From assembly GCA_004017535.1 (NCBI GenBank), contig SAJS01000004.1, positions 366,458 to 430,457 of the forward strand: a stretch of 64,000 nt of DNA. Reading direction: 5' to 3'. Positions 1 through 64,000 of the stretch are shown one piece after another. Numbering within the stretch: the stretch's first letter is position 1; every line of letters begins with the position of its first letter. Under the pieces are notes generated by a model. The model saw only the letters and a list, made by a program, of their open reading frames with translations. It did not search any database and was not told where the DNA came from. The translations under genes and the position numbers were made by a program. The stretch comes from Mesorhizobium sp. (GTDB lineage Bacteria > Pseudomonadota > Alphaproteobacteria > Rhizobiales > Rhizobiaceae).

Positions 1-1681
1 CGTCCGGCGTCGGGAAACGGCCGTCGCCGAACAATCTCGTCTGGTGCTCGCCTCGCTCCGACGCGGGCCAATGACGCGGCGCGAGGGCGGAATAGTCTTC
101 AACGCCGAGGTCAGCCATGCCGCCGAGATCGAACAGGCGCTTGCCCCTGTTCTCGAAGGCGGAAAGCGCCGCATGCTCGCGAAATATCTCGGCCGGCGTC
201 CGGTAGGCGAAGGCCTCGCCGAAGCCCATGCGGACGGCAACGTCGCAGACGATGCGCCAGTCGGCTTTCGCCTCGCCTGGCGCCGGCAGGAACGGCCGCT
301 GGCGTGAGAGGCGCCGTTCCGAATTGGTGACCGTGCCGTCCTTCTCGCCCCAAGCCGCGACCGGCAGCAGCACGTCGGCATAGCGCGTGGTGTCGGTGCG
401 GGTGACATCCGAGACGACGACGAAATCGCATTTGGCGAGCGCCACGCGCACGCGTGAAGCGTCCGGCATGGAGACCGCGGGATTGGTGCCCATCACCCAC
501 AGCGCCTTGATGCGGCCGTCGGCGACCGCCTGGAACATGTCCACCGCCTTCAGGCCGCCGCGCCGCGCGATGTCGGGCGCCTTCCAGAAGCGGGACACGC
601 GGTCGATGTTGGCCTCGTCGGCGAAGTCCATATGCGCGGCAAGCTGGTTGGCCAGGCCGCCCACCTCGCGGCCGCCCATGGCGTTCGGCTGACCGGTGAC
701 CGAGAACGGCCCCGTGCCGGGCTTGCCGATGCGGCCGGTGGCGAGATGGCAATTGATGATGGCGTTGACCTTGTCGGTTCCATGCGCCGACTGATTGACG
801 CCCTGGCTGTAGACGGTGACCGTACGGTCGGCCTCGGCGAAGAGATCGTAGAAGGCCTGGACATCGCCGGCCGCCAATCCACAGCCTTTCGCGACGCGCG
901 CGATCGACGGCGCATCGGCGCCGGCAAGCGCGGCCGCGGCGTCGAAGCCCGACGTATGGTCACGAATGAAGTCGGCATCGATCTTTCCGGCCTGAACCAG
1001 ATGCGCGAGCAGCCCGTTGAACAGCAGCACGTCCGTGCCCGGATCGAGCGCCAGATGCAGGTCGCATTCGTCGGCGGTCGCGGTGCGGCGCGGATCGATG
1101 ACGACGATCTTCGTTCCACGCTCCCTGCGGGCTGCGAGCATGCGCTGGTAGAGCACGGGATGGCACCATGCGGTGTTGGAGCCGGTGAGCACGATGAGAT
1201 CGGCGCACTCGAAATCCTCATAGACGCCCGGAACGATGTCCTCGCCGAAGGCGCGGCGATGGCCGGCGACGGACGACGCCATGCAGAGCCGCGAATTGGT
1301 GTCGATGTTGGCCGAGCCGATGAAGCCTTTCATCAGCTTGTTGGCGACGTAATAGTCCTCGGTGAGCAATTGGCCGGAGACGTAGAAGGCGACCGTGTCC
1401 GGCCCATGCTCGGCGATCGCCTGCGAGAATTTTTCGGCCACGAGGTCGAGCGCTTCGTCCCAACCGGCCCGCCTGCCGCCGATTTCCGGCTGGAGCAGTC
1501 GGCCTTCGAGACCGAGCGTCTCGCCGAGCGTCATCCCCTTCGAACAGAGCTTACCGAAATTGGCCGGGTGATCGGGATCGCCGCGGACGGACGTCGTGCC
1601 GTCCGCGGCGATCTTGGCCAGCACGCCGCAGCCCACCCCGCAATAGGGGCAGGTGGTCCTCACCTCGCGTGCTTCCTCCAT
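1..1681 (-). CDS. nasA: Assimilatory nitrate reductase catalytic subunit (partial, C-terminus off the left edge)
   Basis: This gene encodes the molybdopterin enzyme that reduces nitrate to nitrite in the cytoplasm for nitrogen assimilation. Translation from the ATG at 1681 gives an unbroken 560-codon frame that runs off the window, so the C-terminus is missing. The N-terminal [4Fe-4S] motif is clear: Cys11, Cys14 and Cys18 (CPYCGVGC), then Cys46 in LCSKG. Further on, typical molybdopterin oxidoreductase stretches are visible, such as GSANIDTNSRLCMASS, TGSNTAWCHPVL and VIDPRRTATAD. It starts 3 bases downstream of the nirD stop and is the last visible gene of the narK-nirB-nirD-nasA operon. Whether the C-terminal BFD-type [2Fe-2S] domain of some NasA proteins is present cannot be seen. 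Confidence 0.95.
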   Translation of the reverse strand, partial: MEEAREVRTTCPYCGVGCGVLAKIAADGTTSVRGDPDHPANFGKLCSKGMTLGETLGLEGRLLQPEIGGRRAGWDEALDLVAEKFSQAIAEHGPDTVAFYVSGQLLTEDYYVANKLMKGFIGSANIDTNSRLCMASSVAGHRRAFGEDIVPGVYEDFECADLIVLTGSNTAWCHPVLYQRMLAARRERGTKIVVIDPRRTATADECDLHLALDPGTDVLLFNGLLAHLVQAGKIDADFIRDHTSGFDAAAALAGADAPSIARVAKGCGLAAGDVQAFYDLFAEADRTVTVYSQGVNQSAHGTDKVNAIINCHLATGRIGKPGTGPFSVTGQPNAMGGREVGGLANQLAAHMDFADEANIDRVSRFWKAPDIARRGGLKAVDMFQAVADGRIKALWVMGTNPAVSMPDASRVRVALAKCDFVVVSDVTRTDTTRYADVLLPVAAWGEKDGTVTNSERRLSRQRPFLPAPGEAKADWRIVCDVAVRMGFGEAFAYRTPAEIFREHAALSAFENRGKRLFDLGGMADLGVEDYSALAPRHWPASERGEHQTRLFGDGRFPTPD

Positions 1682-1684
1682 TCC

Positions 1685-2038
1685 TCAGGCCGCTTTCGAG
1701 GCCAGCGCTTCGAGCGCGATGAACAGCCGTTGGCCCTCGAGCTTGACGGGGATCGTTCGCACCGCGCCCTCGTCGGCGCCGAGCGCCTTGCCCGTCTCCA
1801 GCGAGATCACCCAATTGTGCAGTGGGCAGGTCACCGCCGCGCCATGGACGATGCCTTGGCTCAACGGGCCGCCCTTGTGCGGGCAATGGTCGTCGATGGC
1901 AAAGACCTGGTCGTCGGCCGTGCGGAAGACCGCGATCTTGCCTTGCGGGGTGGCCACGCAGCGCGCGCCACGCGGCGGAATGTCGGCGATTGCGCCGATG
2001 GCGATCCAGTTCATGCGGTCTTTTTCCCGTCGACTCAT
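1685..2038 (-). CDS. nirD: Nitrite reductase (NADH) small subunit, Rieske-type
   Basis: This is the small subunit of assimilatory NAD(P)H nitrite reductase, which works with NirB to reduce nitrite to ammonium. The 117-residue frame contains a Rieske-like fold with Cys52-Pro-His54 and Cys71-Pro-Leu-His74, the four ligands expected for a [2Fe-2S] cluster. Many NirD proteins lack these ligands, so this one keeps a potentially working cluster site. The ATG at 2038 overlaps the nirB stop as ATGA, which suggests translational coupling. An internal ATG at 2014 (MNWIAIG) is an alternative start that better matches the usual family N-terminus. The nasA start lies 3 bases after its stop. Confidence 0.93.
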   Translation of the reverse strand: MSRREKDRMNWIAIGAIADIPPRGARCVATPQGKIAVFRTADDQVFAIDDHCPHKGGPLSQGIVHGAAVTCPLHNWVISLETGKALGADEGAVRTIPVKLEGQRLFIALEALASKAA

Positions 2039-4485
2039 TCCGCCGCCTCCGCGAACCCGACCGAGGCCATCGGCCGGAACTCATGCTTGTCCTTGCCGGA
2101 GACGCGCTCCGACCATGGATCGACCTGGGCGAATTTCTGGCTGAAGACGAAGCGCTCGTAATAGGCTTTGCGCTTCTCGCCATCACCCAGGATCTGTCTT
2201 TTGATCTCCGCCGTGCCGATGCGCTTGGCCCATTTGTAGATGCGCTCGAGATAGCGCGCCTGCTCGCGATACATCTGGACGAGCGCCACGATCACCTCCA
2301 GCGCCTCGTCCTCGGTCTTCACCAGCCCGAGCACCTCGGTGCCTTTGATGTCGAGACCGGCGGCGCCCGCGAAATGGATCTCATAGCCCGAGTCGACGCA
2401 GACCACGCCGACATCCTTGCAGGTCGCCTCCGCGCAGTTGCGAGGGCAGCCCGACACCGCCATCTTCACCTTGGCCGGCGTCCACGAGCCCCACATGAAT
2501 TTCTCGATGCGGATGCCGAGCCCGGTCGAATCCTGCGTGCCGAAGCGGCACCAGTCGGAACCGACGCAGGTCTTCACCGTGCGCAGACCCTTGGCATAGG
2601 CATGGCCGGAGACGAAGCCGGCCTTGCCGAGATCGGCCCATACGGCCGGCAGGTCTTCCTTGCGGATGCCCAGCATGTCGATGCGCTGGCCGCCGGTAAC
2701 CTTGACCATCGGGATCTCGAACTTGTCTACGACATCGGCGATGGCGCGCAACTCGCCGGCGCTGGTCACCCCGCCCCACATGCGCGGCACCACCGAATAG
2801 GTGCCGTCCTTCTGGATGTTGGCGTGAACGCGCTCGTTGACGAAGCGCGACTGATAGTCGTCGGCATATTGATCGGGCCAGTCGCAGACCAGATAATAGT
2901 TGAGCGCCGGCCGGCATTTGGCGCAGCCGCAGGAGGTCTTCCATTCAAGCTCCTGCATGACGGCGGGGATCGTCTTCAGGCCCTTCGCCTTGATCAGGCG
3001 CCGCACGTCGTCATGGCCGAGGCTCGTGCAACCGCACATCGGCTGCACCGCCGCCGGATTGTAGGCTTCGCCGAGCGTCAGCTTCAGCAGCTGCTCGACC
3101 AGGCCCGTGCACGAGCCGCAAGAGGCCGAAGCCTTAGTATGCGCGCGCACGTCGTCGAGGCCTGTCAGCCCTTTGCCAGTGATCGCGCCGGTGATCTTGC
3201 CCTTGCAGACGCCGTTGCAGCCGCAGATTTCCGCATCATCCGCCAGTGCCGCAACGGCCGCCAAAGGGTCCGAGGAAGCGCCTCCCTGGAACGCTTGGCC
3301 GAAGATCAGCGTGTCGCGCATCTCGGAGATGTCGGTCGCCTTCTTCTTGAGGTCGTTGAACCAGGCGCCGTCGGCCGTCTCGCCGAACAGCACCGTGCCG
3401 ATGATGCGGTTGTCCTGCAGCACGACGCGCTTGTAGATGCCGGCCGACGCGTCGCGCAGGATGATCTCCTCGCGATCCTCGCCATCGGCGAAGTCGCCCA
3501 GCGAATAGAGGTCGATGCCGGTGACCTTGAGCTTCGTCGGCGTGTCGGAATGGACGAACCGCCTCTCCTCGCTGTCCGCCAACCCTGCCGCCGCGACGCG
3601 CGCCATCTCGTAGAGCGGGGCGACCAGTCCATAGACATGGCCGCCGACCTCCGCGCATTCGCCAAGCGCCATGATGGCAGGATCGGAGGTCCGCATGCGG
3701 TCATCGACGACGATGCCGCGATTGACCTCGAGCCCGGCCTCCTTGGCCAAAGCGGTGCTCGGGCGGATGCCGACCGCCATAACCACCAGAGTTGCCGGGA
3801 TGATCGTGCCGTCCATCAGCTCGACGCCTTCGACCTTGCCCTTGCCGACAATCGCCTTGGTGTTGGCCTTGGTCATGACCTTGATGCCGCGCGCCTCGAC
3901 GGCTTTCTGCAGCAGATAGCCGGCGGCCGGATCGAGCTGGCGCTCCATGAGCGTCGGCATGACGTGCAGCACGGTGACGTCCATGCCGCGCTCCTTCAGC
4001 CCCGCCGCGGCTTCGAGGCCGAGGAGGCCGCCGCCGATGACGACTGCCTTGGCGCGCGACTGCGCCGCAAGCAGCATGGCGTTGACGTCGTCGAGGTCGC
4101 GGTAGCTGAGCACGCCGGGCAAGTCCTTGCCCGGCACCGGAATGATGAAGGGGACTGAGCCGGTGGCGATGACCAGCCGGTCATAACTTTCGGTCACGCC
4201 GTGGTCCGAGGTGACGGTCTTCGCCTCGCGGTCGATGGCGACGATGCGGTGGCCCTTGTAGAGGGTGATACCATGCTTGATGTACCAGCCGTCGCCATGG
4301 ATGACGATTTCCTCGAACGCCTTCTCACCCGACAGCACCGGCGACAGCATGATGCGGTCGTAGTTCACGCGCGGCTCGGCGTTGAAGATGGTGACGCTGT
4401 AGCGGTCGGGCGCTTCCTCCAGCAGGTGCTCCAGCATCCTGCCCGGCGCCATGCCGTTGCCGATGATGACGAGTTTTTCGCTCAT
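2035..4485 (-). CDS. nirB: Nitrite reductase (NADH) large subunit
   Basis: This siroheme enzyme carries out the six-electron reduction of nitrite to ammonium in the cytoplasm. The 816-residue length is normal for the family. In order it shows an FAD-binding Rossmann motif at the N-terminus (IIGNGMAPGR, residues 8-16), a second nucleotide-binding motif (VIGGGLLGLEAA), a BFD-like [2Fe-2S] domain near residue 420 (CGCNGVCKGKI), and the nitrite/sulfite reductase half. The last holds the siroheme/[4Fe-4S] cysteines near residues 641-647 (TCVGSDWC) and 680-690 (GCPRNCAEATC). It sits 13 bases downstream of the transporter gene and overlaps nirD by four bases, so the three are very likely one transcript. 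Confidence 0.97.
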   Translation of the reverse strand: MSEKLVIIGNGMAPGRMLEHLLEEAPDRYSVTIFNAEPRVNYDRIMLSPVLSGEKAFEEIVIHGDGWYIKHGITLYKGHRIVAIDREAKTVTSDHGVTESYDRLVIATGSVPFIIPVPGKDLPGVLSYRDLDDVNAMLLAAQSRAKAVVIGGGLLGLEAAAGLKERGMDVTVLHVMPTLMERQLDPAAGYLLQKAVEARGIKVMTKANTKAIVGKGKVEGVELMDGTIIPATLVVMAVGIRPSTALAKEAGLEVNRGIVVDDRMRTSDPAIMALGECAEVGGHVYGLVAPLYEMARVAAAGLADSEERRFVHSDTPTKLKVTGIDLYSLGDFADGEDREEIILRDASAGIYKRVVLQDNRIIGTVLFGETADGAWFNDLKKKATDISEMRDTLIFGQAFQGGASSDPLAAVAALADDAEICGCNGVCKGKITGAITGKGLTGLDDVRAHTKASASCGSCTGLVEQLLKLTLGEAYNPAAVQPMCGCTSLGHDDVRRLIKAKGLKTIPAVMQELEWKTSCGCAKCRPALNYYLVCDWPDQYADDYQSRFVNERVHANIQKDGTYSVVPRMWGGVTSAGELRAIADVVDKFEIPMVKVTGGQRIDMLGIRKEDLPAVWADLGKAGFVSGHAYAKGLRTVKTCVGSDWCRFGTQDSTGLGIRIEKFMWGSWTPAKVKMAVSGCPRNCAEATCKDVGVVCVDSGYEIHFAGAAGLDIKGTEVLGLVKTEDEALEVIVALVQMYREQARYLERIYKWAKRIGTAEIKRQILGDGEKRKAYYERFVFSQKFAQVDPWSERVSGKDKHEFRPMASVGFAEAAE

Positions 4486-4498
4486 GTCGCTCTCCGGT

Positions 4499-5800
4499 TT
4501 ATTCGGCGGCGTAGGAAAGGGACGATGTCTTGACGGCGGCCTGGCGCTCCATCCGGCGGATGCTGAAGTGCATCCAGACCAGGCAGGACAAGACGATCAC
4601 GAAGAGCAGCATGAAGCAGCTCGACCAGACGCCGGTTAGGTCGTTCAGCGCGCCGAAGGCGATCGGCAGAATGAAGCCGCCGAGGCCGCCGATCATGCCG
4701 ACCACACCGCCGACGGCGCCGACGCTCTGCGGATAATAGGCAGGGATGTGCTTGTAGACGGCGGCCTTGCCGAGGCTCATGAAGAAGCCGAGCACGGAGG
4801 CGACGGCGATGAAGGCGAGCGGGCCGATCTCGAAGTGGAATGGGATCGGCCCGCTGATGCCGCGCACCACGTAATCTGCCGAGGGGAGAGACAGAACGAG
4901 GGTCGCGACGGCAGAGACGCTGAAGGTCCAATAGAGCACGGTGCGGGCACCGACGCGGTCGGACAGCACGCCGCCATAGGCGCGGAAGATGCTGGCGGGG
5001 ATCGAATAGGCGGCGCCGATCATGCCGGCGGTGGCGATGCCGAAGCCGTAGACGCCGATCAGGTAGCGCGGCAGCCAGAGCGACAGCGCCACGAACGCGC
5101 CGAAGGCGAAGAAATAGTAGAAGGCGAAGCGCCAGACCTGCAGGTTCTTCAGCGGCGCGAATTCCTGCCAGAAGCTCCTCGCCGGCGCCACCTTGCCGGC
5201 ACGGCGCTCGCGGATGACAGGATCGTCGTTGGTGGTGAACCAGAAGACGATCGCCATGACAACCAGCGCCGCGGCCCAGATCAGCGCCACCGATTGCCAG
5301 CCCCAGGCAAGCAGCACGAGCGGCGCCAGGAACTTGGTGACCGCCGCGCCGACATTGCCGACGCCGAAAATGCCGAGCGCCGTGCCTTGTCTGCCGGCAG
5401 GGAAGAAGCGCGACACGTAGGCAACGCCGACGGCGAAGGAGCCGCCAGCGAGCCCGACGCCGAGCGCGGCGACCAGCATCTGCTGATAGGTGTGGGCAAA
5501 AGCGAGCAGGAAAGTCGCGACCGCGGCGGCAAGCATGGTGAGAGTGTAGACCAGGCGGCCGCCATAGCGGTCGGTCCAGACGCCGAGCACCATGCGCACG
5601 AGCGAGCCGGTGAGGATCGGCGTGCCGACGAGTAGGCCGAACTCGGTCTCGTTCAGCCCAAGCTCCTGCTTGATGCGCACGCCGACGATGGAAAAGATCG
5701 TCCACACCGCGAAGCACACGGTGAAGGCGATGGTGGACATGACGAGCGCCTGCCGGGGAGCACTGTCCTGGCTTTGCGCGGCTGGGAGGTTTGCAGTCAT
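4499..5800 (-). CDS. narK: MFS nitrate/nitrite transporter, NarK/NasA type
   Basis: This is a 433-residue, 12-helix major facilitator protein of the nitrate/nitrite porter family, expected to import nitrate across the inner membrane for the reductases encoded downstream. The first helix region (TIAFTVCFAVWTIFSIVGVR) is highly typical of NarK-type porters. The glycine-rich signature segments expected in helices 5 and 11 are visible (GLAGGSFAVGVAYVSRFFP and GVVGMIGGLGGFILP). It lies 13 bases upstream of nirB and 64 bases downstream of a tiny ORF on the same strand. Assimilatory rather than respiratory use is inferred from the operon. The symbol is family-level, and nasA-type transporter naming would fit equally. 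Confidence 0.93.
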   Translation of the reverse strand: MTANLPAAQSQDSAPRQALVMSTIAFTVCFAVWTIFSIVGVRIKQELGLNETEFGLLVGTPILTGSLVRMVLGVWTDRYGGRLVYTLTMLAAAVATFLLAFAHTYQQMLVAALGVGLAGGSFAVGVAYVSRFFPAGRQGTALGIFGVGNVGAAVTKFLAPLVLLAWGWQSVALIWAAALVVMAIVFWFTTNDDPVIRERRAGKVAPARSFWQEFAPLKNLQVWRFAFYYFFAFGAFVALSLWLPRYLIGVYGFGIATAGMIGAAYSIPASIFRAYGGVLSDRVGARTVLYWTFSVSAVATLVLSLPSADYVVRGISGPIPFHFEIGPLAFIAVASVLGFFMSLGKAAVYKHIPAYYPQSVGAVGGVVGMIGGLGGFILPIAFGALNDLTGVWSSCFMLLFVIVLSCLVWMHFSIRRMERQAAVKTSSLSYAAE

Positions 5801-5864
5801 GGTCGGCTCCGGTTTGCGGCGTGGGAGACACCGCGTGTTGTATTGATCAGAGGCGCGGCATTTC

Positions 5865-6032
5865 TCAGCGCGCCGGGGATTGCGCGATCGGTTGCGGACC
5901 CTTGCCTTCGGCTTGGTGGCTGGCGGGAAAGAAGAGCAGCGCGGCGATGAACAGCACCGCCGTCAGCGCGCTGCTCGCCAGGACATCGCGGCGGGTGAAA
6001 TCCTTGAGCGAGGGTCCGATCCGTCTGGTCAT
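5865..6032 (-). CDS. Small 55-residue membrane-anchored protein at the head of the nas operon
   Basis: This short frame has an ATG at 6032, a GGAG box about 8 bases upstream and a stop at 5865. It lies between the nas leader terminator and the transporter gene. The product has a basic N-terminus, a single hydrophobic helix around residues 18-36 and a short polar tail rich in Pro and Gln. The run TRRDVL before the helix resembles a twin-arginine signal, but the whole protein is only 55 residues, so it may just be a membrane anchor. I do not recognise a family. Its position as first cistron of the nitrate operon suggests a role linked to transport or control. It could also be a non-functional leader peptide. 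Confidence 0.5.
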   Translation of the reverse strand: MTRRIGPSLKDFTRRDVLASSALTAVLFIAALLFFPASHQAEGKGPQPIAQSPAR

Positions 6033-6053
6033 CGTCGTCTCCGGTCCAAAACG

Positions 6054-6124
6054 AAAAAAGCTGCCGTCCAGGCCCTCTCGCGTCCGTACATCCGGGATCG
6101 CGTGGTGACCTGAGCGGCAGCTTT
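6054..6124 (-). terminator. Conditional (leader) terminator upstream of the nas operon
   Basis: On the minus strand a 10-bp stem pairs AAAGCTGCCG (6124 to 6115) with CGGCAGCTTT (6066 to 6057) and runs straight into six T residues ending at 6054. The long loop can extend the stem through CAGG/CCTG. The hairpin ends 22 bases before the first start codon of the operon, so it must be read through for expression. That is the arrangement expected for control by an antiterminator such as NasT. Confidence 0.75.
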
Positions 6125-6130
6125 GCCTGT

Positions 6131-6173
6131 GGCGCCCGCCATTGGACGCCTGTTCTGTTGCCCGCGAACGGGC
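6131..6173 (-). promoter_or_regulatory. nas operon leader RNA: two stem-loops, the second with an ANTAR-type hexaloop
   Basis: The predicted transcript begins near 6177. The first stem-loop is GCCCG-UUCG-CGGGC (6173 to 6160). The second is GGCGUCC-AAUGGC-GGGCGCC (6150 to 6131), seven base pairs with one U-G wobble and a six-base loop that has A at position 1 and G at position 4. This is the loop signature known to be recognised by ANTAR-domain antiterminators. The terminator stem starts seven bases after it. The first hairpin does not show the A1/G4 hexaloop, so only half of the canonical two-hairpin motif is clear. Confidence 0.65.
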
Positions 6174-6186
6174 CCGGTTATTTCAA

Positions 6187-6202
6187 AGCACGAAGCGTGC
6201 CA
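6187..6202 (-). promoter_or_regulatory. Sigma-54 promoter of the nas operon
   Basis: The minus-strand sequence TGGCACGCTTCGTGCT matches the RpoN consensus TGGCACGNNNNTTGCW at every defined position except one (G for T before TGC), with the GG and GC dinucleotides at the right spacing. It predicts a start near 6177, a few bases before the first leader hairpin. The sigma factor gene rpoN is in this same window. Confidence 0.8.
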
Positions 6203-6312
6203 GTTTCGCGATAAATCCGAATATCGATAAAACTCAACGAGATAGCACAATGGACCTGTGGCGGAGCCAAGCTGCAACGCGGTCAAACATTGATCAATGG
6301 CATGTGCATGCC

Positions 6313-6327
6313 GCACAAATTTTGTGC
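6313..6327. promoter_or_regulatory. Candidate NtrC enhancer site
   Basis: GCACAAATTTTGTGC is a perfect inverted repeat of the form GCAC-N7-GTGC, the core of the NtrC consensus. Its centre is about 143 bases upstream of the predicted sigma-54 start, a normal enhancer distance. It lies just downstream of the nasS stop. Further GCAC/GTGC half sites occur on both sides. Confidence 0.65.
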
Positions 6328-6353
6328 ATCGCACAAGACTGGCGCGGAAATGA

Positions 6354-7580
6354 TCAGGCGCGTTTCTGGCCGGCAATGTAGGCGTCGATCCGGTCCGGAT
6401 CGAAGATCTGGCCGTCGAAAAATCCGTCGGGACCAAGCACCAGGCTCGCCCCCGCCGAGCCGACTGGCGTCGCAACCTTCAGCGCCCCTTCGACCTTGGC
6501 ATTGGCGCCGGGCAGCGCCACGCCGAGCGGCTTCAGCGCCGAGCGGTAGAGGTCGGGCCGATAGCAGTCGCGGGCGATGGCGAGGTTCTGCGGCGTGTGC
6601 GGCAATTGTCCCCAGCGCACCATCTGCGTGTAGAACCACAGCGCATGGCTCTTCCAGGGGAAGTTCGCCGCCTTGTCGAAGGGCAGGAAGAAATCCTCGA
6701 CGCGCCGCTCCACGCCGCCGCCAAGTTGAAGGCGTCCGGTGAGCGCCGGCATCTGGATTGCCTCCGGCTGCCCAAGGAAGGCCGGCCTTGCCATCAGCGC
6801 GGCCAGTTCGCCGCGGTTCGCCGGGTCCTGGCACCAGCGGGCGGCGTGATGCAACGCCCTGAGAAGTGCTGCAAGCGCCTCCGGGTTCTCCTCGGCCCAG
6901 GCCTTGCGCGCGCCGATCACCTTTTCCGGACTGTTGCGCCAGAGCAATGCCTTGACGGTGACGATGCGACCGGTACCGGTGGCAACCGACGCGCTGTTCC
7001 AGGGCTCGCCGACGCAATAGGCGTCGATGCGGCCGGCAGCCAGCGCATCGGCCATGAAGGACGGCGGCACGATGACGATCTCGATGTCGCGGTCGGGATC
7101 GATGCCGCAGGCGGCCAGCCAGTAGCGCAGCTCATAATTATGCCCGGAATGCGGATGCACGACCGCGAAGCGCAGCGGCTCGCGGCCAGCAACCGCCCGC
7201 TCGCGGATCAGCGAGCCAAGCGCCGTCCCCGCGCGCGTCGGATCGAGATCGGGCGCAGCACCTTGCGCAGCCATGCCCTCCCAAACAGTGTTGGAGACGG
7301 TGACGCAATTGCCGCCGAGGCCGAGCGAGAACGGCACGATGGTCTCCGAGGCAAGCGGAGTCAGCCCGAGGCTGCAGGCGAGCGGCATCGGCCCCAGCAT
7401 ATGGGCAACGTCGAAATGGCCGATGGCGATGCGGTCCCGGATGTTGGCCCAGGACGTCTCGCGCTGCAGCTTGAGCTCGATGCCCTCGCGGACGGCAAAG
7501 CCCATCTCCCCGGCCACGACGAGAACGGCGCTGTCGAAGAGCGGCATGAAGCCGGCGGTGATTTCGTGCGCCATGCTCAT
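6354..7580 (-). CDS. nasS: Nitrate sensor NasS (CmpA/NrtA-like, cytoplasmic)
   Basis: This 408-residue protein belongs to the CmpA/NrtA nitrate-binding family. It has no signal peptide or lipobox: it begins MSMAHEITAGFMPLFDSAVL, directly with the first strand of the binding fold. This marks it as the soluble sensor NasS rather than a transporter subunit. In known NasS-NasT systems NasS holds NasT inactive without nitrate and releases it when nitrate or nitrite binds. Its ATG at 7580 overlaps the end of the upstream nasT frame by four bases, so the two are coupled. The candidate NtrC site and the nas promoter begin directly beyond its stop. NrtA-type naming in databases is likely but less apt. 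Confidence 0.9.
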   Translation of the reverse strand: MSMAHEITAGFMPLFDSAVLVVAGEMGFAVREGIELKLQRETSWANIRDRIAIGHFDVAHMLGPMPLACSLGLTPLASETIVPFSLGLGGNCVTVSNTVWEGMAAQGAAPDLDPTRAGTALGSLIRERAVAGREPLRFAVVHPHSGHNYELRYWLAACGIDPDRDIEIVIVPPSFMADALAAGRIDAYCVGEPWNSASVATGTGRIVTVKALLWRNSPEKVIGARKAWAEENPEALAALLRALHHAARWCQDPANRGELAALMARPAFLGQPEAIQMPALTGRLQLGGGVERRVEDFFLPFDKAANFPWKSHALWFYTQMVRWGQLPHTPQNLAIARDCYRPDLYRSALKPLGVALPGANAKVEGALKVATPVGSAGASLVLGPDGFFDGQIFDPDRIDAYIAGQKRA

Positions 7581-8179
7581 TCGCCCTCCAGCGGTCCCAG
7601 CAAGCCCGCCGCGGTCACCAGACTCTGGGCGATCTCGGCGATCTTGCGGTTCTGGTTCATGGCGGTCTTGCGCAGAAGCGTGTAGGCCGCCTCCTCACTC
7701 AAGCCCCGCGACTTCATCAATATGCCCTTGGCCCGGTCGATGACCTTGCGGTTCTCCAGCTCGCTGCGCGCCTCCTCCAATTCGCGCGCCATGCGCGAGA
7801 AGGCGTTGAAGCGGCTGATCGCCATGTCGAGGATTGGCTTGATGCGCTCCTTCTTCAGTCCGTCGACGACATAGGCGGACACGCCCGCATCGACCGCGGC
7901 CTCGATCGAGGCCTGGTCGGAGCGGTCGACGAACATGGCGATCGGCCGCTTCACCGCGCGCGACAGCTGGAACATGTTCTCCAGCATGTCGCGGTTGGGG
8001 TTTTCCAGATCGATGACGATGACGTCCGGCTCGATCTCGGCGATGCGCCGGGCAATGCCGGCCACGTCATGGATCACCGTGACCTGGCGATGGCCGGCAT
8101 CCCGCAATCCGGCCTCGATGATCGAGGCCCGGATGCGGTTCTCGTCGATAACAAGGATGGTCAACGAACCGGTGGACAT
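7577..8179 (-). CDS. nasT: ANTAR-domain response regulator / antiterminator NasT
   Basis: This 200-residue protein has an N-terminal receiver-like domain (residues 6-120, with Asp57 in VIVIDLENP at the usual phosphoacceptor strand). A C-terminal ANTAR RNA-binding domain covers about residues 135-190 (LENRKVIDRAKGILMKSRGL, then EEAAYTLLRKTAM). In related bacteria NasT binds the nas leader RNA and prevents termination, under control of NasS. The leader with hexaloop and terminator at 6054-6173 is the likely target. The start at 8179 (MSTGSLTILVID) was chosen over longer frames because the receiver domain begins there. It runs divergently from the fnrN-like gene. Confidence 0.93.
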   Translation of the reverse strand: MSTGSLTILVIDENRIRASIIEAGLRDAGHRQVTVIHDVAGIARRIAEIEPDVIVIDLENPNRDMLENMFQLSRAVKRPIAMFVDRSDQASIEAAVDAGVSAYVVDGLKKERIKPILDMAISRFNAFSRMARELEEARSELENRKVIDRAKGILMKSRGLSEEAAYTLLRKTAMNQNRKIAEIAQSLVTAAGLLGPLEGE

Positions 8180-8325
8180 GCCCCTATTGTGCAGCCAGAC
8201 CGCAATTGTGCAATGCGGCGATGGACGGATTGGTTTCCATCCGATCCTCGAGGCACGGGCTGCGACTCTTTCGCGTCCCGGCCTGCGTTGCCGGTGAAGG
8301 GCGCGAACACTATAGATGTTCCATC

Positions 8326-9048
8326 GTGCGCGAAGATATTCACACGACAGGCGTCCCGGTACTCTGCGTTTCATGCGAGGCGCGGCATCGTGGTATATGC
8401 GGCGCGCTCAACGCCGGGCAGCTCGTCGATCTTGCCAGATCGACGAAACGGCACAAGGCCGAGGCCGGCAAGGAGCTGGTGGGCGATTCCAGGAGCGTCG
8501 AGCGTTTCTCGAACGTGCTTTCAGGCGTCGTGAAGCTGACCAAGACGCTTTCCGACGGCCGCCAGCAAATTGTCGGCGTGCAATTCGCTCCCGATTTCCT
8601 CGGCAGGCCCTTCCAGAGCGAGAGCACGCTCAGCGCCGAGGCGGCGACCGACGTCGAATTGTGCTCGTTCCCGCGCCAGGCGCTGGAGCGCATGATAAAG
8701 GAACAGCCGGACCTTGAGCATCGCCTGCTCGAACAGAAGCTGCGCGAGCTTGACCAGGCGCGCGACTGGATGGTGGCGCTGGGCCGCAAGACGGCCTCGG
8801 AAAAGATCGCGAGCTTCCTTCTGATGATCGCGCGCAACATCGACCCCGCCGCCGGGCCGGAGCGGCGCGGCGCGGCTTTCGATCTGCCGCTGTCGCGCGC
8901 GGAGATCGCGGATTTCTTGGGTCTCACCGTCGAGACGGTGAGCCGGCAGATCACCCGCTTGCGGGGCGAAAGCGTCATCCGCGTCGAAAACAACCGCCAC
9001 GTCATCGTCGACGACATCGGGCGCCTGGCCTCGCGGGCCGGGGACTGA
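8326..9048 (+). CDS. fnrN: FnrN-type oxygen-responsive Crp/Fnr regulator
   Basis: This Crp/Fnr-family transcription factor has a cyclic-nucleotide-binding-like domain and a C-terminal winged helix. From the GTG at 8326 it has 240 residues, the usual length. Cys14, Cys17 and Cys25 (LCVSC then GICGAL), plus Cys113 (VELCSF), match the four ligands of the oxygen-labile [4Fe-4S] cluster of FNR. The recognition helix carries ETVSR (203-207), the residues that read TTGAT half sites. Its neighbours are cytochrome bd genes and a hemerythrin-like gene, and a matching FNR box lies between cydA and cydD. The start is uncertain: the frame stays open to 8206 and no strong ribosome site precedes the GTG. 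Confidence 0.87.
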   Translation: MREDIHTTGVPVLCVSCEARHRGICGALNAGQLVDLARSTKRHKAEAGKELVGDSRSVERFSNVLSGVVKLTKTLSDGRQQIVGVQFAPDFLGRPFQSESTLSAEAATDVELCSFPRQALERMIKEQPDLEHRLLEQKLRELDQARDWMVALGRKTASEKIASFLLMIARNIDPAAGPERRGAAFDLPLSRAEIADFLGLTVETVSRQITRLRGESVIRVENNRHVIVDDIGRLASRAGD

Positions 9049-9065
9049 TCCCCGCCACGTCCCTT

Positions 9066-9116
9066 TAGAGCAATTCCAGGAAAAGTGCGTGGCGTTTTCC
9101 GTCCGGACTTGCGTAA
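9066..9116. repeat. Intergenic repeat family A, copy 1
   Basis: The core gcaattccaggaaaagtg followed by a tttccgtccgga half and ttgcgt recurs in this window at 19045, 38034 (degenerate) and 44812 (inverted). The ends gcaattcc and ggacttgc form an imperfect inverted repeat. It lies between the stops of convergent fnrN and the hemerythrin-like gene. Confidence 0.8.
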
Positions 9117-9126
9117 AAACAAATAC

Positions 9127-9570
9127 TTACTGATTGCCGAGAACCTTCGGCAGCACGTGGTCGCGCTCAAAGGCGATGTGGCGGCGTAACGATTCGAAGA
9201 AGGCGCGCAGCATGTAGCCGAACGCCTCGGGATTTTCGATCTGCCGCCCGTGACCATAGGCCAGCAGTGCCTCGCTGAGATCCGCCGCCGCGCTTTCATC
9301 CTCCAGGTGCTCGAGCTTCAGTCGCGCGACGGTGTTTTCCTCGCCCGTCTGCCGCACGAAGGCAGGGAAGACGACCTCTTCCTCGAAGCGGTGGCACTCG
9401 CGCAGCAGCGGCAAGAGGTCGGCCGCCACGGCGAGGCACTGGAGCCGGTCGACGCGCGAGGGCAGGTCGTCGGCGATGCCTTCGAGCATGTGGCAAAGCG
9501 CAAGCTTCTGCATATGCGCCCGCCGCATATCTGCCGGGCTATGCAGCGGCTCCGGCTCGGCGCCCGTCAT
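9127..9570 (-). CDS. Hemerythrin-domain protein
   Basis: This 147-residue all-helical protein has the spacing of a hemerythrin-like HHE domain: His27, His60 followed by E63-E65 (CHRFEEEVVFP), His88 (KLEHLEDE) and His131 (RRHIAFERDH). Such domains bind a di-iron centre and are linked to oxygen, nitric oxide or iron handling. It starts 25 bases after cydX on the same strand with a GGAG ribosome site, so it is probably the last gene of the cydABX transcript. That suggests a role in microaerobic or nitrosative stress alongside the bd oxidase. The exact ligand is unknown. Confidence 0.85.
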   Translation of the reverse strand: MTGAEPEPLHSPADMRRAHMQKLALCHMLEGIADDLPSRVDRLQCLAVAADLLPLLRECHRFEEEVVFPAFVRQTGEENTVARLKLEHLEDESAAADLSEALLAYGHGRQIENPEAFGYMLRAFFESLRRHIAFERDHVLPKVLGNQ

Positions 9571-9595
9571 GATAGCTCCTCCGTCACGCCCGGGC

Positions 9596-9727
9596 TCAAG
9601 GCGTGGGCAGCGAGACGGTGTCCTCTACAGGTTCTTCGCGAACCGTGCGCAGTTCGTACCAGAGCGCGTTGAGGATGCCGACGGAGGCCGCCAGCCCGAG
9701 GCCGAGTACCCAGGAAAAATACCACAT
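9596..9727 (-). CDS. cydX: Cytochrome bd accessory small subunit CydX
   Basis: This 43-residue single-helix protein begins MWYFSWVLGLGLAASVGILN, followed by ALWYE. The MWYFSWxLG start and conserved LWYE are the hallmark of CydX, which stabilises the haem site of CydAB in the inner membrane. The ATG is at 9727 and the TGA at 9596. It follows cydB by 20 bases and precedes the hemerythrin-like gene. The acidic, Pro-rich tail (EEPVEDTVSLPTP) is longer than in the E. coli protein. Confidence 0.93.
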   Translation of the reverse strand: MWYFSWVLGLGLAASVGILNALWYELRTVREEPVEDTVSLPTP

Positions 9728-9747
9728 GGTCAAAAACTCCGGTTGGA

Positions 9748-10902
9748 TCAATAGGCCGACGAACCCGCTTTCTCGATGCTCTTTTCACCGACCTTGCCCC
9801 ACAACACCCTGTAGACCCAGGCGGTGTAGGCGAGGATCAGCGGCATGAAGATCACCGTCGCAATCAGCATGTTGCGCAACGTGGCGCGACTCGACGAGGT
9901 ATCGAAGACCGCGAGCGAATGACCGGGGTTGCTGCTCGACGGCAACAGGATCGGGAACATCGCGAGCCCCACCGTGGCGATGATCGTCACCACGCCGAGC
10001 TTCGAGGCGATGAAGGTCCACCCTTCGAGCCGCGCCTTGAAGCCGGCGGCGGCAAGCAGTGGCGCTGCGACGCCGAGCGCTGGCACGATCCAGAGTAACG
10101 GATGGGCATGGAAGTTCGCCAGCCATGCGCCGCGATCCGCCACCACGGTCTTGACCAGCGGATTGGACGGCCCATCCCAGACGATCGGCGACGTCACGCG
10201 GTAGCCACCGAGCAGACCGAGCCACACCAGCACGCCGCCGCCGGCGAAGAGCAGCGCCGTGAGGACCGCGGCCTTTGCCCCGATCTGGCCTGCGCGCTTG
10301 GCGACCATGCCTTCCGCCTTGAAGGTCAGCCAAGCCGCACCATGCGTCACCAGCATTGCGAGCGACACAAGGCCGCAATAGAGCGCCAGCGGATTGAGCA
10401 GACCGAAAAGGCTGCCTTCATAGACCGGGCGCAGGTCCGGCGTGAAGTGGAACGGCACGCCCTGCAGCGTGTTGCCGACGGCGACGCCGAAGATCAACGC
10501 CGGCACCGCACCGCCGACGAACAGCGCCCAGTCCCAGCGCGTGCGCCAGGCCGGATCAGGCCTTTTCGAGCGATACTTGAAGCCGACGGGACGCATGATC
10601 AGTGCCAGGAGCACCAGGAACATGGCGAGATAGAAGCCGGAGAAGCTCACCGCGTAAAGCGCCGGCCATGCCGCGAAGATGGCGCCGCCGCCGAGGATGA
10701 ACCACACCTGATTGCCTTCCCAGACAGGCCCGATCGTGTTGATCGCCACGCGGCGCTCGGCATCTGTCTTGGCGACGAAGGGCAAAAGCGCGCCGACCCC
10801 CATGTCGAACCCGTCTGTCGCGGCGAAGCCGATCAACAACACACCGAGCAATACCCACCAGATCACCCGCAGCGTTTCATACTGGAAGAGAAATTCGATC
10901 AT
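9748..10902 (-). CDS. cydB: Cytochrome bd ubiquinol oxidase subunit II
   Basis: This 384-residue polytopic inner-membrane protein is subunit II of the high-affinity bd quinol oxidase. Family features include the N-terminal helix IWWVLLGVLLIGFAATDGFDMGVG and the GNQVWFILGGGAIFAAWP stretch. The ATG at 10902 (MIEFLFQYE) was preferred to an in-frame upstream start because it fits the family N-terminus and lies 13 bases after the cydA stop. It is co-transcribed with cydA and cydX. Confidence 0.96.
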   Translation of the reverse strand: MIEFLFQYETLRVIWWVLLGVLLIGFAATDGFDMGVGALLPFVAKTDAERRVAINTIGPVWEGNQVWFILGGGAIFAAWPALYAVSFSGFYLAMFLVLLALIMRPVGFKYRSKRPDPAWRTRWDWALFVGGAVPALIFGVAVGNTLQGVPFHFTPDLRPVYEGSLFGLLNPLALYCGLVSLAMLVTHGAAWLTFKAEGMVAKRAGQIGAKAAVLTALLFAGGGVLVWLGLLGGYRVTSPIVWDGPSNPLVKTVVADRGAWLANFHAHPLLWIVPALGVAAPLLAAAGFKARLEGWTFIASKLGVVTIIATVGLAMFPILLPSSSNPGHSLAVFDTSSSRATLRNMLIATVIFMPLILAYTAWVYRVLWGKVGEKSIEKAGSSAY

Positions 10903-10915
10903 CGTCGTGATCCTT

Positions 10916-12487
10916 TCACTCGGCCGGATGCAATGCGGGGCCGGCGCCGGGACGCAGGTCATCGATGACCTGCGCGACCTCCGGTCCCTTGCGGATGGCG
11001 GCAAGCATCAGCCTGACCTCGATGACCGCGAGCACGCCATAGACTAGCGTGAAGCCGGCGATGGTGAGCAGGAGCTCGCTCACGCCGAGCTCTGAGGTGG
11101 CGAGGAAGGTCGGCAGCACGCCGTCGATGATCCAGGGCTGGCGGCCGAACTCCGCCACGAACCAGCCGACCTCGACGGCGATCCAGGGCAGCGGCATGGC
11201 AATGAGCGCTGCGCGGAACAGCCAGCGCGGCGCTTCGCTCTCCCGGCTCGTGTGCCACAACGACAGCGCGAACAGGGCGGCGAGCACGAAGCCGCAGGCC
11301 ACCATCAGGCGGAAACCGAAGAAAAGCAGCGGTACGTAAGGCACTGTCGACCAGGCCGCGTCCTTGATCTGCTGTTCGCTCGCCTGCCTTGGATCGGGCA
11401 GGTAGCGCTTGAGCAGCAGCGCGTAGCCGAGATCCTTGGAGCTTGCATCGAAGACCGCCCGGGCGGCGCTGTCGTTGCGGTCCGCCTTGATCTTCTCCAG
11501 CGCGTCATAGGCCACGATGCCGTTTCGGATGCGGGCTTGCGCATGGGCGACGAGCTCGTCGATGCCGGCGATCTGCTTGTCGAGCGAGCGGGTGCCGATG
11601 ATGCCCATCACCCATGGAATACGGATGGCGAAACGCGTCTCGTGGTCGGTCTGGCTCGGGATGCCGAACGCAGTAAAGGATGCGGGCGCCGGCTCGGTCT
11701 CCCACATGGCTTCGATGGCAGCGAGCTTCATCTTCTGGTTGTCGGTGAGCGCATAGCCGCTTTCATCGCCGAGCACGATGACGGACAGCGCCGATGCCAG
11801 GCCAAAGGCCGAGGCGATCACGAAGGAGCGCTTGGCAAGCTGGACGTGACGGCCGCGCAGCAGATACCAGGCCGAGACGCCGAGCACGAAAGTGGAGGCG
11901 CAGACATAGCCCGCCGAGACGGTGTGGACGAATTTTGCCTGCGCCACCGGATTGAAGATCACCGCCATGAAGTCGGTGACCTCCATGCGCATCGTGTCCG
12001 GGTTGAAAGCCGAACCGACGGGATTCTGCATCCAGCCATTGGCGATCAGGATCCAGAGCGCGGAGAAGTTGGTGCCGAGCGCCATCAGCCAGGTCACGAT
12101 CATGTGCGCGCGCGGCGAGAGCCGGTCCCAGCCGAAGAAGAACAAGCCGACGAAAGTGGCCTCCAGGAAGAAGGCCATCAGCCCCTCGATGGCGAGAGGC
12201 GCCCCGAACACGTCGCCGACATAGTGCGAGTAGTAGGCCCAGTTCATGCCGAACTGGAATTCCATGGTGATGCCGGTGGCGACGCCAAGCGCGAAGTTGA
12301 TGCCGAAGAGCACGCCCCAGAACTTCGTCATGTCGCGCCATATGGTGCGGCGGGTCATCACATAGACGGTTTCCATCATGGCGATCAGGATGGAGAGGCC
12401 GAGCGTGAGCGGGACGAACAGGAAGTGATAGAGGGCCGTTAGGGCGAACTGCAGCCGGGAAAGGTCTACGAGGAGAGCGTCGGCCAT
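10916..12487 (-). CDS. cydA: Cytochrome bd ubiquinol oxidase subunit I
   Basis: This 523-residue subunit carries the haem groups and the quinol site of the bd oxidase, used at low oxygen. Visible features are His21 in the first helix (ALYHFLFVPLTLG), the haem b558 histidine near residue 187 (FVHTVSAGYVCAS), the conserved MEFQFGMNWAYYS stretch and GRQPW near residue 447. It is the first gene of cydABX plus the hemerythrin-like gene. The cydD-cydC genes start divergently 100 bases away, and an FNR box lies between them. Confidence 0.97.
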   Translation of the reverse strand: MADALLVDLSRLQFALTALYHFLFVPLTLGLSILIAMMETVYVMTRRTIWRDMTKFWGVLFGINFALGVATGITMEFQFGMNWAYYSHYVGDVFGAPLAIEGLMAFFLEATFVGLFFFGWDRLSPRAHMIVTWLMALGTNFSALWILIANGWMQNPVGSAFNPDTMRMEVTDFMAVIFNPVAQAKFVHTVSAGYVCASTFVLGVSAWYLLRGRHVQLAKRSFVIASAFGLASALSVIVLGDESGYALTDNQKMKLAAIEAMWETEPAPASFTAFGIPSQTDHETRFAIRIPWVMGIIGTRSLDKQIAGIDELVAHAQARIRNGIVAYDALEKIKADRNDSAARAVFDASSKDLGYALLLKRYLPDPRQASEQQIKDAAWSTVPYVPLLFFGFRLMVACGFVLAALFALSLWHTSRESEAPRWLFRAALIAMPLPWIAVEVGWFVAEFGRQPWIIDGVLPTFLATSELGVSELLLTIAGFTLVYGVLAVIEVRLMLAAIRKGPEVAQVIDDLRPGAGPALHPAE

Positions 12488-12538
12488 GGAAGTATCCTTT
12501 CTGGGTACGCCTCATAACGCGCGGAGGATATACTCGGC

Positions 12539-12552
12539 TTGACATGAATCAA
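12539..12552. promoter_or_regulatory. FNR/FixK-type anaerobox between cydA and cydD
   Basis: TTGACATGAATCAA matches the FNR box TTGAT-N4-ATCAA with one mismatch. It is 52 bases from the cydA start and 35 bases from the cydD start, so one site could serve both divergent units. The FnrN-like protein encoded at 8326 has the residues that recognise this motif. Confidence 0.75.
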
Positions 12553-12586
12553 TTCGTTTCGCCCCGTCGCGTGACAAAAGGAGCGC

Positions 12587-14203
12587 ATGACGATAGCCGC
12601 CATTCCCGTACCATCTCCTGAACTCGCTGCTTCGGGGCCGGCCGCCTTCGAGGCGCTTTCCGCCGCCGAGCGATTGGCAAGGCCCGGATTGCGCGGTCTT
12701 CTCGCCTTGCAGGCGGTCCGCGCCGTGCTCAGGCTCGGCTTCGCCGCGACGGCGGCGATGGCTGCCGGCCGGCTCGTGATGGGCGAGACGGTCGAGCCAT
12801 GGCTCGTAGCCGGGATGATCGCGCTGCTCGCGGCCGCATGCCTCGCCGGATTCGCCGCCGAAAGGATGCAGGCTTCCGCGGAAAACGCCGTGTCGACGCG
12901 ACTGCGGGCGCTCGCGAGCGAGCGACTGGGCAAGATGCCGGCGCGGCAGCTGCAGTCGCTCTCGACGGGCGGCTTGATCGTCTCGATGCAGCGTCATCCG
13001 GAGGCAATCGCCGCGCTGGTGGTGGGCCATCGTGCCGCCACGGCCATGATGGCGGCCGGGCCGTTGCTCGCCGCCATCGCGCTTTGCCTCGTCTCCTGGC
13101 AGGCCGCGCTGCTGGTCATCAGCCTGACGCCGGTCATGGTCCTGTTCTTCGCGCTGGTGGGCAATGCGATCCGCCGGCGCGCCGACGCCCAGGAGCGTGC
13201 CTTCGGCCGGCTGGCGGGCCAGTTCGCCGACCGGGTCCGCACGCTGCCCACAATTCTTGCCAACCACGCGACGGCAAGCGAGGAGGCAAAACTCGGCCGG
13301 CGCCTGGAGGGCTACACCGGCGAGACGATCGGTTTGCTGCGCATAGCCTTCGCCAATGCCGGGATCATCGACTTCTTCGCCTCGCTCTCGATCGCGATCC
13401 TCGCCATCTTCCTCGGCCTGGGCCACCTGAAGCTTGCGACGATCCCGGGCTTCTCCAATCTCGAGCTCTGGCAAAGCCTGTTCATCCTGATGATCGCGCC
13501 GGAATATTTCGCACCATTCCGCCGCTTCTCGGAACAGTACCATGCCAAGGCGGAGGGGCTGGCGGCGGCCGCCGCGCTGGACCGGCTGCTCGGCGCGGCG
13601 CCGGTCACAGCCTGCCCCTTGCCGGTGCTCGACCGGTTGCGCCTAACATTGCCTGCACATGGCCTCGTCGCCATCGTCGGTCCGAGCGGATCGGGCAAAT
13701 CGACGCTTCTGCGCCGTCTCGCCGGGCTCGAGCCGGGTGCCATGCCGACGCCGGGGACCCGGCCGCTGGCCACTGGGGAGATCGCCTGGGTTTCGACGGA
13801 CGCCTACGTGCCCGAAGGAACGCTGTCGGAGGCTATGTTGTGGAATGGCGGCGCGCTGGACCGGACCCGGCTGGAAAATGCCGCGCGCGCGATCGGGCTG
13901 CTCGACGACGCCCTGCTGCCGGGCGGTCTCGATGCAAGGCTGGACAAGGGCGGCGCCAATCTTTCGGGCGGCCAGCGTCTTCGCATCGCCGTCGCCCGGG
14001 CGCAACTTTCCGGACGAACCGTGCTCGCCGACGAGCCGACGGCAAAACTCGACCGCGCGACCGCCGAAGCCGTGCGGCGCATGCTGATCGGGATTTCAGG
14101 AGCGCGGCTGGTCGTCGTGGCGACGCATGACCGGGAGCTTGCCGCCGCCGCCGACCTGGTTGTGGACCTCACCCGTGACGATACCGTCGAGGTGGCGGCA
14201 TGA
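12587..14203 (+). CDS. cydD: Cysteine/glutathione ABC exporter subunit CydD
   Basis: This 538-residue half transporter has six N-terminal membrane helices and a C-terminal ATPase. With CydC it exports cysteine and glutathione to the periplasm and is needed to assemble cytochrome bd. The ATPase shows Walker A GPSGSGKST near residue 365, the signature LSGGQ near 459, Walker B ending LADEPT near 482, and the switch histidine in VVVATHD. An AAGGAG ribosome site lies 7 bases before the ATG. It is divergent from cydA and overlaps cydC by four bases. Confidence 0.93.
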   Translation: MTIAAIPVPSPELAASGPAAFEALSAAERLARPGLRGLLALQAVRAVLRLGFAATAAMAAGRLVMGETVEPWLVAGMIALLAAACLAGFAAERMQASAENAVSTRLRALASERLGKMPARQLQSLSTGGLIVSMQRHPEAIAALVVGHRAATAMMAAGPLLAAIALCLVSWQAALLVISLTPVMVLFFALVGNAIRRRADAQERAFGRLAGQFADRVRTLPTILANHATASEEAKLGRRLEGYTGETIGLLRIAFANAGIIDFFASLSIAILAIFLGLGHLKLATIPGFSNLELWQSLFILMIAPEYFAPFRRFSEQYHAKAEGLAAAAALDRLLGAAPVTACPLPVLDRLRLTLPAHGLVAIVGPSGSGKSTLLRRLAGLEPGAMPTPGTRPLATGEIAWVSTDAYVPEGTLSEAMLWNGGALDRTRLENAARAIGLLDDALLPGGLDARLDKGGANLSGGQRLRIAVARAQLSGRTVLADEPTAKLDRATAEAVRRMLIGISGARLVVVATHDRELAAAADLVVDLTRDDTVEVAA

Positions 14204-15798
14204 GCACGGCATTTCAGTCATCGAGCCGGAAGTCGTGGCGGCTGGCGACCGGCTTCGCCTTCACCGCACTGGCCTGCGCCATATTGCTGGGCGGCGTGTC
14301 CGCCTGGCTGCTCGGCTCCGTGGCGATCGCCGGCCTTTCCGCCGCCGCTTTCACTTTCAACTTTCACACCCCCGCGGCTTTCATCAGGCTGTTCGCGGTC
14401 GGCCGCACCGCCGCCCGCTATGGCGAGCGCCTGACCGGCCACAAGGCCGCGCTCGCCGATCAGATATCGCGTCGCGTCGAGCTGTTCGCAGCGATGGCGG
14501 CGGCGCCGGCGGTGCGCCGGGCCGGATGGCAGCTTGGCGACGATGCCCGCCTTGCCGACTATCTGGACGATGTCGAGGACCTCGACTTCGCCAGGCTGCG
14601 CGCCGGCCTACCGGCTCTGACGTTCGCCTGCGGCCTGGCGGTCCTAATCGTAGGTTCGGCGGTGCTGGCGCCTTTGTCCCTCCTGCCCATTATAGTCTTG
14701 CTGCTTGCCACCCTGTTCGCGGGGAACCGGGTGGCCAGAGCTGGCGCCATGGCATGGCGTGAGACCAGGTCGCTGCGCCGCGGGGGCGCGAGCCGGCTTG
14801 GCGCGGCCATGGCGTCAGCCGTACCCTTGAAGGCGGAGGGCGCCTGGAACCGCGAATGCACTGAGGCCCTCGCCGCTCTCTCTCGTGCCGACGCCGCGCA
14901 GCTTGCCCTTCGCCGGCTGCAGGCCATGCTGGACATGATCGGCGGGGCGTTGGGTCCGGTTGCCGGCGTCAGTGTGATGGCGGCTGCCTGGTATGCGGGC
15001 AGACAAGGCACGGAGCTTCTCGCGCCCATGCTGCTCGCCTTCTCCTGGCTGGCGCTGGGCGAAACCATGAATGGCGCATCGCGCATGCTGGTTGCCGTGC
15101 TTCGCCGCAATGCGGCTCGCGCCGAGATCGGTCAATGGACACGCGGCACCGCGGCCGGCAGGCGCGAATTCGCCCTGGATGACATCAAGCCCGCCCTGCT
15201 GCTTCATGGTGGCCTGCAACGCCGTGCACCCGACGGCCGGTCGATCGGAACGCCCATCTCCCTGCTCCTCGCGCGGGGCCAGCCGACACTGCTCGTCGGC
15301 GCAAGCGGCTCGGGCAAGACGAGCCTGCTCAAGCAGATCGCCGGCTGGATCGGCGACGATGCCTTCGCCACCGACGACCGCATCCTGTCGGCAGGCGAGC
15401 GGCGCGCGCTCGTGTCCCTCGTCCTGCACGACGCGGTCGTGCTGGAGGACACCGTCCGCGCCAATCTCTTTGCCGGCGATGCTCCGGATGCCGTACTCTG
15501 GCGGGCGCTGGAAGCCGTCGAGATGGACGGCCGCATCCGCGAAGCGGGAGGATTGGACAGCTGGGTCAGGCAGGACAGGTTCTCGCTCGGCGAAGCGCAG
15601 CGCATCAACCTCGCGCGCGCCTGGCTGTCACCCCAACCCGTTGTGCTGCTCGACGAACCGACCGAGCATCTCGACGAGGCGCAGGGCGAACGTATCCTCG
15701 AGCGGCTGCTCGCCCGCTTCAGCGATAGGATCGTCGTCGTCTCCACCCATCGCGCGCCGCCGCTTCGCGATGTCCGCACGATCGAGTTGCAGCCGTAA
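14200..15798 (+). CDS. cydC: Cysteine/glutathione ABC exporter subunit CydC
   Basis: This 532-residue partner of CydD has an N-terminal membrane domain and a C-terminal ATPase. Its ATG overlaps the cydD stop as ATGA, so the two are coupled. Walker A is GASGSGKTS near residue 367 and Walker B is VVLLDEPTEHLD. The signature motif is degenerate: SLGEAQR stands where LSGGExQR is expected. One of the two ATP sites of the CydDC dimer may therefore be weak, as in other asymmetric heterodimeric exporters. Its stop abuts the stop of the convergent ATPase gene. Confidence 0.92.
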   Translation: MSTAFQSSSRKSWRLATGFAFTALACAILLGGVSAWLLGSVAIAGLSAAAFTFNFHTPAAFIRLFAVGRTAARYGERLTGHKAALADQISRRVELFAAMAAAPAVRRAGWQLGDDARLADYLDDVEDLDFARLRAGLPALTFACGLAVLIVGSAVLAPLSLLPIIVLLLATLFAGNRVARAGAMAWRETRSLRRGGASRLGAAMASAVPLKAEGAWNRECTEALAALSRADAAQLALRRLQAMLDMIGGALGPVAGVSVMAAAWYAGRQGTELLAPMLLAFSWLALGETMNGASRMLVAVLRRNAARAEIGQWTRGTAAGRREFALDDIKPALLLHGGLQRRAPDGRSIGTPISLLLARGQPTLLVGASGSGKTSLLKQIAGWIGDDAFATDDRILSAGERRALVSLVLHDAVVLEDTVRANLFAGDAPDAVLWRALEAVEMDGRIREAGGLDSWVRQDRFSLGEAQRINLARAWLSPQPVVLLDEPTEHLDEAQGERILERLLARFSDRIVVVSTHRAPPLRDVRTIELQP

Positions 15799-17292
15799 TC
15801 ACGCCGCCGAGCTGTCCTGCTCCAAGGCGTTCGGGTCGCCCGGCGCCGTTGCCCAGGCGAGCTCGACCAGCGTCACGGTGCGCCGGCCCGTGCCGTCGAC
15901 CTGACAGACGATGAGACCCTGCTCCTCGATATAATCGAGCAGCCGCCGCGCGCGGCGCAGCGAGTGCGAGCCGTAGGCTCGCGCAATAGCCGCATCGCTC
16001 GGGCAGGGCCAGCCCTCCTTCGCCGCGCGGGCTATCATCATGAACACGCCCTGCATATCCTCGGGCAGCAGCGAGGCGCGCACGGAGACGTCCCGCCACG
16101 CATCGTCCTCGGCCATGTCGGAGCCGACGCCGGCTCGCGCCCTGGTCAGCATGCGGCGGAATTCCGGAAGATCGGGCACGACCGAGGCAAGCCCTTCGAT
16201 GCGGCAGCGGACCACGAATTCCTGGTAGAGCACGACGATGACGCGGAAGCCGGCATCAGGCTCGGCCAGGATGGCGCGCAGGATGCGGTCCATGCGCTCG
16301 CGCCGTTCGGCCAGGTCCTCGGCGCTGGGCTGCGGCTCCGCCGGCTCGGGGCGGATGTCCAGCGGCGCGGCCTTGGCCGCCATCAGCTGGTCGAGGAGGT
16401 CCGGCGAAGGCCGGCGCTGCGGCCTGACCGTCTCCGGCGGCGGCGCGGCAAGGATGATCGAGCGTGCATCCTCAAGCGCCGCTTCGGGCAGCGGCATCAG
16501 CCGCGGCGTGCCGTTGCGCGGGCTGGTCTCGGTCTGGCCGATGCGCACGCCGAGCGGCCGGCGCGACAGCGCCGGTCCGAGCGCCATGAAATGCCCGCGC
16601 TCCAGGTCGCGGAAGGCTTCGGCTTGGCGCCGCTCCATGCCGAGCAGGTCGGCCGCGCGCGCCATATCGATGTCGAGGAAGGTGCGCCCCATCAGGAAGT
16701 TGGAGGCTTCCGCCGCGACGTTCTTGGCGAGCTTCGCCAGTCGCTGCGTGGCGATGATGCCGGCCAGCCCGCGCTTGCGGCCGCGGCACATCAGATTGGT
16801 CATGGCGCCGAGCGAAAGCTTGCGCGCCTCGTCCGAAACCTCGCCGGCGGCGGCGGGCGCGAAGAGCTGCGCCTCGTCGACGACCACCAGCATCGGGTAC
16901 CAGTGGTCGCGCGCGACCTCGAACAGCCCGCCGAGAAAAGCAGCGGCGCGCCGCATCTGGTTCTCGGTGTCGAGCCCTTCGAGGTTGAGTACCGTCGAGA
17001 CGCGGTGGATGCGCGCGCGCTCGCCCGCAGCCTGCAGGCCGCGTTCGGTATGCTCCTCGGCGTCGATCACCAGATGGCCAAAGCGTTCGCCGAGCGACAC
17101 GAAGTCGCCTTCGGGGTCGATGATGGTCTGCTGCACCCAAGGGGCGCTCTGTTCGAGCAGCCGGCGCAGCAGATGCGACTTGCCGGAGCCCGAATTGCCC
17201 TGCACCAGCAGGCGGGTCGCCAGCAGTTCCTCAAGGTCGAGGGCGGCCGGCGCGCCTGCGCTCGTCTGCCCCATCTCGATTGCAACCGTCAT
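15799..17292 (-). CDS. HerA/DUF87-type ATP-binding protein
   Basis: This 497-residue protein of the HerA-like (DUF87) P-loop group is related to FtsK/HerA DNA translocases. Walker A is GNSGSGKSH (32-40) and Walker B is LVVVDEAQ (135-142). A likely arginine-rich sensor follows (CRGRKRGLAGIIATQR). The C-terminal part from about residue 330 is less conserved and ends in a winged-helix-like stretch (DAAIARAYGSHSLRRARRLLDYIEEQGLI). HerA usually pairs with a NurA nuclease, but none is seen nearby. The ATG at 17292 (MTVAIEMGQ) was chosen because the family fold starts there. Function is unknown, with DNA translocation or pumping inferred. Confidence 0.82.
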   Translation of the reverse strand: MTVAIEMGQTSAGAPAALDLEELLATRLLVQGNSGSGKSHLLRRLLEQSAPWVQQTIIDPEGDFVSLGERFGHLVIDAEEHTERGLQAAGERARIHRVSTVLNLEGLDTENQMRRAAAFLGGLFEVARDHWYPMLVVVDEAQLFAPAAAGEVSDEARKLSLGAMTNLMCRGRKRGLAGIIATQRLAKLAKNVAAEASNFLMGRTFLDIDMARAADLLGMERRQAEAFRDLERGHFMALGPALSRRPLGVRIGQTETSPRNGTPRLMPLPEAALEDARSIILAAPPPETVRPQRRPSPDLLDQLMAAKAAPLDIRPEPAEPQPSAEDLAERRERMDRILRAILAEPDAGFRVIVVLYQEFVVRCRIEGLASVVPDLPEFRRMLTRARAGVGSDMAEDDAWRDVSVRASLLPEDMQGVFMMIARAAKEGWPCPSDAAIARAYGSHSLRRARRLLDYIEEQGLIVCQVDGTGRRTVTLVELAWATAPGDPNALEQDSSAA

Positions 17293-17395
17293 ATTTCGAC
17301 TCAGAACGCCTCCATGCGCGCAAGCGGGCTTATCAACCGAAGCCGGGCGCGTCGAGCATGGCCGCGCACCGCCGGGCGGTGTTCCACACCTAAGG

Positions 17396-17436
17396 GCGAG
17401 CGTCGGCTCGTCCAATGCGCGAGCGTCAGCTCGTCC
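17396..17436. repeat. Two tandem REP-like hairpin units
   Basis: The 18-mer gcgagcgtcggctcgtcc (17396-17413) is repeated with one change at 17419-17436. Each unit can form a short GAGC/GCTC hairpin. The pair lies in the 264-base divergent gap between the ATPase gene and the small ORF at 17557; I see nothing else clear in that gap. Confidence 0.6.
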
Positions 17437-17556
17437 CTACAGGACGGATGGCGGCAGGCTGTCGCCATTGGCACTGGTCGGACCACCATTTCGCTGGCGC
17501 AATCCAGCCGTTGGCGTATCATCTCTCCAGGGAGGGTTCATGGCAGGAGGAGGCCA

Positions 17557-17811
17557 ATGAACGTCGCTGCGGAAGTGCCCGTCATGGATCCGACGGTGCA
17601 AGACCTTGTTTCGTCTGCCCTTTCGAAATTTCGCGCCGGCGACACCGTGTCCACACGCGCCATGCTCGATGCCATACGCCATGCCGATCCGTCCTGCGAA
17701 GACAGCGATGACCATCTGGTCGAGCTGATCGTGATGGCCGCCGTTGGTAAGACCATGGGGGTTGTATTCGACCACCGCTCGCCCGACGAGCGGTTGCCGC
17801 GGCTGTCGTAG
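17557..17811 (+). CDS. Hypothetical protein, 84 residues
   Basis: This small frame has a strong ribosome site (AGGAGGAGG) 6 bases before its ATG and codon use like its neighbours. The product is acidic, soluble and predicted mainly helical, with no signal peptide or membrane segment. I do not recognise the family. A repeat-rich stretch follows its stop, and the neighbouring genes (an ATPase on one side, an NTF2-like protein on the other) both run on the minus strand, so it appears to be a lone transcription unit. Confidence 0.6.
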   Translation: MNVAAEVPVMDPTVQDLVSSALSKFRAGDTVSTRAMLDAIRHADPSCEDSDDHLVELIVMAAVGKTMGVVFDHRSPDERLPRLS

Positions 17812-17890
17812 GCTCCAGAGGCATTCGTCTGCAGTGAGCAGCGGAAGCACAGGAACTTGCGCTTTGGCAGACAGGTCCCACCTGAATGTC
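17812..17890. repeat. Degenerate copy of the 22.3-kb intergenic repeat
   Basis: Words such as gagcagcggaagcacaggaa, ttgcgctttgg and cccacctgaat align in order with gagcaccggaagcgcaggaa, gccatttgc and ctcacctgaat in the longer element at 22251-22361. It directly precedes a family B repeat copy. Confidence 0.5.
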
Positions 17891-17899
17891 CGCACGCCT

Positions 17900-18005
17900 T
17901 AAGCATGTCTCCGGAAATTGGGAACCGGTTTCGGGATAAAGACATGCGTAACATTAAAGACCTAAAGCGCATGGAGCGAATCCGAAGGATCGCGACGCGT
18001 TTTAG
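17900..18005. repeat. Intergenic repeat family B, copy 1 (long form)
   Basis: This element is an aagcatgtctcc arm, then ggaaccggtttcgggataaa and gacatgcgt, followed by aaagcgcatggagcgaatcc and a gcgacgcgttttag end. The same order recurs at 55394-55499, with shorter relatives at 54449 and 62491. The gcatgtc/gacatgc ends form an inverted repeat. It overlaps the stop codon of the convergent NTF2-like gene. Confidence 0.8.
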
Positions 18006-18484
18006 CCCAATGGATGCGGCATGTAGCCGACGAAGCCTGCGATCTTCCAGCGGCCACCAACCTTGCGGCAGAAATAAAGCGTCTGCCATTTCAGCCGGTC
18101 GACGCCGCCATCGGCCTTGGCGACGGAACCGTCGAACTTCTTGTGCAGCACCGCGCGATCACAGTCGACATCGATGTCTCGCATGTTGGTGACGCGAAAC
18201 AGCGCCTCGCGCAGCGGCTCGGCGAATTTCGTCGCCGCGGTTTCCTTGGCCTGCCGCAGCCATTCGTCGCGATAGACCTCCAGCCTCGGGAACTGCAGCC
18301 GCCACGCATCGGCATTGGCGAGGAAATGCGCGTGCATGCCGAAGAAGCTCTCGGCGATGAAATCGTCCTCAACCATCGACCAATCCTGTCCGAGGAAGGC
18401 GTCGATATCGCGCCGAACCAGCATTTCCCACAGCGCGTGGCGGTCGGCATCGCCTTCCGGAAACGGGTTCTTGTCGAAGGTCAT
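18002..18484 (-). CDS. NTF2-like (SnoaL-type) protein, 160 residues
   Basis: This 160-residue soluble protein has the alpha/beta pattern and length of NTF2-like domains. It ends in a strand-rich stretch typical of that fold (LKWQTLYFCRKVGGRWKIAGFVGYMP). Function is unknown; such folds serve as small-molecule enzymes or binding modules. The ATG at 18484 (MTFDKNPFPEGDADR) was chosen over a longer frame because it has a GGGGAG-like ribosome site (read on the minus strand) and fits the family start. It is divergent from the RidA-like gene, with a 10-bp inverted repeat between them, so it may belong to the catabolic island to the right. Confidence 0.72.
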   Translation of the reverse strand: MTFDKNPFPEGDADRHALWEMLVRRDIDAFLGQDWSMVEDDFIAESFFGMHAHFLANADAWRLQFPRLEVYRDEWLRQAKETAATKFAEPLREALFRVTNMRDIDVDCDRAVLHKKFDGSVAKADGGVDRLKWQTLYFCRKVGGRWKIAGFVGYMPHPLG

Positions 18485-18552
18485 GCTGGATCTCCCCTCA
18501 TGTCGCGCGGCCGAAGGCGGCGTCGAGCGCAAGATGCTCAGGCTTTTGTAAT

Positions 18553-18585
18553 AAAGCAACATGGATTTCGAAAAAATGTTGCTTT
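18553..18585. promoter_or_regulatory. Candidate operator: perfect 10-bp inverted repeat
   Basis: AAAGCAACAT and ATGTTGCTTT are perfect inverted arms separated by 13 bases that contain TTTCGAAA. The site lies in the divergent gap between the NTF2-like gene (start 18484) and the RidA-like gene (start 18670). This is a typical place for a repressor site controlling both. The regulator is not identified; the RpiR protein at 22371 is one candidate. Confidence 0.5.
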
Positions 18586-18669
18586 CCGACATTGCCTCTA
18601 TGAGGATCGTGCCGACAGGCGTAGACGGCTATGCGACCGGTTCCGCTCAAACGCCAATAGGAGACTCAC

Positions 18670-19035
18670 TTGCCCAAGCAATGCTTTGGAAAATCGCATG
18701 TCCCGCTCTCGCCCGCCGTGCGCGCCGGCGATTTCGTCTATGTCTCCGGCCAGGTGCCGGTGGGCAGCGACGGGCTGGTGGTGAAGGGCGGCATCGCCGA
18801 GCAGACCGAGCAGGTGCTGCAGAACGTCAAGGCGGCGCTGGCGCTGGCCGGCTGCGGCATGGACGATGTGGTGAAGACCACCGTCTGGCTGGAGGACGCT
18901 CGCGATTTCGGCACCTTCAATACCGTCTACGCAAAGCATTTCTCGAAGGATCCGCCGGCGCGCACCACGGTCGAGTCGCGCCTGATGATCGACATCAAGA
19001 TCGAGGTCGAGGCCGTCGCCTATCGGCCGGTCTGA
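18670..19035 (+). CDS. RidA-family protein (enamine/imine deaminase type)
   Basis: This 121-residue protein of the RidA/YjgF/UK114 family hydrolyses reactive enamine/imine intermediates or acts in catabolic pathways. The conserved arginine (Arg98 in PPARTTVES) and the C-terminal IDIKIEVEAVAY strand are present. The start is a TTG at 18670 supported by an AGGAG box at 18658-18662; no ATG fits upstream. It precedes the amidohydrolase gene by 80 bases, which include a family A repeat. In pathway islands RidA-like proteins often take part directly in ring or amide breakdown, which would suit this context. Confidence 0.87.
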   Translation: MPKQCFGKSHVPLSPAVRAGDFVYVSGQVPVGSDGLVVKGGIAEQTEQVLQNVKAALALAGCGMDDVVKTTVWLEDARDFGTFNTVYAKHFSKDPPARTTVESRLMIDIKIEVEAVAYRPV

Positions 19036-19044
19036 TCGCTACAA

Positions 19045-19093
19045 GCAATTCCAGGAAAAGTGTGTAGCGGCTTTCCGTCCGGAATTGCGTGAA
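19045..19093. repeat. Intergenic repeat family A, copy 2
   Basis: This is a near-complete copy: gcaattccaggaaaagtg, tgtagcggctttcc, then gtccggaattgcgt. It sits between the RidA-like and amidohydrolase genes, 22 bases before the latter's ATG. Confidence 0.82.
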
Positions 19094-19115
19094 ACAAACA
19101 GCAGGGAGGGTACCG

Positions 19116-20339
19116 ATGCAGTTCGATCTCCTGATCAAGGGCGGGCGCGTGATCGACCCCGCATCGGGCCTCGACGCGCAGCGCGACGTCGCCATTGCCG
19201 ATGGCCGCGTCGCCGCAATCGAGGCCGCCATCGATGCCGAACATGCCACGCAGGTGGTCGATGCCAGGGACTGCATCGTCACGCCGGGCCTCGTCGACCT
19301 GCACAGCCATGTCTATTGGGGCGGCACCTCGCTCGGTATCGATGCCGACCGGCTGGCCGCCAAGAGCGGCACCACCACCTTCGTCGACGCCGGCAGCGCC
19401 GGCGCCGGCAATTTCCTGGGCTTCCGCCGCCATGTCATCGAGCGCTCGAAAGTCCGCATCCTCGCTTACGTCAACATCTCCTTTGCCGGCATATTCGGCT
19501 TCGCCAAGACCGTGTCGGTCGGCGAGTGCAGCGACCTCAGGCTCTGCGAGCCGCGCGAGACGGTGGCCGCGGTGCGCGAGCACGCCGATGTCGTCGTCGG
19601 CGTGAAAGTCCGCTCCGGCAAGCATGCCGGCGGTACCAGTGGCATCGCCCCGGTCGATCTCGCGCTCGAAGCCGCCGACAAGGTCGGCTTGCCGCTGATG
19701 GCGCATATCGACGAACCGCCGCCCGGCCGTTCGGAAGTGCTGCCCAGGCTGCGCCGCGGCGACATCCTCACCCACTGCTTCCGGCCATTCCCCAACGCCC
19801 CGGTCTTCGCCTCGGGCGCGGTACGGCCGGACATGCGCCTGGCGCGCGAGCGCGGCGTCATCTTCGACATCGGGCACGGCATGGGCTCCTTCGACTTCGA
19901 GGTCGCGAAGGCGATGCTCGCCGAGGGTCTCGCGCCCGATGTGATCTCGAGCGACGTCCACCTCTACTGCGTCGACGGCCCGGCCTTCGACATGCTGGTC
20001 TGCATGTCCAAGCTCATGGCGCTCGGCATGCCGCTGGTCGAGGTGCTACGCGCGGCGACAGTGAACCCCGCGCAGGCGATCGCCCGGCCCGAGCTCGGTG
20101 CGTTGAAGGTCGGCGGCATCGGCGATGTTGCGGTGCTGAGGCAGCAACCTGGCCGCTTCACCTTCGTCGACGCCGTTGGCGCGTCCCTGGTCACGGATCA
20201 GCGACTGGTGTCCAACGGCATTGTCATCGGCGGCAAATGGTGGCCGAACGAGGCGTCCGGCCACAATGAGACCGAGCGCTTTGAGGCGCATGCGCACCAC
20301 ACGCATGTGGATGTGGCGGCGAAGCATTTTCGCAGGTGA
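19116..20339 (+). CDS. Metal-dependent amidohydrolase (dihydroorotase-like, EF_0837/AHA_3915-type)
   Basis: This 407-residue member of the amidohydrolase superfamily would be a cytoplasmic enzyme that opens a cyclic amide or removes an acyl group. Metal-binding residues are visible in order: His63 and His65 (DLHSHVYW), Lys164 (GVKVRSGKH, possibly carboxylated), His197 (AHIDEPP), His220 (ILTHCF) and Asp280 (ISSDVH). The ATG at 19116 has a GGGAGG box. It is likely co-transcribed with the RidA-like gene. The substrate is not known. The family includes deacetylases and cyclic-amide hydrolases, and the neighbouring amidase and monooxygenase suggest a nitrogen-containing substrate. Confidence 0.85.
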   Translation: MQFDLLIKGGRVIDPASGLDAQRDVAIADGRVAAIEAAIDAEHATQVVDARDCIVTPGLVDLHSHVYWGGTSLGIDADRLAAKSGTTTFVDAGSAGAGNFLGFRRHVIERSKVRILAYVNISFAGIFGFAKTVSVGECSDLRLCEPRETVAAVREHADVVVGVKVRSGKHAGGTSGIAPVDLALEAADKVGLPLMAHIDEPPPGRSEVLPRLRRGDILTHCFRPFPNAPVFASGAVRPDMRLARERGVIFDIGHGMGSFDFEVAKAMLAEGLAPDVISSDVHLYCVDGPAFDMLVCMSKLMALGMPLVEVLRAATVNPAQAIARPELGALKVGGIGDVAVLRQQPGRFTFVDAVGASLVTDQRLVSNGIVIGGKWWPNEASGHNETERFEAHAHHTHVDVAAKHFRR

Positions 20340-20373
20340 TTGCCGAATCTCGCTCCCGTGGGGAGATCGATCG

Positions 20374-22164
20374 CTAACGTCCAGCGTTGCTCGGCTCGCC
20401 GTAAACCGGCGTCGCAATCCCTTCCATCCGCGCCTTCAGCTGCAGCGCCACGAACTTCGAATAGAACCGCGACAGCGCCAGATTGCCGCCGTGGAACCAC
20501 AGCGCTTCCTGCGCCGTCGGCTTCCACATGTTGCGCAATTCGCCCTGCCATGGACCAGGATCGCCCTTCACACCGGAGCCGAGGCCCCAGCACGGGCCGA
20601 CCTTGTCGGCGACCTCGCGTGAGACGATTGCGGCAACGGTCTCGTTCATCGACTGGTAGCCGGTGCAGCAGACGATCGCGTCGACGGTGAGCTCACTGCC
20701 GTCCTCGAACAGGATGCCGTTCGGCGTCAGCGACTTGATGCCGACGCCGCTTTTCACCTTGATCTCGCCGTTCAGGATCAGCTCGCAGGCGCCGACATCG
20801 ATGTAATAGCCCGAGCCGGTGCGATAGGCCTTCATCAGCAACCCGGTCTCGTCCTCGCCGAAGTCGATGGCGAAGCCACTGTCGCCGAGGCGCTTGTAGA
20901 AATCCGCGTCGCGCGCCCTGATGACGTCATAGAGCGCGCGCTGGCCCTTGGGCACCAGCGCGAAGGGGGTGGAAGCCACGATCATGTCGGCCTTGTCGGT
21001 GGTTATGCCGCGCGCCAGCGCCTTCTCTGAGAAGATCTCGAAGCCGACATCCATCAGAGTGTCGGATTTCACCACGGTCGTCGGCGAGCGCTGCACCATG
21101 GTGACCTTGGCGCCCGCTTCCCAGAGGTCGACGCTGACATCGTGGCCTGAACTTGCAGCACCGATCACCGCGACTCGCTTGCCGCGGAATTTCTCGCCGG
21201 TGGAATATTGGCTGGAATGCAGAAGCTCGCCCTTGAAGCTGTCCGCGCCCGGCAAGTCGATCTGCCGCGGCGGCCCATAGGCGCCAGTGGCGAAGACGAT
21301 ATGCTTCGGCTTCAGCGTGACGCGTTGGCCGACGCGGTCGACCACCACGGTCCAGACCTTTTCGATCTCGTCATAGGCTGCGCTGATGCATTTGGTGGCC
21401 GCCCAATAGTTCAGCTCCATGACACGGGTATACATTTCCAGCCAGTCGCCCATCTTGTCCTTGGGCGTGAAGACCGGCCAGTTTTCCGGGAACGGAATAT
21501 ACGGCAGATGGTCGTACCAGACCGGATCGTGCAGCACGAGCGAGCGGTAGCGGTTGCGCCAGGAATCGCCGGGGCGCGCAGTCTTCTCGATGATGAGCGT
21601 CGGAACGCCGAGCTGCCGCAGCCGGGCACCCAGCATGATGCCGCCCTGCCCGCCGCCGATCACCAGGCAATAGGGCTGCTCATGCACGCCGAGATCGCGC
21701 GCCTCGCGCGCCCGTGCTTCCGCCCAGGTCTCGCGCTTGGGGTCGGCCTTGTGGCGGATGCCGAGCGGCCGCGCCGGGCCCTTTTGCTCCTCGAAACCCT
21801 TGAGCTCGCTCATCGCCGTGAAAAGCGTGCGGCAGCGGCCGTCCTTGAGCCGCAGGATCCCCTCGCCCCGCGCCACCGCCGTCTCGAAGCTGAACCAGGC
21901 CTCGACGATGCCGTCGTCGACGCTTGGCTCTCCGGTCAGGTGCCAGTGCGACGGCTGCGCTTGCGACAGCGTGGCCTTTAGCATCTTGCGGATCGCGGCC
22001 TGCCCTTCCATGGTCTTGATGTTCCATGTGAAGGTCAAAAGATCGCGCCAGTAGCAATCCTCCGCAAAGAGGTTCGTCGCCGCCTCGATGTCGCCGGCCT
22101 CCAGCGCCCGCCCGAACGAGCCGAGCCAGTTTGCCGCCTGTTGCGATGGTGCGATGTCGAGCAT
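20374..22164 (-). CDS. NTF2-domain/flavin-containing monooxygenase fusion
   Basis: This 596-residue protein has an N-terminal NTF2-like domain (about residues 1-130) fused to a flavin monooxygenase. The FAD motif is VIGGGQGGIMLGA (168-180). A second Rossmann motif for NADPH follows (VIGAASSGHDV), and the CCTGY stretch typical of FMO-like enzymes is near the C-terminus. Such enzymes oxygenate soft nucleophiles (N or S) or act as Baeyer-Villiger enzymes. It is convergent with the amidohydrolase gene and shares a strand with rpiR. The distal phrase FHGGNLALSRFYSKFVALQLKAR is family-typical. The substrate is unknown. Confidence 0.87.
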   Translation of the reverse strand: MLDIAPSQQAANWLGSFGRALEAGDIEAATNLFAEDCYWRDLLTFTWNIKTMEGQAAIRKMLKATLSQAQPSHWHLTGEPSVDDGIVEAWFSFETAVARGEGILRLKDGRCRTLFTAMSELKGFEEQKGPARPLGIRHKADPKRETWAEARAREARDLGVHEQPYCLVIGGGQGGIMLGARLRQLGVPTLIIEKTARPGDSWRNRYRSLVLHDPVWYDHLPYIPFPENWPVFTPKDKMGDWLEMYTRVMELNYWAATKCISAAYDEIEKVWTVVVDRVGQRVTLKPKHIVFATGAYGPPRQIDLPGADSFKGELLHSSQYSTGEKFRGKRVAVIGAASSGHDVSVDLWEAGAKVTMVQRSPTTVVKSDTLMDVGFEIFSEKALARGITTDKADMIVASTPFALVPKGQRALYDVIRARDADFYKRLGDSGFAIDFGEDETGLLMKAYRTGSGYYIDVGACELILNGEIKVKSGVGIKSLTPNGILFEDGSELTVDAIVCCTGYQSMNETVAAIVSREVADKVGPCWGLGSGVKGDPGPWQGELRNMWKPTAQEALWFHGGNLALSRFYSKFVALQLKARMEGIATPVYGEPSNAGR

Positions 22165-22250
22165 TTGTCCTTCCTCCGAATATGTCGAACGACATGGCCA
22201 CCTTTCGCGGCCGTGCAGAAAACTCGCCTTGAGGCGGCCGAGATTAAGGT

Positions 22251-22361
22251 CAGGCCGAGTCGAAAATGGTGGGTTCCGAGAACCGGAGCGGAGCGTACTT
22301 AAAGTACGTGAGCACCGGAAGCGCAGGAAGCCGCCATTTGCAGGCCGGCCTCACCTGAATA
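22251..22361. repeat. Long imperfect palindromic intergenic element
   Basis: The left arm (aggccgagtcgaaaatgg, ttcc, ccgg) pairs imperfectly with the right arm (ccgg, ggaa, ccatttgcaggccggcct) around a centre containing the perfect palindrome cgtacttaaagtacg. It fills the gap between rpiR and the monooxygenase gene. A degenerate relative lies at 17812-17890. Confidence 0.65.
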
Positions 22362-22370
22362 TCGGCTGCC

Positions 22371-23318
22371 TCAATCTCCCAGCGGCTCCATCTCCTTGCC
22401 TGTCCGATGGATCTGGGCGTTGTATTTGATGCGGCGCACGGTCTCGCGCGCCGGGCCGTCGATCTTGTAGGCTGTCGCCACCGCCAGCAGATCGATGGCC
22501 GCCAGGAATGCGTAGCGCGACGCGGTCGGCTTCAGCGTGTCGGGATATTCCGGAACGGCCACCGTCAGCCGCACGTCGCAGACCCGCGTCAGCTCGGTGT
22601 CGGGCGCCGTCACGCAGATCGCGTTGGCGCGGTAATGCTTGGCGAGCTCAACCGCCTCGATCACCTCGCGCGTGCGCCCCGTTGCCGAGATCGCGATCAC
22701 CAGATCGCCAGGCTTCAACGTCGAGGCGGTCATGCGCATCAGATAGGGATCGCACTGCGCGCTGATGGTGATGCCGTAGCGGAACAGACGGTATTGCGTC
22801 TCCTGCGCCAGCGCCGACGAGCTGCCGCCGAGGCCGAACACCGTCACCTGCCGCGCCCTGGCGATCAGTTCCGCAGCCTTCTGCAACTGGCCCGGATCGA
22901 TCTGCCGCTCCGCCTCCTGCAGCGCGCGTCGCGCCTCGCCGAACACGGCGTTCCAGAACGGCATGCCGCTGTCGCTGTTCGCGGGCTGGGGCTTGGTGGC
23001 GAGATAGAGCGCGCCGACGACGAGGCTCTGCGCCAGCTTCAGCTTGAAATCACGCACGCCCTCGCAGCCGATGGCCCGGCAGAACCGTGTCACCGTCGGC
23101 TCGCTGACCCGGGCACGTTGGGCAAGCGCCGCATTGGAAGCGTCGACCGCATATTTGACGTCGTCGAGCACGACATCGGCGACGCGGCGCTCGGCCGGCC
23201 GCAGCTCCGCATAGCTGTCCTTCACCTGCGAGATGATATCGGGAAAGCGCCTGACATGGTCGTGCCGGTCGCCGTCTTCGTCGATCGTTCGCAACGCCTG
23301 GCTGTCAGCTTCGGTCAT
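22371..23318 (-). CDS. MurR/RpiR-family transcriptional regulator
   Basis: This 315-residue regulator has an N-terminal helix-turn-helix (about residues 45-85, NAALAQRARVSEPTVTRFCR) and a C-terminal SIS sugar-isomerase-like domain (about 140-270, with VFGLGGSSSALAQE and ISATGRTREVIEA). RpiR proteins usually sense a phosphorylated sugar or related metabolite and control nearby catabolic genes. It is divergent from the ABC transporter operon across a 272-base gap that contains two copies of a 14-base motif, likely operators. It probably controls the transporter, oxidoreductase and amidase genes, and perhaps the monooxygenase. Confidence 0.9.
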   Translation of the reverse strand: MTEADSQALRTIDEDGDRHDHVRRFPDIISQVKDSYAELRPAERRVADVVLDDVKYAVDASNAALAQRARVSEPTVTRFCRAIGCEGVRDFKLKLAQSLVVGALYLATKPQPANSDSGMPFWNAVFGEARRALQEAERQIDPGQLQKAAELIARARQVTVFGLGGSSSALAQETQYRLFRYGITISAQCDPYLMRMTASTLKPGDLVIAISATGRTREVIEAVELAKHYRANAICVTAPDTELTRVCDVRLTVAVPEYPDTLKPTASRYAFLAAIDLLAVATAYKIDGPARETVRRIKYNAQIHRTGKEMEPLGD

Positions 23319-23405
23319 TGGCCAGTTCTCCCCAGCCCGCTTCGGGACCCATCATTTTCGCGATTATCCGCCTGCTGGCCATAGGCAATCAACCGACACG
23401 AGTAT

Positions 23406-23532
23406 GTAGGAAAGTAACACACATCGCAAGAGATCATAAAAATGAGGAAAATCAGAAGTTTACATAAAAGTGGATTGAACCTGATTGCTTCCATTGTCTA
23501 TCGTCGCTTGACAGTAAAGTAGGATAGTTACA
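23406..23532. promoter_or_regulatory. Paired 14-base motifs in the rpiR/ABC divergent promoter region
   Basis: GTAGGAAAGTAACA (23406-23419) and GTAGGATAGTTACA (23519-23532) are direct repeats with two mismatches, 113 bases apart. The second follows TTGACA (23508-23513), a good -35-like hexamer for the transporter genes. The pair is a reasonable operator candidate for the adjacent RpiR protein. The whole gap is much richer in A and T than its surroundings. Confidence 0.5.
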
Positions 23533-23590
23533 GACTGATTTCGCGGACAGATGGGCCTTGGCAACGCATCGCGCAGTCTCCGAGGGGAGC

Positions 23591-24424
23591 ATGAGTACGG
23601 CAAGCGCAAGAACGCCGAAGCTCGGCGTGCAGGCAGCGACGAAGGTGTATCAGACCGGCTCCGGCGACCTTCTGGCGCTGGATCGCTGTAGCCTCGATGT
23701 GCAATCCAACGAGATCGTTTCGATCGTCGGCCCCTCCGGCTGCGGCAAGACCACGCTGTTGTGGTCGATGTCAGGCCTGCACCGGCTGACCGGCGGCGCG
23801 ATCCTGCTCGACGGCAAGGAGATCACCGGACCGCGCCCCGAGATCGGCATCGTCTTCCAGGAAGCGAACCTCCTGCCCTGGCGCAATCTCGACGCCAACA
23901 TAAACTTCCCCTTCGAGATCAAGGGCGAGAAGCCCGACCGCGCCTGGATCGCTCATCTCTTGCACCGCGTCGGGCTGGATGGCTTCGGCGGCAAATTCCC
24001 GCGCGAGCTTTCCGGCGGCATGCAGCAGCGCGCCGCGATCGTGCGCGCGTTGGCATTGAAACCCTCCGTGCTCCTGATGGACGAGCCCTTCGGCGCGCTC
24101 GACAGCTTCACCCGCGAAGAGATGAACCGCCTGGTCGAGGAGATCTGGCTCGACACCAAGACCACCATCGTCTTCATCACCCACAGCATCGAGGAAGCGA
24201 TCTTCCTCTCCGACCGCGTCGTGGTGCTGACAACGCGGCCCGGCCGCGTCGCCAAGATCTATGACGTGCCGTTCGCGCGCCCGCGTTCGCTGGAGATCAT
24301 GGCGACGAAGGAGGTCTTCGACCTCACCAACCGCATCAAGATGGACATTGTCGGCGAGCGTCGGCCGCAGGCCCAGCAACAGCCGGAGCACAAGAGCGCT
24401 GAAATCGTGAGGATCAGGCCGTGA
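23591..24424 (+). CDS. ABC transporter ATP-binding protein (NitT/TauT type)
   Basis: This 277-residue ATPase of the nitrate/sulfonate/taurine-type importer class energises uptake at the inner membrane. Walker A is GPSGCGKT (47-54), the Q-loop is VFQEANLLPW, the signature is LSGGMQQR (140-147) and Walker B is LLMDEPFGALD (161-171). The ATG at 23591 follows a GAGGGGAG ribosome site. It overlaps the permease gene by four bases. The class transports small organic anions, pyrimidine-like compounds or aromatic sulfonates; the actual substrate here is unknown. Confidence 0.93.
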   Translation: MSTASARTPKLGVQAATKVYQTGSGDLLALDRCSLDVQSNEIVSIVGPSGCGKTTLLWSMSGLHRLTGGAILLDGKEITGPRPEIGIVFQEANLLPWRNLDANINFPFEIKGEKPDRAWIAHLLHRVGLDGFGGKFPRELSGGMQQRAAIVRALALKPSVLLMDEPFGALDSFTREEMNRLVEEIWLDTKTTIVFITHSIEEAIFLSDRVVVLTTRPGRVAKIYDVPFARPRSLEIMATKEVFDLTNRIKMDIVGERRPQAQQQPEHKSAEIVRIRP

Positions 24425-25272
24425 GCGGAGGCGACGCCATTCCGGAATTCTCGAAGGCGAAGTCGGGCGGCGACGGGCAGGACGTCAGCCTGACCAACCT
24501 TTCCGCCTTCGCCAGCGGTCCCGGTATCAAGTCCGGAGCCGAGGTGGCGGCGATCCTTGCCGTGGCGGTGGTCATCATCGGCGGCATTGAGCTGGCGCTA
24601 CGCCTCTTCCACGTGCCGCAATATATCATGCCGCCGCCGAGCTCGATCGTTTACGCGCTGTTCGACGAGTTCCCGCTTATCGCGCCGCATCTCGGCTACA
24701 CGCTGGTCGAGCTTGTCTCAGGCTTCACCATCGGCGCTATCGTCGGCCTGGTGATGGCGGCGGTGATCACGCAGTTTCCCTTCGCCGAGAAGATCGTCGC
24801 GCCTTACATCCTGATCCTGGTCACCACGCCGATGCTGGCGCTGGTGCCTTTGCTCATCCTGCGCTTCGGCTTCGGCTACACGCCGCGCATCATCGCGGTC
24901 GCTCTGGCTGCCGGCCCGATGGTGATGATCAACGCAGCGACCGGCTTCCGCCGCGTCGACAGCGCCAAGATCGCCTTGGCCCGCTCCTATGGCGCCAGCA
25001 CGCTGCAGATCTTCTGGAAGATCCGCGCGCCGATGGCACTGCCGATGATCCTGGTCGGGCTGATGATCGGCGCGATCTTCGGCCTGCTCACCGCCGTCGG
25101 CGCCGAGATGGTCGGCGGCGGTTTCGGCCTCGGCAACCGCCTCACCTCCTATTCGTCGATGATCCAGATGCCGCAATTCTTCGCCGTGGTGTTGATCCTC
25201 TCGACGCTCGGTATCCTGATCTACGTGCTGTTCTTCCTGATCGGCAAGAAATGGGCGAGTTGGGAGACCTGA
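24421..25272 (+). CDS. ABC transporter permease (NitT/TauT type)
   Basis: This 283-residue inner-membrane permease has about six helices and the EAA-like loop that contacts the ATPase (ALARSYGASTLQIFWKIRAP). It starts with a GTG overlapping the upstream stop as GTGA, showing tight coupling. The N-terminal 40 residues are polar and longer than in many homologues. It works with the ATPase and the Tat-exported binding protein encoded on either side. Confidence 0.92.
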   Translation: MSGGDAIPEFSKAKSGGDGQDVSLTNLSAFASGPGIKSGAEVAAILAVAVVIIGGIELALRLFHVPQYIMPPPSSIVYALFDEFPLIAPHLGYTLVELVSGFTIGAIVGLVMAAVITQFPFAEKIVAPYILILVTTPMLALVPLLILRFGFGYTPRIIAVALAAGPMVMINAATGFRRVDSAKIALARSYGASTLQIFWKIRAPMALPMILVGLMIGAIFGLLTAVGAEMVGGGFGLGNRLTSYSSMIQMPQFFAVVLILSTLGILIYVLFFLIGKKWASWET

Positions 25273-25353
25273 CGACAGGAAAAAATCGCGCCCGGGAGGC
25301 GGGCGAAGGCAAGGCAAGCGATCAATAAGGGCAATCAACAAAAGGGGAATGCC

Positions 25354-26526
25354 ATGACCAACGACAATCCGATCCATTCCAGCGTCCCGGCCGGCATCAG
25401 CCGCCGCTACTTCCTGCAGGTGACCGCGGCCGGCGTCGTGACCGCCACCGCGCTCGGCGCATCCGGCCTGAAAGCCAGGGCGGCGGCCTATGAGAAATTC
25501 ACCTGGATCTCGCCGCGCGGCACGCTCGAAGTGCTGGACGATTATCCCTACTGGTCGGCGAAGAAGGCCGGCTATTTCGGCGACCTTAACACCGACATGC
25601 AGCCGGGCCCTTCGGACGGCACCGCGACGGTGAAATTCGTCGATGTCGGCCAGGCCGACATGGGCTTCCCCTCACCAGGCGTCTTCTCCTTCGCCATCCA
25701 GAACGGCATGAAGCTGAAGTCGGTCTTCCACATGGGCGCGCGCGACACGTTCAGCCTCGCCTTCCGCAAGGGCCAGGGCACCAACAACCTGAAGGACCTC
25801 GAAGGCAAGACCATTCTGCTCGGCTCCGCCGCCTGGCAAGCGATCGTCGATCCGCTGCTTGCGGCGCAGGGCGTCGACATCAAGAAGGTGAAATATGTCG
25901 AGGCCGGCTGGCCGACCTGGGGCACCGCGCTGGCCGGCGGCCAGGGCGATGCGGCGCTTTCCTGGGAAGGCTTGCGCGCCGAATGGATCGCCAAGGGCCT
26001 CGATTTCGAATATTGGCTGGGCGTCAAGAATTCCAAGCTGCCGGCCAACACTTTCGTCGTGCGCGCCGCCGATCTCGAGGATGCCGACAAGAAGGCGTTC
26101 CTCGAAAAATACCTGCGCGGCTGGGCGATGGGCCTAGAGTTCGGCTACCAGAATCCGCGCGCCGCGGTCGAAGCCGTGTTCGAGCAATTCCCGACCTTGG
26201 CCAAGAACCTCGGCCCCGAGCTCGGCACCACTTCGATCCTGCAGCAGATCAATGTCTTCCGCGGCGACATGGACAAGCGCGGCGGCTGGGGCTCGCATGA
26301 CATGGCAAGCTGGCAAGGCTTCTTCGACGAGATCCTGAAGATCGGCCAGATCAGCGCGCCGGTGAAGGCCGAGGACGTCTGCACCAACGATCTGATCCCG
26401 GCCGCCAACGACTTCGACAAGGCCAAGGTCAAGGCCGATGCCGACGGCGTGAAGCTGTCGGAAGGCTTTGCTGCCCTCGACGTCGACAAAATCAAGGCTC
26501 ACCTGTTCGATTCCGCCGTCAAGTAA
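25354..26526 (+). CDS. ABC transporter substrate-binding protein with Tat signal
   Basis: This 390-residue periplasmic binding protein of the NMT1/NrtA-like fold has an N-terminal twin-arginine signal SRRYFLQ (16-22), a hydrophobic core and a likely cleavage near ARAAA. Export by Tat suggests that it folds or binds a cofactor before export, which is less usual in this class. The mature part has ABC nitrate/taurine-type features (KFVDVGQADMGFPSPGVF). It should capture the substrate for the permease encoded upstream. The ligand cannot be named from sequence. Confidence 0.9.
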   Translation: MTNDNPIHSSVPAGISRRYFLQVTAAGVVTATALGASGLKARAAAYEKFTWISPRGTLEVLDDYPYWSAKKAGYFGDLNTDMQPGPSDGTATVKFVDVGQADMGFPSPGVFSFAIQNGMKLKSVFHMGARDTFSLAFRKGQGTNNLKDLEGKTILLGSAAWQAIVDPLLAAQGVDIKKVKYVEAGWPTWGTALAGGQGDAALSWEGLRAEWIAKGLDFEYWLGVKNSKLPANTFVVRAADLEDADKKAFLEKYLRGWAMGLEFGYQNPRAAVEAVFEQFPTLAKNLGPELGTTSILQQINVFRGDMDKRGGWGSHDMASWQGFFDEILKIGQISAPVKAEDVCTNDLIPAANDFDKAKVKADADGVKLSEGFAALDVDKIKAHLFDSAVK

Positions 26527-26599
26527 CGCGACTGCCGTGACCATCGGGCGGCGCGAGACGCCGCCCGCAATTCCGTTCAAAGAGCATTGGGAGGCTTCG

Positions 26600-27691
26600 A
26601 TGGCCGACAAGGTGAAAATACTGGTGGTTGGTCTGGGCAATATGGGCGCTTCGCATGCCAGCGCCTACCACCGCTCCGAAGGCTTCGAGATCGTCGGCAT
26701 CATGAGCCGCTCGATCAAGAGCAACAAGAAGATCCCCAAGGAGCTCGCCGGCTACCCGCTCTATGAGGATTTCGACCTGGCGCTGAAGGAGACGAAGCCG
26801 GACGCGGTCTCGATCAACAGCTGGCCGAACACGCACGCCGAATACGCGCTGAAGGCGATCGCCGCCAACTGCCATGTCTTTATGGAAAAGCCTCTCGCCA
26901 CAAACATCGAGGATGCCGAGAAGGTGGTGGCCGCGGCGCGCGCCAAGAACCGCAAGCTGGTGCTGGGCTACATCCTGCGGGTGCACCCGTCCTGGATCAA
27001 GTTCATCGAGGTCGGCAAGACGCTCGGCAAGCCGCTGGTGATGCGCCTCAACCTCAACCAGCAGAGCAGCGGCACCGCCTGGCATTGGCACAAGAACCTG
27101 ATCGATTCGCTGATCCCGATCGTCGACTGCGGCGTGCACTATGTCGACGTCATGTGCCAGCTGACCGGCGCCAAGCCGGTGCGCGTGCACGGCATCGGCG
27201 CGAAACTCTGGGCCGAGGCCGACAAGCAGAATTACGGTCATCTGCACGTCACCTTCGATGACGGCTCGGTCGGCTGGTACGAGGCCGGCTGGGGCCCGAT
27301 GATGAGCGAGACGGCCTATTTCGTGAAGGACGTGGTCGGCCCCAAGGGCGCCGTGTCGATCGTCGCCGGCCAGGGGGCAAGCAGCGCCAAGGACGCCGAG
27401 GAAGTGTCCGATTCCGCCGACATCGACCGCCACACCAAGACCGACGCGCTGAAGATCCACTACGCGCAGGTCGACGGCGACAAGAATTTTGCCAAGCCCG
27501 ACGAGATCGTCAGCATGGAGGACGAGCCTGGACACCAGGAACTGTGCGACCGCGAGCAGGCCTTCTTCCTGCGCGCCATCCGCGAGGACCTCGATCTGAC
27601 CGAGCAGATGGACGCGGCCGTCAACAGCCTGCGCATTGTGCTGGCGGCGGAGCAGAGCATCGCGGAGAAGCGGACCGTCGAGCTGGCGTGA
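26600..27691 (+). CDS. Gfo/Idh/MocA-family oxidoreductase
   Basis: This 363-residue NAD(P)-dependent dehydrogenase has an N-terminal Rossmann motif VVGLGNMGASHA (9-20), the family EKP motif (HVFMEKPLATN) and a C-terminal alpha/beta substrate domain. Members oxidise or reduce sugars, inositols and related compounds. It follows the binding protein gene by 73 bases on the same strand and is probably in the same operon. It pairs well with an RpiR regulator, which often senses sugar derivatives, hinting that the imported compound is a polyol or an amino-sugar-like molecule. This is inference only. Confidence 0.9.
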   Translation: MADKVKILVVGLGNMGASHASAYHRSEGFEIVGIMSRSIKSNKKIPKELAGYPLYEDFDLALKETKPDAVSINSWPNTHAEYALKAIAANCHVFMEKPLATNIEDAEKVVAAARAKNRKLVLGYILRVHPSWIKFIEVGKTLGKPLVMRLNLNQQSSGTAWHWHKNLIDSLIPIVDCGVHYVDVMCQLTGAKPVRVHGIGAKLWAEADKQNYGHLHVTFDDGSVGWYEAGWGPMMSETAYFVKDVVGPKGAVSIVAGQGASSAKDAEEVSDSADIDRHTKTDALKIHYAQVDGDKNFAKPDEIVSMEDEPGHQELCDREQAFFLRAIREDLDLTEQMDAAVNSLRIVLAAEQSIAEKRTVELA

Positions 27692-27712
27692 AGGTTCCGG
27701 GCTACGCGTCGC

Positions 27713-27835
27713 GCCACACCGCTTCGCGGCCTTCTCCCCGGCGGGGAGAAGAGGGAAGCGCCGGCGCCGAAAGCCTCCTCTCCCCACCGGGGAGAGGTCA
27801 GCCGAGCGAAGCGGAGGCTGGGTGAGGGTGAGTCC
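27713..27835. repeat. Double-hairpin intergenic repeat
   Basis: Two perfect hairpins occur in tandem: CTTCTCCCC-ggc-GGGGAGAAG (27731-27751) and CTCTCCCC-acc-GGGGAGAG (27778-27796), followed by the word cagccgagcgaagcggaggc. It lies between two same-strand genes and could attenuate transcription. A related hairpin is at 53312-53334. Confidence 0.75.
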
Positions 27836-27883
27836 GCAGGGCCATTCTCAGCCTCCAGCAAGAGAACGTAACGGGAGGAACAC

Positions 27884-29320
27884 ATGGCTGCGGTCTCGGA
27901 GAGCCTGCTCGAAACCTACACGAGCTCAGACGCGTTGGGCCTGGCGGGCCTGGTAAAAAGCGGCGAGGTCGCCCCCGCCGAACTGGTCGAAGCGGCGATC
28001 ACCATGATCGAGCGCCTCAACCCATCGCTCAACGCTGTGATCCATCGTCTCTACGACATGGCGCGAGCCCAGGCGGCGACGGTGGACAGGAACGCACCCT
28101 TCGCCGGCGTGCCCTATCTGCTCAAGGAGCTCGCTTCGTCTTGGAAAGGCGCGCCTCTCACCAATTCCTGCCGCTACCTCAAGGACTTCGTCGCCGATTC
28201 CGACAGCGAGGTGGTGCGCCGCATCAAGGCCGCCGGGCTCGTCCTCGTCGGCAAATCCAACGCGCCGGAGAACGGCTGGTCGATCACCACCGAGCCAAAA
28301 CTCTACGGCACGACGAAGAACCCGTGGAAGCAAGGCATCACGCCGGGCGGCTCCAGCGGCGGCGCTGCCGCCGCGATCGCTTCGCGCATGGTGCCGATCG
28401 CCGAGGCCAGCGACGGCGCCGGCTCGATCCGCGTACCGGCTTCCTGCTGCGGCATTGTCGGGCTGAAACCGTCGCGCGGTCGCGTCAGCCTCGCGCCCTA
28501 TGGCGACTATTGGTATGGCGGCGCCTATTTCCTCTGCTGCTCGCGCACCGTGCGCGACACCGCCGCCTATCTCGATGCGGTGGCCGGCGCCCTGCCCGGC
28601 GACGCCTACACGCCGCCGGTGCCCACTGAGAGTTGGCTGAAGCTTTCCGCGCGTGCCGCGAAGAAATTGCGCATCGGCTTTACCGTCACGCCGCCCAACG
28701 GCGCCGCGATAGATCCTGAAGTCAAGCAGACGGTGCTTTCCACGGTCGCCGCGCTCGAACGTCTCGGCCATGATGTCGAGGAGCATGATATGCCGCTCGA
28801 CGCCGACGCCGCGTGGAAAACCTACACCGACATGACCAACGTGCAGACGGCAGCCACCTTCGGCTTCCTCGAAACGCTCGTCGGTCGCTCCGTGACGCCG
28901 AAGGATGTCGAGCCCGTAACCTGGGCGGTTATCGAGCGGGGCCGCGCCACCAGCGGCATCAAGCATGTTTCCGACGTCGAGCAACTGAGGCTGATCGGCC
29001 GCGATATCGTCGGCGACCTCAACCTCTATGACATCTTCATCACCCCGACCCTGACGCAGCTGCCGCGCCCGCTCGGCTACTACGACATGTCGGAGACCGA
29101 TCTCGACCGTTACAACGCCAAATGGGGCGACGCGGTCTTCAACTTCCCCTTTAACATCTCCGGCCTGCCGGCGATCTCGCTGCCGCTCGGGCAATCGGCC
29201 GGCGGCGTGCCGATCGGCGTCCAACTCGTCGGCCGTTACGGCGACGAGGCGACGGTTCTGGCGCTTTCCGCGCAGTTGGAGGAGGAGATGCCGTGGAAGG
29301 ACCGGCGGCCGGCACTGTAG
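27884..29320 (+). CDS. Amidase signature family hydrolase
   Basis: This 478-residue amidase has the Ser-cisSer-Lys triad visible: Lys81 (PYLLKE), the GGSSGG serines (157-158) and the nucleophile Ser181 in SDGAGSIRVPA. It hydrolyses an amide or related C-N bond in the cytoplasm, releasing ammonia or an amine. A GGGAGG ribosome site precedes its ATG by 7 bases. It is the last gene of the island and is separated from the oxidoreductase by a hairpin repeat. The substrate specificity cannot be read from the sequence. Confidence 0.92.
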   Translation: MAAVSESLLETYTSSDALGLAGLVKSGEVAPAELVEAAITMIERLNPSLNAVIHRLYDMARAQAATVDRNAPFAGVPYLLKELASSWKGAPLTNSCRYLKDFVADSDSEVVRRIKAAGLVLVGKSNAPENGWSITTEPKLYGTTKNPWKQGITPGGSSGGAAAAIASRMVPIAEASDGAGSIRVPASCCGIVGLKPSRGRVSLAPYGDYWYGGAYFLCCSRTVRDTAAYLDAVAGALPGDAYTPPVPTESWLKLSARAAKKLRIGFTVTPPNGAAIDPEVKQTVLSTVAALERLGHDVEEHDMPLDADAAWKTYTDMTNVQTAATFGFLETLVGRSVTPKDVEPVTWAVIERGRATSGIKHVSDVEQLRLIGRDIVGDLNLYDIFITPTLTQLPRPLGYYDMSETDLDRYNAKWGDAVFNFPFNISGLPAISLPLGQSAGGVPIGVQLVGRYGDEATVLALSAQLEEEMPWKDRRPAL

Positions 29321-29730
29321 GCGGTCACCTTGTCGGGCAAGGCTATCAACGTCCGTTAGGATAGTCATCGCAAAACGCTGGCGATGAGCTGAAGGCTCAT
29401 GAACCTCGTCATTCCAGGATCTGCGCGCGTCACTTCGCTCCTTGCTCCGCCCGTGGGTGACGACGCGATAGGTGTCTCGGCCGGACGCCACGGCATGGAC
29501 TCTGCCATCGCACACTAACCACCGACTTTCGGACAGGTCGCCAAAAACCCTATAAAATTCCTATATCTTTCCCATCCGCCCCGTCTCGAACCTTTATGGC
29601 GATCGGGTCCATATCTCCCTTCGAAGAAACGCTTTGATCGCCGTCGCCGCCAAGGTGGCGAGCGTCCGCGCGCAGTTTTGAGCCCGCCACCGCGAGCCCG
29701 CAAACACAAAGTGCAAAAGGAAGACCTGCC
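29321..29730. other. 410-base gap upstream of kdp: repeat remnant and probable promoter
   Basis: No convincing gene is seen. Positions about 29398-29480 resemble a widely scattered rhizobial repeat (cctcgtcattccaggatctg, then gcgcgtcacttcgctcctt). Positions about 29545-29572 are AT-rich (ccctataaaattcctatatc) and are the best promoter candidate for kdp. A clear KdpE site was not identified. Confidence 0.5.
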
Positions 29731-29811
29731 ATGGACCTTATAGTTCTCGGGATCGGGATTATATTCTTCGCCCTGTCCTTAGCCTATGTCAAAGCTTGCG
29801 ACAGAATCTGA
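29731..29811 (+). CDS. Tiny kdp-leader membrane protein, 26 residues
   Basis: The ATG at 29731 has an AAGGAA box at proper distance and a stop at 29811. The product begins MDLIVLGIGIIFFALSLAYV and ends KACDRI: one hydrophobic helix with a charged end. It sits 15 bases before kdpF on the same strand. I infer a small membrane peptide that may associate with the Kdp complex like KdpF. Its small size leaves room for doubt. Confidence 0.6.
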   Translation: MDLIVLGIGIIFFALSLAYVKACDRI

Positions 29812-29826
29812 GCGGAAAACCGGATC

Positions 29827-29916
29827 ATGCTTCTCGATTACATTCTTGGCGGCGCGGTGACCTTGTTCCTGCTCGCCTATCTCACCTACGCCCTCATCCG
29901 CCCCGAGCGTTTTTAG
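29827..29916 (+). CDS. kdpF: Potassium-transporting ATPase small subunit KdpF
   Basis: This 29-residue single-helix peptide starts [19 protein letters not shown] and ends LIRPERF. The RPE(R/K)F ending is the standard mark of KdpF, which stabilises the KdpABC complex in the inner membrane. It is 34 bases upstream of kdpA. Confidence 0.9.
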
Positions 29917-29950
29917 AACGTTCCGGCGCCAGGCTCGGAAAGCCATCCCA

Positions 29951-31654
29951 ATGACAATCTACGGCTGGATACAGATCCTTATCTACTGCGCCATTCTCGT
30001 CGCGCTCGTTAAGCCGCTCGGCTTCTATATGCACCGCGTCTTCAATGGCGACCGCACCTTGCTCTCGCCCGTGCTCGTCCCGATCGAGCGCGGCCTCTAC
30101 CGTCTCTCCGGGACAAATGACAAGGAAGAGCAGCATTGGGCCGTCTATGCGACGGCAATGTTGCTCTTCAACCTTGTGGGCCTTCTCGTTCTTTACGCGC
30201 TGCAGCGGCTGCAGGGCATGCTGCCCTACAACCCCGCAGGCATGACCGCGGTCGACCCGCAGCTCGCCTTCAACACCGCCGCGAGCTTCGCCACCAACAC
30301 CAACTGGCAGAATTACGGCGGCGAAAGCACGATGTCCTACCTCGTGCAGATGGCGGGCCTCACCGTCCAGAATTTCGTCTCGGCCGCCACCGGCATTGCG
30401 ATCGCAATCGCGCTGATCCGCGGCTTCGCTCGTGCTTCGGGCAAGTCGATCGGCAATTTCTGGGTCGATCTGACCCGTTGCACGCTCTACGTGCTCCTGC
30501 CGATGTGTATCGTGCTGACGCTGGTCTATGTCTGGCTCGGCATTCCGCAGACGCTTGGACCTTATGTCGACGCCACCACGCTGGAAGGCGCCAAGCAGAC
30601 CATCGCGCTCGGCCCCGTCGCCTCGCAGGTCGCCATCAAGATGCTCGGAACCAACGGCGGCGGCTTCTTCAACGCCAATGCCGCGCATCCGTTCGAGAAT
30701 CCGGATGCGGTCTCCAACTTGATCCAGATGCTGACGATCCTCGCGCTCGGCGCCGGCCTCACCAACGTCTTCGGCCGCATGGTCGGCAACCAGCGCCAGG
30801 GCTGGGCGATCCTCGCTTCGATGGGTGCGCTGTTCATCGCCGGCGTCATCGTCTGCTATTGGGCCGAGGCCGCCGGCAACCCGCTGGTCCATGCGCTCGG
30901 CATCGACGGCGGCAATATGGAAGGCAAGGAGACCCGCTTCGGCATCGCCGCCTCGGCACTATTCGCGGTCATCACCACGGCTGCTTCCTGCGGCGCCGTC
31001 AACGCGATGCATGATAGCTTCACCGCGCTCGGCGGCATGATCCCGCTCATCAACATGCAGCTCGGCGAAGTCATCGTCGGCGGCGTCGGCGCTGGTTTCT
31101 ACGGCATCCTGATGTTCGTCGTCATCGCCGTTTTCGTTGCCGGCCTGATGGTCGGCCGCACGCCGGAATATCTCGGCAAGAAGATCGAGGCCAGGGAGGT
31201 CAAGATGGCGATGCTCGCCATCCTGTGCCTGCCGCTGGCCATGCTGATCTTCACGGCGATCGCCGTGGTCCTGCCGAGCGCCGTGGCCTCGATAGCCAAT
31301 GCCGGCCCGCACGGCTTCTCCGAGGTGCTCTATGCCTACACGTCGTCAGCCGCGAACAACGGCTCGGCCTTCGGCGGCCTCACCGGCAACACGCCCTGGT
31401 TCAACCTCACGGGTGCCATCGGCATGCTGATGGGCCGTTTCCTGGTCATCATCCCGGCTCTGGCCATTGCCGGCTCGCTGGCGGCGAAGAAGACCGTGCC
31501 CGCCTCCGCCGGCACCTTCCCGACCGACGGCACGCTGTTCGTCGGCCTGCTGGTCGGCGTCATCATCATCGTCGGCGGCCTCACCTTCTTCCCGTCGCTC
31601 GCGGTCGGTCCGATCGTCGAGCATCTGGCGATGATCCATGGACAGACCTTTTGA
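29951..31654 (+). CDS. kdpA: Potassium-transporting ATPase, channel-like subunit KdpA
   Basis: This 567-residue membrane protein binds and passes potassium in the high-affinity Kdp pump. The selectivity-filter-like repeats are visible, including [13 protein letters not shown] and [20 protein letters not shown], as well as a later [14 protein letters not shown]. The length matches the family. It is followed one base later by a small ORF and then kdpB. Expression is expected only at low potassium or osmotic upshift through KdpDE. Confidence 0.97.
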
Positions 31655-31655
31655 G

Positions 31656-31892
31656 ATGACCATGCCCCGCTTCAACGAGATACGTCGGCACGACGGTCAC
31701 CATACCGGTGACGGAGAGCCCGACAACGGAAGGGTCGAGAAGCCTCGTCCTTTCCCGACGCTTTCAACCTTTCTCGGCATGGCGGCCGTGCTGTTCGTGC
31801 TGTGGCTGCTGGCTTCCGGCCTTCCGCACCTCTTCCCGAAGACCGAACACCCGGCGCCGTCCAACATAACCGATACTGGAGCCCAAAAATGA
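31656..31892 (+). CDS. Small membrane protein embedded between kdpA and kdpB, 78 residues
   Basis: Its ATG lies one base after the kdpA stop and its TGA overlaps the kdpB ATG (ATGA), so it is tightly coupled in the operon. The first 35 residues are polar, rich in His, Arg, Asp and Gly. A single hydrophobic helix follows ([21 protein letters not shown]), then a short Pro-rich tail. The standard kdpFABC operon has no gene here. I do not recognise the family. A lineage-specific accessory subunit of the pump is a reasonable inference. Confidence 0.72.
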
Positions 31893-33982
31893 GCCAGTCC
31901 AAATCCGCGAGCATTCTGGACGCCCGCATCCTGGTGCCCGCCATCGGCGGCGCCTTCCGCAAGCTCGATCCGCGCACGCTGGTCCGTAATCCGGTGATGT
32001 TCGTCGTCGCCGTCGTCTCAGCTCTCACCACCGTTCTGTTCGTCAAGGATCTCATCGCCCGGGGCGGCGATCTCGGCTTCACCCTGCAGATCATCATCTG
32101 GCTGTGGTTCACCGTTCTGTTCGCGAATTTCGCCGAGGCGGTAGCCGAAGGCCGCGGCAAGGCGCAGGCCGACTCGCTGCGCAAGGCGCGCACGGAGACC
32201 CAGGCCAAGCTGCTCAGCAACGGCGACCGCACGAAATTCAAGCTGGTGCCGAGCACCAGCCTGAAGGTCGGCGATGTCGTGCTGGTCGAGGCCGGCGACA
32301 TCATCCCGTCCGACGGCGAGGTGATCGAAGGCGTGGCCTCCGTCAACGAGGCGGCGATCACCGGCGAATCCGCGCCCGTCATCCGTGAATCCGGCGGCGA
32401 CCGTTCGGCCGTCACCGGCGGCACCCAGGTGCTTTCCGACTGGATCCGCGTGCGCATCTCCGCCGCGTCCGGCCAGACCTTCCTCGACCGTATGATCTCG
32501 TTGGTCGAGGGCGCCGAGCGCCAGAAGACGCCGAACGAGATCGCGCTCAACATCTTGCTTGTCGGCATGACGCTGATCTTCGTGCTGGCGACCGCGACCA
32601 TCCCGAGCTTTGCCTCCTATTCGGGCGGCTATATCCCGGTGACGATCCTGGTTGCCCTGTTCGTGACGCTGATCCCGACCACGATCGGCGCGCTGCTGTC
32701 GGCCATCGGCATCGCCGGCATGGACCGCCTGGTTCGCTTCAACGTGCTTGCCATGTCCGGCCGCGCCGTGGAGGCCGCCGGCGACGTCGACACGCTGCTG
32801 CTCGACAAGACCGGCACCATCACGCTCGGCAACCGCCAGGCGACCGAGTTCCGTCCGGTCAAGGGCGTCACCGAACAGGAGCTGGCCGACGCCGCCCAGC
32901 TCGCCTCGCTCGCCGACGAGACGCCGGAAGGCCGCTCGATCGTCGTGCTGGCCAAGGAGAAATACGGCATCCGCGCCCGCGACATGGCGACCCTGCACGC
33001 AGCTTTCGTGCCCTTCACCGCGCAGACCCGCATGAGTGGCGTCGACATCGACGGCTCGTCGGTGCGCAAGGGTGCCGTCGATGCGGTGCTCAATCATGTC
33101 AACCAGTCGACCGTCGCCGCCCATGGCGCGCGCCCGACAAGCGACACCATCCGCGATCTCCAGGCCGTTGCCAACGAGATCGCCAAGGCCGGCGGCACGC
33201 CGCTGGCTGTCGAGCGCGACGGCCGCCTGCTCGGCGTCGTCCACCTCAAGGACATCGTCAAGGGCGGCATAGCCGACCGTTTTGCGGAGCTGCGCAAGAT
33301 GGGCATCCGCACGGTGATGATCACCGGCGACAATCCGCTCACCGCCGCGGCGATCGCCGCCGAGGCCGGCGTCGACGACTTCCTTGCCCAGGCGACGCCT
33401 GAGAACAAGCTGTCGCTGATCCGCGAGGAGCAGGCCAAGGGCAAGCTGGTCGCGATGTGCGGCGACGGCACCAATGACGCGCCGGCGCTCGCGCAGGCCG
33501 ATGTCGGCGTCGCCATGAACACCGGCACGGTGGCCGCGCGCGAGGCCGGCAACATGGTCGACCTCGACAGCGATCCGACCAAGCTGATCGAGATCGTCGA
33601 GATCGGCAAGGCGCTGTTGATGACGCGCGGCTCGCTGACGACCTTCTCGATCGCCAACGACGTGGCCAAATACTTCGCCATCATCCCAGCGATGTTCGCT
33701 GTCTTCTATGTCGCGCCTGGTCAGTCCACCGGTCCGCTGCAGGCGCTCAACATCATGCATCTGACGACGCCGCAGAGCGCCATCCTGTCGGCCATCATCT
33801 TCAACGCGCTGATCATCATCGCGCTGATCCCACTGTCGCTGAAGGGCGTGAAATATCGTGCCATCGGCGCCGGCTCGCTGCTCACCCGCAACCTGCTCGT
33901 CTACGGCCTCGGCGGCATCGTCGTGCCCTTCGTCGGCATCAAGGCGATCGACCTGATCGTCACGGCCCTCGGCCTCGCATAA
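31889..33982 (+). CDS. kdpB: Potassium-transporting P-type ATPase subunit KdpB
   Basis: This 697-residue P-type ATPase drives potassium import. The phosphorylated aspartate is near residue 306 in LLDKTGTIT. The TGES loop ([10 protein letters not shown]) and the hinge [19 protein letters not shown] are intact. The ATG at 31889 ([15 protein letters not shown]) was chosen because it overlaps the stop of the small upstream ORF and begins the family N-terminus. kdpC follows 12 bases later. Confidence 0.97.
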
Positions 33983-33994
33983 GGATCTATCCCG

Positions 33995-34558
33995 ATGTTC
34001 AAGCAACTCAGGCCCGCCTTTGTGATGATCGTCTTCTTCACGGTGCTGACAGGCCTCATCTATCCGATCGGCATGACCGGCATCGCCCAGGCGCTGTTCC
34101 CGAACCAGGCCAATGGGAGCCTGATCACCAAAGATGGCAAGGTGATCGGCTCCAGCCTGATTGGTCAGGCTTTTGCCAATGACCGCTACTTCCACGGCCG
34201 GCCGTCGGCCGCCGGCGACGGCTACAATGCGACGTCCTCCAGCGGCTCGAATCTCGGTCCGACAAGCACGAAACTGATCGACCGCATCAAGGGCGACGCC
34301 GAGAAGCTGAACGCCGAGAACCCGAACGCGCCGGTGCCGATGGACCTGGTCACGACCTCCGGCAGCGGCCTCGATCCCGACATCAGCCCCGAGGCGGCCT
34401 ATTTCCAGGTGCCGCGCGTCGCCAAGGCCCGCGGTGTTGGCGAGGCCAAGGTCAAGGCGCTCGTCGACGGCCATGCCGAAGCGCGCGAGCTTGGCGTCCT
34501 CGGCGAGCCGGTGGTCAATGTGCTGGCGCTGAACCTGGCGCTTGACGAGCTGAAGTGA
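33995..34558 (+). CDS. kdpC: Potassium-transporting ATPase subunit KdpC
   Basis: This 187-residue protein has one N-terminal membrane helix and a periplasmic domain, and helps KdpA-KdpB potassium binding. Family words are clear: [19 protein letters not shown], the [26 protein letters not shown] stretch, and [19 protein letters not shown]. It follows kdpB by 12 bases and is followed directly by kdpD. Confidence 0.97.
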
Positions 34559-34611
34559 TCCACGCGCGCCGGGGATCGACACGGTCCCCGGCGCAATCCA
34601 TGATTGGACTG

Positions 34612-37335
34612 ATGCCCGACGACCGGACCGACTCCGAGAACCGCCCCTCCCCCGACGCGCTGCTGGAGCATGCCGAGCGCGAGGGCCGTGGCCGGCTGCG
34701 CATATTTCTCGGCGCGGCACCCGGCGTCGGCAAGACCTACGAGATGCTGATGGCGGGCCGCGCCCGCCGCGCCGACGGCGTCGATGTCGTCATCGGCATC
34801 GTCGAGACCCACGGCCGCAAGGAAACCCAGGCGCTGGTCGACGGCTATGAGGTGATCCCGCGCCGACTGGTCGACTATCGCGGCCAAACCTTGGACGAGA
34901 TGGATATCGACGCGATCCTGAAGCGCCGCCCCGACCTCGTCCTGGTCGACGAGCTTGCCCACACCAACGCGCCGGGCAGCCGGCATCCCAAGCGCTATCT
35001 CGACGTCCAGGAGATCCTGGCTCAGGGCATCGACGTCTACACCACGCTCAACATCCAGCATGTCGAGAGCCTGAACGACGTCGTCGCCCAGATCACCCGC
35101 GTCAGGGTGCGCGAGACGGTCCCCGATTCCATCATCGACGAAGCCGACGACATTGAGGTCATCGATCTCACCCCCAACGACCTCATCAAGCGGTTGCATG
35201 ACGGCAAGGTCTATTTCCCCAACACTGCGCAGCGCGCCATCGAGAACTATTTCTCGCCGGGCAATCTGACGGCGCTGCGCGAACTGGCGCTGCGGCGCAC
35301 CGCCCAGCGCGTAGACGAGCAGCTGCTCAACCACATGCAGTCGCACGCCATTCCTGGCCCCTGGGCGGCCGGCGAGCGCGTGCTCGTCTGCGTCGATTCG
35401 CGGCCCGGCGGGGCGGCCCGCATCCGCTATGCGCGTCGGCTCGCCGATCGGCTCCGCGCGCCCTGGACGGCGCTGCATGTCGACACGCCGCGCCTCGCCG
35501 CCATCTCGGAAGAGGACAAGGACCGGCTGGCCAGGAACCTGCGCCTTGCCGAGCAGCTCGGCGCCGAGGTGACGACCATTCCGGGCCAGAACGTCGCCCA
35601 GGACATCGTGCGCCATGCAACGGCAAACAACTTCACCCACATCGTCGTCGGCCGGCCGACGCGCTCGCGCTGGCGCGAGCTGATCGAAGGCTCGCTCACC
35701 TATGACCTGATCCGCAATGCCGGCGACATCAGCGTCCATGTCATTTCGCGAACCGAGCGCGACGCCGATGCCGCCTCGACGAGAGTCAAGGCCGCCGCGG
35801 CGCAGACACCGTTCCAGGTCTGGCCCTATCATGTGACCACCGCCTTTGTCGCGGGCGCGCTGGCCGTCAGCACCGTTCTCGACCAGTTCTTCGACGTTCG
35901 TAATCTGGCAAGCGTCCTGCTCCTGGCCGTGCTGACATCCGCGGTAACGTTCGGGCTCTGGCCGGCGCTTTACGCCTGTTTTCTTAGTGCCCTTGCCTTC
36001 AACTTCTTCTTCCTCGAGCCACGCTACACGCTGACGATCAGGGACCCGGAAAGCATCGTAGCCTTTGCCGCCTTCCTCGTCGTCGCCGTGATTGCCAGCA
36101 ATCTGACGGCGCGCGTGCAGCGCCAGGCGGTTGCCGCCCGCTCGCGGGCGCGCGCCACCGAGGACATCTATTCCTTTTCCAAGAAGCTCGCCGGCGCCGG
36201 CACGCTCGACGACGTGCTGTGGGCCACCGCCTTCCAGATCGCCTCGATGCTGAAGGTCCGTGTCGTACTGCTTCTGCCGGAAAACGGCACCATCACCGTC
36301 AAGGCCGGCTATCCGCCGGACGATACCCTGGCCGAGGCCGATATCGCCGCCGCGCGCTGGGCCTGGGAGCACAACCGCGCCGCCGGCCGCGGCGCCGACA
36401 CCTTGCCCGGGGCAAAGCGTCTGTATCTGCCCTTGCGGACGGGGCGGACGGCGATCGGCGTCGTCGGCCTCGACAACGACAAGCAGGGACCGCTGCTGAC
36501 GCCCGAGCAGCAACGCCTGCTCGACGCCTTGGTCGATCAGGCAGCGGTGGCCATCGAGCGGGTCCAGCTCGTCGCCGATGTCGACCGCGCTAGGCTTGCG
36601 GCTGAAGCGGACCGGTTGCGCTCGGCGCTGCTCACCTCGATCTCGCACGACCTGAAGACGCCGCTCGCCGCGATCATGGGCGCGGCCGGCACGCTGAAGG
36701 AATTCGCGCCGGCGCTGCCGGAAAAGGATCGCGCGGAGCTTCTGTCGACGGTCGTCAGCGAATCGGAGCGGCTGAACCGCTTCATCGCCAATCTGCTCGA
36801 CATGACCAGGATCGAGTCGGGCGCCATGGAGCCGAATTACGCGCTCCATTATGTCGGCGATGTCGTCGGCTCGGCGCTGAACCGGGCGCAGAAGATCACC
36901 GCCGAGCATAGAATAGAGACCGACATTCCGGCCGACCTGCCGATGCTGCGGCTCGATCCGGTACTGTTCGAGCAGGCGCTGTTCAACCTCCTCGACAATG
37001 CCGCCAAATATGCCTCTCCCGGCTCGATCATCCGGCTGCAGGCCTGGGTCGACAATGGCGCCATCATCCTGCAGGTGATGGATGAGGGGCCGGGCATCCC
37101 ACCGGGCGACCTGGAGCGGATATTCGACACCTTCTACCGCGTGCGCAAACGCGACCAGGTGCGCGCCGGCACGGGTCTCGGCCTGTCGATCAGCCGCGGC
37201 TTCATCGAGGCGATGGGCGGCACGATCACGGCGGCCAACCGCACCGACCGTCCAGGCGCGATCTTCACCATCCGCATGCCGGTGCCGGCTGACTTGCCGG
37301 CGCTCAGCGCGCCCCTTACGGACGATGCGCCATGA
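34612..37335 (+). CDS. kdpD: Osmosensitive potassium-channel histidine kinase KdpD
   Basis: This is the sensor kinase of the Kdp system. The N-terminal KdpD domain has Walker A GAAPGVGKTY (34-43) and Walker B VLVDELAHTN. A universal-stress-protein-like region follows, then four membrane helices around residues 410-500, a GAF-like region, a HisKA domain with the phosphorylated His near residue 679 (SISHDLKTPLAAI), and an HATPase domain (LDNAAKYASPG, DEGPGIP, GTGLGLSI). From 34612 it has 907 residues. Other in-frame starts are the ATG at 34600 and a GTG at 34555 that overlaps the kdpC stop; none has a strong ribosome site. It overlaps kdpE by four bases. Confidence 0.94.
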   Translation: MPDDRTDSENRPSPDALLEHAEREGRGRLRIFLGAAPGVGKTYEMLMAGRARRADGVDVVIGIVETHGRKETQALVDGYEVIPRRLVDYRGQTLDEMDIDAILKRRPDLVLVDELAHTNAPGSRHPKRYLDVQEILAQGIDVYTTLNIQHVESLNDVVAQITRVRVRETVPDSIIDEADDIEVIDLTPNDLIKRLHDGKVYFPNTAQRAIENYFSPGNLTALRELALRRTAQRVDEQLLNHMQSHAIPGPWAAGERVLVCVDSRPGGAARIRYARRLADRLRAPWTALHVDTPRLAAISEEDKDRLARNLRLAEQLGAEVTTIPGQNVAQDIVRHATANNFTHIVVGRPTRSRWRELIEGSLTYDLIRNAGDISVHVISRTERDADAASTRVKAAAAQTPFQVWPYHVTTAFVAGALAVSTVLDQFFDVRNLASVLLLAVLTSAVTFGLWPALYACFLSALAFNFFFLEPRYTLTIRDPESIVAFAAFLVVAVIASNLTARVQRQAVAARSRARATEDIYSFSKKLAGAGTLDDVLWATAFQIASMLKVRVVLLLPENGTITVKAGYPPDDTLAEADIAAARWAWEHNRAAGRGADTLPGAKRLYLPLRTGRTAIGVVGLDNDKQGPLLTPEQQRLLDALVDQAAVAIERVQLVADVDRARLAAEADRLRSALLTSISHDLKTPLAAIMGAAGTLKEFAPALPEKDRAELLSTVVSESERLNRFIANLLDMTRIESGAMEPNYALHYVGDVVGSALNRAQKITAEHRIETDIPADLPMLRLDPVLFEQALFNLLDNAAKYASPGSIIRLQAWVDNGAIILQVMDEGPGIPPGDLERIFDTFYRVRKRDQVRAGTGLGLSISRGFIEAMGGTITAANRTDRPGAIFTIRMPVPADLPALSAPLTDDAP

Positions 37336-38033
37336 CAAATCAGACCGTGTCCATATTGATCGTCGACGACGAGCCGCCGATCCGCAAATTGCTGCGCGTC
37401 GGCTTGGGCAGCCAGGGCTATACGGTCTCCGAGGCGTCGAACGCCAAGGCCGCGATCGAGCTCCTGCAGACCGAACGGCCGGACCTGATCCTGCTCGATC
37501 TCGGCCTGCCCGGCATGACCGGCCTGGAGCTGCTCGGCAAATGGCGCGGCGAGGGTCTCGACATTCCGGTCGTGATCCTGTCCAGCCGCACCGACGAGGC
37601 CGGCATCGTCTCGGCGCTTGAGCTTGGCGCCGACGACTATGTGACAAAGCCTTTCGGCATGAACGAGCTGGTCGCGCGCATCCGCGTGGCGCTGCGCCAC
37701 AAGTTCCAGCAGCAGGGCGAGAAGCCGGTGTTCCACACCGGCGATCTTTCGGTCGACCTGGTGAAGCGCATCGTCAAGGTCGAGGGCAAGGAAGTGAAGC
37801 TGTCGCCCAAGGAATACGACATCCTGCGCATGCTCGTGCAATATGCCGGCAAGGTGCTGACGCACCAGTTCATGATGAAGCAGATCTGGAACGACTCGAC
37901 CGACGTGCAATATCTGAGGGTCTATGTCCGCCAGCTGCGGCAGAAGATCGAGAAGACCCCGGACCAGCCGCGCTACATCATCACCGAGACGGGCGTGGGG
38001 TATCGTTTGCGCGAGATCGACGCAAACGAATAA
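37332..38033 (+). CDS. kdpE: Kdp operon response regulator KdpE
   Basis: This 233-residue OmpR-type regulator is paired with KdpD. The receiver has Asp12-Asp13 in IVDDEP, the phosphoacceptor Asp56 in LLDLGLPG, and the Lys in TKPFGM. The C-terminal winged helix ends with the typical YIITETGVGYRLRE. It would activate the kdp genes when phosphorylated. Its ATG overlaps the kdpD stop, so the two are coupled. Confidence 0.95.
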   Translation: MTNQTVSILIVDDEPPIRKLLRVGLGSQGYTVSEASNAKAAIELLQTERPDLILLDLGLPGMTGLELLGKWRGEGLDIPVVILSSRTDEAGIVSALELGADDYVTKPFGMNELVARIRVALRHKFQQQGEKPVFHTGDLSVDLVKRIVKVEGKEVKLSPKEYDILRMLVQYAGKVLTHQFMMKQIWNDSTDVQYLRVYVRQLRQKIEKTPDQPRYIITETGVGYRLREIDANE

Positions 38034-38097
38034 CGCAACTGCGGGAAAAGTGTGTAGCGGTGAGGCTCTGCCGTAGACTCCCATCCGGAATTACGTG
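38034..38097. repeat. Intergenic repeat family A, copy 3 (interrupted)
   Basis: The halves gcgggaaaagtgtgtagcgg and catccggaattacgtg match family A. They are separated by an extra stretch of about 20 bases (tgaggctctgccgtagactc) absent from the other copies. It lies just after the kdpE stop. Confidence 0.65.
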
Positions 38098-38149
38098 AGC
38101 AAAAAGCCGACCGGCCTTCGTCGACCGCCCAGGGTGGCCCTCCCCTCAC

Positions 38150-38320
38150 TCAGTTCGCCGAGAGATCGGCCGTCCGCGCGAGCGCGCTTCCAAAACCGTT
38201 GAGCGAGATGGTGAAGGAGATCGGCTGCAGGGTATCCGCCGCCGTGGCGTCGATCTTCAGCGTGGTGCCGTTCTGAAGGCCAGTCGCGTGGGCGGGCGAA
38301 GCCGCTGTTACAGCCGCCGG
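38150..38320 (-). pseudogene. C-terminal remnant of an IalB-like (invasion-associated locus B) protein
   Basis: On the minus strand a frame ending at 38150 reads GLQNGTTLKIDATAADTLQP, then ISFTISLNGFGSALARTADL and a stop. The pattern of a polar strand followed by ISLNGFGSA resembles the C-terminus of IalB-family periplasmic proteins. Upstream the frame runs into a CGG-repeat-like low-complexity stretch and a stop near 38330, with no N-terminal domain. I infer a decayed gene end. A chance resemblance is possible. Confidence 0.4.
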
Positions 38321-38441
38321 CCGCCGCCGCCGTCAAGTGCAATGCTGGGCACGGGCGGGATTTTCTTTGGAACGACAATCGATCAGCTGACCATGGCGCC
38401 GCCGCTCGAACACCCTATATTGGGTAAAGGTTCTGTTTGTC

Positions 38442-38762
38442 ATGCGGACAAGGAAGATGTCGTCCCACCGCCTACCGACGTTTCTGATTTCAGCTGCCCT
38501 GACGGCCACCTGCCTGGTGGGCATGGCTTCCGGCGTATCGGCCCAGGTCGTCATCCCGACGAACCGCAACGCATTGGTGCAGCAGAACCAGCTGCAGCAG
38601 TTGCAGAACCAATTGCAGCGGCAGCAGTACCAGCAGCAGCAGCAGATCTATCGTGAGCTCGACCGGCCGACCCAACGCCAGCCTCAGCCCGACGTGCCGG
38701 TATATGACAAGACATGCCGAATGGAAGCGGTCGGCAACACGATTTCGCGGGTTTGCCGCTGA
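38442..38762 (+). CDS. Secreted Gln-rich hypothetical protein, 106 residues
   Basis: This small protein has a clear signal peptide (about residues 10-35, LISAALTATCLVGMASGVSA with cleavage after SAQ or GVSA). A mature region very rich in Gln follows (LQQLQNQLQRQQYQQQQQ), likely a coiled coil, and the end has two cysteines (KTCRMEAVGNTISRVCR). It is probably periplasmic. I do not know its function. Codons for Gln are mixed cag and caa, so this is not a simple triplet slippage tract. An alternative start is ATG 38457. Confidence 0.68.
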   Translation: MRTRKMSSHRLPTFLISAALTATCLVGMASGVSAQVVIPTNRNALVQQNQLQQLQNQLQRQQYQQQQQIYRELDRPTQRQPQPDVPVYDKTCRMEAVGNTISRVCR

Positions 38763-38908
38763 CATTTTGTTTTTTTCTGTTTATTAGCCGACTTACTTAC
38801 CGGCAAAATACCGGATTGCATGGGCGGTGGTTTTAGGGTTTGCAGGGGGGGACGGGTTTTGCCGCGCCGATTGCGTATGGCAGGAAGCTGCTCTCACCGG
38901 AATTTGGG

Positions 38909-39376
38909 ATGGCAACAACCAAGAAGAAAGCAGTTCGCCGAGCCAAGAAAGGGCAACGGATCCGCCAGGTAGCGGCCATTCCGTTTCGGTTGCGGGAAGA
39001 CGGTGGCCTCGAAGTGTTGCTCGTCACCTCACGCACCACGCGGCGCTTCATCGTGCCCAAGGGCTGGCCGATGAAGGGCAAATCCGGTCGCAAGGCGGCT
39101 ATGATCGAAGCCCAGGAAGAGGCCGGTGTTCTCGGTAAGGCCCTGAAGCAGCCAGCCGGTACCTATTCCTATTGGAAACGCATGACCGATGGCTTCATTC
39201 GGGTGGACGTTTCGGTCTATCTCCTCCAAGTCACGGAGGAACTTGCCGATTGGCGGGAAGCCGCGAACCGGCAACGCGCATGGCTGCCGCCGGCAGACGC
39301 TGCCCTCCTCATCGACGAACCTGAGCTTTCGACGCTGCTCCGGGATCTGACCATTCCAGCGGCCGATCCGTCCTAA
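38909..39376 (+). CDS. Nudix hydrolase (diphosphoinositol-polyphosphate-phosphohydrolase-like)
   Basis: This 155-residue Nudix protein starts with a very basic tail (MATTKKKAVRRAKKGQR). The Nudix box spans about 52-74 (GWPMKGKSGRKAAMIEAQEE, then AGV). The catalytic core IEAQEEAGV keeps the EExG glutamates, but Lys58 stands where the first Glu of the classic box is expected. The KGWPMKGK pattern matches the DIPP-like subgroup common in rhizobia. The substrate is a nucleoside or inositol diphosphate-like compound, not predictable. The ATG at 38909 was chosen because the upstream in-frame extension is not conserved-looking. Confidence 0.85.
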   Translation: MATTKKKAVRRAKKGQRIRQVAAIPFRLREDGGLEVLLVTSRTTRRFIVPKGWPMKGKSGRKAAMIEAQEEAGVLGKALKQPAGTYSYWKRMTDGFIRVDVSVYLLQVTEELADWREAANRQRAWLPPADAALLIDEPELSTLLRDLTIPAADPS

Positions 39377-39504
39377 GCGGGTACCTGTTCAGTATCGTTC
39401 GGCCCATGGCGGCAGGCCGGTTGTGCTGGGACCCTCATTCGCTGCTTGACTCATACATATCCCGATGGTTATACGTTAATCGATAGCCAACGGGTTATTG
39501 ATTG

Positions 39505-39828
39505 ATGACGGCCGCCCATGACATGCTGTTCAGGACGCTTGCCGATCCGACAAGACGCGCCATCTTCGAACGTCTCTGCCGCCAGGGCGAGCAGACGGTC
39601 GGAGCCCTCACCGCGCAGGCAGGCGTGTCGCAGCCGGCGGTGTCGAAGCATCTGGGCGTGCTCAAGGAGGCGGGGCTGGTGCGCGACCGCCATGAAGGGC
39701 GCCAGACCCATTACAGCGCGCAGATCAAGGCGCTTGCGCCATTGATGGATTGGACGCGCGACATGGCGGGGTTTTGGGAAAGCCGGTTCGACGATCTCGA
39801 GGACCTGCTCAAAAGGATGGATCAATGA
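39505..39828 (+). CDS. ArsR-family transcriptional regulator
   Basis: This 107-residue winged-helix repressor of the ArsR/SmtB fold has the recognition helix in QAGVSQPAVSKHLGVLKEAGLV and a wing in RHEGRQTHYSA. It lacks the metal-binding cysteines of classic ArsR. It belongs to the group paired with an SRPBCC-domain partner, whose gene overlaps its stop by four bases. Such pairs usually autoregulate. An imperfect dyad (cgatggttat and ttaatcgat) lies just upstream and could be its operator. A TTG directly before the ATG is an alternative start. Confidence 0.88.
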   Translation: MTAAHDMLFRTLADPTRRAIFERLCRQGEQTVGALTAQAGVSQPAVSKHLGVLKEAGLVRDRHEGRQTHYSAQIKALAPLMDWTRDMAGFWESRFDDLEDLLKRMDQ

Positions 39829-40229
39829 ACGAAGCCGCAACGCGCTCCGTCATCATCGAGCGCGAGATACCTTTTGCGCCGGAAAAGATTTGGCGCGCGC
39901 TCACCCAACCGCATCTCATCGAGGCATGGCTGATGAAGAATGACTTCAAGCCGGTCGTGGACCATCGCTTCAATCTGAGCGCCGAATGGGGCGGCGTCGA
40001 CTGCCAGGTCCGGACGGTCGAACCGAACCGGACGCTGTCTTACAGCTGGGACACCAAGGACCTCGAGAGCGTGGTCACCTGGACGCTGACCCCGACGGGC
40101 AGGGGCACGCATCTGCGCATGGAGCAGGTCGGCTTCCGCACGGATCAGGAGCCGTATTACCGCGGCGCCACCGTCGGCTGGAAGAGATACCTGGCGACCT
40201 TGGAGGAGGTCCTTTCGCGGCTCGACTGA
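39825..40229 (+). CDS. SRPBCC (AHSA1-type) domain protein
   Basis: This 134-residue helix-grip protein of the AHSA1/START-like class has the standard start IEREIPFAPEKIWRALTQPHLIEAWL and end GWKRYLATLEEVLSRL. These proteins bind small hydrophobic ligands and commonly form operons with ArsR-type regulators, as here (ATGA overlap with the regulator stop). The role is unknown. The downstream VOC protein may belong to the same stress or detoxification unit. Confidence 0.88.
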   Translation: MNEAATRSVIIEREIPFAPEKIWRALTQPHLIEAWLMKNDFKPVVDHRFNLSAEWGGVDCQVRTVEPNRTLSYSWDTKDLESVVTWTLTPTGRGTHLRMEQVGFRTDQEPYYRGATVGWKRYLATLEEVLSRLD

Positions 40230-40316
40230 AGGTCGCGGCCAACAGCAGGACTGCTCGGAACCACACACTTTTTGGCGGGGCGGCACACCGCGGGCGTAAG
40301 CCATGGAGATACCGAA

Positions 40317-40709
40317 ATGAAGATCAAGTTGACCAGCATCTATGTCGACGACCAGGAAAAGGCCCTCGCCTTCTACACCGGCGTTCTGGGCTTCACCAGG
40401 AAGGCGGATTTCACCAACGGTCCGTTTCGCTGGCTAACTGTCGTCTCGCCCGATGATCTGGACGGCACTGAGCTGCAGCTGGCGCTCAACGACAATCCGG
40501 CGGCAAAGACCTATCAGCAGGCCATCTTCAAGCTGGGCCAGCCGGCGCTGATGCTGTTCAGCGACGACATCAAGGCCGACCACGAGCGCATCAAAGCCAA
40601 TGGCGGCACCTTCGCCATGGCGCCGACCGCGGTGACGGGCGCAACCATCGCGCAGCTCAACGACACCTGCGGCAACCTCGTCCAGCTTTCGCAGCTGGCG
40701 CGCTGGTAG
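40317..40709 (+). CDS. VOC-family (glyoxalase/bleomycin-resistance-type) protein
   Basis: This 130-residue two-module VOC-fold protein begins with the typical KIKLTSIYVDDQEKALAFYTGVLGF and ends with a TCGNLVQLSQL strand. Members bind a metal and act on or sequester small electrophiles or antibiotics. GGAGATACCGAA precedes the ATG at 40317. It follows the SRPBCC gene by 87 bases and may be co-transcribed with it. The substrate is unknown. Confidence 0.87.
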   Translation: MKIKLTSIYVDDQEKALAFYTGVLGFTRKADFTNGPFRWLTVVSPDDLDGTELQLALNDNPAAKTYQQAIFKLGQPALMLFSDDIKADHERIKANGGTFAMAPTAVTGATIAQLNDTCGNLVQLSQLARW

Positions 40710-40748
40710 GCGCCTCGATCCGTCTCGTCATTTGCAAGGGAGGTTAGA

Positions 40749-40970
40749 TTGGACTGGAGCAAATGGATCAGGCAGCTTCACCGCTGGCTGTCGATCATCT
40801 TCACCGTCACCGTCATTGCCAATTTCGCCGCCATGGCCATGGGCCCGCCGCCCGCCTGGATCGTCTATTCGCCGTTGATCCCGCTTTTCCTGCTTTTGTT
40901 CAGCGGACTCTACATGTTCGTGCTGCCCTATGCCGCCAGATGGCGCGGTGGGCGTGTGAAATCGGCCTGA
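40749..40970 (+). CDS. Small two-helix membrane protein, 73 residues
   Basis: This short frame begins with a TTG at 40749 supported by an AAGGGAGG box 6 bases upstream. The product starts MDWSKWIRQLHRWLSIIFTV, then has a second hydrophobic segment (PLIPLFLLLFSGLYMFVLPY) and a basic tail. The opening HRWLSIIFT is reminiscent of PepSY/DUF-type haem-membrane helices, but the rest is absent. It is likely an inner-membrane protein of unknown function, co-oriented with its neighbours. Confidence 0.65.
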   Translation: MDWSKWIRQLHRWLSIIFTVTVIANFAAMAMGPPPAWIVYSPLIPLFLLLFSGLYMFVLPYAARWRGGRVKSA

Positions 40971-41005
40971 TGGCAATCTTATCCAGCATCGCGGGAGAAC
41001 CGGAC

Positions 41006-41404
41006 ATGCAAGAAGGCAGCGCGCAGGGCGGCAGGTCGGCGTCCGAGCTGATCGACGAAAGGATCGAGGAACTGGGCGACTGGCGTGGCGAGATGCTTGC
41101 CCGGCTCCGCGCCCTAATCCGCCAGGCCGCGCCGGAAGCCGTCGAGACATGGAAATGGCGCGGTGTGCCGGTCTGGGAGGATACCGGCATCATCTGCACT
41201 GGCGAGACCTACAAGGCCGTCGTCAAGCTGACCTTCGCCAGAGGCGCGGCGCTGCTTGACCCCAAGAAGCTCTTCAACTCCAGCCTCGAAGGCAACACCC
41301 GGCGCGCCATCGATTTCAAGCAAGGCGACAGGGTCGACGAAGCTGCGTTGACGGCGCTCGTACGCGAAGCCGTGACCCTCAACAGATCGAAGGCCAAGCG
41401 CTGA
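41006..41404 (+). CDS. DUF1801 (YdhG/YjbR-like) domain protein
   Basis: This 132-residue small protein of the DUF1801 type has the core LIRQAAPEAVETWKWRGVPVW and a later KAVVKLTFARGAALLDPKKLF, which match this fold. Function is unknown; relatives are frataxin-like-fold proteins of unclear role. The ATG at 41006 has a GGGAG box. An earlier ATG at 40970 overlaps the stop of the preceding small membrane protein and is also possible. Confidence 0.8.
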   Translation: MQEGSAQGGRSASELIDERIEELGDWRGEMLARLRALIRQAAPEAVETWKWRGVPVWEDTGIICTGETYKAVVKLTFARGAALLDPKKLFNSSLEGNTRRAIDFKQGDRVDEAALTALVREAVTLNRSKAKR

Positions 41405-41603
41405 GAAAGGACTGTGGTATAATGCTATCGGGTTGATGTTGCCGGCTTTTTTCTTCCGGACACCGGCAACACGGATTAATACATCGCATCACCCGGCGTA
41501 AGCGTCCTGCCAAGCAACAATTCATGAAACAAGTACCGGACAAATTTATCGGCCGTTAAGCCAGGCGCGCTATCTGGATCGATGTCGCCAGCAACCGGGC
41601 GAC

Positions 41604-44174
41604 ATGCAGGGAAAAATATCGTCTCAACCGACGGACGAGCCAGTCGGACAGACGCCGGGGGAGCAGAACGAACTCCATGGGAATGGGATGAAGTTCTCGT
41701 CGACCGATGCCGGTCCGCGTCTGATAGGGATGGTCTGGCCCTTCGTCGCGGTGGTCCTGATCCAGGCGCTGGTCGCAACCCTCAGCCTTCACACATTATC
41801 GGCGGTCCGCGCCTATGTCGGCGGCGAAAGCCAATGGTCGAAAGGCCAGAAGCACGCAATTTACTTCCTGAACCTCTATGCCGATACTGGCCAGCAGGAA
41901 TATTTCAACGAATATCGTCAAGCGATTGCCGTGCCGCTCGCCGATCGCGCCGCTCGGCTGGCGCTCGAACAGGCCGAGCCCAACATGAATGCGGCCCGGC
42001 TTGGCTTTCTCGGCGGCAACAACCACCCCGACGATGTTGACGGCCTGATCCGGCTGTTCCGGAATTTTCGCCGCGTCAGCTATCTCGACACCGCGATCCG
42101 CCACTGGACGGATGCCGACGAGATGATCCTGGCCATCGAAGGACTTGGCGATGACATGCATCGAAGGCTTGAGCAGGGCCCGGCATCCGCGGCTGAGATC
42201 AGCCTCTGGAAGGCGCAAATCCACCAGCTCGACCGCCAGATCGGGCCGCTGGCCAAGGCCTTTTCCGACAGCCTCGGCGAGGGATCGCGCTTCATCAAGA
42301 TGGCGCTGACGGCGGCCAATCTCGCCACCGCCGCCCTGCTTATCCTGCTCGTCGTCTGGCGCACGCGCAAGCTGATGATACAGCGGCAGGCGTTTCAGAG
42401 CGCCCTCAACGCCGAGCGCGAGCGTGCCCAGATCACGCTGGCCTCGATCGGCCAGTCCGTCATCAGCACCGATGCCGAGGGGCGGCTTGACTATATGAAT
42501 GCCGGGGCGGAGCGGCTGCTTGCCTGTTCTCTGGCGGCAGCCAGGGGCAGGCCCATCGCCTCGTTGTTCCGGCTTGTCGACAAGGACAGCGGCGTCGAGG
42601 AGACCGATCTGATCGCGCGCCTGCTGGCAGGCGAGCCGCGCCGCTCCAATGTGCGCCCGCAGCTCCTGGAGCGTCCCGACAGCTCGGTCGTGCCGGTGGC
42701 GCTGAATGGCGCGCCGCTGATCGTTTCAGGCCAGATCCTCGGCTGTGTCGTGGCCCTGCACGACATGACGCGCGAGCAGGATTATATCGAGCGCCTGTCG
42801 TGGCAGGCATCGCATGATGCGCTGACCGGTCTCGTCAACCGCCGCGACTTCGAGAACCGGCTGGCGGGCGCGATCTCCGAAGCGCCGGAAAGGTCGCGCA
42901 GGCACGCGCTGATGTATCTCGACCTCGACCAGTTCAAGCTGGTCAACGACACATGCGGCCATGCCGCCGGCGACCAGCTGCTGCGCCAGATCTCGGTGCT
43001 GCTCGCCAACGAGCTGCCGCCCGGCGACATCCTGGCCAGGCTGGGCGGCGACGAGTTCGGCGTGCTGCTCTTCGATTGCGATGCCGACTGTGCCGCCGCA
43101 ACCGCCGAACGGCTGCGCGCCACGGTCCAGGACCTGCATTTCTCCTGGGACGGGCGTCCCTTCAACATCAGCGTCAGCATCGGCATGGTGGAAGTCGCCA
43201 ACGTCGGCATGACGCTGGAGGAGGTGCTGCGCGCAGCCGACGTCGCCTGCTACATGGCGAAGGAAAAGGGCCGCAACCGCATCCATTTCCACAGCGAAGG
43301 CGACACCGCGCTGCGCGAGCGCTTCGGCGAGATGGCCTGGGTGCAGCGTCTGCACGCCGCGCTGGATCAGAACCGCTTCAGGCTGCATGCGCAAGAGATC
43401 GCGCCCCTGGGGGACGATATCCCGGAGCAGGGCGCACATATCGAAATCCTGCTTAGGCTGACCGACGAGGACGGCAGCTTCGTCACACCGCAGAGCTTCA
43501 TCCCAGCGGCCGAGCGCTACGGATTGATGCCGGCGATCGACCGCTGGGTGGTGCGCAACACCTTCGCCACCTTGGCGGCCAGGCACGCCGACCCGCACGC
43601 GACCCCGATATCCACCTGCGCGATCAACCTCTCCGGCGCCACCTTCGGCGACGAGACCTTCCTCGGCTTCATGCGCGAGCAGTTCGCCGCGCACGCCATC
43701 GCGCCCGAAACGATCTGTCTGGAGATCACCGAGACCAGCGCCATCGCCAATCTTTCCGAAGCCATGCGCTTCATCGCCGATCTGCGCGGGCTTGGCTGCC
43801 GCTTCGCGCTCGACGATTTCGGCTCCGGCATGTCGTCCTTCGCCTATCTGAAGCATTTGCCGGTCGACTACCTCAAGATCGATGGCAGCTTCGTCAAGGA
43901 CATGCTCGACGACCGCATCGACCGCGCGATGGTCGAGATGATCCATCACATCGGCAAGGTGACGGGAAAACGCACCATCGCCGAATTCGTCGAAAGCGAC
44001 GGCATCCTCGACGCCCTGAAAGCGATCGGCGTCGACTATGCGCAGGGCTATGCGATTGCGCGGCCCCAGCCATTCGACGCAGCCACGGTGCTGCGCGGCA
44101 ATCGCAGCGAGCGCGATGCAACGACGGATGGATGGGAGACTTTGGCGCGGACGCTGCGCCGCAAAGCGGGCTAA
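41604..44174 (+). CDS. Membrane-bound PAS-GGDEF-EAL protein (c-di-GMP turnover)
   Basis: This 856-residue signalling protein has membrane helices near residues 45-65 and 230-252 that bracket a periplasmic sensor region. A PAS domain follows (about 268-390, QSVISTDAEGRLDYMNAGAE), then a GGDEF domain with an intact GGDEF motif near 481-485, then an EAL domain. In the EAL domain the motif is EIL near residue 614, but ITETSAI, DDFGSGMSSFAYLK (near 738) and the KIDGSF lysine are present, so phosphodiesterase activity remains plausible. It may make or degrade c-di-GMP. A second start at 41688 is possible. It stands alone, with a GNAT gene convergent at its end. Confidence 0.9.
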   Translation: MQGKISSQPTDEPVGQTPGEQNELHGNGMKFSSTDAGPRLIGMVWPFVAVVLIQALVATLSLHTLSAVRAYVGGESQWSKGQKHAIYFLNLYADTGQQEYFNEYRQAIAVPLADRAARLALEQAEPNMNAARLGFLGGNNHPDDVDGLIRLFRNFRRVSYLDTAIRHWTDADEMILAIEGLGDDMHRRLEQGPASAAEISLWKAQIHQLDRQIGPLAKAFSDSLGEGSRFIKMALTAANLATAALLILLVVWRTRKLMIQRQAFQSALNAERERAQITLASIGQSVISTDAEGRLDYMNAGAERLLACSLAAARGRPIASLFRLVDKDSGVEETDLIARLLAGEPRRSNVRPQLLERPDSSVVPVALNGAPLIVSGQILGCVVALHDMTREQDYIERLSWQASHDALTGLVNRRDFENRLAGAISEAPERSRRHALMYLDLDQFKLVNDTCGHAAGDQLLRQISVLLANELPPGDILARLGGDEFGVLLFDCDADCAAATAERLRATVQDLHFSWDGRPFNISVSIGMVEVANVGMTLEEVLRAADVACYMAKEKGRNRIHFHSEGDTALRERFGEMAWVQRLHAALDQNRFRLHAQEIAPLGDDIPEQGAHIEILLRLTDEDGSFVTPQSFIPAAERYGLMPAIDRWVVRNTFATLAARHADPHATPISTCAINLSGATFGDETFLGFMREQFAAHAIAPETICLEITETSAIANLSEAMRFIADLRGLGCRFALDDFGSGMSSFAYLKHLPVDYLKIDGSFVKDMLDDRIDRAMVEMIHHIGKVTGKRTIAEFVESDGILDALKAIGVDYAQGYAIARPQPFDAATVLRGNRSERDATTDGWETLARTLRRKAG

Positions 44175-44175
44175 T

Positions 44176-44730
44176 CTAGGCGACAATTCCTCCGACCCGC
44201 CGTTCCAGCAGGATCGTCGGCTTCTCGTGATAGGTGGTCCGCAGAATCTCTCCATAGCCGTTCTTTTCGGCGACCTTCAGCGAAGCGCCGTTTTCCGGAT
44301 CGATGATGCAGACGGTTCTCGCTTGTCCCAACGCCTCGTCGCTCCAGGCGACGATCCGCCCGACAACCTCGCTCGCAAGCCCCCGGCCTTGCGCCTCCGT
44401 GGCCAGGGCCCAGCCGGCTTCCGGCACGCCTTCGATCGAAGGTTCGATCTCGCGCTTCAGATCATGGAAGCCGGCCTCGCCGATGAAGCGCCCCGTCGCC
44501 TTGTCCTCGATCGCCCAGAAGCCGTAGCCGATCAGCGACCACAGGCCGGCATGGCGCAGGAAGCGCATCCAGCTTTCCTCGCGCGTGCGCGGTTTGCCGC
44601 CGATGAAACGGGTCACCGCAGGTTCCGCCCATATGGCGGCATATGTCTCGAAATCGGCCGGACGATGCGGCCGCAGGATAGTCCGCGCCGTTTCGAGGAT
44701 CGGCACGCCAGCTTCCGTCTTGATGCTCAT
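44176..44730 (-). CDS. GNAT-family acetyltransferase (RimJ/RimL type)
   Basis: This 184-residue N-acetyltransferase begins with the typical LETARTILRPHRPADFETYAA. The acetyl-CoA-binding stretch is EAQGRGLASEVVGRIVAW, and the end has NGASLKVAEKNGYGEI, as in RimJ/RimL-like ribosomal or small-molecule acetyltransferases. The ATG at 44730 has a GAGGAG box. The substrate is not predictable. Its stop is two bases from that of the convergent GGDEF/EAL gene. Confidence 0.88.
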   Translation of the reverse strand: MSIKTEAGVPILETARTILRPHRPADFETYAAIWAEPAVTRFIGGKPRTREESWMRFLRHAGLWSLIGYGFWAIEDKATGRFIGEAGFHDLKREIEPSIEGVPEAGWALATEAQGRGLASEVVGRIVAWSDEALGQARTVCIIDPENGASLKVAEKNGYGEILRTTYHEKPTILLERRVGGIVA

Positions 44731-44758
44731 GGCACTCCTCTCGTTGAGACGGCAGCGC

Positions 44759-44800
44759 TTAGTGTGTTTCACCGTTTCGCGAAACGGTGAAACACACTAA
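44759..44800. repeat. Perfect 42-bp palindrome
   Basis: Positions 44759-44779 (ttagtgtgtttcaccgtttc then g) are followed immediately by their exact reverse complement, ending at 44800, with no spacer. It lies in the divergent gap between the GNAT gene and the DUF2214 gene, 11 bases before a family A repeat. It could form a strong cruciform or RNA hairpin. Confidence 0.9.
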
Positions 44801-44811
44801 CTCTTTGTTTT

Positions 44812-44862
44812 CACGCAATTCCGGACGGAAAACCGCTCACACTTTTCCTGGAATTGCTTTAG
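44812..44862. repeat. Intergenic repeat family A, copy 4 (inverted orientation)
   Basis: Read on the minus strand this is gcaattccaggaaaagtgtg, then agcggttttccg and tccggaattgcgtg, the cleanest copy of family A. It directly follows the 42-bp palindrome. Confidence 0.85.
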
Positions 44863-45008
44863 CAAACCGGCGCCCCCAGGGAAGGGCCAGGGTCGGCCGG
44901 GATCATCCTCCAGCGCAACGATTTCGCCGCCTGGGAATCCTGACCGATGATGCTACTCTTCTGACACAGTATCCAGCCGCATCGCGGCCGCCAGGCGCAG
45001 GCAAGAAC

Positions 45009-45464
45009 ATGGACACCACTGACCTTGTATTGGCCATTCTCCATCACCTGCTGGTGTTCTCGCTGGCCGGCATCATCGGCGCCGAGTTCGTGCTGGTGCG
45101 CGGCGATCTGGGTGCGGCGACGCTGAAGCGCCTTGCCGGCATTGACCGCCACTACGGCATCATCGCCGCGCTGATCATCATCGTCGGCGTCTGCCGTGTG
45201 TTCTTCGGCCTGAGGGGTTGGGAATTCTACGTCTACAATTGGGTGTTCTGGGCAAAGATGGTTGCCTTCGCCGCCGTCGGCCTGCTGTCGATCGTGCCCA
45301 CACTCCGCTTCCTCTCGTGGAACAGGCAGGCGAACGGCAATCCGTCTTTCGCCGTGCCGGCGGCGGAACTAGCCTCGGTGAAGAACTATGTCCGCGCCGA
45401 AGGCGTCATCTTCCTGCTCATTCCGGTCTTTGCCGCGGCCATGGCGCGCGGCTACGGCTATTAG
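45009..45464 (+). CDS. DUF2214 family membrane protein
   Basis: This 151-residue inner-membrane protein has four hydrophobic helices. It begins LAILHHLLVFSLAGIIGAEFVLVRGDL, with a typical Arg-rich loop and the central GVCRVFFGLRGWEFYVYN. The pattern matches the DUF2214 group, whose function is unknown. The ATG at 45009 (MDTTDLVL) was chosen since the in-frame upstream extension runs through the family A repeat. Its stop is 13 bases from that of the convergent nth. Confidence 0.82.
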   Translation: MDTTDLVLAILHHLLVFSLAGIIGAEFVLVRGDLGAATLKRLAGIDRHYGIIAALIIIVGVCRVFFGLRGWEFYVYNWVFWAKMVAFAAVGLLSIVPTLRFLSWNRQANGNPSFAVPAAELASVKNYVRAEGVIFLLIPVFAAAMARGYGY

Positions 45465-45477
45465 AGCCCAACCCGCT

Positions 45478-46284
45478 CTAGGCCTCGGCCGCAAACGTCT
45501 CATCCAGCGGCGCGATCGGCACCAGCGGCGCCGGAATGTCGGTGGTCTTTTCCTTCGACTTGCAGATATCGGCGATGACGCAGGCCGGGCAATCGGGCTT
45601 GCGCGCCTTGCAGACATAGCGGCCATGCAGGATCAGCCAGTGATGCGCATGTCGCATGAACTCGGCCGGGATGACCTTGAGCAGCCCCTGCTCGACCTGT
45701 TCCGGCGTCTTGCCGGGAGCGAGCCCGATCCGGTTGCCGATGCGGAAGATATGCGTGTCGACCGCCATCGTGTGCTGGCCGAAAGCGACGTTGAGCACGA
45801 CATTGGCGGTCTTGCGCCCGACGCCCGGCAGCTTCACCAGCTCGTCGCGATCCTGCGGCACCTGGCCCGCATGATCATCGATCAGCGCCTTCGACAGCGC
45901 GATCACGTTCTTCGCCTTGTTGCGCCACAGACCGATGGTGCGGATATAGTCGCCGATCTTGGCCTCGCCCAGCGCCAGCATCCTGGCTGGCGTGTCGGCA
46001 GCCGCGAACAATGCCTTGGTCGCCTTGTTGACGCCGGCGTCGGTCGCCTGCGCCGACAACACCACCGCGACCAGCAGGGTGAAGGCGTTGACATAGTCGA
46101 GCTCGCCTTTCGGCTCCGGCCGCTGCACGGAAAAGCGCCTGAAGATCTCATGCACCTCGGCGGCACTGTAGAGCGACCGGGAAGCGGCTTTTCGCGGCCG
46201 TGTATCAGTCGCCCGGCCGCCGCCGGCAGGGGCGGGTTGAGGCTTTTTGACAGCGATGGATTTTTTGGACTTGGGAGGCGCCAT
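45478..46284 (-). CDS. nth: Endonuclease III
   Basis: This is the base-excision repair enzyme that removes oxidised pyrimidines and nicks abasic sites. The helix-hairpin-helix motif LPGVGRKTANVVLN carries the catalytic Lys158, and Asp176 is in AVDTHIFR. The C-terminal [4Fe-4S] ligands are Cys225, Cys232, Cys235 and Cys241 (C-x6-C-x2-C-x5-C). From the ATG at 46284 it has 268 residues, with a basic, Pro-rich N-terminal extension of about 35 residues compared with the E. coli protein. It is divergent from the DUF2244 gene. Confidence 0.95.
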   Translation of the reverse strand: MAPPKSKKSIAVKKPQPAPAGGGRATDTRPRKAASRSLYSAAEVHEIFRRFSVQRPEPKGELDYVNAFTLLVAVVLSAQATDAGVNKATKALFAAADTPARMLALGEAKIGDYIRTIGLWRNKAKNVIALSKALIDDHAGQVPQDRDELVKLPGVGRKTANVVLNVAFGQHTMAVDTHIFRIGNRIGLAPGKTPEQVEQGLLKVIPAEFMRHAHHWLILHGRYVCKARKPDCPACVIADICKSKEKTTDIPAPLVPIAPLDETFAAEA

Positions 46285-46306
46285 GCCCTTCCTATAATAT
46301 TCCCTC

Positions 46307-46801
46307 ATGAGCGACACAAACGCGTCATTCGAAGCCGACCAGCCATTTTTCCAGGCCCTGCTGACGCCGCACCGCTCGCTCGGCCGGACCGGTTTCCTGA
46401 TCCTGATGGGGGCGCTTGTCTTCGGCTGGGCGGTCACCGGCGCGTTCTTCCTGGCGCATGGCGCCTGGCCGGTGTTCGGCTTCTTCGGCCTCGATGTGAT
46501 CGCCGTCTACATCGCTTTCCGCGCCAACTATCGCGCCGCGCGCGCCCGCGAGGAAATCACCGTATCGCGCACCAGCCTCGACATCCGCAAGACGGCGCCT
46601 TCCGGCCGCTCGGAAGCGCATCATTTCAACCCGTTCTGGACTCGGTTCTCGATCGCCCGCCACAGCGAAATCGGCATCACCAGGATGGCGGTCGAAGCGC
46701 AGGGCAAGAGCGTGGCGATCGGCGGCTTCCTCAATCCCGACGACCGCGAAAGCTTCGCCACCGCCTTTTCGCGCGCGCTGGCGACCGCCAAGACGCGCTG
46801 A
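46307..46801 (+). CDS. DUF2244 domain membrane protein
   Basis: This 164-residue protein has two closely spaced membrane helices (ILMGALVFGWAVTGAFFLAHG and FGFFGLDVIAVYIAFRANY) followed by a soluble strand-rich domain (EEITVSRTSLDIRKTAP). This is the layout of the DUF2244 family of alphaproteobacteria. Function is unknown. It is divergent from nth with a 22-base gap, a neighbourhood I believe is common in rhizobia, though I could not check this here. Confidence 0.85.
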   Translation: MSDTNASFEADQPFFQALLTPHRSLGRTGFLILMGALVFGWAVTGAFFLAHGAWPVFGFFGLDVIAVYIAFRANYRAARAREEITVSRTSLDIRKTAPSGRSEAHHFNPFWTRFSIARHSEIGITRMAVEAQGKSVAIGGFLNPDDRESFATAFSRALATAKTR

Positions 46802-47016
46802 CGCCTAGGCAAATCTGAACCGGTAGCGCAGCAACCTGCCGACCTTGCGCATGGCGGGGATAAGCCTCCAGAGGCCAACGAACAAGCGCGCGGACCAGCT
46901 CAGCCGCGCCCCTTGCTGCGGCTTGTAGGACGGTCTGGGTGCCGGCGTCAGGAAGGCAAGTTTCGGGTGGTTGCAAAGCTCTGCAAGACCGATATTCGCG
47001 CCAAGGAGATATTGCC

Positions 47017-47922
47017 ATGAACGCGCAGATGACCATGAATACGCAGATGAAGCCGATCGCGATCCTTGAGAACGACATCACCCCCGAAGGCAGCGACTAT
47101 GACGTCGTGCGCCGCGCCATCGAGAAGATCAGCCTCGATTATCGCGACCAGCCTTCGCTGGAGGTGCTGGCCGAGGAAGTCGGCGAGACGCCGACCGGTC
47201 TGCAGAAGCTGTTCACCCGCTGGGCCGGCCTGTCGCCGAAAGCCTTTCTGCAGGCGGTGACGCTCGACCACGCGCGCAGGCTGCTCGATTCCGGCATGCC
47301 GCTGCTGGAGACCTCGTTCGAGCTCGGCATGTCCGGCCCCGGCCGGCTGCACGACCTCTTCGTCACACATGAGGCGATGTCGCCCGGCGACTACAAGACG
47401 CGGGGCGCTGGCCTCGCTATTCGCTACGGCTACCACATCTCGCCTTTCGGCATCGCGCTGATCATGGTCACCGACCGCGGCCTCGCCGGCCTCGCCTTCT
47501 GCGATGCCGGCGGCGAGCGGACTGCCTTCGCAGACATGTCCGGTCGCTGGCCGAACGCGACCTATGTCGAGGACATGTCGGCCACCCAGGCTTACGCCGC
47601 GCGTGTCTTCGACCCGACGAAGTGGCGCGCCGACCAGCCGCTGCGCGTGGTGATGATCGGCACCGATTTCCAGCTGCGCGTCTGGGAAGCCTTGCTGCGC
47701 ATCCCGATGGGCAGGGCCTGCACCTATTCCTCGATCGCGGCGAGTATCGGCGCGCCAAGCGCCAGCCGGGCCGTCGGCGCGGCCGTGGGCGCCAACCCGA
47801 TGTCCTTCGTGGTGCCCTGCCATCGGGCGCTGGGCAAGTCGGGCGCACTCACCGGTTACCACTGGGGTCTGACGCGCAAACGCGCCATCCTCGGCTGGGA
47901 AGCGGGGCAAGTGGGTTCCTGA
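47017..47922 (+). CDS. ada: AraC-type HTH plus O6-alkylguanine-DNA alkyltransferase (Ada-like, no N-terminal Ada domain)
   Basis: This 301-residue protein has an AraC-type DNA-binding domain (about 30-130, LAEEVGETPTGLQKLFTRWAG) fused to a methylguanine-DNA methyltransferase domain. The latter has the acceptor motif PCHRALG (Cys near residue 268) and the later SGALTGYHWG. The enzyme moves alkyl groups from O6-guanine to its cysteine. The zinc-binding N-terminal Ada domain, which senses methylphosphotriesters, is missing. It may therefore repair and bind DNA without the usual Ada sensing step. The ATG at 47017 has an AAGGAG box. A hairpin with a T-rich tail follows at 48020. Confidence 0.9.
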   Translation: MNAQMTMNTQMKPIAILENDITPEGSDYDVVRRAIEKISLDYRDQPSLEVLAEEVGETPTGLQKLFTRWAGLSPKAFLQAVTLDHARRLLDSGMPLLETSFELGMSGPGRLHDLFVTHEAMSPGDYKTRGAGLAIRYGYHISPFGIALIMVTDRGLAGLAFCDAGGERTAFADMSGRWPNATYVEDMSATQAYAARVFDPTKWRADQPLRVVMIGTDFQLRVWEALLRIPMGRACTYSSIAASIGAPSASRAVGAAVGANPMSFVVPCHRALGKSGALTGYHWGLTRKRAILGWEAGQVGS

Positions 47923-48019
47923 AACAATCGATTTTTTTGGCGTACCGTTGCGAGAAACCGCATAGCGTAATATAAATCGATACAGCCTAAATAAACCCAG
48001 CGACATATTTACAAAATAC

Positions 48020-48055
48020 AACCGGTGACAACCTGTGGTTATGGCCGGTTTTCTT
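48020..48055 (+). terminator. Probable rho-independent terminator downstream of the ada-like gene
   Basis: AACCGG and CCGGTT pair, with an inner AACC/GGTT stem around a TGT loop and an internal loop between them, followed by TTCTT. It lies about 100 bases past the ada-like stop and upstream of the CtrA-type box. The T tract is short, so the call is moderate. Confidence 0.5.
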
Positions 48056-48082
48056 GCAAGTTGCTTCCCGGCGTTATTTTAC

Positions 48083-48098
48083 TTAACGCTAAATTAAC
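48083..48098 (+). promoter_or_regulatory. CtrA binding box upstream of the pilin-like cluster
   Basis: TTAACGCTAAATTAAC fits the full CtrA consensus TTAA-N7-TTAAC exactly. It lies 64 bases before the start codon at 48162, the usual promoter distance. CtrA is the cell-cycle master regulator of alphaproteobacteria and controls pili and flagella in relatives. Confidence 0.75.
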
Positions 48099-48161
48099 CA
48101 CGATAAAGGGAAGATGACCCGACGTTGAGCCGGCACCATCCGGCTCGAAGGAGGGGTCTCA

Positions 48162-48632
48162 ATGAAATTCGCTCGCGCCGCAATGGCAGCAGGCCTGCTG
48201 GCCGCCTGTGCCAGCCAGACGGCATCGGCCGCCACCGGAAACGTGCTTTTCAACGGCACGATCACCGCGACTTGCACCATCACGATCAACTCCAACGGCA
48301 CGATGACCGTGAGCAGCAATCTTCAGTCGCTGAGCTCGCACAATGCCGGCGGCTCGGCAGGCAGCGCTCAGGTCGACACGACGGGCGGCGTCTCGCTCAG
48401 CGTGGACCCGGTAACCACTACGACCGTGCCGGCATCGGACACGACGGCGACGACATGGACGCCGACCTTCGCCACTTCAGGCGCGCAGACGATTGCCGAA
48501 ACCGGCACCGCGACCGCGCTGACGGTACCCGGCACATCGACGGTCGCGGTCAATCTCGCCGGCACCAAGAGCGGCACGAACCGGTTCTCCGCCGGCAACT
48601 ACCAGGCAACGGTGACGCTGCGCTGCGAATAA
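48162..48632 (+). CDS. Secreted pilin-like/spore-coat-U-like subunit A
   Basis: This 156-residue exported protein has a signal peptide of about 24 residues (AMAAGLLAACASQTASA). The mature part is rich in Thr, Ser and Ala, strand-rich, with one Cys near the start (TATCTITIN) and one at the end (SAGNYQATVTLRCE). The final xGNYxxxVTxRCE pattern resembles DUF4402 or spore-coat-U-like secreted subunits. A GAAGGAGGGG ribosome site precedes the ATG. It is first in a four-gene run with a CtrA box upstream. The fibre-subunit role is inferred from the fold pattern and context. Confidence 0.72.
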   Translation: MKFARAAMAAGLLAACASQTASAATGNVLFNGTITATCTITINSNGTMTVSSNLQSLSSHNAGGSAGSAQVDTTGGVSLSVDPVTTTTVPASDTTATTWTPTFATSGAQTIAETGTATALTVPGTSTVAVNLAGTKSGTNRFSAGNYQATVTLRCE

Positions 48633-48655
48633 TCCTCTGGCGAAAGGAGCGGTCC

Positions 48656-49048
48656 TTGAGAAGAATTGCGATGCTGGCGGCGGGCCTGATCGCCGCGCTG
48701 TCTCCCATTGCGGCGACCGGCCAGTCGATGACGCCGATGCGGGGCGAGGTGCGATCCTTCACCGATGCCTTCGCCGTCCGCGTCTTTCCGGGCAACCCGT
48801 ACAACCAGCGCATCCGCGTCGAGGTCCATGTCTACGACCAGGACTTCCAGCCCGTCGCGGCCAGGATCACGCCGAGCGCCTTCCTTCTGGCCGGCCAGGC
48901 GTCGCGCCCTGTCTTGGTGGTCGTCCCGTTCGACGGCGCGAACGAGCGTAAAGTGCGTATCTGTACCGAAAGTATCCCCTTTCCAAGCGAGCAGACCCAG
49001 ATAAGGGCACAGATATGCGGAAAGTTCTTCGGGCATCGCAGGTTCTGA
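48656..49048 (+). CDS. Exported PapD-like single-domain protein
   Basis: This 130-residue protein has an N-terminal signal peptide and one immunoglobulin-like domain. The stretch RKVRICTESIPF resembles the G-strand region of PapD-type pilus chaperones (RVCVESIP). Only one domain is present, where PapD chaperones have two. The start is a TTG at 48656 with a GGAG box 7 bases upstream. It is 23 bases after subunit A and overlaps the next gene by 34 bases, so it is in the same operon. A role in holding the subunits is inferred and unproven. Confidence 0.6.
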   Translation: MRRIAMLAAGLIAALSPIAATGQSMTPMRGEVRSFTDAFAVRVFPGNPYNQRIRVEVHVYDQDFQPVAARITPSAFLLAGQASRPVLVVVPFDGANERKVRICTESIPFPSEQTQIRAQICGKFFGHRRF

Positions 49049-49584
49049 CCTTGTCCTTGCTGCCCGCCCTGGCTCTCGTCAGTCGGGGACTTGCCGAGGA
49101 TATCCTGAACCTGAATCAGAACCAGACCGGTTTCAGCCTGCCCGGCGTCAGCTTGCCCCAGGGCCAGGACGAGGTTCATGCCAGCGACGGCACGACCTGC
49201 CGCTCGGCCGTTTCCGGCAGCGGCGCCTATCTCGACCTTGGCGTCATCCGCGGCAACAACTCCAGCAACCATACCAACAGCGACATCGCCACCTATGGCC
49301 GCGTGGTGATCCCGATCGGGCGGACGCCGAAACGCGTCGATTGCAGCCGCCTCTACGAGCTGGAAGTCGAGCGCCTGCAGATGGAATTGAAGCTCCTCAA
49401 AATGGGTCTCGGCACCGACGGCCAGACGACAGGGAGTGTGGCCGCCTCCCCGCCCCAGAACGCCGCGCCCCAAGCCAGTGCGGCGCAAGTCAGCGCGGCC
49501 CAAGTCAAATCAGCGGGATGGGCCAACGAGGGCTGGACCATCAGAGGCACGACCGGCAATGAGAAGAAAAAGAAACGGAAATAG
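49015..49584 (+). CDS. Exported protein with C-terminal helix, cluster member of unknown function
   Basis: This 189-residue protein starts at 49015 inside the end of the preceding gene. It has a signal peptide (residues about 8-27, ending LAEDIL), a central region with two cysteines (GTTCRSAVSGSGAYLDLGVI and VDCSRL), an amphipathic helix (YELEVERLQMELKLLKMGL) and a low-complexity Ala/Gln/Ser tail ending in a Lys run (EKKKKRK). I do not recognise the family. Its end overlaps the next gene by 26 bases. It might anchor or cap the proposed surface structure. Confidence 0.62.
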   Translation: MRKVLRASQVLTLSLLPALALVSRGLAEDILNLNQNQTGFSLPGVSLPQGQDEVHASDGTTCRSAVSGSGAYLDLGVIRGNNSSNHTNSDIATYGRVVIPIGRTPKRVDCSRLYELEVERLQMELKLLKMGLGTDGQTTGSVAASPPQNAAPQASAAQVSAAQVKSAGWANEGWTIRGTTGNEKKKKRK

Positions 49585-50041
49585 AAGCGCGCTGTTCGCG
49601 CTGGCGGCGCTTGCCGGTCTCTGCCTTCCGGCGCAAGCGGCGATCATCGGCACCTGCGCGATCGTGATCGGCGCCTCGGGGACGATGAAATCGAACCCCG
49701 CCATCGACATCTTGGGCTCCAAGCAGGCAGGCGGGTCGAGCGCCGGCGCCACCATCACGGCGAACTCGACGCTGTGTTCCATCCTAAACCTGCTGGACTG
49801 CTATACCGTTTCCGCGCCGGCGCCGATCGCCTTCACCTCGGCACCGAGCGGCGGCGACACCAATGTCACCTTCGCCACCGTCTTCCGCCTCGACGGCTCC
49901 GGCGTGGACATACCGGGCAGCTCGCCGCAGCGGGTGATCAACGGCACCCACACCATCCAGGTCGATCTCACCGCCACCAAGTCGCCCGGCATCTTCCCGG
50001 CAGGCAACTATCAGGGCGCGGTGACGGTGCGCTGCGAATGA
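49559..50041 (+). CDS. Secreted pilin-like subunit B
   Basis: This 160-residue exported protein has a signal peptide (MRRKRNGNRSALFALAALAG, then LCLPAQAA). The mature protein has cysteines at GTCAIVIG, LCSILNLLDCY and the final RCE. The end FPAGNYQGAVTVRCE closely matches the end of subunit A, so the two are likely related subunits of one structure. Its ATG lies within the previous gene, suggesting coupled translation. No usher or sortase-like gene follows; ribokinase is next. Confidence 0.68.
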   Translation: MRRKRNGNRSALFALAALAGLCLPAQAAIIGTCAIVIGASGTMKSNPAIDILGSKQAGGSSAGATITANSTLCSILNLLDCYTVSAPAPIAFTSAPSGGDTNVTFATVFRLDGSGVDIPGSSPQRVINGTHTIQVDLTATKSPGIFPAGNYQGAVTVRCE

Positions 50042-50236
50042 TGCCTGTGGGCCAAGAGCCCGCGCAACCGCCATGATCTGGCAACCGGCGGGCTTTGCGG
50101 CTAGCCTCGCGCCCAGCCCGCAATTCCAGGATCAGCGCTTCGCCGCCTATTTCGCCAGGAATTGCGAAAAGCAGAATCTTGGAGCAGGTCCGCCTTTCAA
50201 GCACGGGCCGGGCCGCTTCAACGGGAGGCAGTTTTT

Positions 50237-51142
50237 GTGATTATCGTTGTCGGCTCGATCAACCTCGATCTCATCGCCAATGTCGACCGTCTGCCGGAAC
50301 CCGGCGAGACGGTGCGCGGCTCGAGCTTCGCCACCGCCCCCGGCGGCAAGGGCGCCAACCAGGCGCTGGCCGCGGCGCGCGCGGGAGCCCAGGTACGCAT
50401 GGTGGGCGCGGTCGGCAAGGATAGTTTCGCCGCCGACGCGCTCGCCCTTCTCAAGGCCGGCAATGTCGATCTCTCCGGTGTCGGCCAAAGCTTCGCCTCG
50501 ACCGGCACCGCCTTGATCCTGGTCGGAGCCGATGGCGAGAACGTCATCGCCGTCGTGCCGGGCGCCAATGATTCGGTGGTGCCGGGCGATGTCGCCAAGG
50601 CCTATCTCAAAAAGGGCGATGTCGTGCTCCTGCAGCACGAGATCCCGCTGCAGACGGTAGAAGCCGCGCTCGACGCGGCGCGCGCGGCGGGCGCCGTCAG
50701 CGTGCTCAACACCGCCCCCTTCCGTGCCGAAGCCGCCGGTTTCCTAGGCAAGGCCGACTATGCGGTCGCCAACGAGACCGAATTCGATCTTTATGGCGAG
50801 GCGCTGTCGCTTTCCGGGCGCGACCGCCCCGCCCGCATGCGCGACTATGCCCAAAAGACCGGCCGCGCCATCGTCGTCACGCTCGGCGGCGACGGCGTGC
50901 TTGCCGCGACGCCGCACGATTTCCTCGCCATCCCGGCGCTGAAGATCACGCCGGTCGACACGGTCGGCGCCGGCGACACTTTCTGCGGCTATTTCGGCGC
51001 CGGCCTGTCGTCGGGCCTTTCACTCGAACAGGCGCTTACCCGCGCCGCCGCGGCCGGCTCGCTCGCCTGCCTGAAGCCCGGCGCGCAGCCGGCGATCCCG
51101 CTGACCAAGGATGTCGACGCGGCTTTGGCGGGAATGCATTAA
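50237..51142 (+). CDS. rbsK: Ribokinase (PfkB family)
   Basis: This 301-residue PfkB-type sugar kinase likely phosphorylates ribose in the cytoplasm. The substrate motif (PGGKGANQALAAARAG) and the C-terminal motif PVDTVGAGDTFCGYFGAGL with the catalytic Asp are present. The start is a GTG at 50237 with a GGGAGG box; the longer frame upstream reaches into non-coding sequence. It is two bases from the amidase gene and near a nucleoside hydrolase gene, which suits use of ribose released from nucleosides. Confidence 0.88.
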   Translation: MIIVVGSINLDLIANVDRLPEPGETVRGSSFATAPGGKGANQALAAARAGAQVRMVGAVGKDSFAADALALLKAGNVDLSGVGQSFASTGTALILVGADGENVIAVVPGANDSVVPGDVAKAYLKKGDVVLLQHEIPLQTVEAALDAARAAGAVSVLNTAPFRAEAAGFLGKADYAVANETEFDLYGEALSLSGRDRPARMRDYAQKTGRAIVVTLGGDGVLAATPHDFLAIPALKITPVDTVGAGDTFCGYFGAGLSSGLSLEQALTRAAAAGSLACLKPGAQPAIPLTKDVDAALAGMH

Positions 51143-51144
51143 GC

Positions 51145-52596
51145 ATGCGCCCCGTCACAAAACATGCCGTGCCGCTGGCCGGCGATATCTGTCGCCTTTC
51201 CGCCGTGGAACTCGCCGACAGAATAAGGCAGCGACAACTCTCGGTGCGTGAAGTCGTCAGCGCTTTCCTTGACCGCATCGAGGCCATCAACCCGCTGGTC
51301 AATGCGATCGTCTCGCTGCGCGAGCGCGCCGACATCCTGGCCGAAACCGACAACGCCGATGCTTATCTGGCCCACGGCGGCGAGGCCGGATCGCTGTTCG
51401 GCCTGCCGATCGCCATCAAGGACCTCGCCCTGACCAAGGAGCTCAGAACCACCTTCGGCTCGCCGATCTTCGCCGATTTCATCCCTGGAACGGACGACTT
51501 CTTCGTCGAGCGAATCCGCAAGGCCGGCGCCATCATCATCGGCAAGACCAATGTTCCGGAATTCGGCCTCGGCTCCAACACCTACAATCCGGTCTTCGGG
51601 CCGACGCTCAACGCCTTCGACCCGGCGCTGACCGCCGGCGGCTCGAGCGGCGGCGCGGCGGTGGCACTGGCGCTCGACATGCTGCCGGTTGCCGATGGCA
51701 GCGACTTCGGCGGCTCGCTGCGCAATCCGGCCGCCTACAACAATGTTTACGGCTTCCGTCCCTCGCAGGGGCTTGTGCCCGCCGGCCCCGACATCGACGT
51801 CTTCTATTCGCAGATGGGCGTCGAGGGACCGATGGGCCGCAGCGTGCGCGACATCGCACTGCTGCTCGACGAACAGGCGGGGTACCATCCGCAGGCACCC
51901 TTGTCCTATGCCAAGGAGGGCTCGTTCCTCGACGGCTTGGGGACGAAAGCCTCCGGCGGCCGCGTCGCCTGGCTGGGCGATCTCGGCGGCCATCTGCCGA
52001 CGGAACCGGGCGTGCTCGACCTCTGCGAGACCGCGCTTGCCCGCTTTGCGGACGCGTCGTTCCCCAGCGAAGCGCTGGTGCCGGATGTCGATTTCGAGGC
52101 GCTGTGGCAGGCTTTCGTCACCTTGCGCCAGGCAAGCAGCGGCTGCGGGCTGAAAGCGCATTACGATGACCCGGAAAAGCGCAAGCTTCTGAAGCCTGAG
52201 GCCGTCTGGGAAGTGGAACAGGCGATGCGCCTCACCGCGCCGCAGATCCATGCGGCAACCGTCCGGCGCACCTCCTGGCATCGCACGCTGCTGTCGCTGT
52301 TCGAGCGCTTCGACCTCATCGCCCTGCCGACCGCGCAGGTCTTCCCGTTCGACGTGACCACCCACTGGCCGCGCGAGGTCGCGGGGCGGACAATGGACAG
52401 CTATCATCGGTGGATGGAGGTCTCCGTCTTTGCCACGCTGGGCGGCTGCCCGGCGCTCAACGTGCCGGCGGGCTTCGACGCAAAAGGCCGGCCGATGGGC
52501 ATGCAGCTGATCGGCCGCCCGCGCGGCGACCTCGCCGTGCTCAAGGCAGGCGCCGCCTATGAAGCGACGCTGCCCTGGCCGGTGGGGGCCGCGTGA
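51145..52596 (+). CDS. Amidase signature family hydrolase, second copy
   Basis: This 483-residue amidase has the triad in view: Lys92 (PIAIKDLA), the GGSSGG serines (167-168) and the nucleophile Ser191 in GSDFGGSLRNPA. It differs clearly from the amidase at 27884. It begins two bases after the ribokinase stop, so the two are co-transcribed. The substrate is unknown; a nucleoside- or base-derived amide is one possibility from the neighbours, but this is inference. Confidence 0.9.
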   Translation: MRPVTKHAVPLAGDICRLSAVELADRIRQRQLSVREVVSAFLDRIEAINPLVNAIVSLRERADILAETDNADAYLAHGGEAGSLFGLPIAIKDLALTKELRTTFGSPIFADFIPGTDDFFVERIRKAGAIIIGKTNVPEFGLGSNTYNPVFGPTLNAFDPALTAGGSSGGAAVALALDMLPVADGSDFGGSLRNPAAYNNVYGFRPSQGLVPAGPDIDVFYSQMGVEGPMGRSVRDIALLLDEQAGYHPQAPLSYAKEGSFLDGLGTKASGGRVAWLGDLGGHLPTEPGVLDLCETALARFADASFPSEALVPDVDFEALWQAFVTLRQASSGCGLKAHYDDPEKRKLLKPEAVWEVEQAMRLTAPQIHAATVRRTSWHRTLLSLFERFDLIALPTAQVFPFDVTTHWPREVAGRTMDSYHRWMEVSVFATLGGCPALNVPAGFDAKGRPMGMQLIGRPRGDLAVLKAGAAYEATLPWPVGAA

Positions 52597-52689
52597 CGGG
52601 CCGCCCTGCCCGGCCAGCTTGCGCCAACGCCAATCCCGTGCATTGATCGCGCTCCGCCCAAATCGGCGCCGTCCTGTTCGAGGGAAATC

Positions 52690-53304
52690 ATGTCGCTGGA
52701 ACTTTACGCAACCTATGTCGTCGCATGTATCGTCATCATCCTGGTGCCGGGTCCCACGGTCACGCTGATCATCGCCAACAGCATCCGTCACGGCTCGCGC
52801 GCGGGCTTGGCCAACGTCGCCGGCACCCAGGCCGGGCTCGCCATCATGATCGCCATCGTCGGCATCGGCCTCAACACGCTGATCGCCGGCATGGGCCACT
52901 GGTTCGAATGGGTGCGGCTGCTCGGCGCCGCCTACTTGATCTGGATGGGCGTTCAGATGTTCCGCGCCAAAGGCGCGCTGAACCCGGACGGGTCGGCGAA
53001 GAAGCCGCGTGGTGGCTTCTTCCTGCAGGGATTTCTGGTGGCGATCTCGAACCCCAAGACGCTCGTTTTCTTCGGCGCCTTCTTCCCGCAGTTCATCGCG
53101 CCGCACGGCAATTACACGCTGCAGATCGTGGTCATGGGCCTGACGGCGATGATCTTCGCCGCCATGTCGGACTCGACCTACGCCCTTGCCGCCGGCCGCG
53201 CCGGACGCCTGCTGTCGGCCAGCCGCGTCAGGCTGATGTCACGCATCAGCGGCAGCTTCCTCGTCGGCGGTGGGCTGTGGCTGGCGTTCTCCAAGGCGAA
53301 GTGA
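52690..53304 (+). CDS. LysE-family amino-acid/metabolite exporter
   Basis: This 204-residue inner-membrane exporter of the LysE/RhtB type has about six helices. The N-terminal signature VVACIVIILVPGPTVTLIIANSIRHGSRAGL and FLVAISNPKTLVFFGAFFPQF are typical. It exports amino acids, homoserine lactones or similar compounds. It lies 93 bases after the amidase gene on the same strand. A strong intergenic hairpin separates it from the convergent nucleoside hydrolase gene. Confidence 0.9.
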   Translation: MSLELYATYVVACIVIILVPGPTVTLIIANSIRHGSRAGLANVAGTQAGLAIMIAIVGIGLNTLIAGMGHWFEWVRLLGAAYLIWMGVQMFRAKGALNPDGSAKKPRGGFFLQGFLVAISNPKTLVFFGAFFPQFIAPHGNYTLQIVVMGLTAMIFAAMSDSTYALAAGRAGRLLSASRVRLMSRISGSFLVGGGLWLAFSKAK

Positions 53305-53311
53305 CGCCTTT

Positions 53312-53414
53312 CCTTCTCCCCCTGCGGGAGAAGGTGGATCGGCGCGCAGCGCCGAGACGGATGAGGGATGTTCCAGGGGACTGAGACGCTGCTTTCCCTG
53401 GAGCATCCCTCATC
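53312..53414. repeat. Hairpin-rich intergenic element between convergent genes
   Basis: The first hairpin is CCTTCTCCC-cctgc-GGGAGAAGG (53312-53334). The second is a 19-bp near-perfect stem, gatgagggatgttccaggg (53360-53378) with ccctggagcatccctcatc (53396-53414). It lies between the stops of lysE-like and nucleoside hydrolase genes and could end transcription in both directions. Confidence 0.75.
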
Positions 53415-53466
53415 CGAACTCGCTTCGCGAGGCCGCCTTCCCCCACAAGGGCGGAAGGAAGAGGCG

Positions 53467-54408
53467 CTACAACCGCCCCAACCTCTCCACCAACAGCGCG
53501 AAGAAGCCGTCATGGTCGATGTCGCGCATCACGGTGGCGTTCTTCTCCCGCTTGGTGACGCCCCACCAGTCGATCACCGTCATGCCCATGGTGAGCTCCG
53601 ACGCGGTCTCCACGCTGACATTGCAGCGGCGACCCTTGAACAGTTCCGGCTTCAGGAGATAGGCGATCACGCACGGATCGTGCAGCGGCCCGCCATCGGT
53701 GCCGTATTTCTCCTCGTCATAGCGTTCGAAGAACTCCAGCATCTCGGCGGTCGCGGTGCCGACCTTGGTGCCGAGTTGCCGGAAAGCCTGGATGCGCTTG
53801 GAGGTGGTCAGCGCCTTGTGGGTGACGTCGAGTGGCATCATCACGATCGGGATGCCTGATTTGAAGACCAGATCGGCGGCCTGCGGGTCGACATAGATGT
53901 TGAATTCGGCGGCTGGCGTGACGTTCCCGCCCTCGAAGAAGCCGCCGCCCATCAGAACGATTTCCTTGATGCGCGACGCGATCCTGGGCTCGCGGATCAG
54001 CGCTAGCGCGATGTTGGTGAGCGGTCCGAGCGGGCAGAGCGTGATCGTGCCGCTTTCCTCGCGCATCAGCGTCTCGACGATGAAATCGACCGCGTATTGT
54101 TCCTGCAACGGCATGGTCGGCTCAGGCAGCTGCGGCCCGTTGAGGCCGGTCTTGCCATGCACTTCCTCGGCGGTGACCAACTCGCGCGTCAGCGGGCGGA
54201 TGGCGCCGGCATAGACTTTGATGTCGGGTCTGCCGGCCAATTCGCAGATCTTGCGGGCATTGTTCTGGGTCAGCTTCAGCGGCACGTTGCCGGCAACGGC
54301 GGTGATGCCGACGATCTCCAGCTCGGAGCTGCCGAGCGCCAGCAATATGGCGACGGCATCGTCCTGGCCGGGATCCGTGTCGATGATGATCTTTCTGGAC
54401 TGGGGCAT
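53467..54408 (-). CDS. Inosine-uridine preferring nucleoside hydrolase
   Basis: This 313-residue nucleoside N-ribohydrolase cleaves nucleosides to base and ribose. The calcium-binding motif DTDPGQDDAVA (residues 10-20, Asp10, Asp12, Asp16 and Asp17) and the late HDPCVIAYLL with its His-Asp pair are present. The ATG at 54408 has an AAGGAA box. It is convergent with lysE-like and near ribokinase, suggesting ribose recovery from nucleosides. Base specificity cannot be told from sequence alone. Confidence 0.92.
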   Translation of the reverse strand: MPQSRKIIIDTDPGQDDAVAILLALGSSELEIVGITAVAGNVPLKLTQNNARKICELAGRPDIKVYAGAIRPLTRELVTAEEVHGKTGLNGPQLPEPTMPLQEQYAVDFIVETLMREESGTITLCPLGPLTNIALALIREPRIASRIKEIVLMGGGFFEGGNVTPAAEFNIYVDPQAADLVFKSGIPIVMMPLDVTHKALTTSKRIQAFRQLGTKVGTATAEMLEFFERYDEEKYGTDGGPLHDPCVIAYLLKPELFKGRRCNVSVETASELTMGMTVIDWWGVTKREKNATVMRDIDHDGFFALLVERLGRL

Positions 54409-54448
54409 TTCAATTCCTTTTTGGGGAGTCTTTTTGGGCGGGGTTTCG

Positions 54449-54494
54449 AGCATGATCCCGAAAAGTGGAACCGGTTTTCGGACAAAATCATGCT
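54449..54494. repeat. Intergenic repeat family B, short variant
   Basis: gagcatgatcccgaaaagtg, gaaccggttttcg, then atcatgctc. The ends gagcatgat and atcatgctc are exact inverted copies. This variant differs from the long copies in the flanking arms and lacks the second half. Confidence 0.78.
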
Positions 54495-54649
54495 CCAACG
54501 AAGAGTTGAGCCAGGAGGACGGTTCAACGAAACGTCATCCTGATTCAGTGGCTTGAACTTGATCGCGCGGCGGACCATATCAAGACCATCGGGAAAAATG
54601 CCATCCGGGTTTTTCCAGTTTGTGTCGCTCTTCAGAGGACAGTGTAACA

Positions 54650-55075
54650 ATGAGTCGAATGACGCCCTTCTCCAGCCCGCTTCTTCTGGGCTTCGATGCC
54701 ATGGAAAAGACGCTGGAGCGTCTGGCGAAGACCGGCGACAGCTATCCGCCGTACAATATCGAACGCCTCGGCGCCGCTGACGGCAAGGCCGAAAGGCTGC
54801 GCATCACATTGGCCGTTGCCGGTTTTGCCGAGAGCGATCTCGATGTCACCACGGAGGAAAACCAGCTGATCGTGCGCGGTCGCCAGAGCGACGACACCGA
54901 GCGCGAATTCCTCCACCGCGGCATCGCAGCGCGCCAGTTCCAGCGCTGCTTCGTGCTGGCCGATGGCATGCGGGTGATCGCGGCCGAGCTGAAGAACGGC
55001 CTGCTGTCGATCGATCTCGATCGGCCGGAGGCCGAGCGGCTGGTACGGAAAATAAACATATCGGTGAAAGACTGA
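54650..55075 (+). CDS. Small heat shock protein (Hsp20/IbpA type)
   Basis: This 141-residue alpha-crystallin-type chaperone begins MSRMTPFSSPLLLGFDAMEK. The crystallin domain spans about 37-130 (YPPYNIERLG, ENQLIVRGRQ, ELKNGLLSIDLDRPEAE) and the C-terminal KINI supplies an I-x-I contact. It would bind unfolding proteins in the cytoplasm during heat or other stress. A DUF1150 gene follows, the usual partner in rhizobia. The upstream region has an AGAGGA ribosome site that a short CUC/GAG hairpin might mask, but no clear ROSE thermometer is seen. Confidence 0.92.
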   Translation: MSRMTPFSSPLLLGFDAMEKTLERLAKTGDSYPPYNIERLGAADGKAERLRITLAVAGFAESDLDVTTEENQLIVRGRQSDDTEREFLHRGIAARQFQRCFVLADGMRVIAAELKNGLLSIDLDRPEAERLVRKINISVKD

Positions 55076-55137
55076 CCTTCGCCGATGGCTCTATGCGAGG
55101 CGGCCAATCCTGGCGTCTCGCGCCAAGGAGGCTTGAA

Positions 55138-55395
55138 ATGACCAGAACTGACGAAATGATCACCATGACCAGCGGCGAACTCGCCCATCTCGGCGAAGGC
55201 TCTGTCGCTTATCTGCGGAAAGTGTCGAGCGACGACCTGCGCGGCCGCTTCCCGGGCCTCGGCGAAATCGCGCCCGGACTGGAGCTGTGGGCTTTGTTTG
55301 CCGCCAACGGCCAGCCGATCCTGCTTTCCGATGCCCGTGACCGGGCGCTGGCGGGTGCGTTGGAGAACGACCTGACCACTGTCGCCATCCACTAA
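55138..55395 (+). CDS. DUF1150 family protein
   Basis: This 85-residue soluble protein has the sequence pattern of the DUF1150 family (VAYLRKVSSDDLRGRFPGL, GLELWALFAANGQPILLSDA). Members are small alphaproteobacterial proteins of unknown function, usually coded next to a small heat shock gene, as here (63 bases downstream). An AAGGAGG box precedes the ATG. It may be a stress-response partner. Confidence 0.88.
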   Translation: MTRTDEMITMTSGELAHLGEGSVAYLRKVSSDDLRGRFPGLGEIAPGLELWALFAANGQPILLSDARDRALAGALENDLTTVAIH

Positions 55396-55499
55396 AGCAT
55401 GTCTCCCGAAAGTGGGACCCGGTTTCGGGATAAAGACATGCGTAAAATCAAAACCTAAAGCGCATGGATCGAATCTGAAAGATCGCGACGCGCTTTAGG
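55394..55499. repeat. Intergenic repeat family B, copy 2 (long form)
   Basis: The order is aagcatgtctcccgaaagtg, acccggtttcgggataaa, gacatgcgt, then aaagcgcatggatcgaatc and gatcgcgacgcgctttag. It closely matches the copy at 17900 along its whole length and begins at the stop of the DUF1150 gene. Confidence 0.85.
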
Positions 55500-55520
55500 G
55501 CGATTGCTGGCAGTCCGAAA

Positions 55521-55546
55521 TGGAAAGGGCCGCTCCCGGCGGCCCC
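55521..55546 (-). terminator. Probable terminator of ptsN
   Basis: On the minus strand GGGCCGC-cggga-GCGGCCC forms a 7-bp GC stem with a 5-base loop (55545 to 55527), followed by TTTCCATTT. It lies about 40 bases after the ptsN stop. The T tract is short, so the call is moderate. Confidence 0.5.
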
Positions 55547-55585
55547 TCTATGGTTTCATCCCAAAACCAGGTCTATCCCAAAATT

Positions 55586-56050
55586 TCAGGCCGCGTGCGA
55601 GGCCTGCGTGTCGGACAGCAGGGCGTGGATCGCCACCGCGTCGCGCGTACCCCTGATCTTGGCCACCGTGTCGGCATCGCGCAGCACGCGCGCGATGCGC
55701 GACAGCGCCTTGAGATGGTCGGCGCCCGCGCCTTCGGGCGCCAGCAGCAGAAAGACGAGGTCGACCGGCTGGTCGTCCAGTGCCTCGAAATCGACTGGCG
55801 TTTCCAGCCGCGCGAAGACGCCGGCGATCCGCTTCACGCCGGCGAGCTTGCCGTGCGGAATGGCGATGCCGTTGCCGACGCCGGTCGATCCTAGCCGTTC
55901 GCGCTGCAGGATGGTGTCGAACACCTCCCGTTCCGGGATTCCCGAAATCGCCGCCGCCCGCTCCGACAGCAATTGCAGAAGCTGCTTTTTGGAATTCGCC
56001 TTCAACGCCGGCATGATCGCCGGGACGCTGATGAGATCGCTGAGATCCAT
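55586..56050 (-). CDS. ptsN: Nitrogen PTS enzyme IIA (PtsN)
   Basis: This 154-residue EIIA-Ntr protein of the nitrogen phosphotransferase system is phosphorylated on His66 (AIPHGKLAG). It signals carbon/nitrogen and potassium status and can act on KdpD or other targets in related bacteria. It follows hpf and rpoN on the same strand, the standard gene order. The ATG at 56050 (MDLSDLISVPAI) was chosen over a longer frame that overlaps the hpf region. Confidence 0.93.
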   Translation of the reverse strand: MDLSDLISVPAIMPALKANSKKQLLQLLSERAAAISGIPEREVFDTILQRERLGSTGVGNGIAIPHGKLAGVKRIAGVFARLETPVDFEALDDQPVDLVFLLLAPEGAGADHLKALSRIARVLRDADTVAKIRGTRDAVAIHALLSDTQASHAA

Positions 56051-56111
56051 GCTTGAAAAATCCCTTGCTCGCCTGCCGCGCCAGTCGTCGCCCCCTCGCG
56101 CGGCCGGCTTT

Positions 56112-56699
56112 TTATGCTTGTGCGACTTTGGTCGTCGACGGATCGATCCAGCCGATATTGCCATCCGGCCGGCGGTAGACGATGTTGAGATGGTCGGTCC
56201 CGGCGTTGCGGAACAGGAATACCGGGCTGTCGCTGTTGTCGAGCTCGATGACAGCCGACGCCACCGACATGGTCCGCAGCGTCATGCTTGATTCGGCGAC
56301 GATAGCCGGAGCGAAGTCCTCCGGAATGTCTTCTTCATCATCTGTGAGGGGAGCCATCACCGTGTAGGCGATGTCGGTCGGCTCTTCGCCATTGCCGTTG
56401 CCGGTGTTGCGCGATTTCAGCCGGCGCTTGTAGCGGCGAAGCCGTGTTTCCAGGCGATCGGCCGCCGCCTCGAAGGCAAGCGTCGGGTCCTGGGCGTCGC
56501 CGGTCGCCTGCAGAGAGGCGCCGGAATCGAGCCGGACCATGCAGTCGGCGGAGAAACGCGACCCCGATTTGATGACCGTGACATGTCCTGAAAAACCCCG
56601 ATCGAAATATTTCTCGATCGCCTCGCCGACCCGGTCGTTGATGCGCGTGCGGAACGCATCGCCGATGTCCATGTGTTTTCCCGAAATGCGTAGATTCAT
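56112..56699 (-). CDS. hpf: Ribosome hibernation promoting factor, long form
   Basis: This 195-residue protein dimerises ribosomes in stationary phase. The N-terminal domain (1-100, MNLRISGKHMDIGDAFRTRI) is the ribosome-binding fold. The C-terminal domain (about 130-190, PVFLFRNAGTDHLNIVYRRPDG) is the dimer-forming part of long HPF. It lies between rpoN and ptsN, its usual place, and may be co-transcribed with ptsN. Confidence 0.94.
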   Translation of the reverse strand: MNLRISGKHMDIGDAFRTRINDRVGEAIEKYFDRGFSGHVTVIKSGSRFSADCMVRLDSGASLQATGDAQDPTLAFEAAADRLETRLRRYKRRLKSRNTGNGNGEEPTDIAYTVMAPLTDDEEDIPEDFAPAIVAESSMTLRTMSVASAVIELDNSDSPVFLFRNAGTDHLNIVYRRPDGNIGWIDPSTTKVAQA

Positions 56700-57002
56700 C
56701 TGAAAACTGACCTTCCTTGCCCAGGCTTCAAACTGGTCCCGAGTTTATACCCGTGGTGCGCGCGCACAAGCTTCGCAGCGGCATGCGCGCCGATTTTAGA
56801 CCCGAACTTTCCGGTTGATCACAAGTCGCCTTCTTGGCCGTCCACGGCCTTGTCTGACGGACCCATTCGCAAGCGGGCATTACCGCCCTGCTCATGCGGG
56901 CGGGCTTCTAGACACTTCATTGCGGCTTGTCAATCAAGCTTGGGAATTGTGGGAAATCATCGGAATTCGGGTCGGGCCGGCATCGCCCGAATACCGGCGG
57001 GC
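56700..57002. other. 303-base gap between rpoN and hpf
   Basis: No gene is supported. A 6-bp hairpin GGCCGT-cc-ACGGCC lies at 56836-56849, and a GC-rich hairpin-prone stretch (tgctcatgcgggcggg) follows near 56890-56910. The hpf promoter is expected here, but I could not identify a clear core promoter. Confidence 0.5.
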
Positions 57003-58529
57003 CTAGCGGCCGGCGTTCGCGAGCGCCCGCTTCTCCCGCCGCCTTTGCACCGACGACGGAATATTCATGCCTTCGCGGTATTTCGCAACGGTGCGGCGCG
57101 CGATATCGACACCGCTTTCCTTGAGCATGTCGACGATGGCATCGTCAGAGAGCACGTCGGCGGGCTTTTCCTCGTCGATCATCTGCTTTATGCGGTCGCG
57201 CACGGCCTCGGACGAGTGCGCTTCGCCGCCTTCGGCCGAGGCGATCGACGCGGTGAAGAAATAGCGCAGTTCGAAAACCCCGCGCGGCGTCAGCATGTAT
57301 TTGTTGGCGGTGACACGGCTGACGGTCGATTCATGCATGCCGATGGCGTCGGCCACCGTGCGCAGGTTGAGCGGCTTGAGGTGGCGCACGCCATGGACGA
57401 GGAAGGCGTCCTGCTGCCGCACGATTTCCGAGGCCACCTTGAGAATGGTCTTGGCACGCTGGTCGAGGCTGCGCGTCAGCCAGTTGGCGTTCTGCAGGCA
57501 TTCGGCGAGAAAATCCTTTTCCGCCTGGTCCTTGGCGTGGCTCGAGACACGGGCGAAGTAGACATTGTCCACCAGCACGCGCGGCAGCGTGTCGGCGTTG
57601 AGTTCGACCGCCCAGCTGCCGTCATTGGCCGCGCGGACCTCGACATCGGCGACGATCGCGTCGCTTGCGCCGCCCGAAAACGCCAGGCCGGGGCGCGGAT
57701 CGAGCGCGCGGATCTCTCCCAGCATGTCGAGGAGGTCCTCCTCGTCGACGCCGCAGATGCGTTTCAGCGTCTGGAAATCGCGCCGCGCCAGAAGCTCGAG
57801 ATTGGCGACCAGCGCTTTCATTGCCGGATCGAGTCTGTCGCGCGCCTGAAGCTGCAGCGACAGGCACTCGGCAAGGTCGCGCGCGAAGAGCCCTGCCGGC
57901 TCGAAGCTCTGGCAGACGCCAAGCACGCGCGCCACCGCCGCTTCATCCGTGCCGAGCCGGACCGCGATCTCCATCAGGTCCGTGCGCAGATAACCGGCCT
58001 CGTCGAGCCCGTCGGCAAGCTCGCCCGCGATGAGACGGTCGCCGGGGCTTAGCGAAGCAAGCGCGATCTGCTCGCCGACATGTTCGCGCAATGTGACCGC
58101 GGCCGCGGCCATGTCGCCGACGTCGAACCCCTCGGATGAGGCCGTGCCGGCGCTGCCCGCCGCCGACTTCCACTGCGCCGTGAGATCCGGCCCCAGCCGC
58201 TCGCTGGTGCCGGGATCGTCGGGAAACAGATTCTCCAGGGAAGAGTCGAGCTTTTGCGAGATCGCTTCCGCGCTCCACTCCGTCTCGCCCTCGAACCAGT
58301 CGCCCGCGCTATCCCGCTCCGGCGCGACCTCGCTTTTCTGGGCCTGGTCGCTGGCGGCGTCGTCCTGCGGTTCGGCCCGCTCCAGCAGAGGATTGCGCTC
58401 GATCTCTTCGTCGATGAAGCGTTCGAGCTCGACATGGGTGAGCTGCAGCAGCCGGATCGACTGCATCAGCTGCGGTGTCATCACCAGCGACTGGGATTGT
58501 CTGAGCTGCAGTTTGGCTGCCAGCGCCAT
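57003..58529 (-). CDS. rpoN: RNA polymerase sigma-54 factor
   Basis: This 508-residue alternative sigma factor is used for nitrogen-control promoters such as the one at 6187. The N-terminal activator-interacting region is Gln- and Leu-rich (LQLRQSQSLVMTPQLMQSIR), an acidic linker follows, and the C-terminus holds the RpoN box region (RRTVAKYREGM). The ATG at 58529 (MALAAKLQLRQ) fits the family start. It precedes hpf and ptsN and follows lptB, the usual order. Confidence 0.96.
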   Translation of the reverse strand: MALAAKLQLRQSQSLVMTPQLMQSIRLLQLTHVELERFIDEEIERNPLLERAEPQDDAASDQAQKSEVAPERDSAGDWFEGETEWSAEAISQKLDSSLENLFPDDPGTSERLGPDLTAQWKSAAGSAGTASSEGFDVGDMAAAAVTLREHVGEQIALASLSPGDRLIAGELADGLDEAGYLRTDLMEIAVRLGTDEAAVARVLGVCQSFEPAGLFARDLAECLSLQLQARDRLDPAMKALVANLELLARRDFQTLKRICGVDEEDLLDMLGEIRALDPRPGLAFSGGASDAIVADVEVRAANDGSWAVELNADTLPRVLVDNVYFARVSSHAKDQAEKDFLAECLQNANWLTRSLDQRAKTILKVASEIVRQQDAFLVHGVRHLKPLNLRTVADAIGMHESTVSRVTANKYMLTPRGVFELRYFFTASIASAEGGEAHSSEAVRDRIKQMIDEEKPADVLSDDAIVDMLKESGVDIARRTVAKYREGMNIPSSVQRRREKRALANAGR

Positions 58530-58718
58530 GGTGGGATTCAAACGCCTCGTCTACGCGTCGTACTCTTGCTTTCCGGTCCGGCATAGAAACTGGCCCGGCT
58601 TTTGCTTGTCAAGGAAAACGCTAGCAGGATCGGCTTACCGGAGCGTTATTGGGCCGAAAAATCGCGACAAACCAGTCGAAATTCGCTCAAATTCACTCTG
58701 GAGAAAGGTATTTTACGC

Positions 58719-59537
58719 TCAGAGCGTGAAACCCTCGCCGAGATAGAGACGCCGCACATCGGCGTTGGCGACGATTTCGTCGGCCCGGCCATGCGTCAGC
58801 ACCTGGCCGGCATGGATGATATAGGCGCGATCGATCAGGCCGAGCGTCTCGCGCACATTGTGGTCGGTGATCAAGACGCCGATACCGCGCGCTGTGAGGT
58901 GACGGACGAGCTGCTGAATGTCCGCGACGGCAATCGGGTCGATGCCGGCAAAGGGCTCATCGAGCAGCATATAGGCAGGCCGCGTCGCCAGGGCCCGCGC
59001 GATTTCAAGGCGACGCCGTTCGCCGCCCGACAGCGACATCGAGGGTGCCTTGCGCAGATGGCTGATGTGGAATTCCTCGAGCAGCTCGTCGAGGTTGCGT
59101 TCGCGCACCTTGCGATCTTTTTCGACCACTTCCAGCACGGCGCGGATGTTCTGCTCGACGTTCAGCCCGCGGAAGATCGACGCTTCCTGCGGCAGATAGC
59201 CGATACCAAGGCGGGCGCGCCGGTACATAGGCATCGACGTGACATCGAACCCGTCGATCTCGATCGAGCCCTCATCGACGGGAACAAGGCCGGTGACCAT
59301 GTAGAAACAGGTGGTCTTGCCGGCGCCGTTGGGGCCAAGCAGGCCGACGGCCTCGCCGGCGCGCACGCCGAGCGTCACCCCGCTCACCACCTTGCGGCCC
59401 TTGTAGCTTTTGGTCAGGCCCTTGGCGATCAGGGTGCCCTTGAACTTCGCCTTGTCGGTGCCGATCGTCGCCGGAGCAGCCGGCTTTGCGGCCGCCCGTC
59501 CCGGAAGACGGGCAAGCAGCGAGGATACGCCGGCCAT
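58719..59537 (-). CDS. lptB: LPS export ABC transporter ATPase LptB
   Basis: This 272-residue cytoplasmic ATPase powers transfer of LPS from the inner membrane. Walker A is GPNGAGKTT (68-76), the signature is LSGGERRR and Walker B is [12 protein letters not shown]. There is an N-terminal extension of about 34 residues compared with E. coli LptB. Its ATG overlaps the lptA stop by one base (TAATG). The lptC-lptA-lptB-rpoN order is conserved in many proteobacteria. Confidence 0.95.
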
Positions 59538-60139
59538 TACTTGCTCGACGCTCCCTGCTGGGCCGTGCCCTGCTTCTGGGGCGTGATCGACATGATGACG
59601 CGGCCGCTGGTGCCGCAGCCGTCAACATTGCCGAGGCCGCTCTTCATTTGCACCGTGAGCTTGCAGCCCTTGAGCACATTTTCGCCCTGCGACAGCACCA
59701 CTTCCTTACCCTGGAGCGTGAGCACCTGGGTCTTCATGTCGAACGTTCCCGTGTCGCCGGTGGCGATCTGGTCATTCGACTTGATGTAGACCTTGTTCTC
59801 GACGACCAGGTGGTCGATGTTGGCGGCCCCGGTCATCGCCGACGCGCCGGCCGCGGCGCTTTTGCCGGCATTGGGATCCTTGACATAGTAGACCGTCATC
59901 TTGCCGGCCTTGAGCAGCGTCTGCCCCTGGTTGACGGTGACATTGCCGCTGAAAACGGCCACGCTGTCGGCCTGCCGGACCTCAAGCTTGTCGCTCTCGA
60001 TCTGGATCGGCTGGTCGCCGGACAGCTTGAGCCCGGACATCTGGCTGGTCGCGCTCGACTGCGCGAAGGAATGCGCCGTCCCCAGAAACAGCAATGCGGA
60101 GGCAGCGCCCAGAGCCCACGCGGATTTACTGCGACGCAT
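59537..60139 (-). CDS. lptA: LPS transport periplasmic protein LptA (OstA-like)
   Basis: This 200-residue periplasmic protein bridges LPS across the periplasm. It has a signal peptide ([21 protein letters not shown]) and the jelly-roll OstA-type core ([37 protein letters not shown]). The ATG at 60139 has a GGAG box; it lies within the end of lptC, so the two genes overlap by 14 bases. It is followed by lptB with a one-base overlap. Confidence 0.93.
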
Positions 60140-60839
60140 TCTGTTCTCCACTGTTTACCCCTGCCGCCTTCAGCGCAGTCGGATCGATGTTGACGCGAAC
60201 CCGGTTCTCGAAGACTACGAGCCTGCCATTATCCTCGACCGACATCGAGTCTGCGGTGATGCGCGACCCGCCGCGGCTGACGTCGACCGGATTGCTCGTC
60301 TTCATAGAGCCTTTGCCCATGTCTAGGAAGATCGATTTGAATTTCGCCGCAAGGCCGTCGGTCGTCGTCACGCTGACGTCGCTGGTGAGATCCATCGTAT
60401 TGGCGTCGCGATTGTAGATACCGTGCTCGGCATCGACCGATACGATATTGTCGGTGGCGACGGGCAACTTGGCGTTGATGCCTTCGAGATCGATTACGGC
60501 CTGCTGGCCGACGTCCTGCGTGGCCCTGGTCGCCGTCAGCGAATAGGGCAGTTTCTGCTTGGTGAAGCCGTTGAGCTTCGGATTGGCCATCACCAGCTTG
60601 CCGTTCGAAAACGCCGTGCCGTCGGCCTGCACGGAAATGGAGATGGGCGCTTTAAGGTAGGAATAGACTGGAAAGGCGATCGCAATCGCGGCCGCGAGCA
60701 GCGGCACCGCGAATTTCAGGACGCGCACGCGGCGCGAGTGCCGTTGCGCGCGGTTGAAAGCCTCGCCGCGCGTGCCGTCTTGGATCGCGGGAGCCGGTGC
60801 CGCAGCGGCATCGCTCGTTTCATCAGATCGCGCCAACAT
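60126..60839 (-). CDS. lptC: LPS export protein LptC
   Basis: This 237-residue inner-membrane protein has one N-terminal helix (LKFAVPLLAAAIAIAFPVYSYL) and a periplasmic OstA-like domain (GTAFSNGKLVMANPKLNGFT, ITADSMSVEDNGRLVVFENRVRVNI). It passes LPS from LptBFG to LptA. The ATG at 60839 (MLARSDETSD) was chosen since the domain and basic N-terminus begin there. The gene is first of lptC-lptA-lptB-rpoN. Confidence 0.9.
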   Translation of the reverse strand: MLARSDETSDAAAAPAPAIQDGTRGEAFNRAQRHSRRVRVLKFAVPLLAAAIAIAFPVYSYLKAPISISVQADGTAFSNGKLVMANPKLNGFTKQKLPYSLTATRATQDVGQQAVIDLEGINAKLPVATDNIVSVDAEHGIYNRDANTMDLTSDVSVTTTDGLAAKFKSIFLDMGKGSMKTSNPVDVSRGGSRITADSMSVEDNGRLVVFENRVRVNIDPTALKAAGVNSGEQNASQ

Positions 60840-61134
60840 GACTTTTCTAATGGACCTTTGTCCGCCCAAACATCCGCCTACAGGTGGTATGCCGGCACCT
60901 ACACGCAAGCACAAGGGGACGAAAACTGCAAAAATGTGACGGCTGCCGCCCACAAAGTCGGGAGGAATTCGGGGAGACGGCCCGCACTTCATAGCAGATA
61001 CAGAAGGGGACTGGGTTAATTTTTCGTGAGGTCGCCATCAACGCCGAGGCTCGAAGCCGGCGTTCACGAAACGGTAGCCGTGTGCCGAGGCTTGCTTTAA
61101 AAGCTTGCTTTCCCACCGACCCATGAGGCTGACG
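60840..61134. other. 295-base divergent gap between lptC and sppA
   Basis: No gene is supported. The stretch gcttgctttaaaagcttgcttt near 61092-61111 is a short direct repeat of gcttgcttt just before the sppA start. Promoters for both divergent genes must lie here, but no clear consensus was found. Confidence 0.45.
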
Positions 61135-62091
61135 ATGGCAATGAGAGCCGACGACCTGATCGACCGCCGCCGCTTGCGCCGCAAGCTGACTTTCTGGCGC
61201 GTGGCCGCTTTTGTGGTTGTGGCGGCAGCTGTGATTGCCTTTTCGGCATGGGTCTATGAGGACAATTTCACCGGCCAGGCGGTCCCCCATATCGCCAAGG
61301 TGAAGATCGAAGGCACCATCACCGAGGACGAGGAACTGCTCAAAAGGCTGGAAACGATCCGCATGTCGCCGGAGGTGAAGGGCGTCATTCTGTCGATCGA
61401 TTCGCCCGGAGGCACAACGGTCGGCGGCGAGTCGACATTCGAAGCCGTGCGCAAGCTTGCCGGCGACAAGCCCGTGGTGGCCGAGGTCGGCACGCTGGCG
61501 GCATCGGCCGGCTATATGATCGCAAGTGCAGCCGACCACATCGTTGCCCGCAAGACCTCGATCGTCGGCTCGATCGGAGTGCTGATCCAATATCCCGACG
61601 TCAGCGGTCTCATGGACAAGCTCGGCATCAAGCTGGAGGAAGTGAAATCCTCGCCGCTCAAGGCTTCGCCCTCGCCCTTCAAGCCGACCAATGACGATGA
61701 GCGTGCCATGGTGCGCAAGCTCATCCTCGACAGTTACGACTGGTTCGTCGGCATCGTCGCGGACCGCCGCAAGATGACGCATGAGCAGGCGCTGGCGCTG
61801 GCCGATGGTTCGATCTTCACCGGCCGCCAGGCTTTGGCCAATCATCTGGTCGACGCCGTCGGCGGCGAGCAGGAGGCGATCGACTGGCTGGCGACGAAGG
61901 GCGTGGATGCCAAGCTCAAGGTCGTCGAGTGGAAGGATAAGGACAGGCGTGGCGGTTTCCTGTTCTCGCAGTCGATGGCAAAACTGGCCGCCAAGGCGCT
62001 TGGCCTGCCGGATGCTGGCGGCGATATCATTCACGAGCTCGGCGCCGACCGCTTGTTTCTTGACGGTCTCGTTTCGGTCTGGCACCCTTGA
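61135..62091 (+). CDS. sppA: Signal peptide peptidase SppA (short form)
   Basis: This 318-residue membrane-anchored serine protease of the SppA 36K type degrades cleaved signal peptides. One helix is near the N-terminus (VAAFVVVAAAVIAFSAWVYE). The nucleophile Ser is near 124 in TLAASAGYMIA and the general-base Lys is near 175 in SSPLKASPSPF, the usual pair. A GAGG box precedes the ATG at 61135; starts at 61123 and 61141 are also possible. ihfB follows 78 bases later. Confidence 0.92.
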   Translation: MAMRADDLIDRRRLRRKLTFWRVAAFVVVAAAVIAFSAWVYEDNFTGQAVPHIAKVKIEGTITEDEELLKRLETIRMSPEVKGVILSIDSPGGTTVGGESTFEAVRKLAGDKPVVAEVGTLAASAGYMIASAADHIVARKTSIVGSIGVLIQYPDVSGLMDKLGIKLEEVKSSPLKASPSPFKPTNDDERAMVRKLILDSYDWFVGIVADRRKMTHEQALALADGSIFTGRQALANHLVDAVGGEQEAIDWLATKGVDAKLKVVEWKDKDRRGGFLFSQSMAKLAAKALGLPDAGGDIIHELGADRLFLDGLVSVWHP

Positions 62092-62169
62092 CATGCCGTT
62101 GGCGCGAGCCAAAAAAGCAATAAAAATCATCCTGATAATCGTCTGCAGTGGTTTTACGGGGAACGTTCC

Positions 62170-62454
62170 ATGATCAAATCCGAGCTTGTGCAGATCATTG
62201 CTGCACGCAACCCGCACCTTTTCCTGCGCGACGTCGAAAACATCGTCGGTGCGATCTTTGACGAAATCACCGACGCGCTTGCGGAGGGCAACCGGGTCGA
62301 GTTGCGCGGTTTCGGCGCCTTTTCGGTGAAAAATCGTCCCGCCCGCACCGGCCGCAACCCGCGCACCGGCGAATCCGTCGAGGTCGAGGAAAAGTGGGTG
62401 CCGTTCTTCAAGACCGGCAAGGAGTTGCGCGAAAGACTGAACGGCGGCAAATAG
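62170..62454 (+). CDS. ihfB: Integration host factor subunit beta
   Basis: This 94-residue HU/IHF-family DNA-bending protein is one half of the IHF heterodimer. The core [22 protein letters not shown] includes the intercalating Pro in RNPRTG, and the C-terminal [18 protein letters not shown] matches beta subunits. IHF often assists sigma-54 promoters such as the nas promoter in this window. It lies between sppA and lapA, the normal order in rhizobia. Confidence 0.96.
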
Positions 62455-62490
62455 GCGCCGCGCCGGCGGGTCGAGACTGCATCTTGGCGC

Positions 62491-62540
62491 TTAAAGCATG
62501 TCTCCCGAAAGTGGAGGCCGGTTCGGGGCAAAGACATGCG
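62491..62540. repeat. Intergenic repeat family B, copy 4 (short form)
   Basis: ttaaagcatgtctcccgaaa, gtggaggccggttcgggg, then caaagacatgcg. It matches the first half of the long copies at 17900 and 55394 and lacks the second half. It lies between ihfB and lapA. Confidence 0.8.
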
Positions 62541-62571
62541 CGCTTAGGAAGCTTCTCTATACGGAGATCTG

Positions 62572-62904
62572 ATGTTCAATCGCTTCATCCTCATCGTGGT
62601 CTTCGTGCCGCTGGCCATCATCCTGATCGCGCTCGCCGTCGCCAATCGCGGCGCCGTCGCCTTCACGCTCGATCCGTTCCATCCCGGCAATCCCGCGCTG
62701 ACGCTGAACCTGCCGCTTTTCATCTTCCTGTTTCTGGCTTTGGCCATCGGCATGGTCGTCGGCAGCATGGCGACCTGGGTGAAGCAGGGGCGCTACCGCA
62801 AGCTCGCGCGCCAGCGCGGCCTGGAGGCTGAAAACCTGCGCCAGGCGGTGAGCCGCGCGCCGGCAGCGCCCAATGGACCGGCGTTGCCCAAGCCGACCAA
62901 TTAA
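62572..62904 (+). CDS. LapA-domain membrane protein (lipopolysaccharide assembly protein A type)
   Basis: This 110-residue protein has two membrane helices (LIVVFVPLAIILIALAVANRG and NLPLFIFLFLALAIGMVVGSM) and a basic cytoplasmic tail. The NRGAVAFTLDPF link between the helices is typical of LapA-domain proteins. These take part in LPS-assembly control in E. coli, though the alphaproteobacterial role is less clear. It follows ihfB, as in many rhizobia. Confidence 0.85.
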   Translation: MFNRFILIVVFVPLAIILIALAVANRGAVAFTLDPFHPGNPALTLNLPLFIFLFLALAIGMVVGSMATWVKQGRYRKLARQRGLEAENLRQAVSRAPAAPNGPALPKPTN

Positions 62905-62922
62905 AGCAGTTCGGAGCCTTCG

Positions 62923-63888
62923 ATGCTGACCATTTCGGCCGCCGAGGTCGACCGCGCGCTGACCTTTCCCGGTCTGGTCGAGACATTGCGCACCGCTTTC
63001 CGCCAGGGCGCCGTGCAGCCGGTTCGTCACCATCATGGCGTCGAGCGGCCAGATGGTGCGGCCTCGACCCTGCTTTTGATGCCGGCCTGGACCGACTTCA
63101 ACGCCGCTGGAACCTCGGCGGGAGGCCATATCGGCGTCAAGATCGTCACCGTGTCGCCGGACAACAACACAAAAGGCAAGCCGGCGGTGATGGGCCTCTA
63201 TCTTTTGCTCGACGGCATCACCGGCGAGCCACAGGCGATGATCGACGGGCAGCGGCTGACACAGTGGCGCACGACCTGCGCCTCCGCGCTCGCCGCCTCC
63301 TATCTCGCCCGCAAGGACGCCTCGCGGCTCTTGGTCATCGGCGCCGGCGCGCTGTCGCCGTTCCTTGCCAAGGCGCATTCGGCGGTCAGGCCGATCACCT
63401 CCATCCGCATCTGGAACCGCACGCCGGCCAATGCCGAAAAGGTGGCCGCCACCTTGGGCGCCGAAGGCCTTCCGGCAAGCGCCGCCAGCGATCTCGACGC
63501 CGAGCTTGCCGAAGCCGACATCGTTGCCTCCGCGACCATCTCGAACACGCCGCTGGTCAAGGGCGCGCTGCTGAAGCCGGGCGCCCATGTCGATCTCGTC
63601 GGCGGCTTCACGCCCGACATGCGCGAGGCCGATGACGATGCGATCAAGCGCGCCCGCGTCTATGTCGACACCCGCGCCGGCGCCACCAAGGAGGCGGGCG
63701 ACATCGTCCAGCCTCTGGCCTCGGGTCTGCTGAAACCGGAAGCGATCATCGCCGATCTGCATGAGCTCGCACGCGGCGAGAAACAGGGCCGGCAAACCGA
63801 CAGCGAGATCACGCTGTTCAAGTCGGTTGGCGCAGCGCTTGAAGACCTCGCCGCCGGCATCGCCGTCTACAAGGCGCTCAAGGGGTAA
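62923..63888 (+). CDS. Ornithine cyclodeaminase/mu-crystallin family protein
   Basis: This 321-residue NAD(P)-binding protein of the OCD/mu-crystallin group has the substrate-side motif GGHIGVKIVTVSPDN, DGQRLTQWRTTCASALAA in the core, and the Rossmann motif LLVIGAGALSPFLAKAH. Members act as ornithine cyclodeaminase, ketimine reductase or alanine dehydrogenase, so the exact reaction is open. It follows lapA by 18 bases and may be co-transcribed. Repeats begin soon after its stop. Confidence 0.9.
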   Translation: MLTISAAEVDRALTFPGLVETLRTAFRQGAVQPVRHHHGVERPDGAASTLLLMPAWTDFNAAGTSAGGHIGVKIVTVSPDNNTKGKPAVMGLYLLLDGITGEPQAMIDGQRLTQWRTTCASALAASYLARKDASRLLVIGAGALSPFLAKAHSAVRPITSIRIWNRTPANAEKVAATLGAEGLPASAASDLDAELAEADIVASATISNTPLVKGALLKPGAHVDLVGGFTPDMREADDDAIKRARVYVDTRAGATKEAGDIVQPLASGLLKPEAIIADLHELARGEKQGRQTDSEITLFKSVGAALEDLAAGIAVYKALKG

Positions 63889-63923
63889 GGGAGCAGGGCA
63901 GTAAGGGAATAGGGGAAAGAACA

Positions 63924-64000
63924 CCTACTGCCCTACTGCCCTACTGCCCTACTGCCCTACTGCCCTACTGCCCTACTGCCCTACTGCCCTACTGCCCTAC
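63924..64000. repeat. Tandem 8-bp repeat (TACTGCCC unit), continues past the right edge
   Basis: The unit tactgccc (phase arbitrary) repeats about nine and a half times without a mismatch to the end of the window. The purine-rich stretch just before it (cagggcagtaagggaatagg) resembles the reverse complement of the unit. The length in the genome is unknown because the array runs off the edge. Confidence 0.9.

Follow-up and report, generated by a model that had tools for sequence, protein, structure and literature searches.

In the textbook pathway by which chaperone-usher pili are made, the usher serves as both exit and assembly platform; the tip subunits of these pili are without a donor segment. 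Tad pilins, for their part, are under CtrA control. Archaic chaperone-usher pili use the chaperone-usher pathway as well (PMC9452303). Usher-free donor-strand complementation has been described for the type V pili of Bacteroidales and for archaeal threads (PMC9715654); according to that source, type V precursors are lipidated and processed by a protease, and no chaperone could be assigned to the archaeal threads. Then, could a PapD-type chaperone and its subunits occur free of an usher? Among the matches listed in the open-access literature, we found no usher-free PapD-type system and no phage copies of one, which is no proof of absence.

Here, we describe a cluster of four genes, termed A, B, C and D (Table 1), in a 64,000-nt stretch of Mesorhizobium sp. 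DNA (the window). The cluster probably encodes pilin-like subunits that form, with the help of a chaperone but no usher, a fibre or a capped chain. Computation supports this reading through the modelled folds of A and B, homology, gene order and the absence of an usher. As an initial annotation had claimed, the four genes are co-directional and overlap or lie 23 bases apart: a gap of 23 nt (48633-48655) separates A from B, while B and C overlap by 34 nt and C and D by 26 nt. An alternative ATG start of B is possible at 48671. The common ending assigned to A and D is also real (GNYQATVTLRCE in A, GNYQGAVTVRCE in D). The further claim that all four proteins are exported agrees with their signal-like N-termini, although these were judged with a crude cleavage rule, not with SignalP. 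None of the four exceeded a Pfam or NCBIfam cut-off, and sequence searches of Pfam, NCBIfam and PDB gave no convincing match for any of them.

Table 1. Features of the cluster and its flanks (positions in the window).
Feature	Position	Strand	Description
ada-type gene	47017-47922		flank of the cluster
TTAA-N7-TTAA box	48083-48097		TTAACGCTAAATTAA; exact, upstream of the cluster
A	48162-48632	+	ORF, 156 aa; putative pilin-like subunit with signal-like N-terminus
B	48656-49048	+	ORF, TTG start, 130 aa; predicted single-domain PapD-type chaperone
C	49015-49584	+	ORF, 189 aa; signal-like N-terminus; without Pfam family
D	49559-50041	+	ORF, 160 aa; homologue of A
Ribokinase-type gene	50237-51142		flank of the cluster

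The cluster resembles the chaperone-usher pili (type 1, P, Caf1/F1, CFA/I and archaic Csu) in three respects, namely pilin-like subunits with an N-terminal donor-type segment, a PapD-type chaperone domain in which an Arg/Lys pair takes the positions of Arg8/Lys112, and a subunit that lacks the donor segment (D here, the tip subunits there). However, it has no usher, its chaperone consists of the N-terminal domain only, its usual partner is the family-less protein C, and it is also borne by phages.

The modelled fold of B is strongly PapD-like and corresponds to the N-terminal domain only, in line with the single-domain, PapD-like protein proposed from the sequence. The first 44 Foldseek rows for the model, and likewise the first 34 rows of VIA, are pilus chaperone entries. 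The mature protein of about 108 aa aligns end to end with the chaperone N-domain alone; thus B has the fold of that domain and not the two-domain architecture of PapD. Its Arg7/Lys101 pair is found at the places of Arg8/Lys112, and the chaperone family PF00345 had no match in the own genome.

The fold of A, proposed earlier to be pilin-like, was also modelled as such, with moderate strength, and the model gives the subunits the pilin fold seen in members of the chaperone-usher class. Fourteen residues lie between the predicted cleavage site of A and its first Cys, which constitute a donor-type N-terminal segment, and the chain ends one residue past the last Cys. The profiles of A and D match each other with an hhalign E of 5.1e-41; D, however, has five residues before its first Cys and thus no donor-type segment, and 71 of 76 D proteins have no more than eight residues ahead of the Cys. 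D is therefore a candidate tip or cap subunit. Judged by segment lengths and sequence pattern, the donor-type segment is present in A proteins over great distance. Both A and D share with the SCPU and DUF4402 families small size, export, richness in strands and an AGxYxxTVTV-type last strand, but differ in having no Pfam match seen and no profile match, the latter being a low-power comparison, since the A/D profile matched neither family but SCPU also failed to match DUF4402. Neither SCPU (PF05229) nor DUF4402 (PF14352) was found in the own genome, and both were absent from the 25 of 28 families listed when 59 A/D proteins were scanned singly. In addition, the signal peptide of the Mesorhizobium A protein has a lipobox-like LAAC (within 48162-48230 in the window), and Mesorhizobium A proteins carry LAAC or LVAC there. 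This Cys occurs in 13 of the 14 distinct A sequences listed, with Trp instead in one (L060), and by eye it is missing from many A proteins of other branches.

For C, Pfam and PDB searches gave no convincing family or structure. Among 12 diverse sequences, one Pro, two Gly, two Cys and one Tyr are invariant. In two short stretches, hydrophobic and polar residues strongly alternate (Kyte-Doolittle values of, for example, 4.1, -3.5, 2.2, -0.4, 3.4). They make up an amphipathic strand-like pair, which is connected by a loop whose length varies and is followed by a helix-like, coiled-coil-like segment. A strand pair contributed to an oligomeric barrel would fit this pattern, and a small soluble domain would fit it equally. 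The Lys-rich tail noticed in the window does occur in Mesorhizobium sequences, but it is mainly confined to these.

The initial annotation had noted that no usher gene adjoins the cluster, and this holds for the whole genome, in which the usher family PF00577 had no match. A distant usher that always co-occurs was also looked for. PF00577 exceeded the cut-off in 2 of the 20 module-bearing genomes (own genome included), on other contigs, and was thus absent from 18. Among 17 further genomes or records, it did so in two, both belonging to the ten further bacterial genomes, while the seven phage or plasmid records had none. All matches over the cut-off lie at a distance from the module or on a different contig. 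In total, 30 bacterial genomes with B and/or C were searched, and in 26 of them no usher match exceeded the cut-off; one of these, G1001, has a sub-threshold match (E 1.2e-4).

A survey of whether the four genes stay together across rhizobia had been proposed. When 151 genomes of the family were searched with B, 21 had a match; G050, with a weak B match containing stops, was dropped from later counts, which leaves 20 genomes including the own one. Among named genomes, a scan turned up 124 relatives, and the best 80 of these were retained; they belong to Mesorhizobium, Aminobacter, Nitratireductor, Aureimonas and MAGs. The gene set is non-random: in 99 of 104 loci C comes directly after B, and the order A-B-C-D is found in 81; these 104 loci contain four lone B paralogues and some contigs that are represented twice. 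In 81 of 82 B-C pairs the C match starts ahead of the B stop (median -33 nt), and some loci contain tandem copies, e.g., ABCABC. In Mesorhizobium and Aminobacter the module is flanked by ada and ribokinase, and no fewer than four further neighbourhoods occur, including moeA-like and corrinoid-type ones (both assigned by eye) and a Tad-type operon. Because the flanks differ, the module moves as a unit. The Tad-type operon, with cpaB, secretin, cpaE-like, cpaF, tadB, tadC and tadD-like genes, is a second one, distinct from the main cpaD locus that the genome also has; it runs into A-B-C-D in L205 (8528-16639) and L039 of G135, in L040/L206 of G114, and in L124.

Outside the family, A-B-C is kept in a locus from another family of the order (L164) and in one from another order of the class (L233), while within Mesorhizobium the module is missing from several genomes of the genus. 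The rhizobial C profile matched 2 of 385 genomes class-wide, a broad C profile 10 of 398 phylum-wide, and the B profile 6 of 297 order-wide. Therefore, the distribution is patchy. By tblastn, C was also found in two Vibrio nigripulchritudo plasmids (36% identity, E 2e-14). One of them (L208) carries A, a longer protein with a pilin-like ending, an unannotated B (9574-9975) and C; the longer protein (8793-9581, 262 residues) may be a two-domain tip protein. Four vibrio-type genomes (L232, which is closely like Vibrio sp. THAF190c, L234, L235 and L221) contain B, C and one or more subunits, and in a fifth (L236) no B was seen at the locus.

What was unexpected is that A-B-C, or B-C with pilin-like subunits, occurs in tailed phages as well as in rhizobia and in vibrio-type genomes and plasmids. 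With C of the window, tblastn matched 80 phage records at E 0.01, those of Vibrio down to 5e-11 and those of Klebsiella listed only near 7e-3. The phage tallies cover 50,697 phage records, in which GenBank/RefSeq duplicates and many near-identical isolates are included. A was found in 179 of them (135 at 80% query coverage) and B also in 179, all from Vibrio phages. C, with an Erwinia phage query, was found in 205 records (125 over 80% of the query), of which 181 are from phages of Vibrio, 13 of Klebsiella, 6 of Serratia, 3 of Erwinia, and 1 each of Raoultella and Stenotrophomonas. The subunit of jumbo phages occurs in 24 records, whose numbers per non-Vibrio genus equal those of C. The genes adjoin each other in the phage records compared, for example in MK907780 (A 93590-93961, B 93949-94341, C 94353-94634), and A, B and C are consecutive in Vibrio phage K437a (L212). 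B is followed by C and then by the subunit in those phages of Klebsiella, Erwinia and Stenotrophomonas that were examined. In three phage loci (L212 4896-4998, L217 6920-7000, L210 4932-5034) the annotated start of C seems too late, since an upstream in-frame ATG would add a signal-peptide-like segment overlapping the B gene. In Vibrio phage VF16 (L211 4734-5294), a domain matching phrog_16185 (tail protein) and Pfam DUF7265 precedes the C domain in the same protein, and no A or B is annotated ahead of this fusion.

The branches are tied together by profiles for A and B and by sequence for C. Against the rhizobial A/D profile, phage A gave an E of 3.6e-12 and the vibrio and jumbo subunits 4.2e-6; phage and vibrio B gave 6.3e-6 against the rhizobial B profile; and C of the window matched phrog_37374 with 4.5e-14. 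The PHROGs entries phrog_25895, phrog_25455 and phrog_37374 are the Vibrio phage families of A, B and C, respectively; all three are listed as of unknown function, and differ from the present assignment in having no link to pili or chaperones. When predicted viral structures were compared with the B model, 2 of 819 matches reached an E of 1e-3 or better, the rest including unrelated Ig-like viral proteins. Vibrio phage Ceto, which carries B according to tblastn, has an uncharacterised protein that matched with an E of 2.3e-2 and a TM of 0.61-0.65. Scans of viral contigs with phage C gave four relatives, and those with rhizobial C and with phage B gave none. In the Vibrio phages opened the module comes after a large protein (phrog_10818 in K437a), and in T5-like phages it is ahead of the holin and endolysin genes; late expression in the phage is thus likely, as far as gene position can tell. 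These phages are presumably lytic. One guess is that the module shields the infected cell. The paper describing Vibrio phage ValSw3-3 nowhere uses the term "mass spectrometry".

The exact box reported ahead of the cluster is present, and we take it to be a CtrA-type site. Its counts come from the window and 79 named loci, L129 being left out as it has no A upstream. In the 350 nt that precede the codon for the first Cys of A, an exact TTAAN7TTAA occurs in 40 of these 80 loci, which are related and therefore do not represent 80 independent events, against a mean of 0.39 and a maximum of 3 in 200 mononucleotide shuffles. The exact boxes, 32 of which are located 181-200 nt before that codon, comprise 17 distinct sequences with half-sites in common. 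A site with one mismatch is found in 29 further loci, where shuffles with up to one mismatch average 9.8, and the exact box is absent in 14 of 26 loci of L107-L133. CtrA activates pilA in Caulobacter (PMC11264516), and in rhizobia expression of the cluster would be timed to the cell cycle by CtrA through the predicted site.

The proposed fibre would be assembled as follows. A, B, C and D would be exported to the periplasm via the Sec pathway, where B would lend its G1 strand to the open groove of each subunit and its Arg7/Lys101 pair would clamp the free carboxylate that the subunit carries one residue past its last Cys. The A subunits would then join through their N-terminal segments by donor-strand exchange, with D at the distal end, having no donor segment to pass on. 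C would stand in for the usher and act as an assembly platform, an outer-membrane exit or an anchor, a role suggested by its position beside the chaperone gene. Polymerisation, exit and the role of C are what we infer. The cluster may thus represent an unrecognised way of making a surface fibre, and a conserved, usher-free chaperone-subunit module would be a small, testable system for the assembly and export of donor-strand fibres, in which a candidate substitute for the usher adjoins the chaperone gene. More tentatively, it is possible that it belongs to an unnamed class of donor-strand appendages, with a one-domain chaperone, pilin-like subunits and an oligomer of the small protein C, formed by way of its strand pair and coiled coil, that replaces the usher of about 800 residues as outer-membrane exit or anchor, and which tailed phages of several groups build late on the infected cell, perhaps against further phages. 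The phage families of unknown function gain a first structural assignment, and the question is raised why phages carry pilin-like proteins.

Could the subunits form no exported fibre at all? A and D may remain single or form short chains, in the periplasm or secreted, and act as a coat or block outer-membrane receptors, while B helps them fold. No exit gate is known for the module, some loci (L233, L219, L220) have a single subunit type, and a receptor-blocking coat would make sense for the phages that carry it. We nevertheless consider this improbable, since the donor-type segment is kept in A over great distance and is lost in D alone, as expected of a subunit that ends the chain.

Rather unlikely, too, is a borrowed exit, in which the secretin of the Tad (Flp) system passes the fibre out and C is merely an anchor. 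The Tad gene cpaD is present in all 20 module-bearing genomes tested; this count does not discriminate, however, because all the genomes sampled bear the module and Tad is, to our knowledge, near universal in these bacteria. In G135 the module comes just after a Tad-type operon (by Pfam, RcpC/CpaB, secretin, T2SSE, two T2SSF and a TPR protein), and Tad-type neighbours are common to G135, G114 and the MAG locus L124, but this context is one of at least five arrangements, and the annotated genes next to the phage copies, for the most part hypothetical proteins, include none named as a Tad gene. The CtrA-type box upstream and the adjoining Tad-type operon of one lineage are shared with Tad/Flp pili, and the CtrA control of Tad pilins, with pilA of Caulobacter as its example, speaks for such a link. 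We take A and D to be Ig-type subunits, as against the type IV prepilins of Tad/Flp.

That B is a structural subunit with a complete Ig fold instead of a chaperone seems very unlikely, because all of the leading structure matches noted above are pilus chaperone entries, the B profile aligns with neither the A/D nor the SCPU profiles, and the cleft residues of B are conserved within the rhizobial branch. A decayed chaperone-usher operon would explain the matching folds and the joint loss of the usher and the second chaperone domain, but is hardly credible, since decay would not keep the order (A-B-C or B-C-subunit), the B-C overlap and open frames across rhizobia, vibrios and several groups of phages, no usher exists anywhere in 18 of the 20 module-bearing genomes, and the loci opened contain no usher fragments beside the module as decay intermediates. 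Consequently, of the earlier description as a reduced or novel surface-fibre or coat system, the fibre or coat is reasonable, given that no usher is always present and that the folds are pilin-like for A and PapD-like for B, but "separate" fits better than "reduced", because the same chaperone type and C occur in alpha- and gammaproteobacteria and in phages.

Finally, four lone relatives of B (L049 6360-6824, L050 7691-8215, L051 7861-8415 and L053 7841-8284), 28-38% identical to it by search, are located outside any module and may constitute a second single-domain PapD-like family without known partners. An ORF that resembles them by eye (L205 16657-17109, minus strand) is located divergently, just upstream of A.
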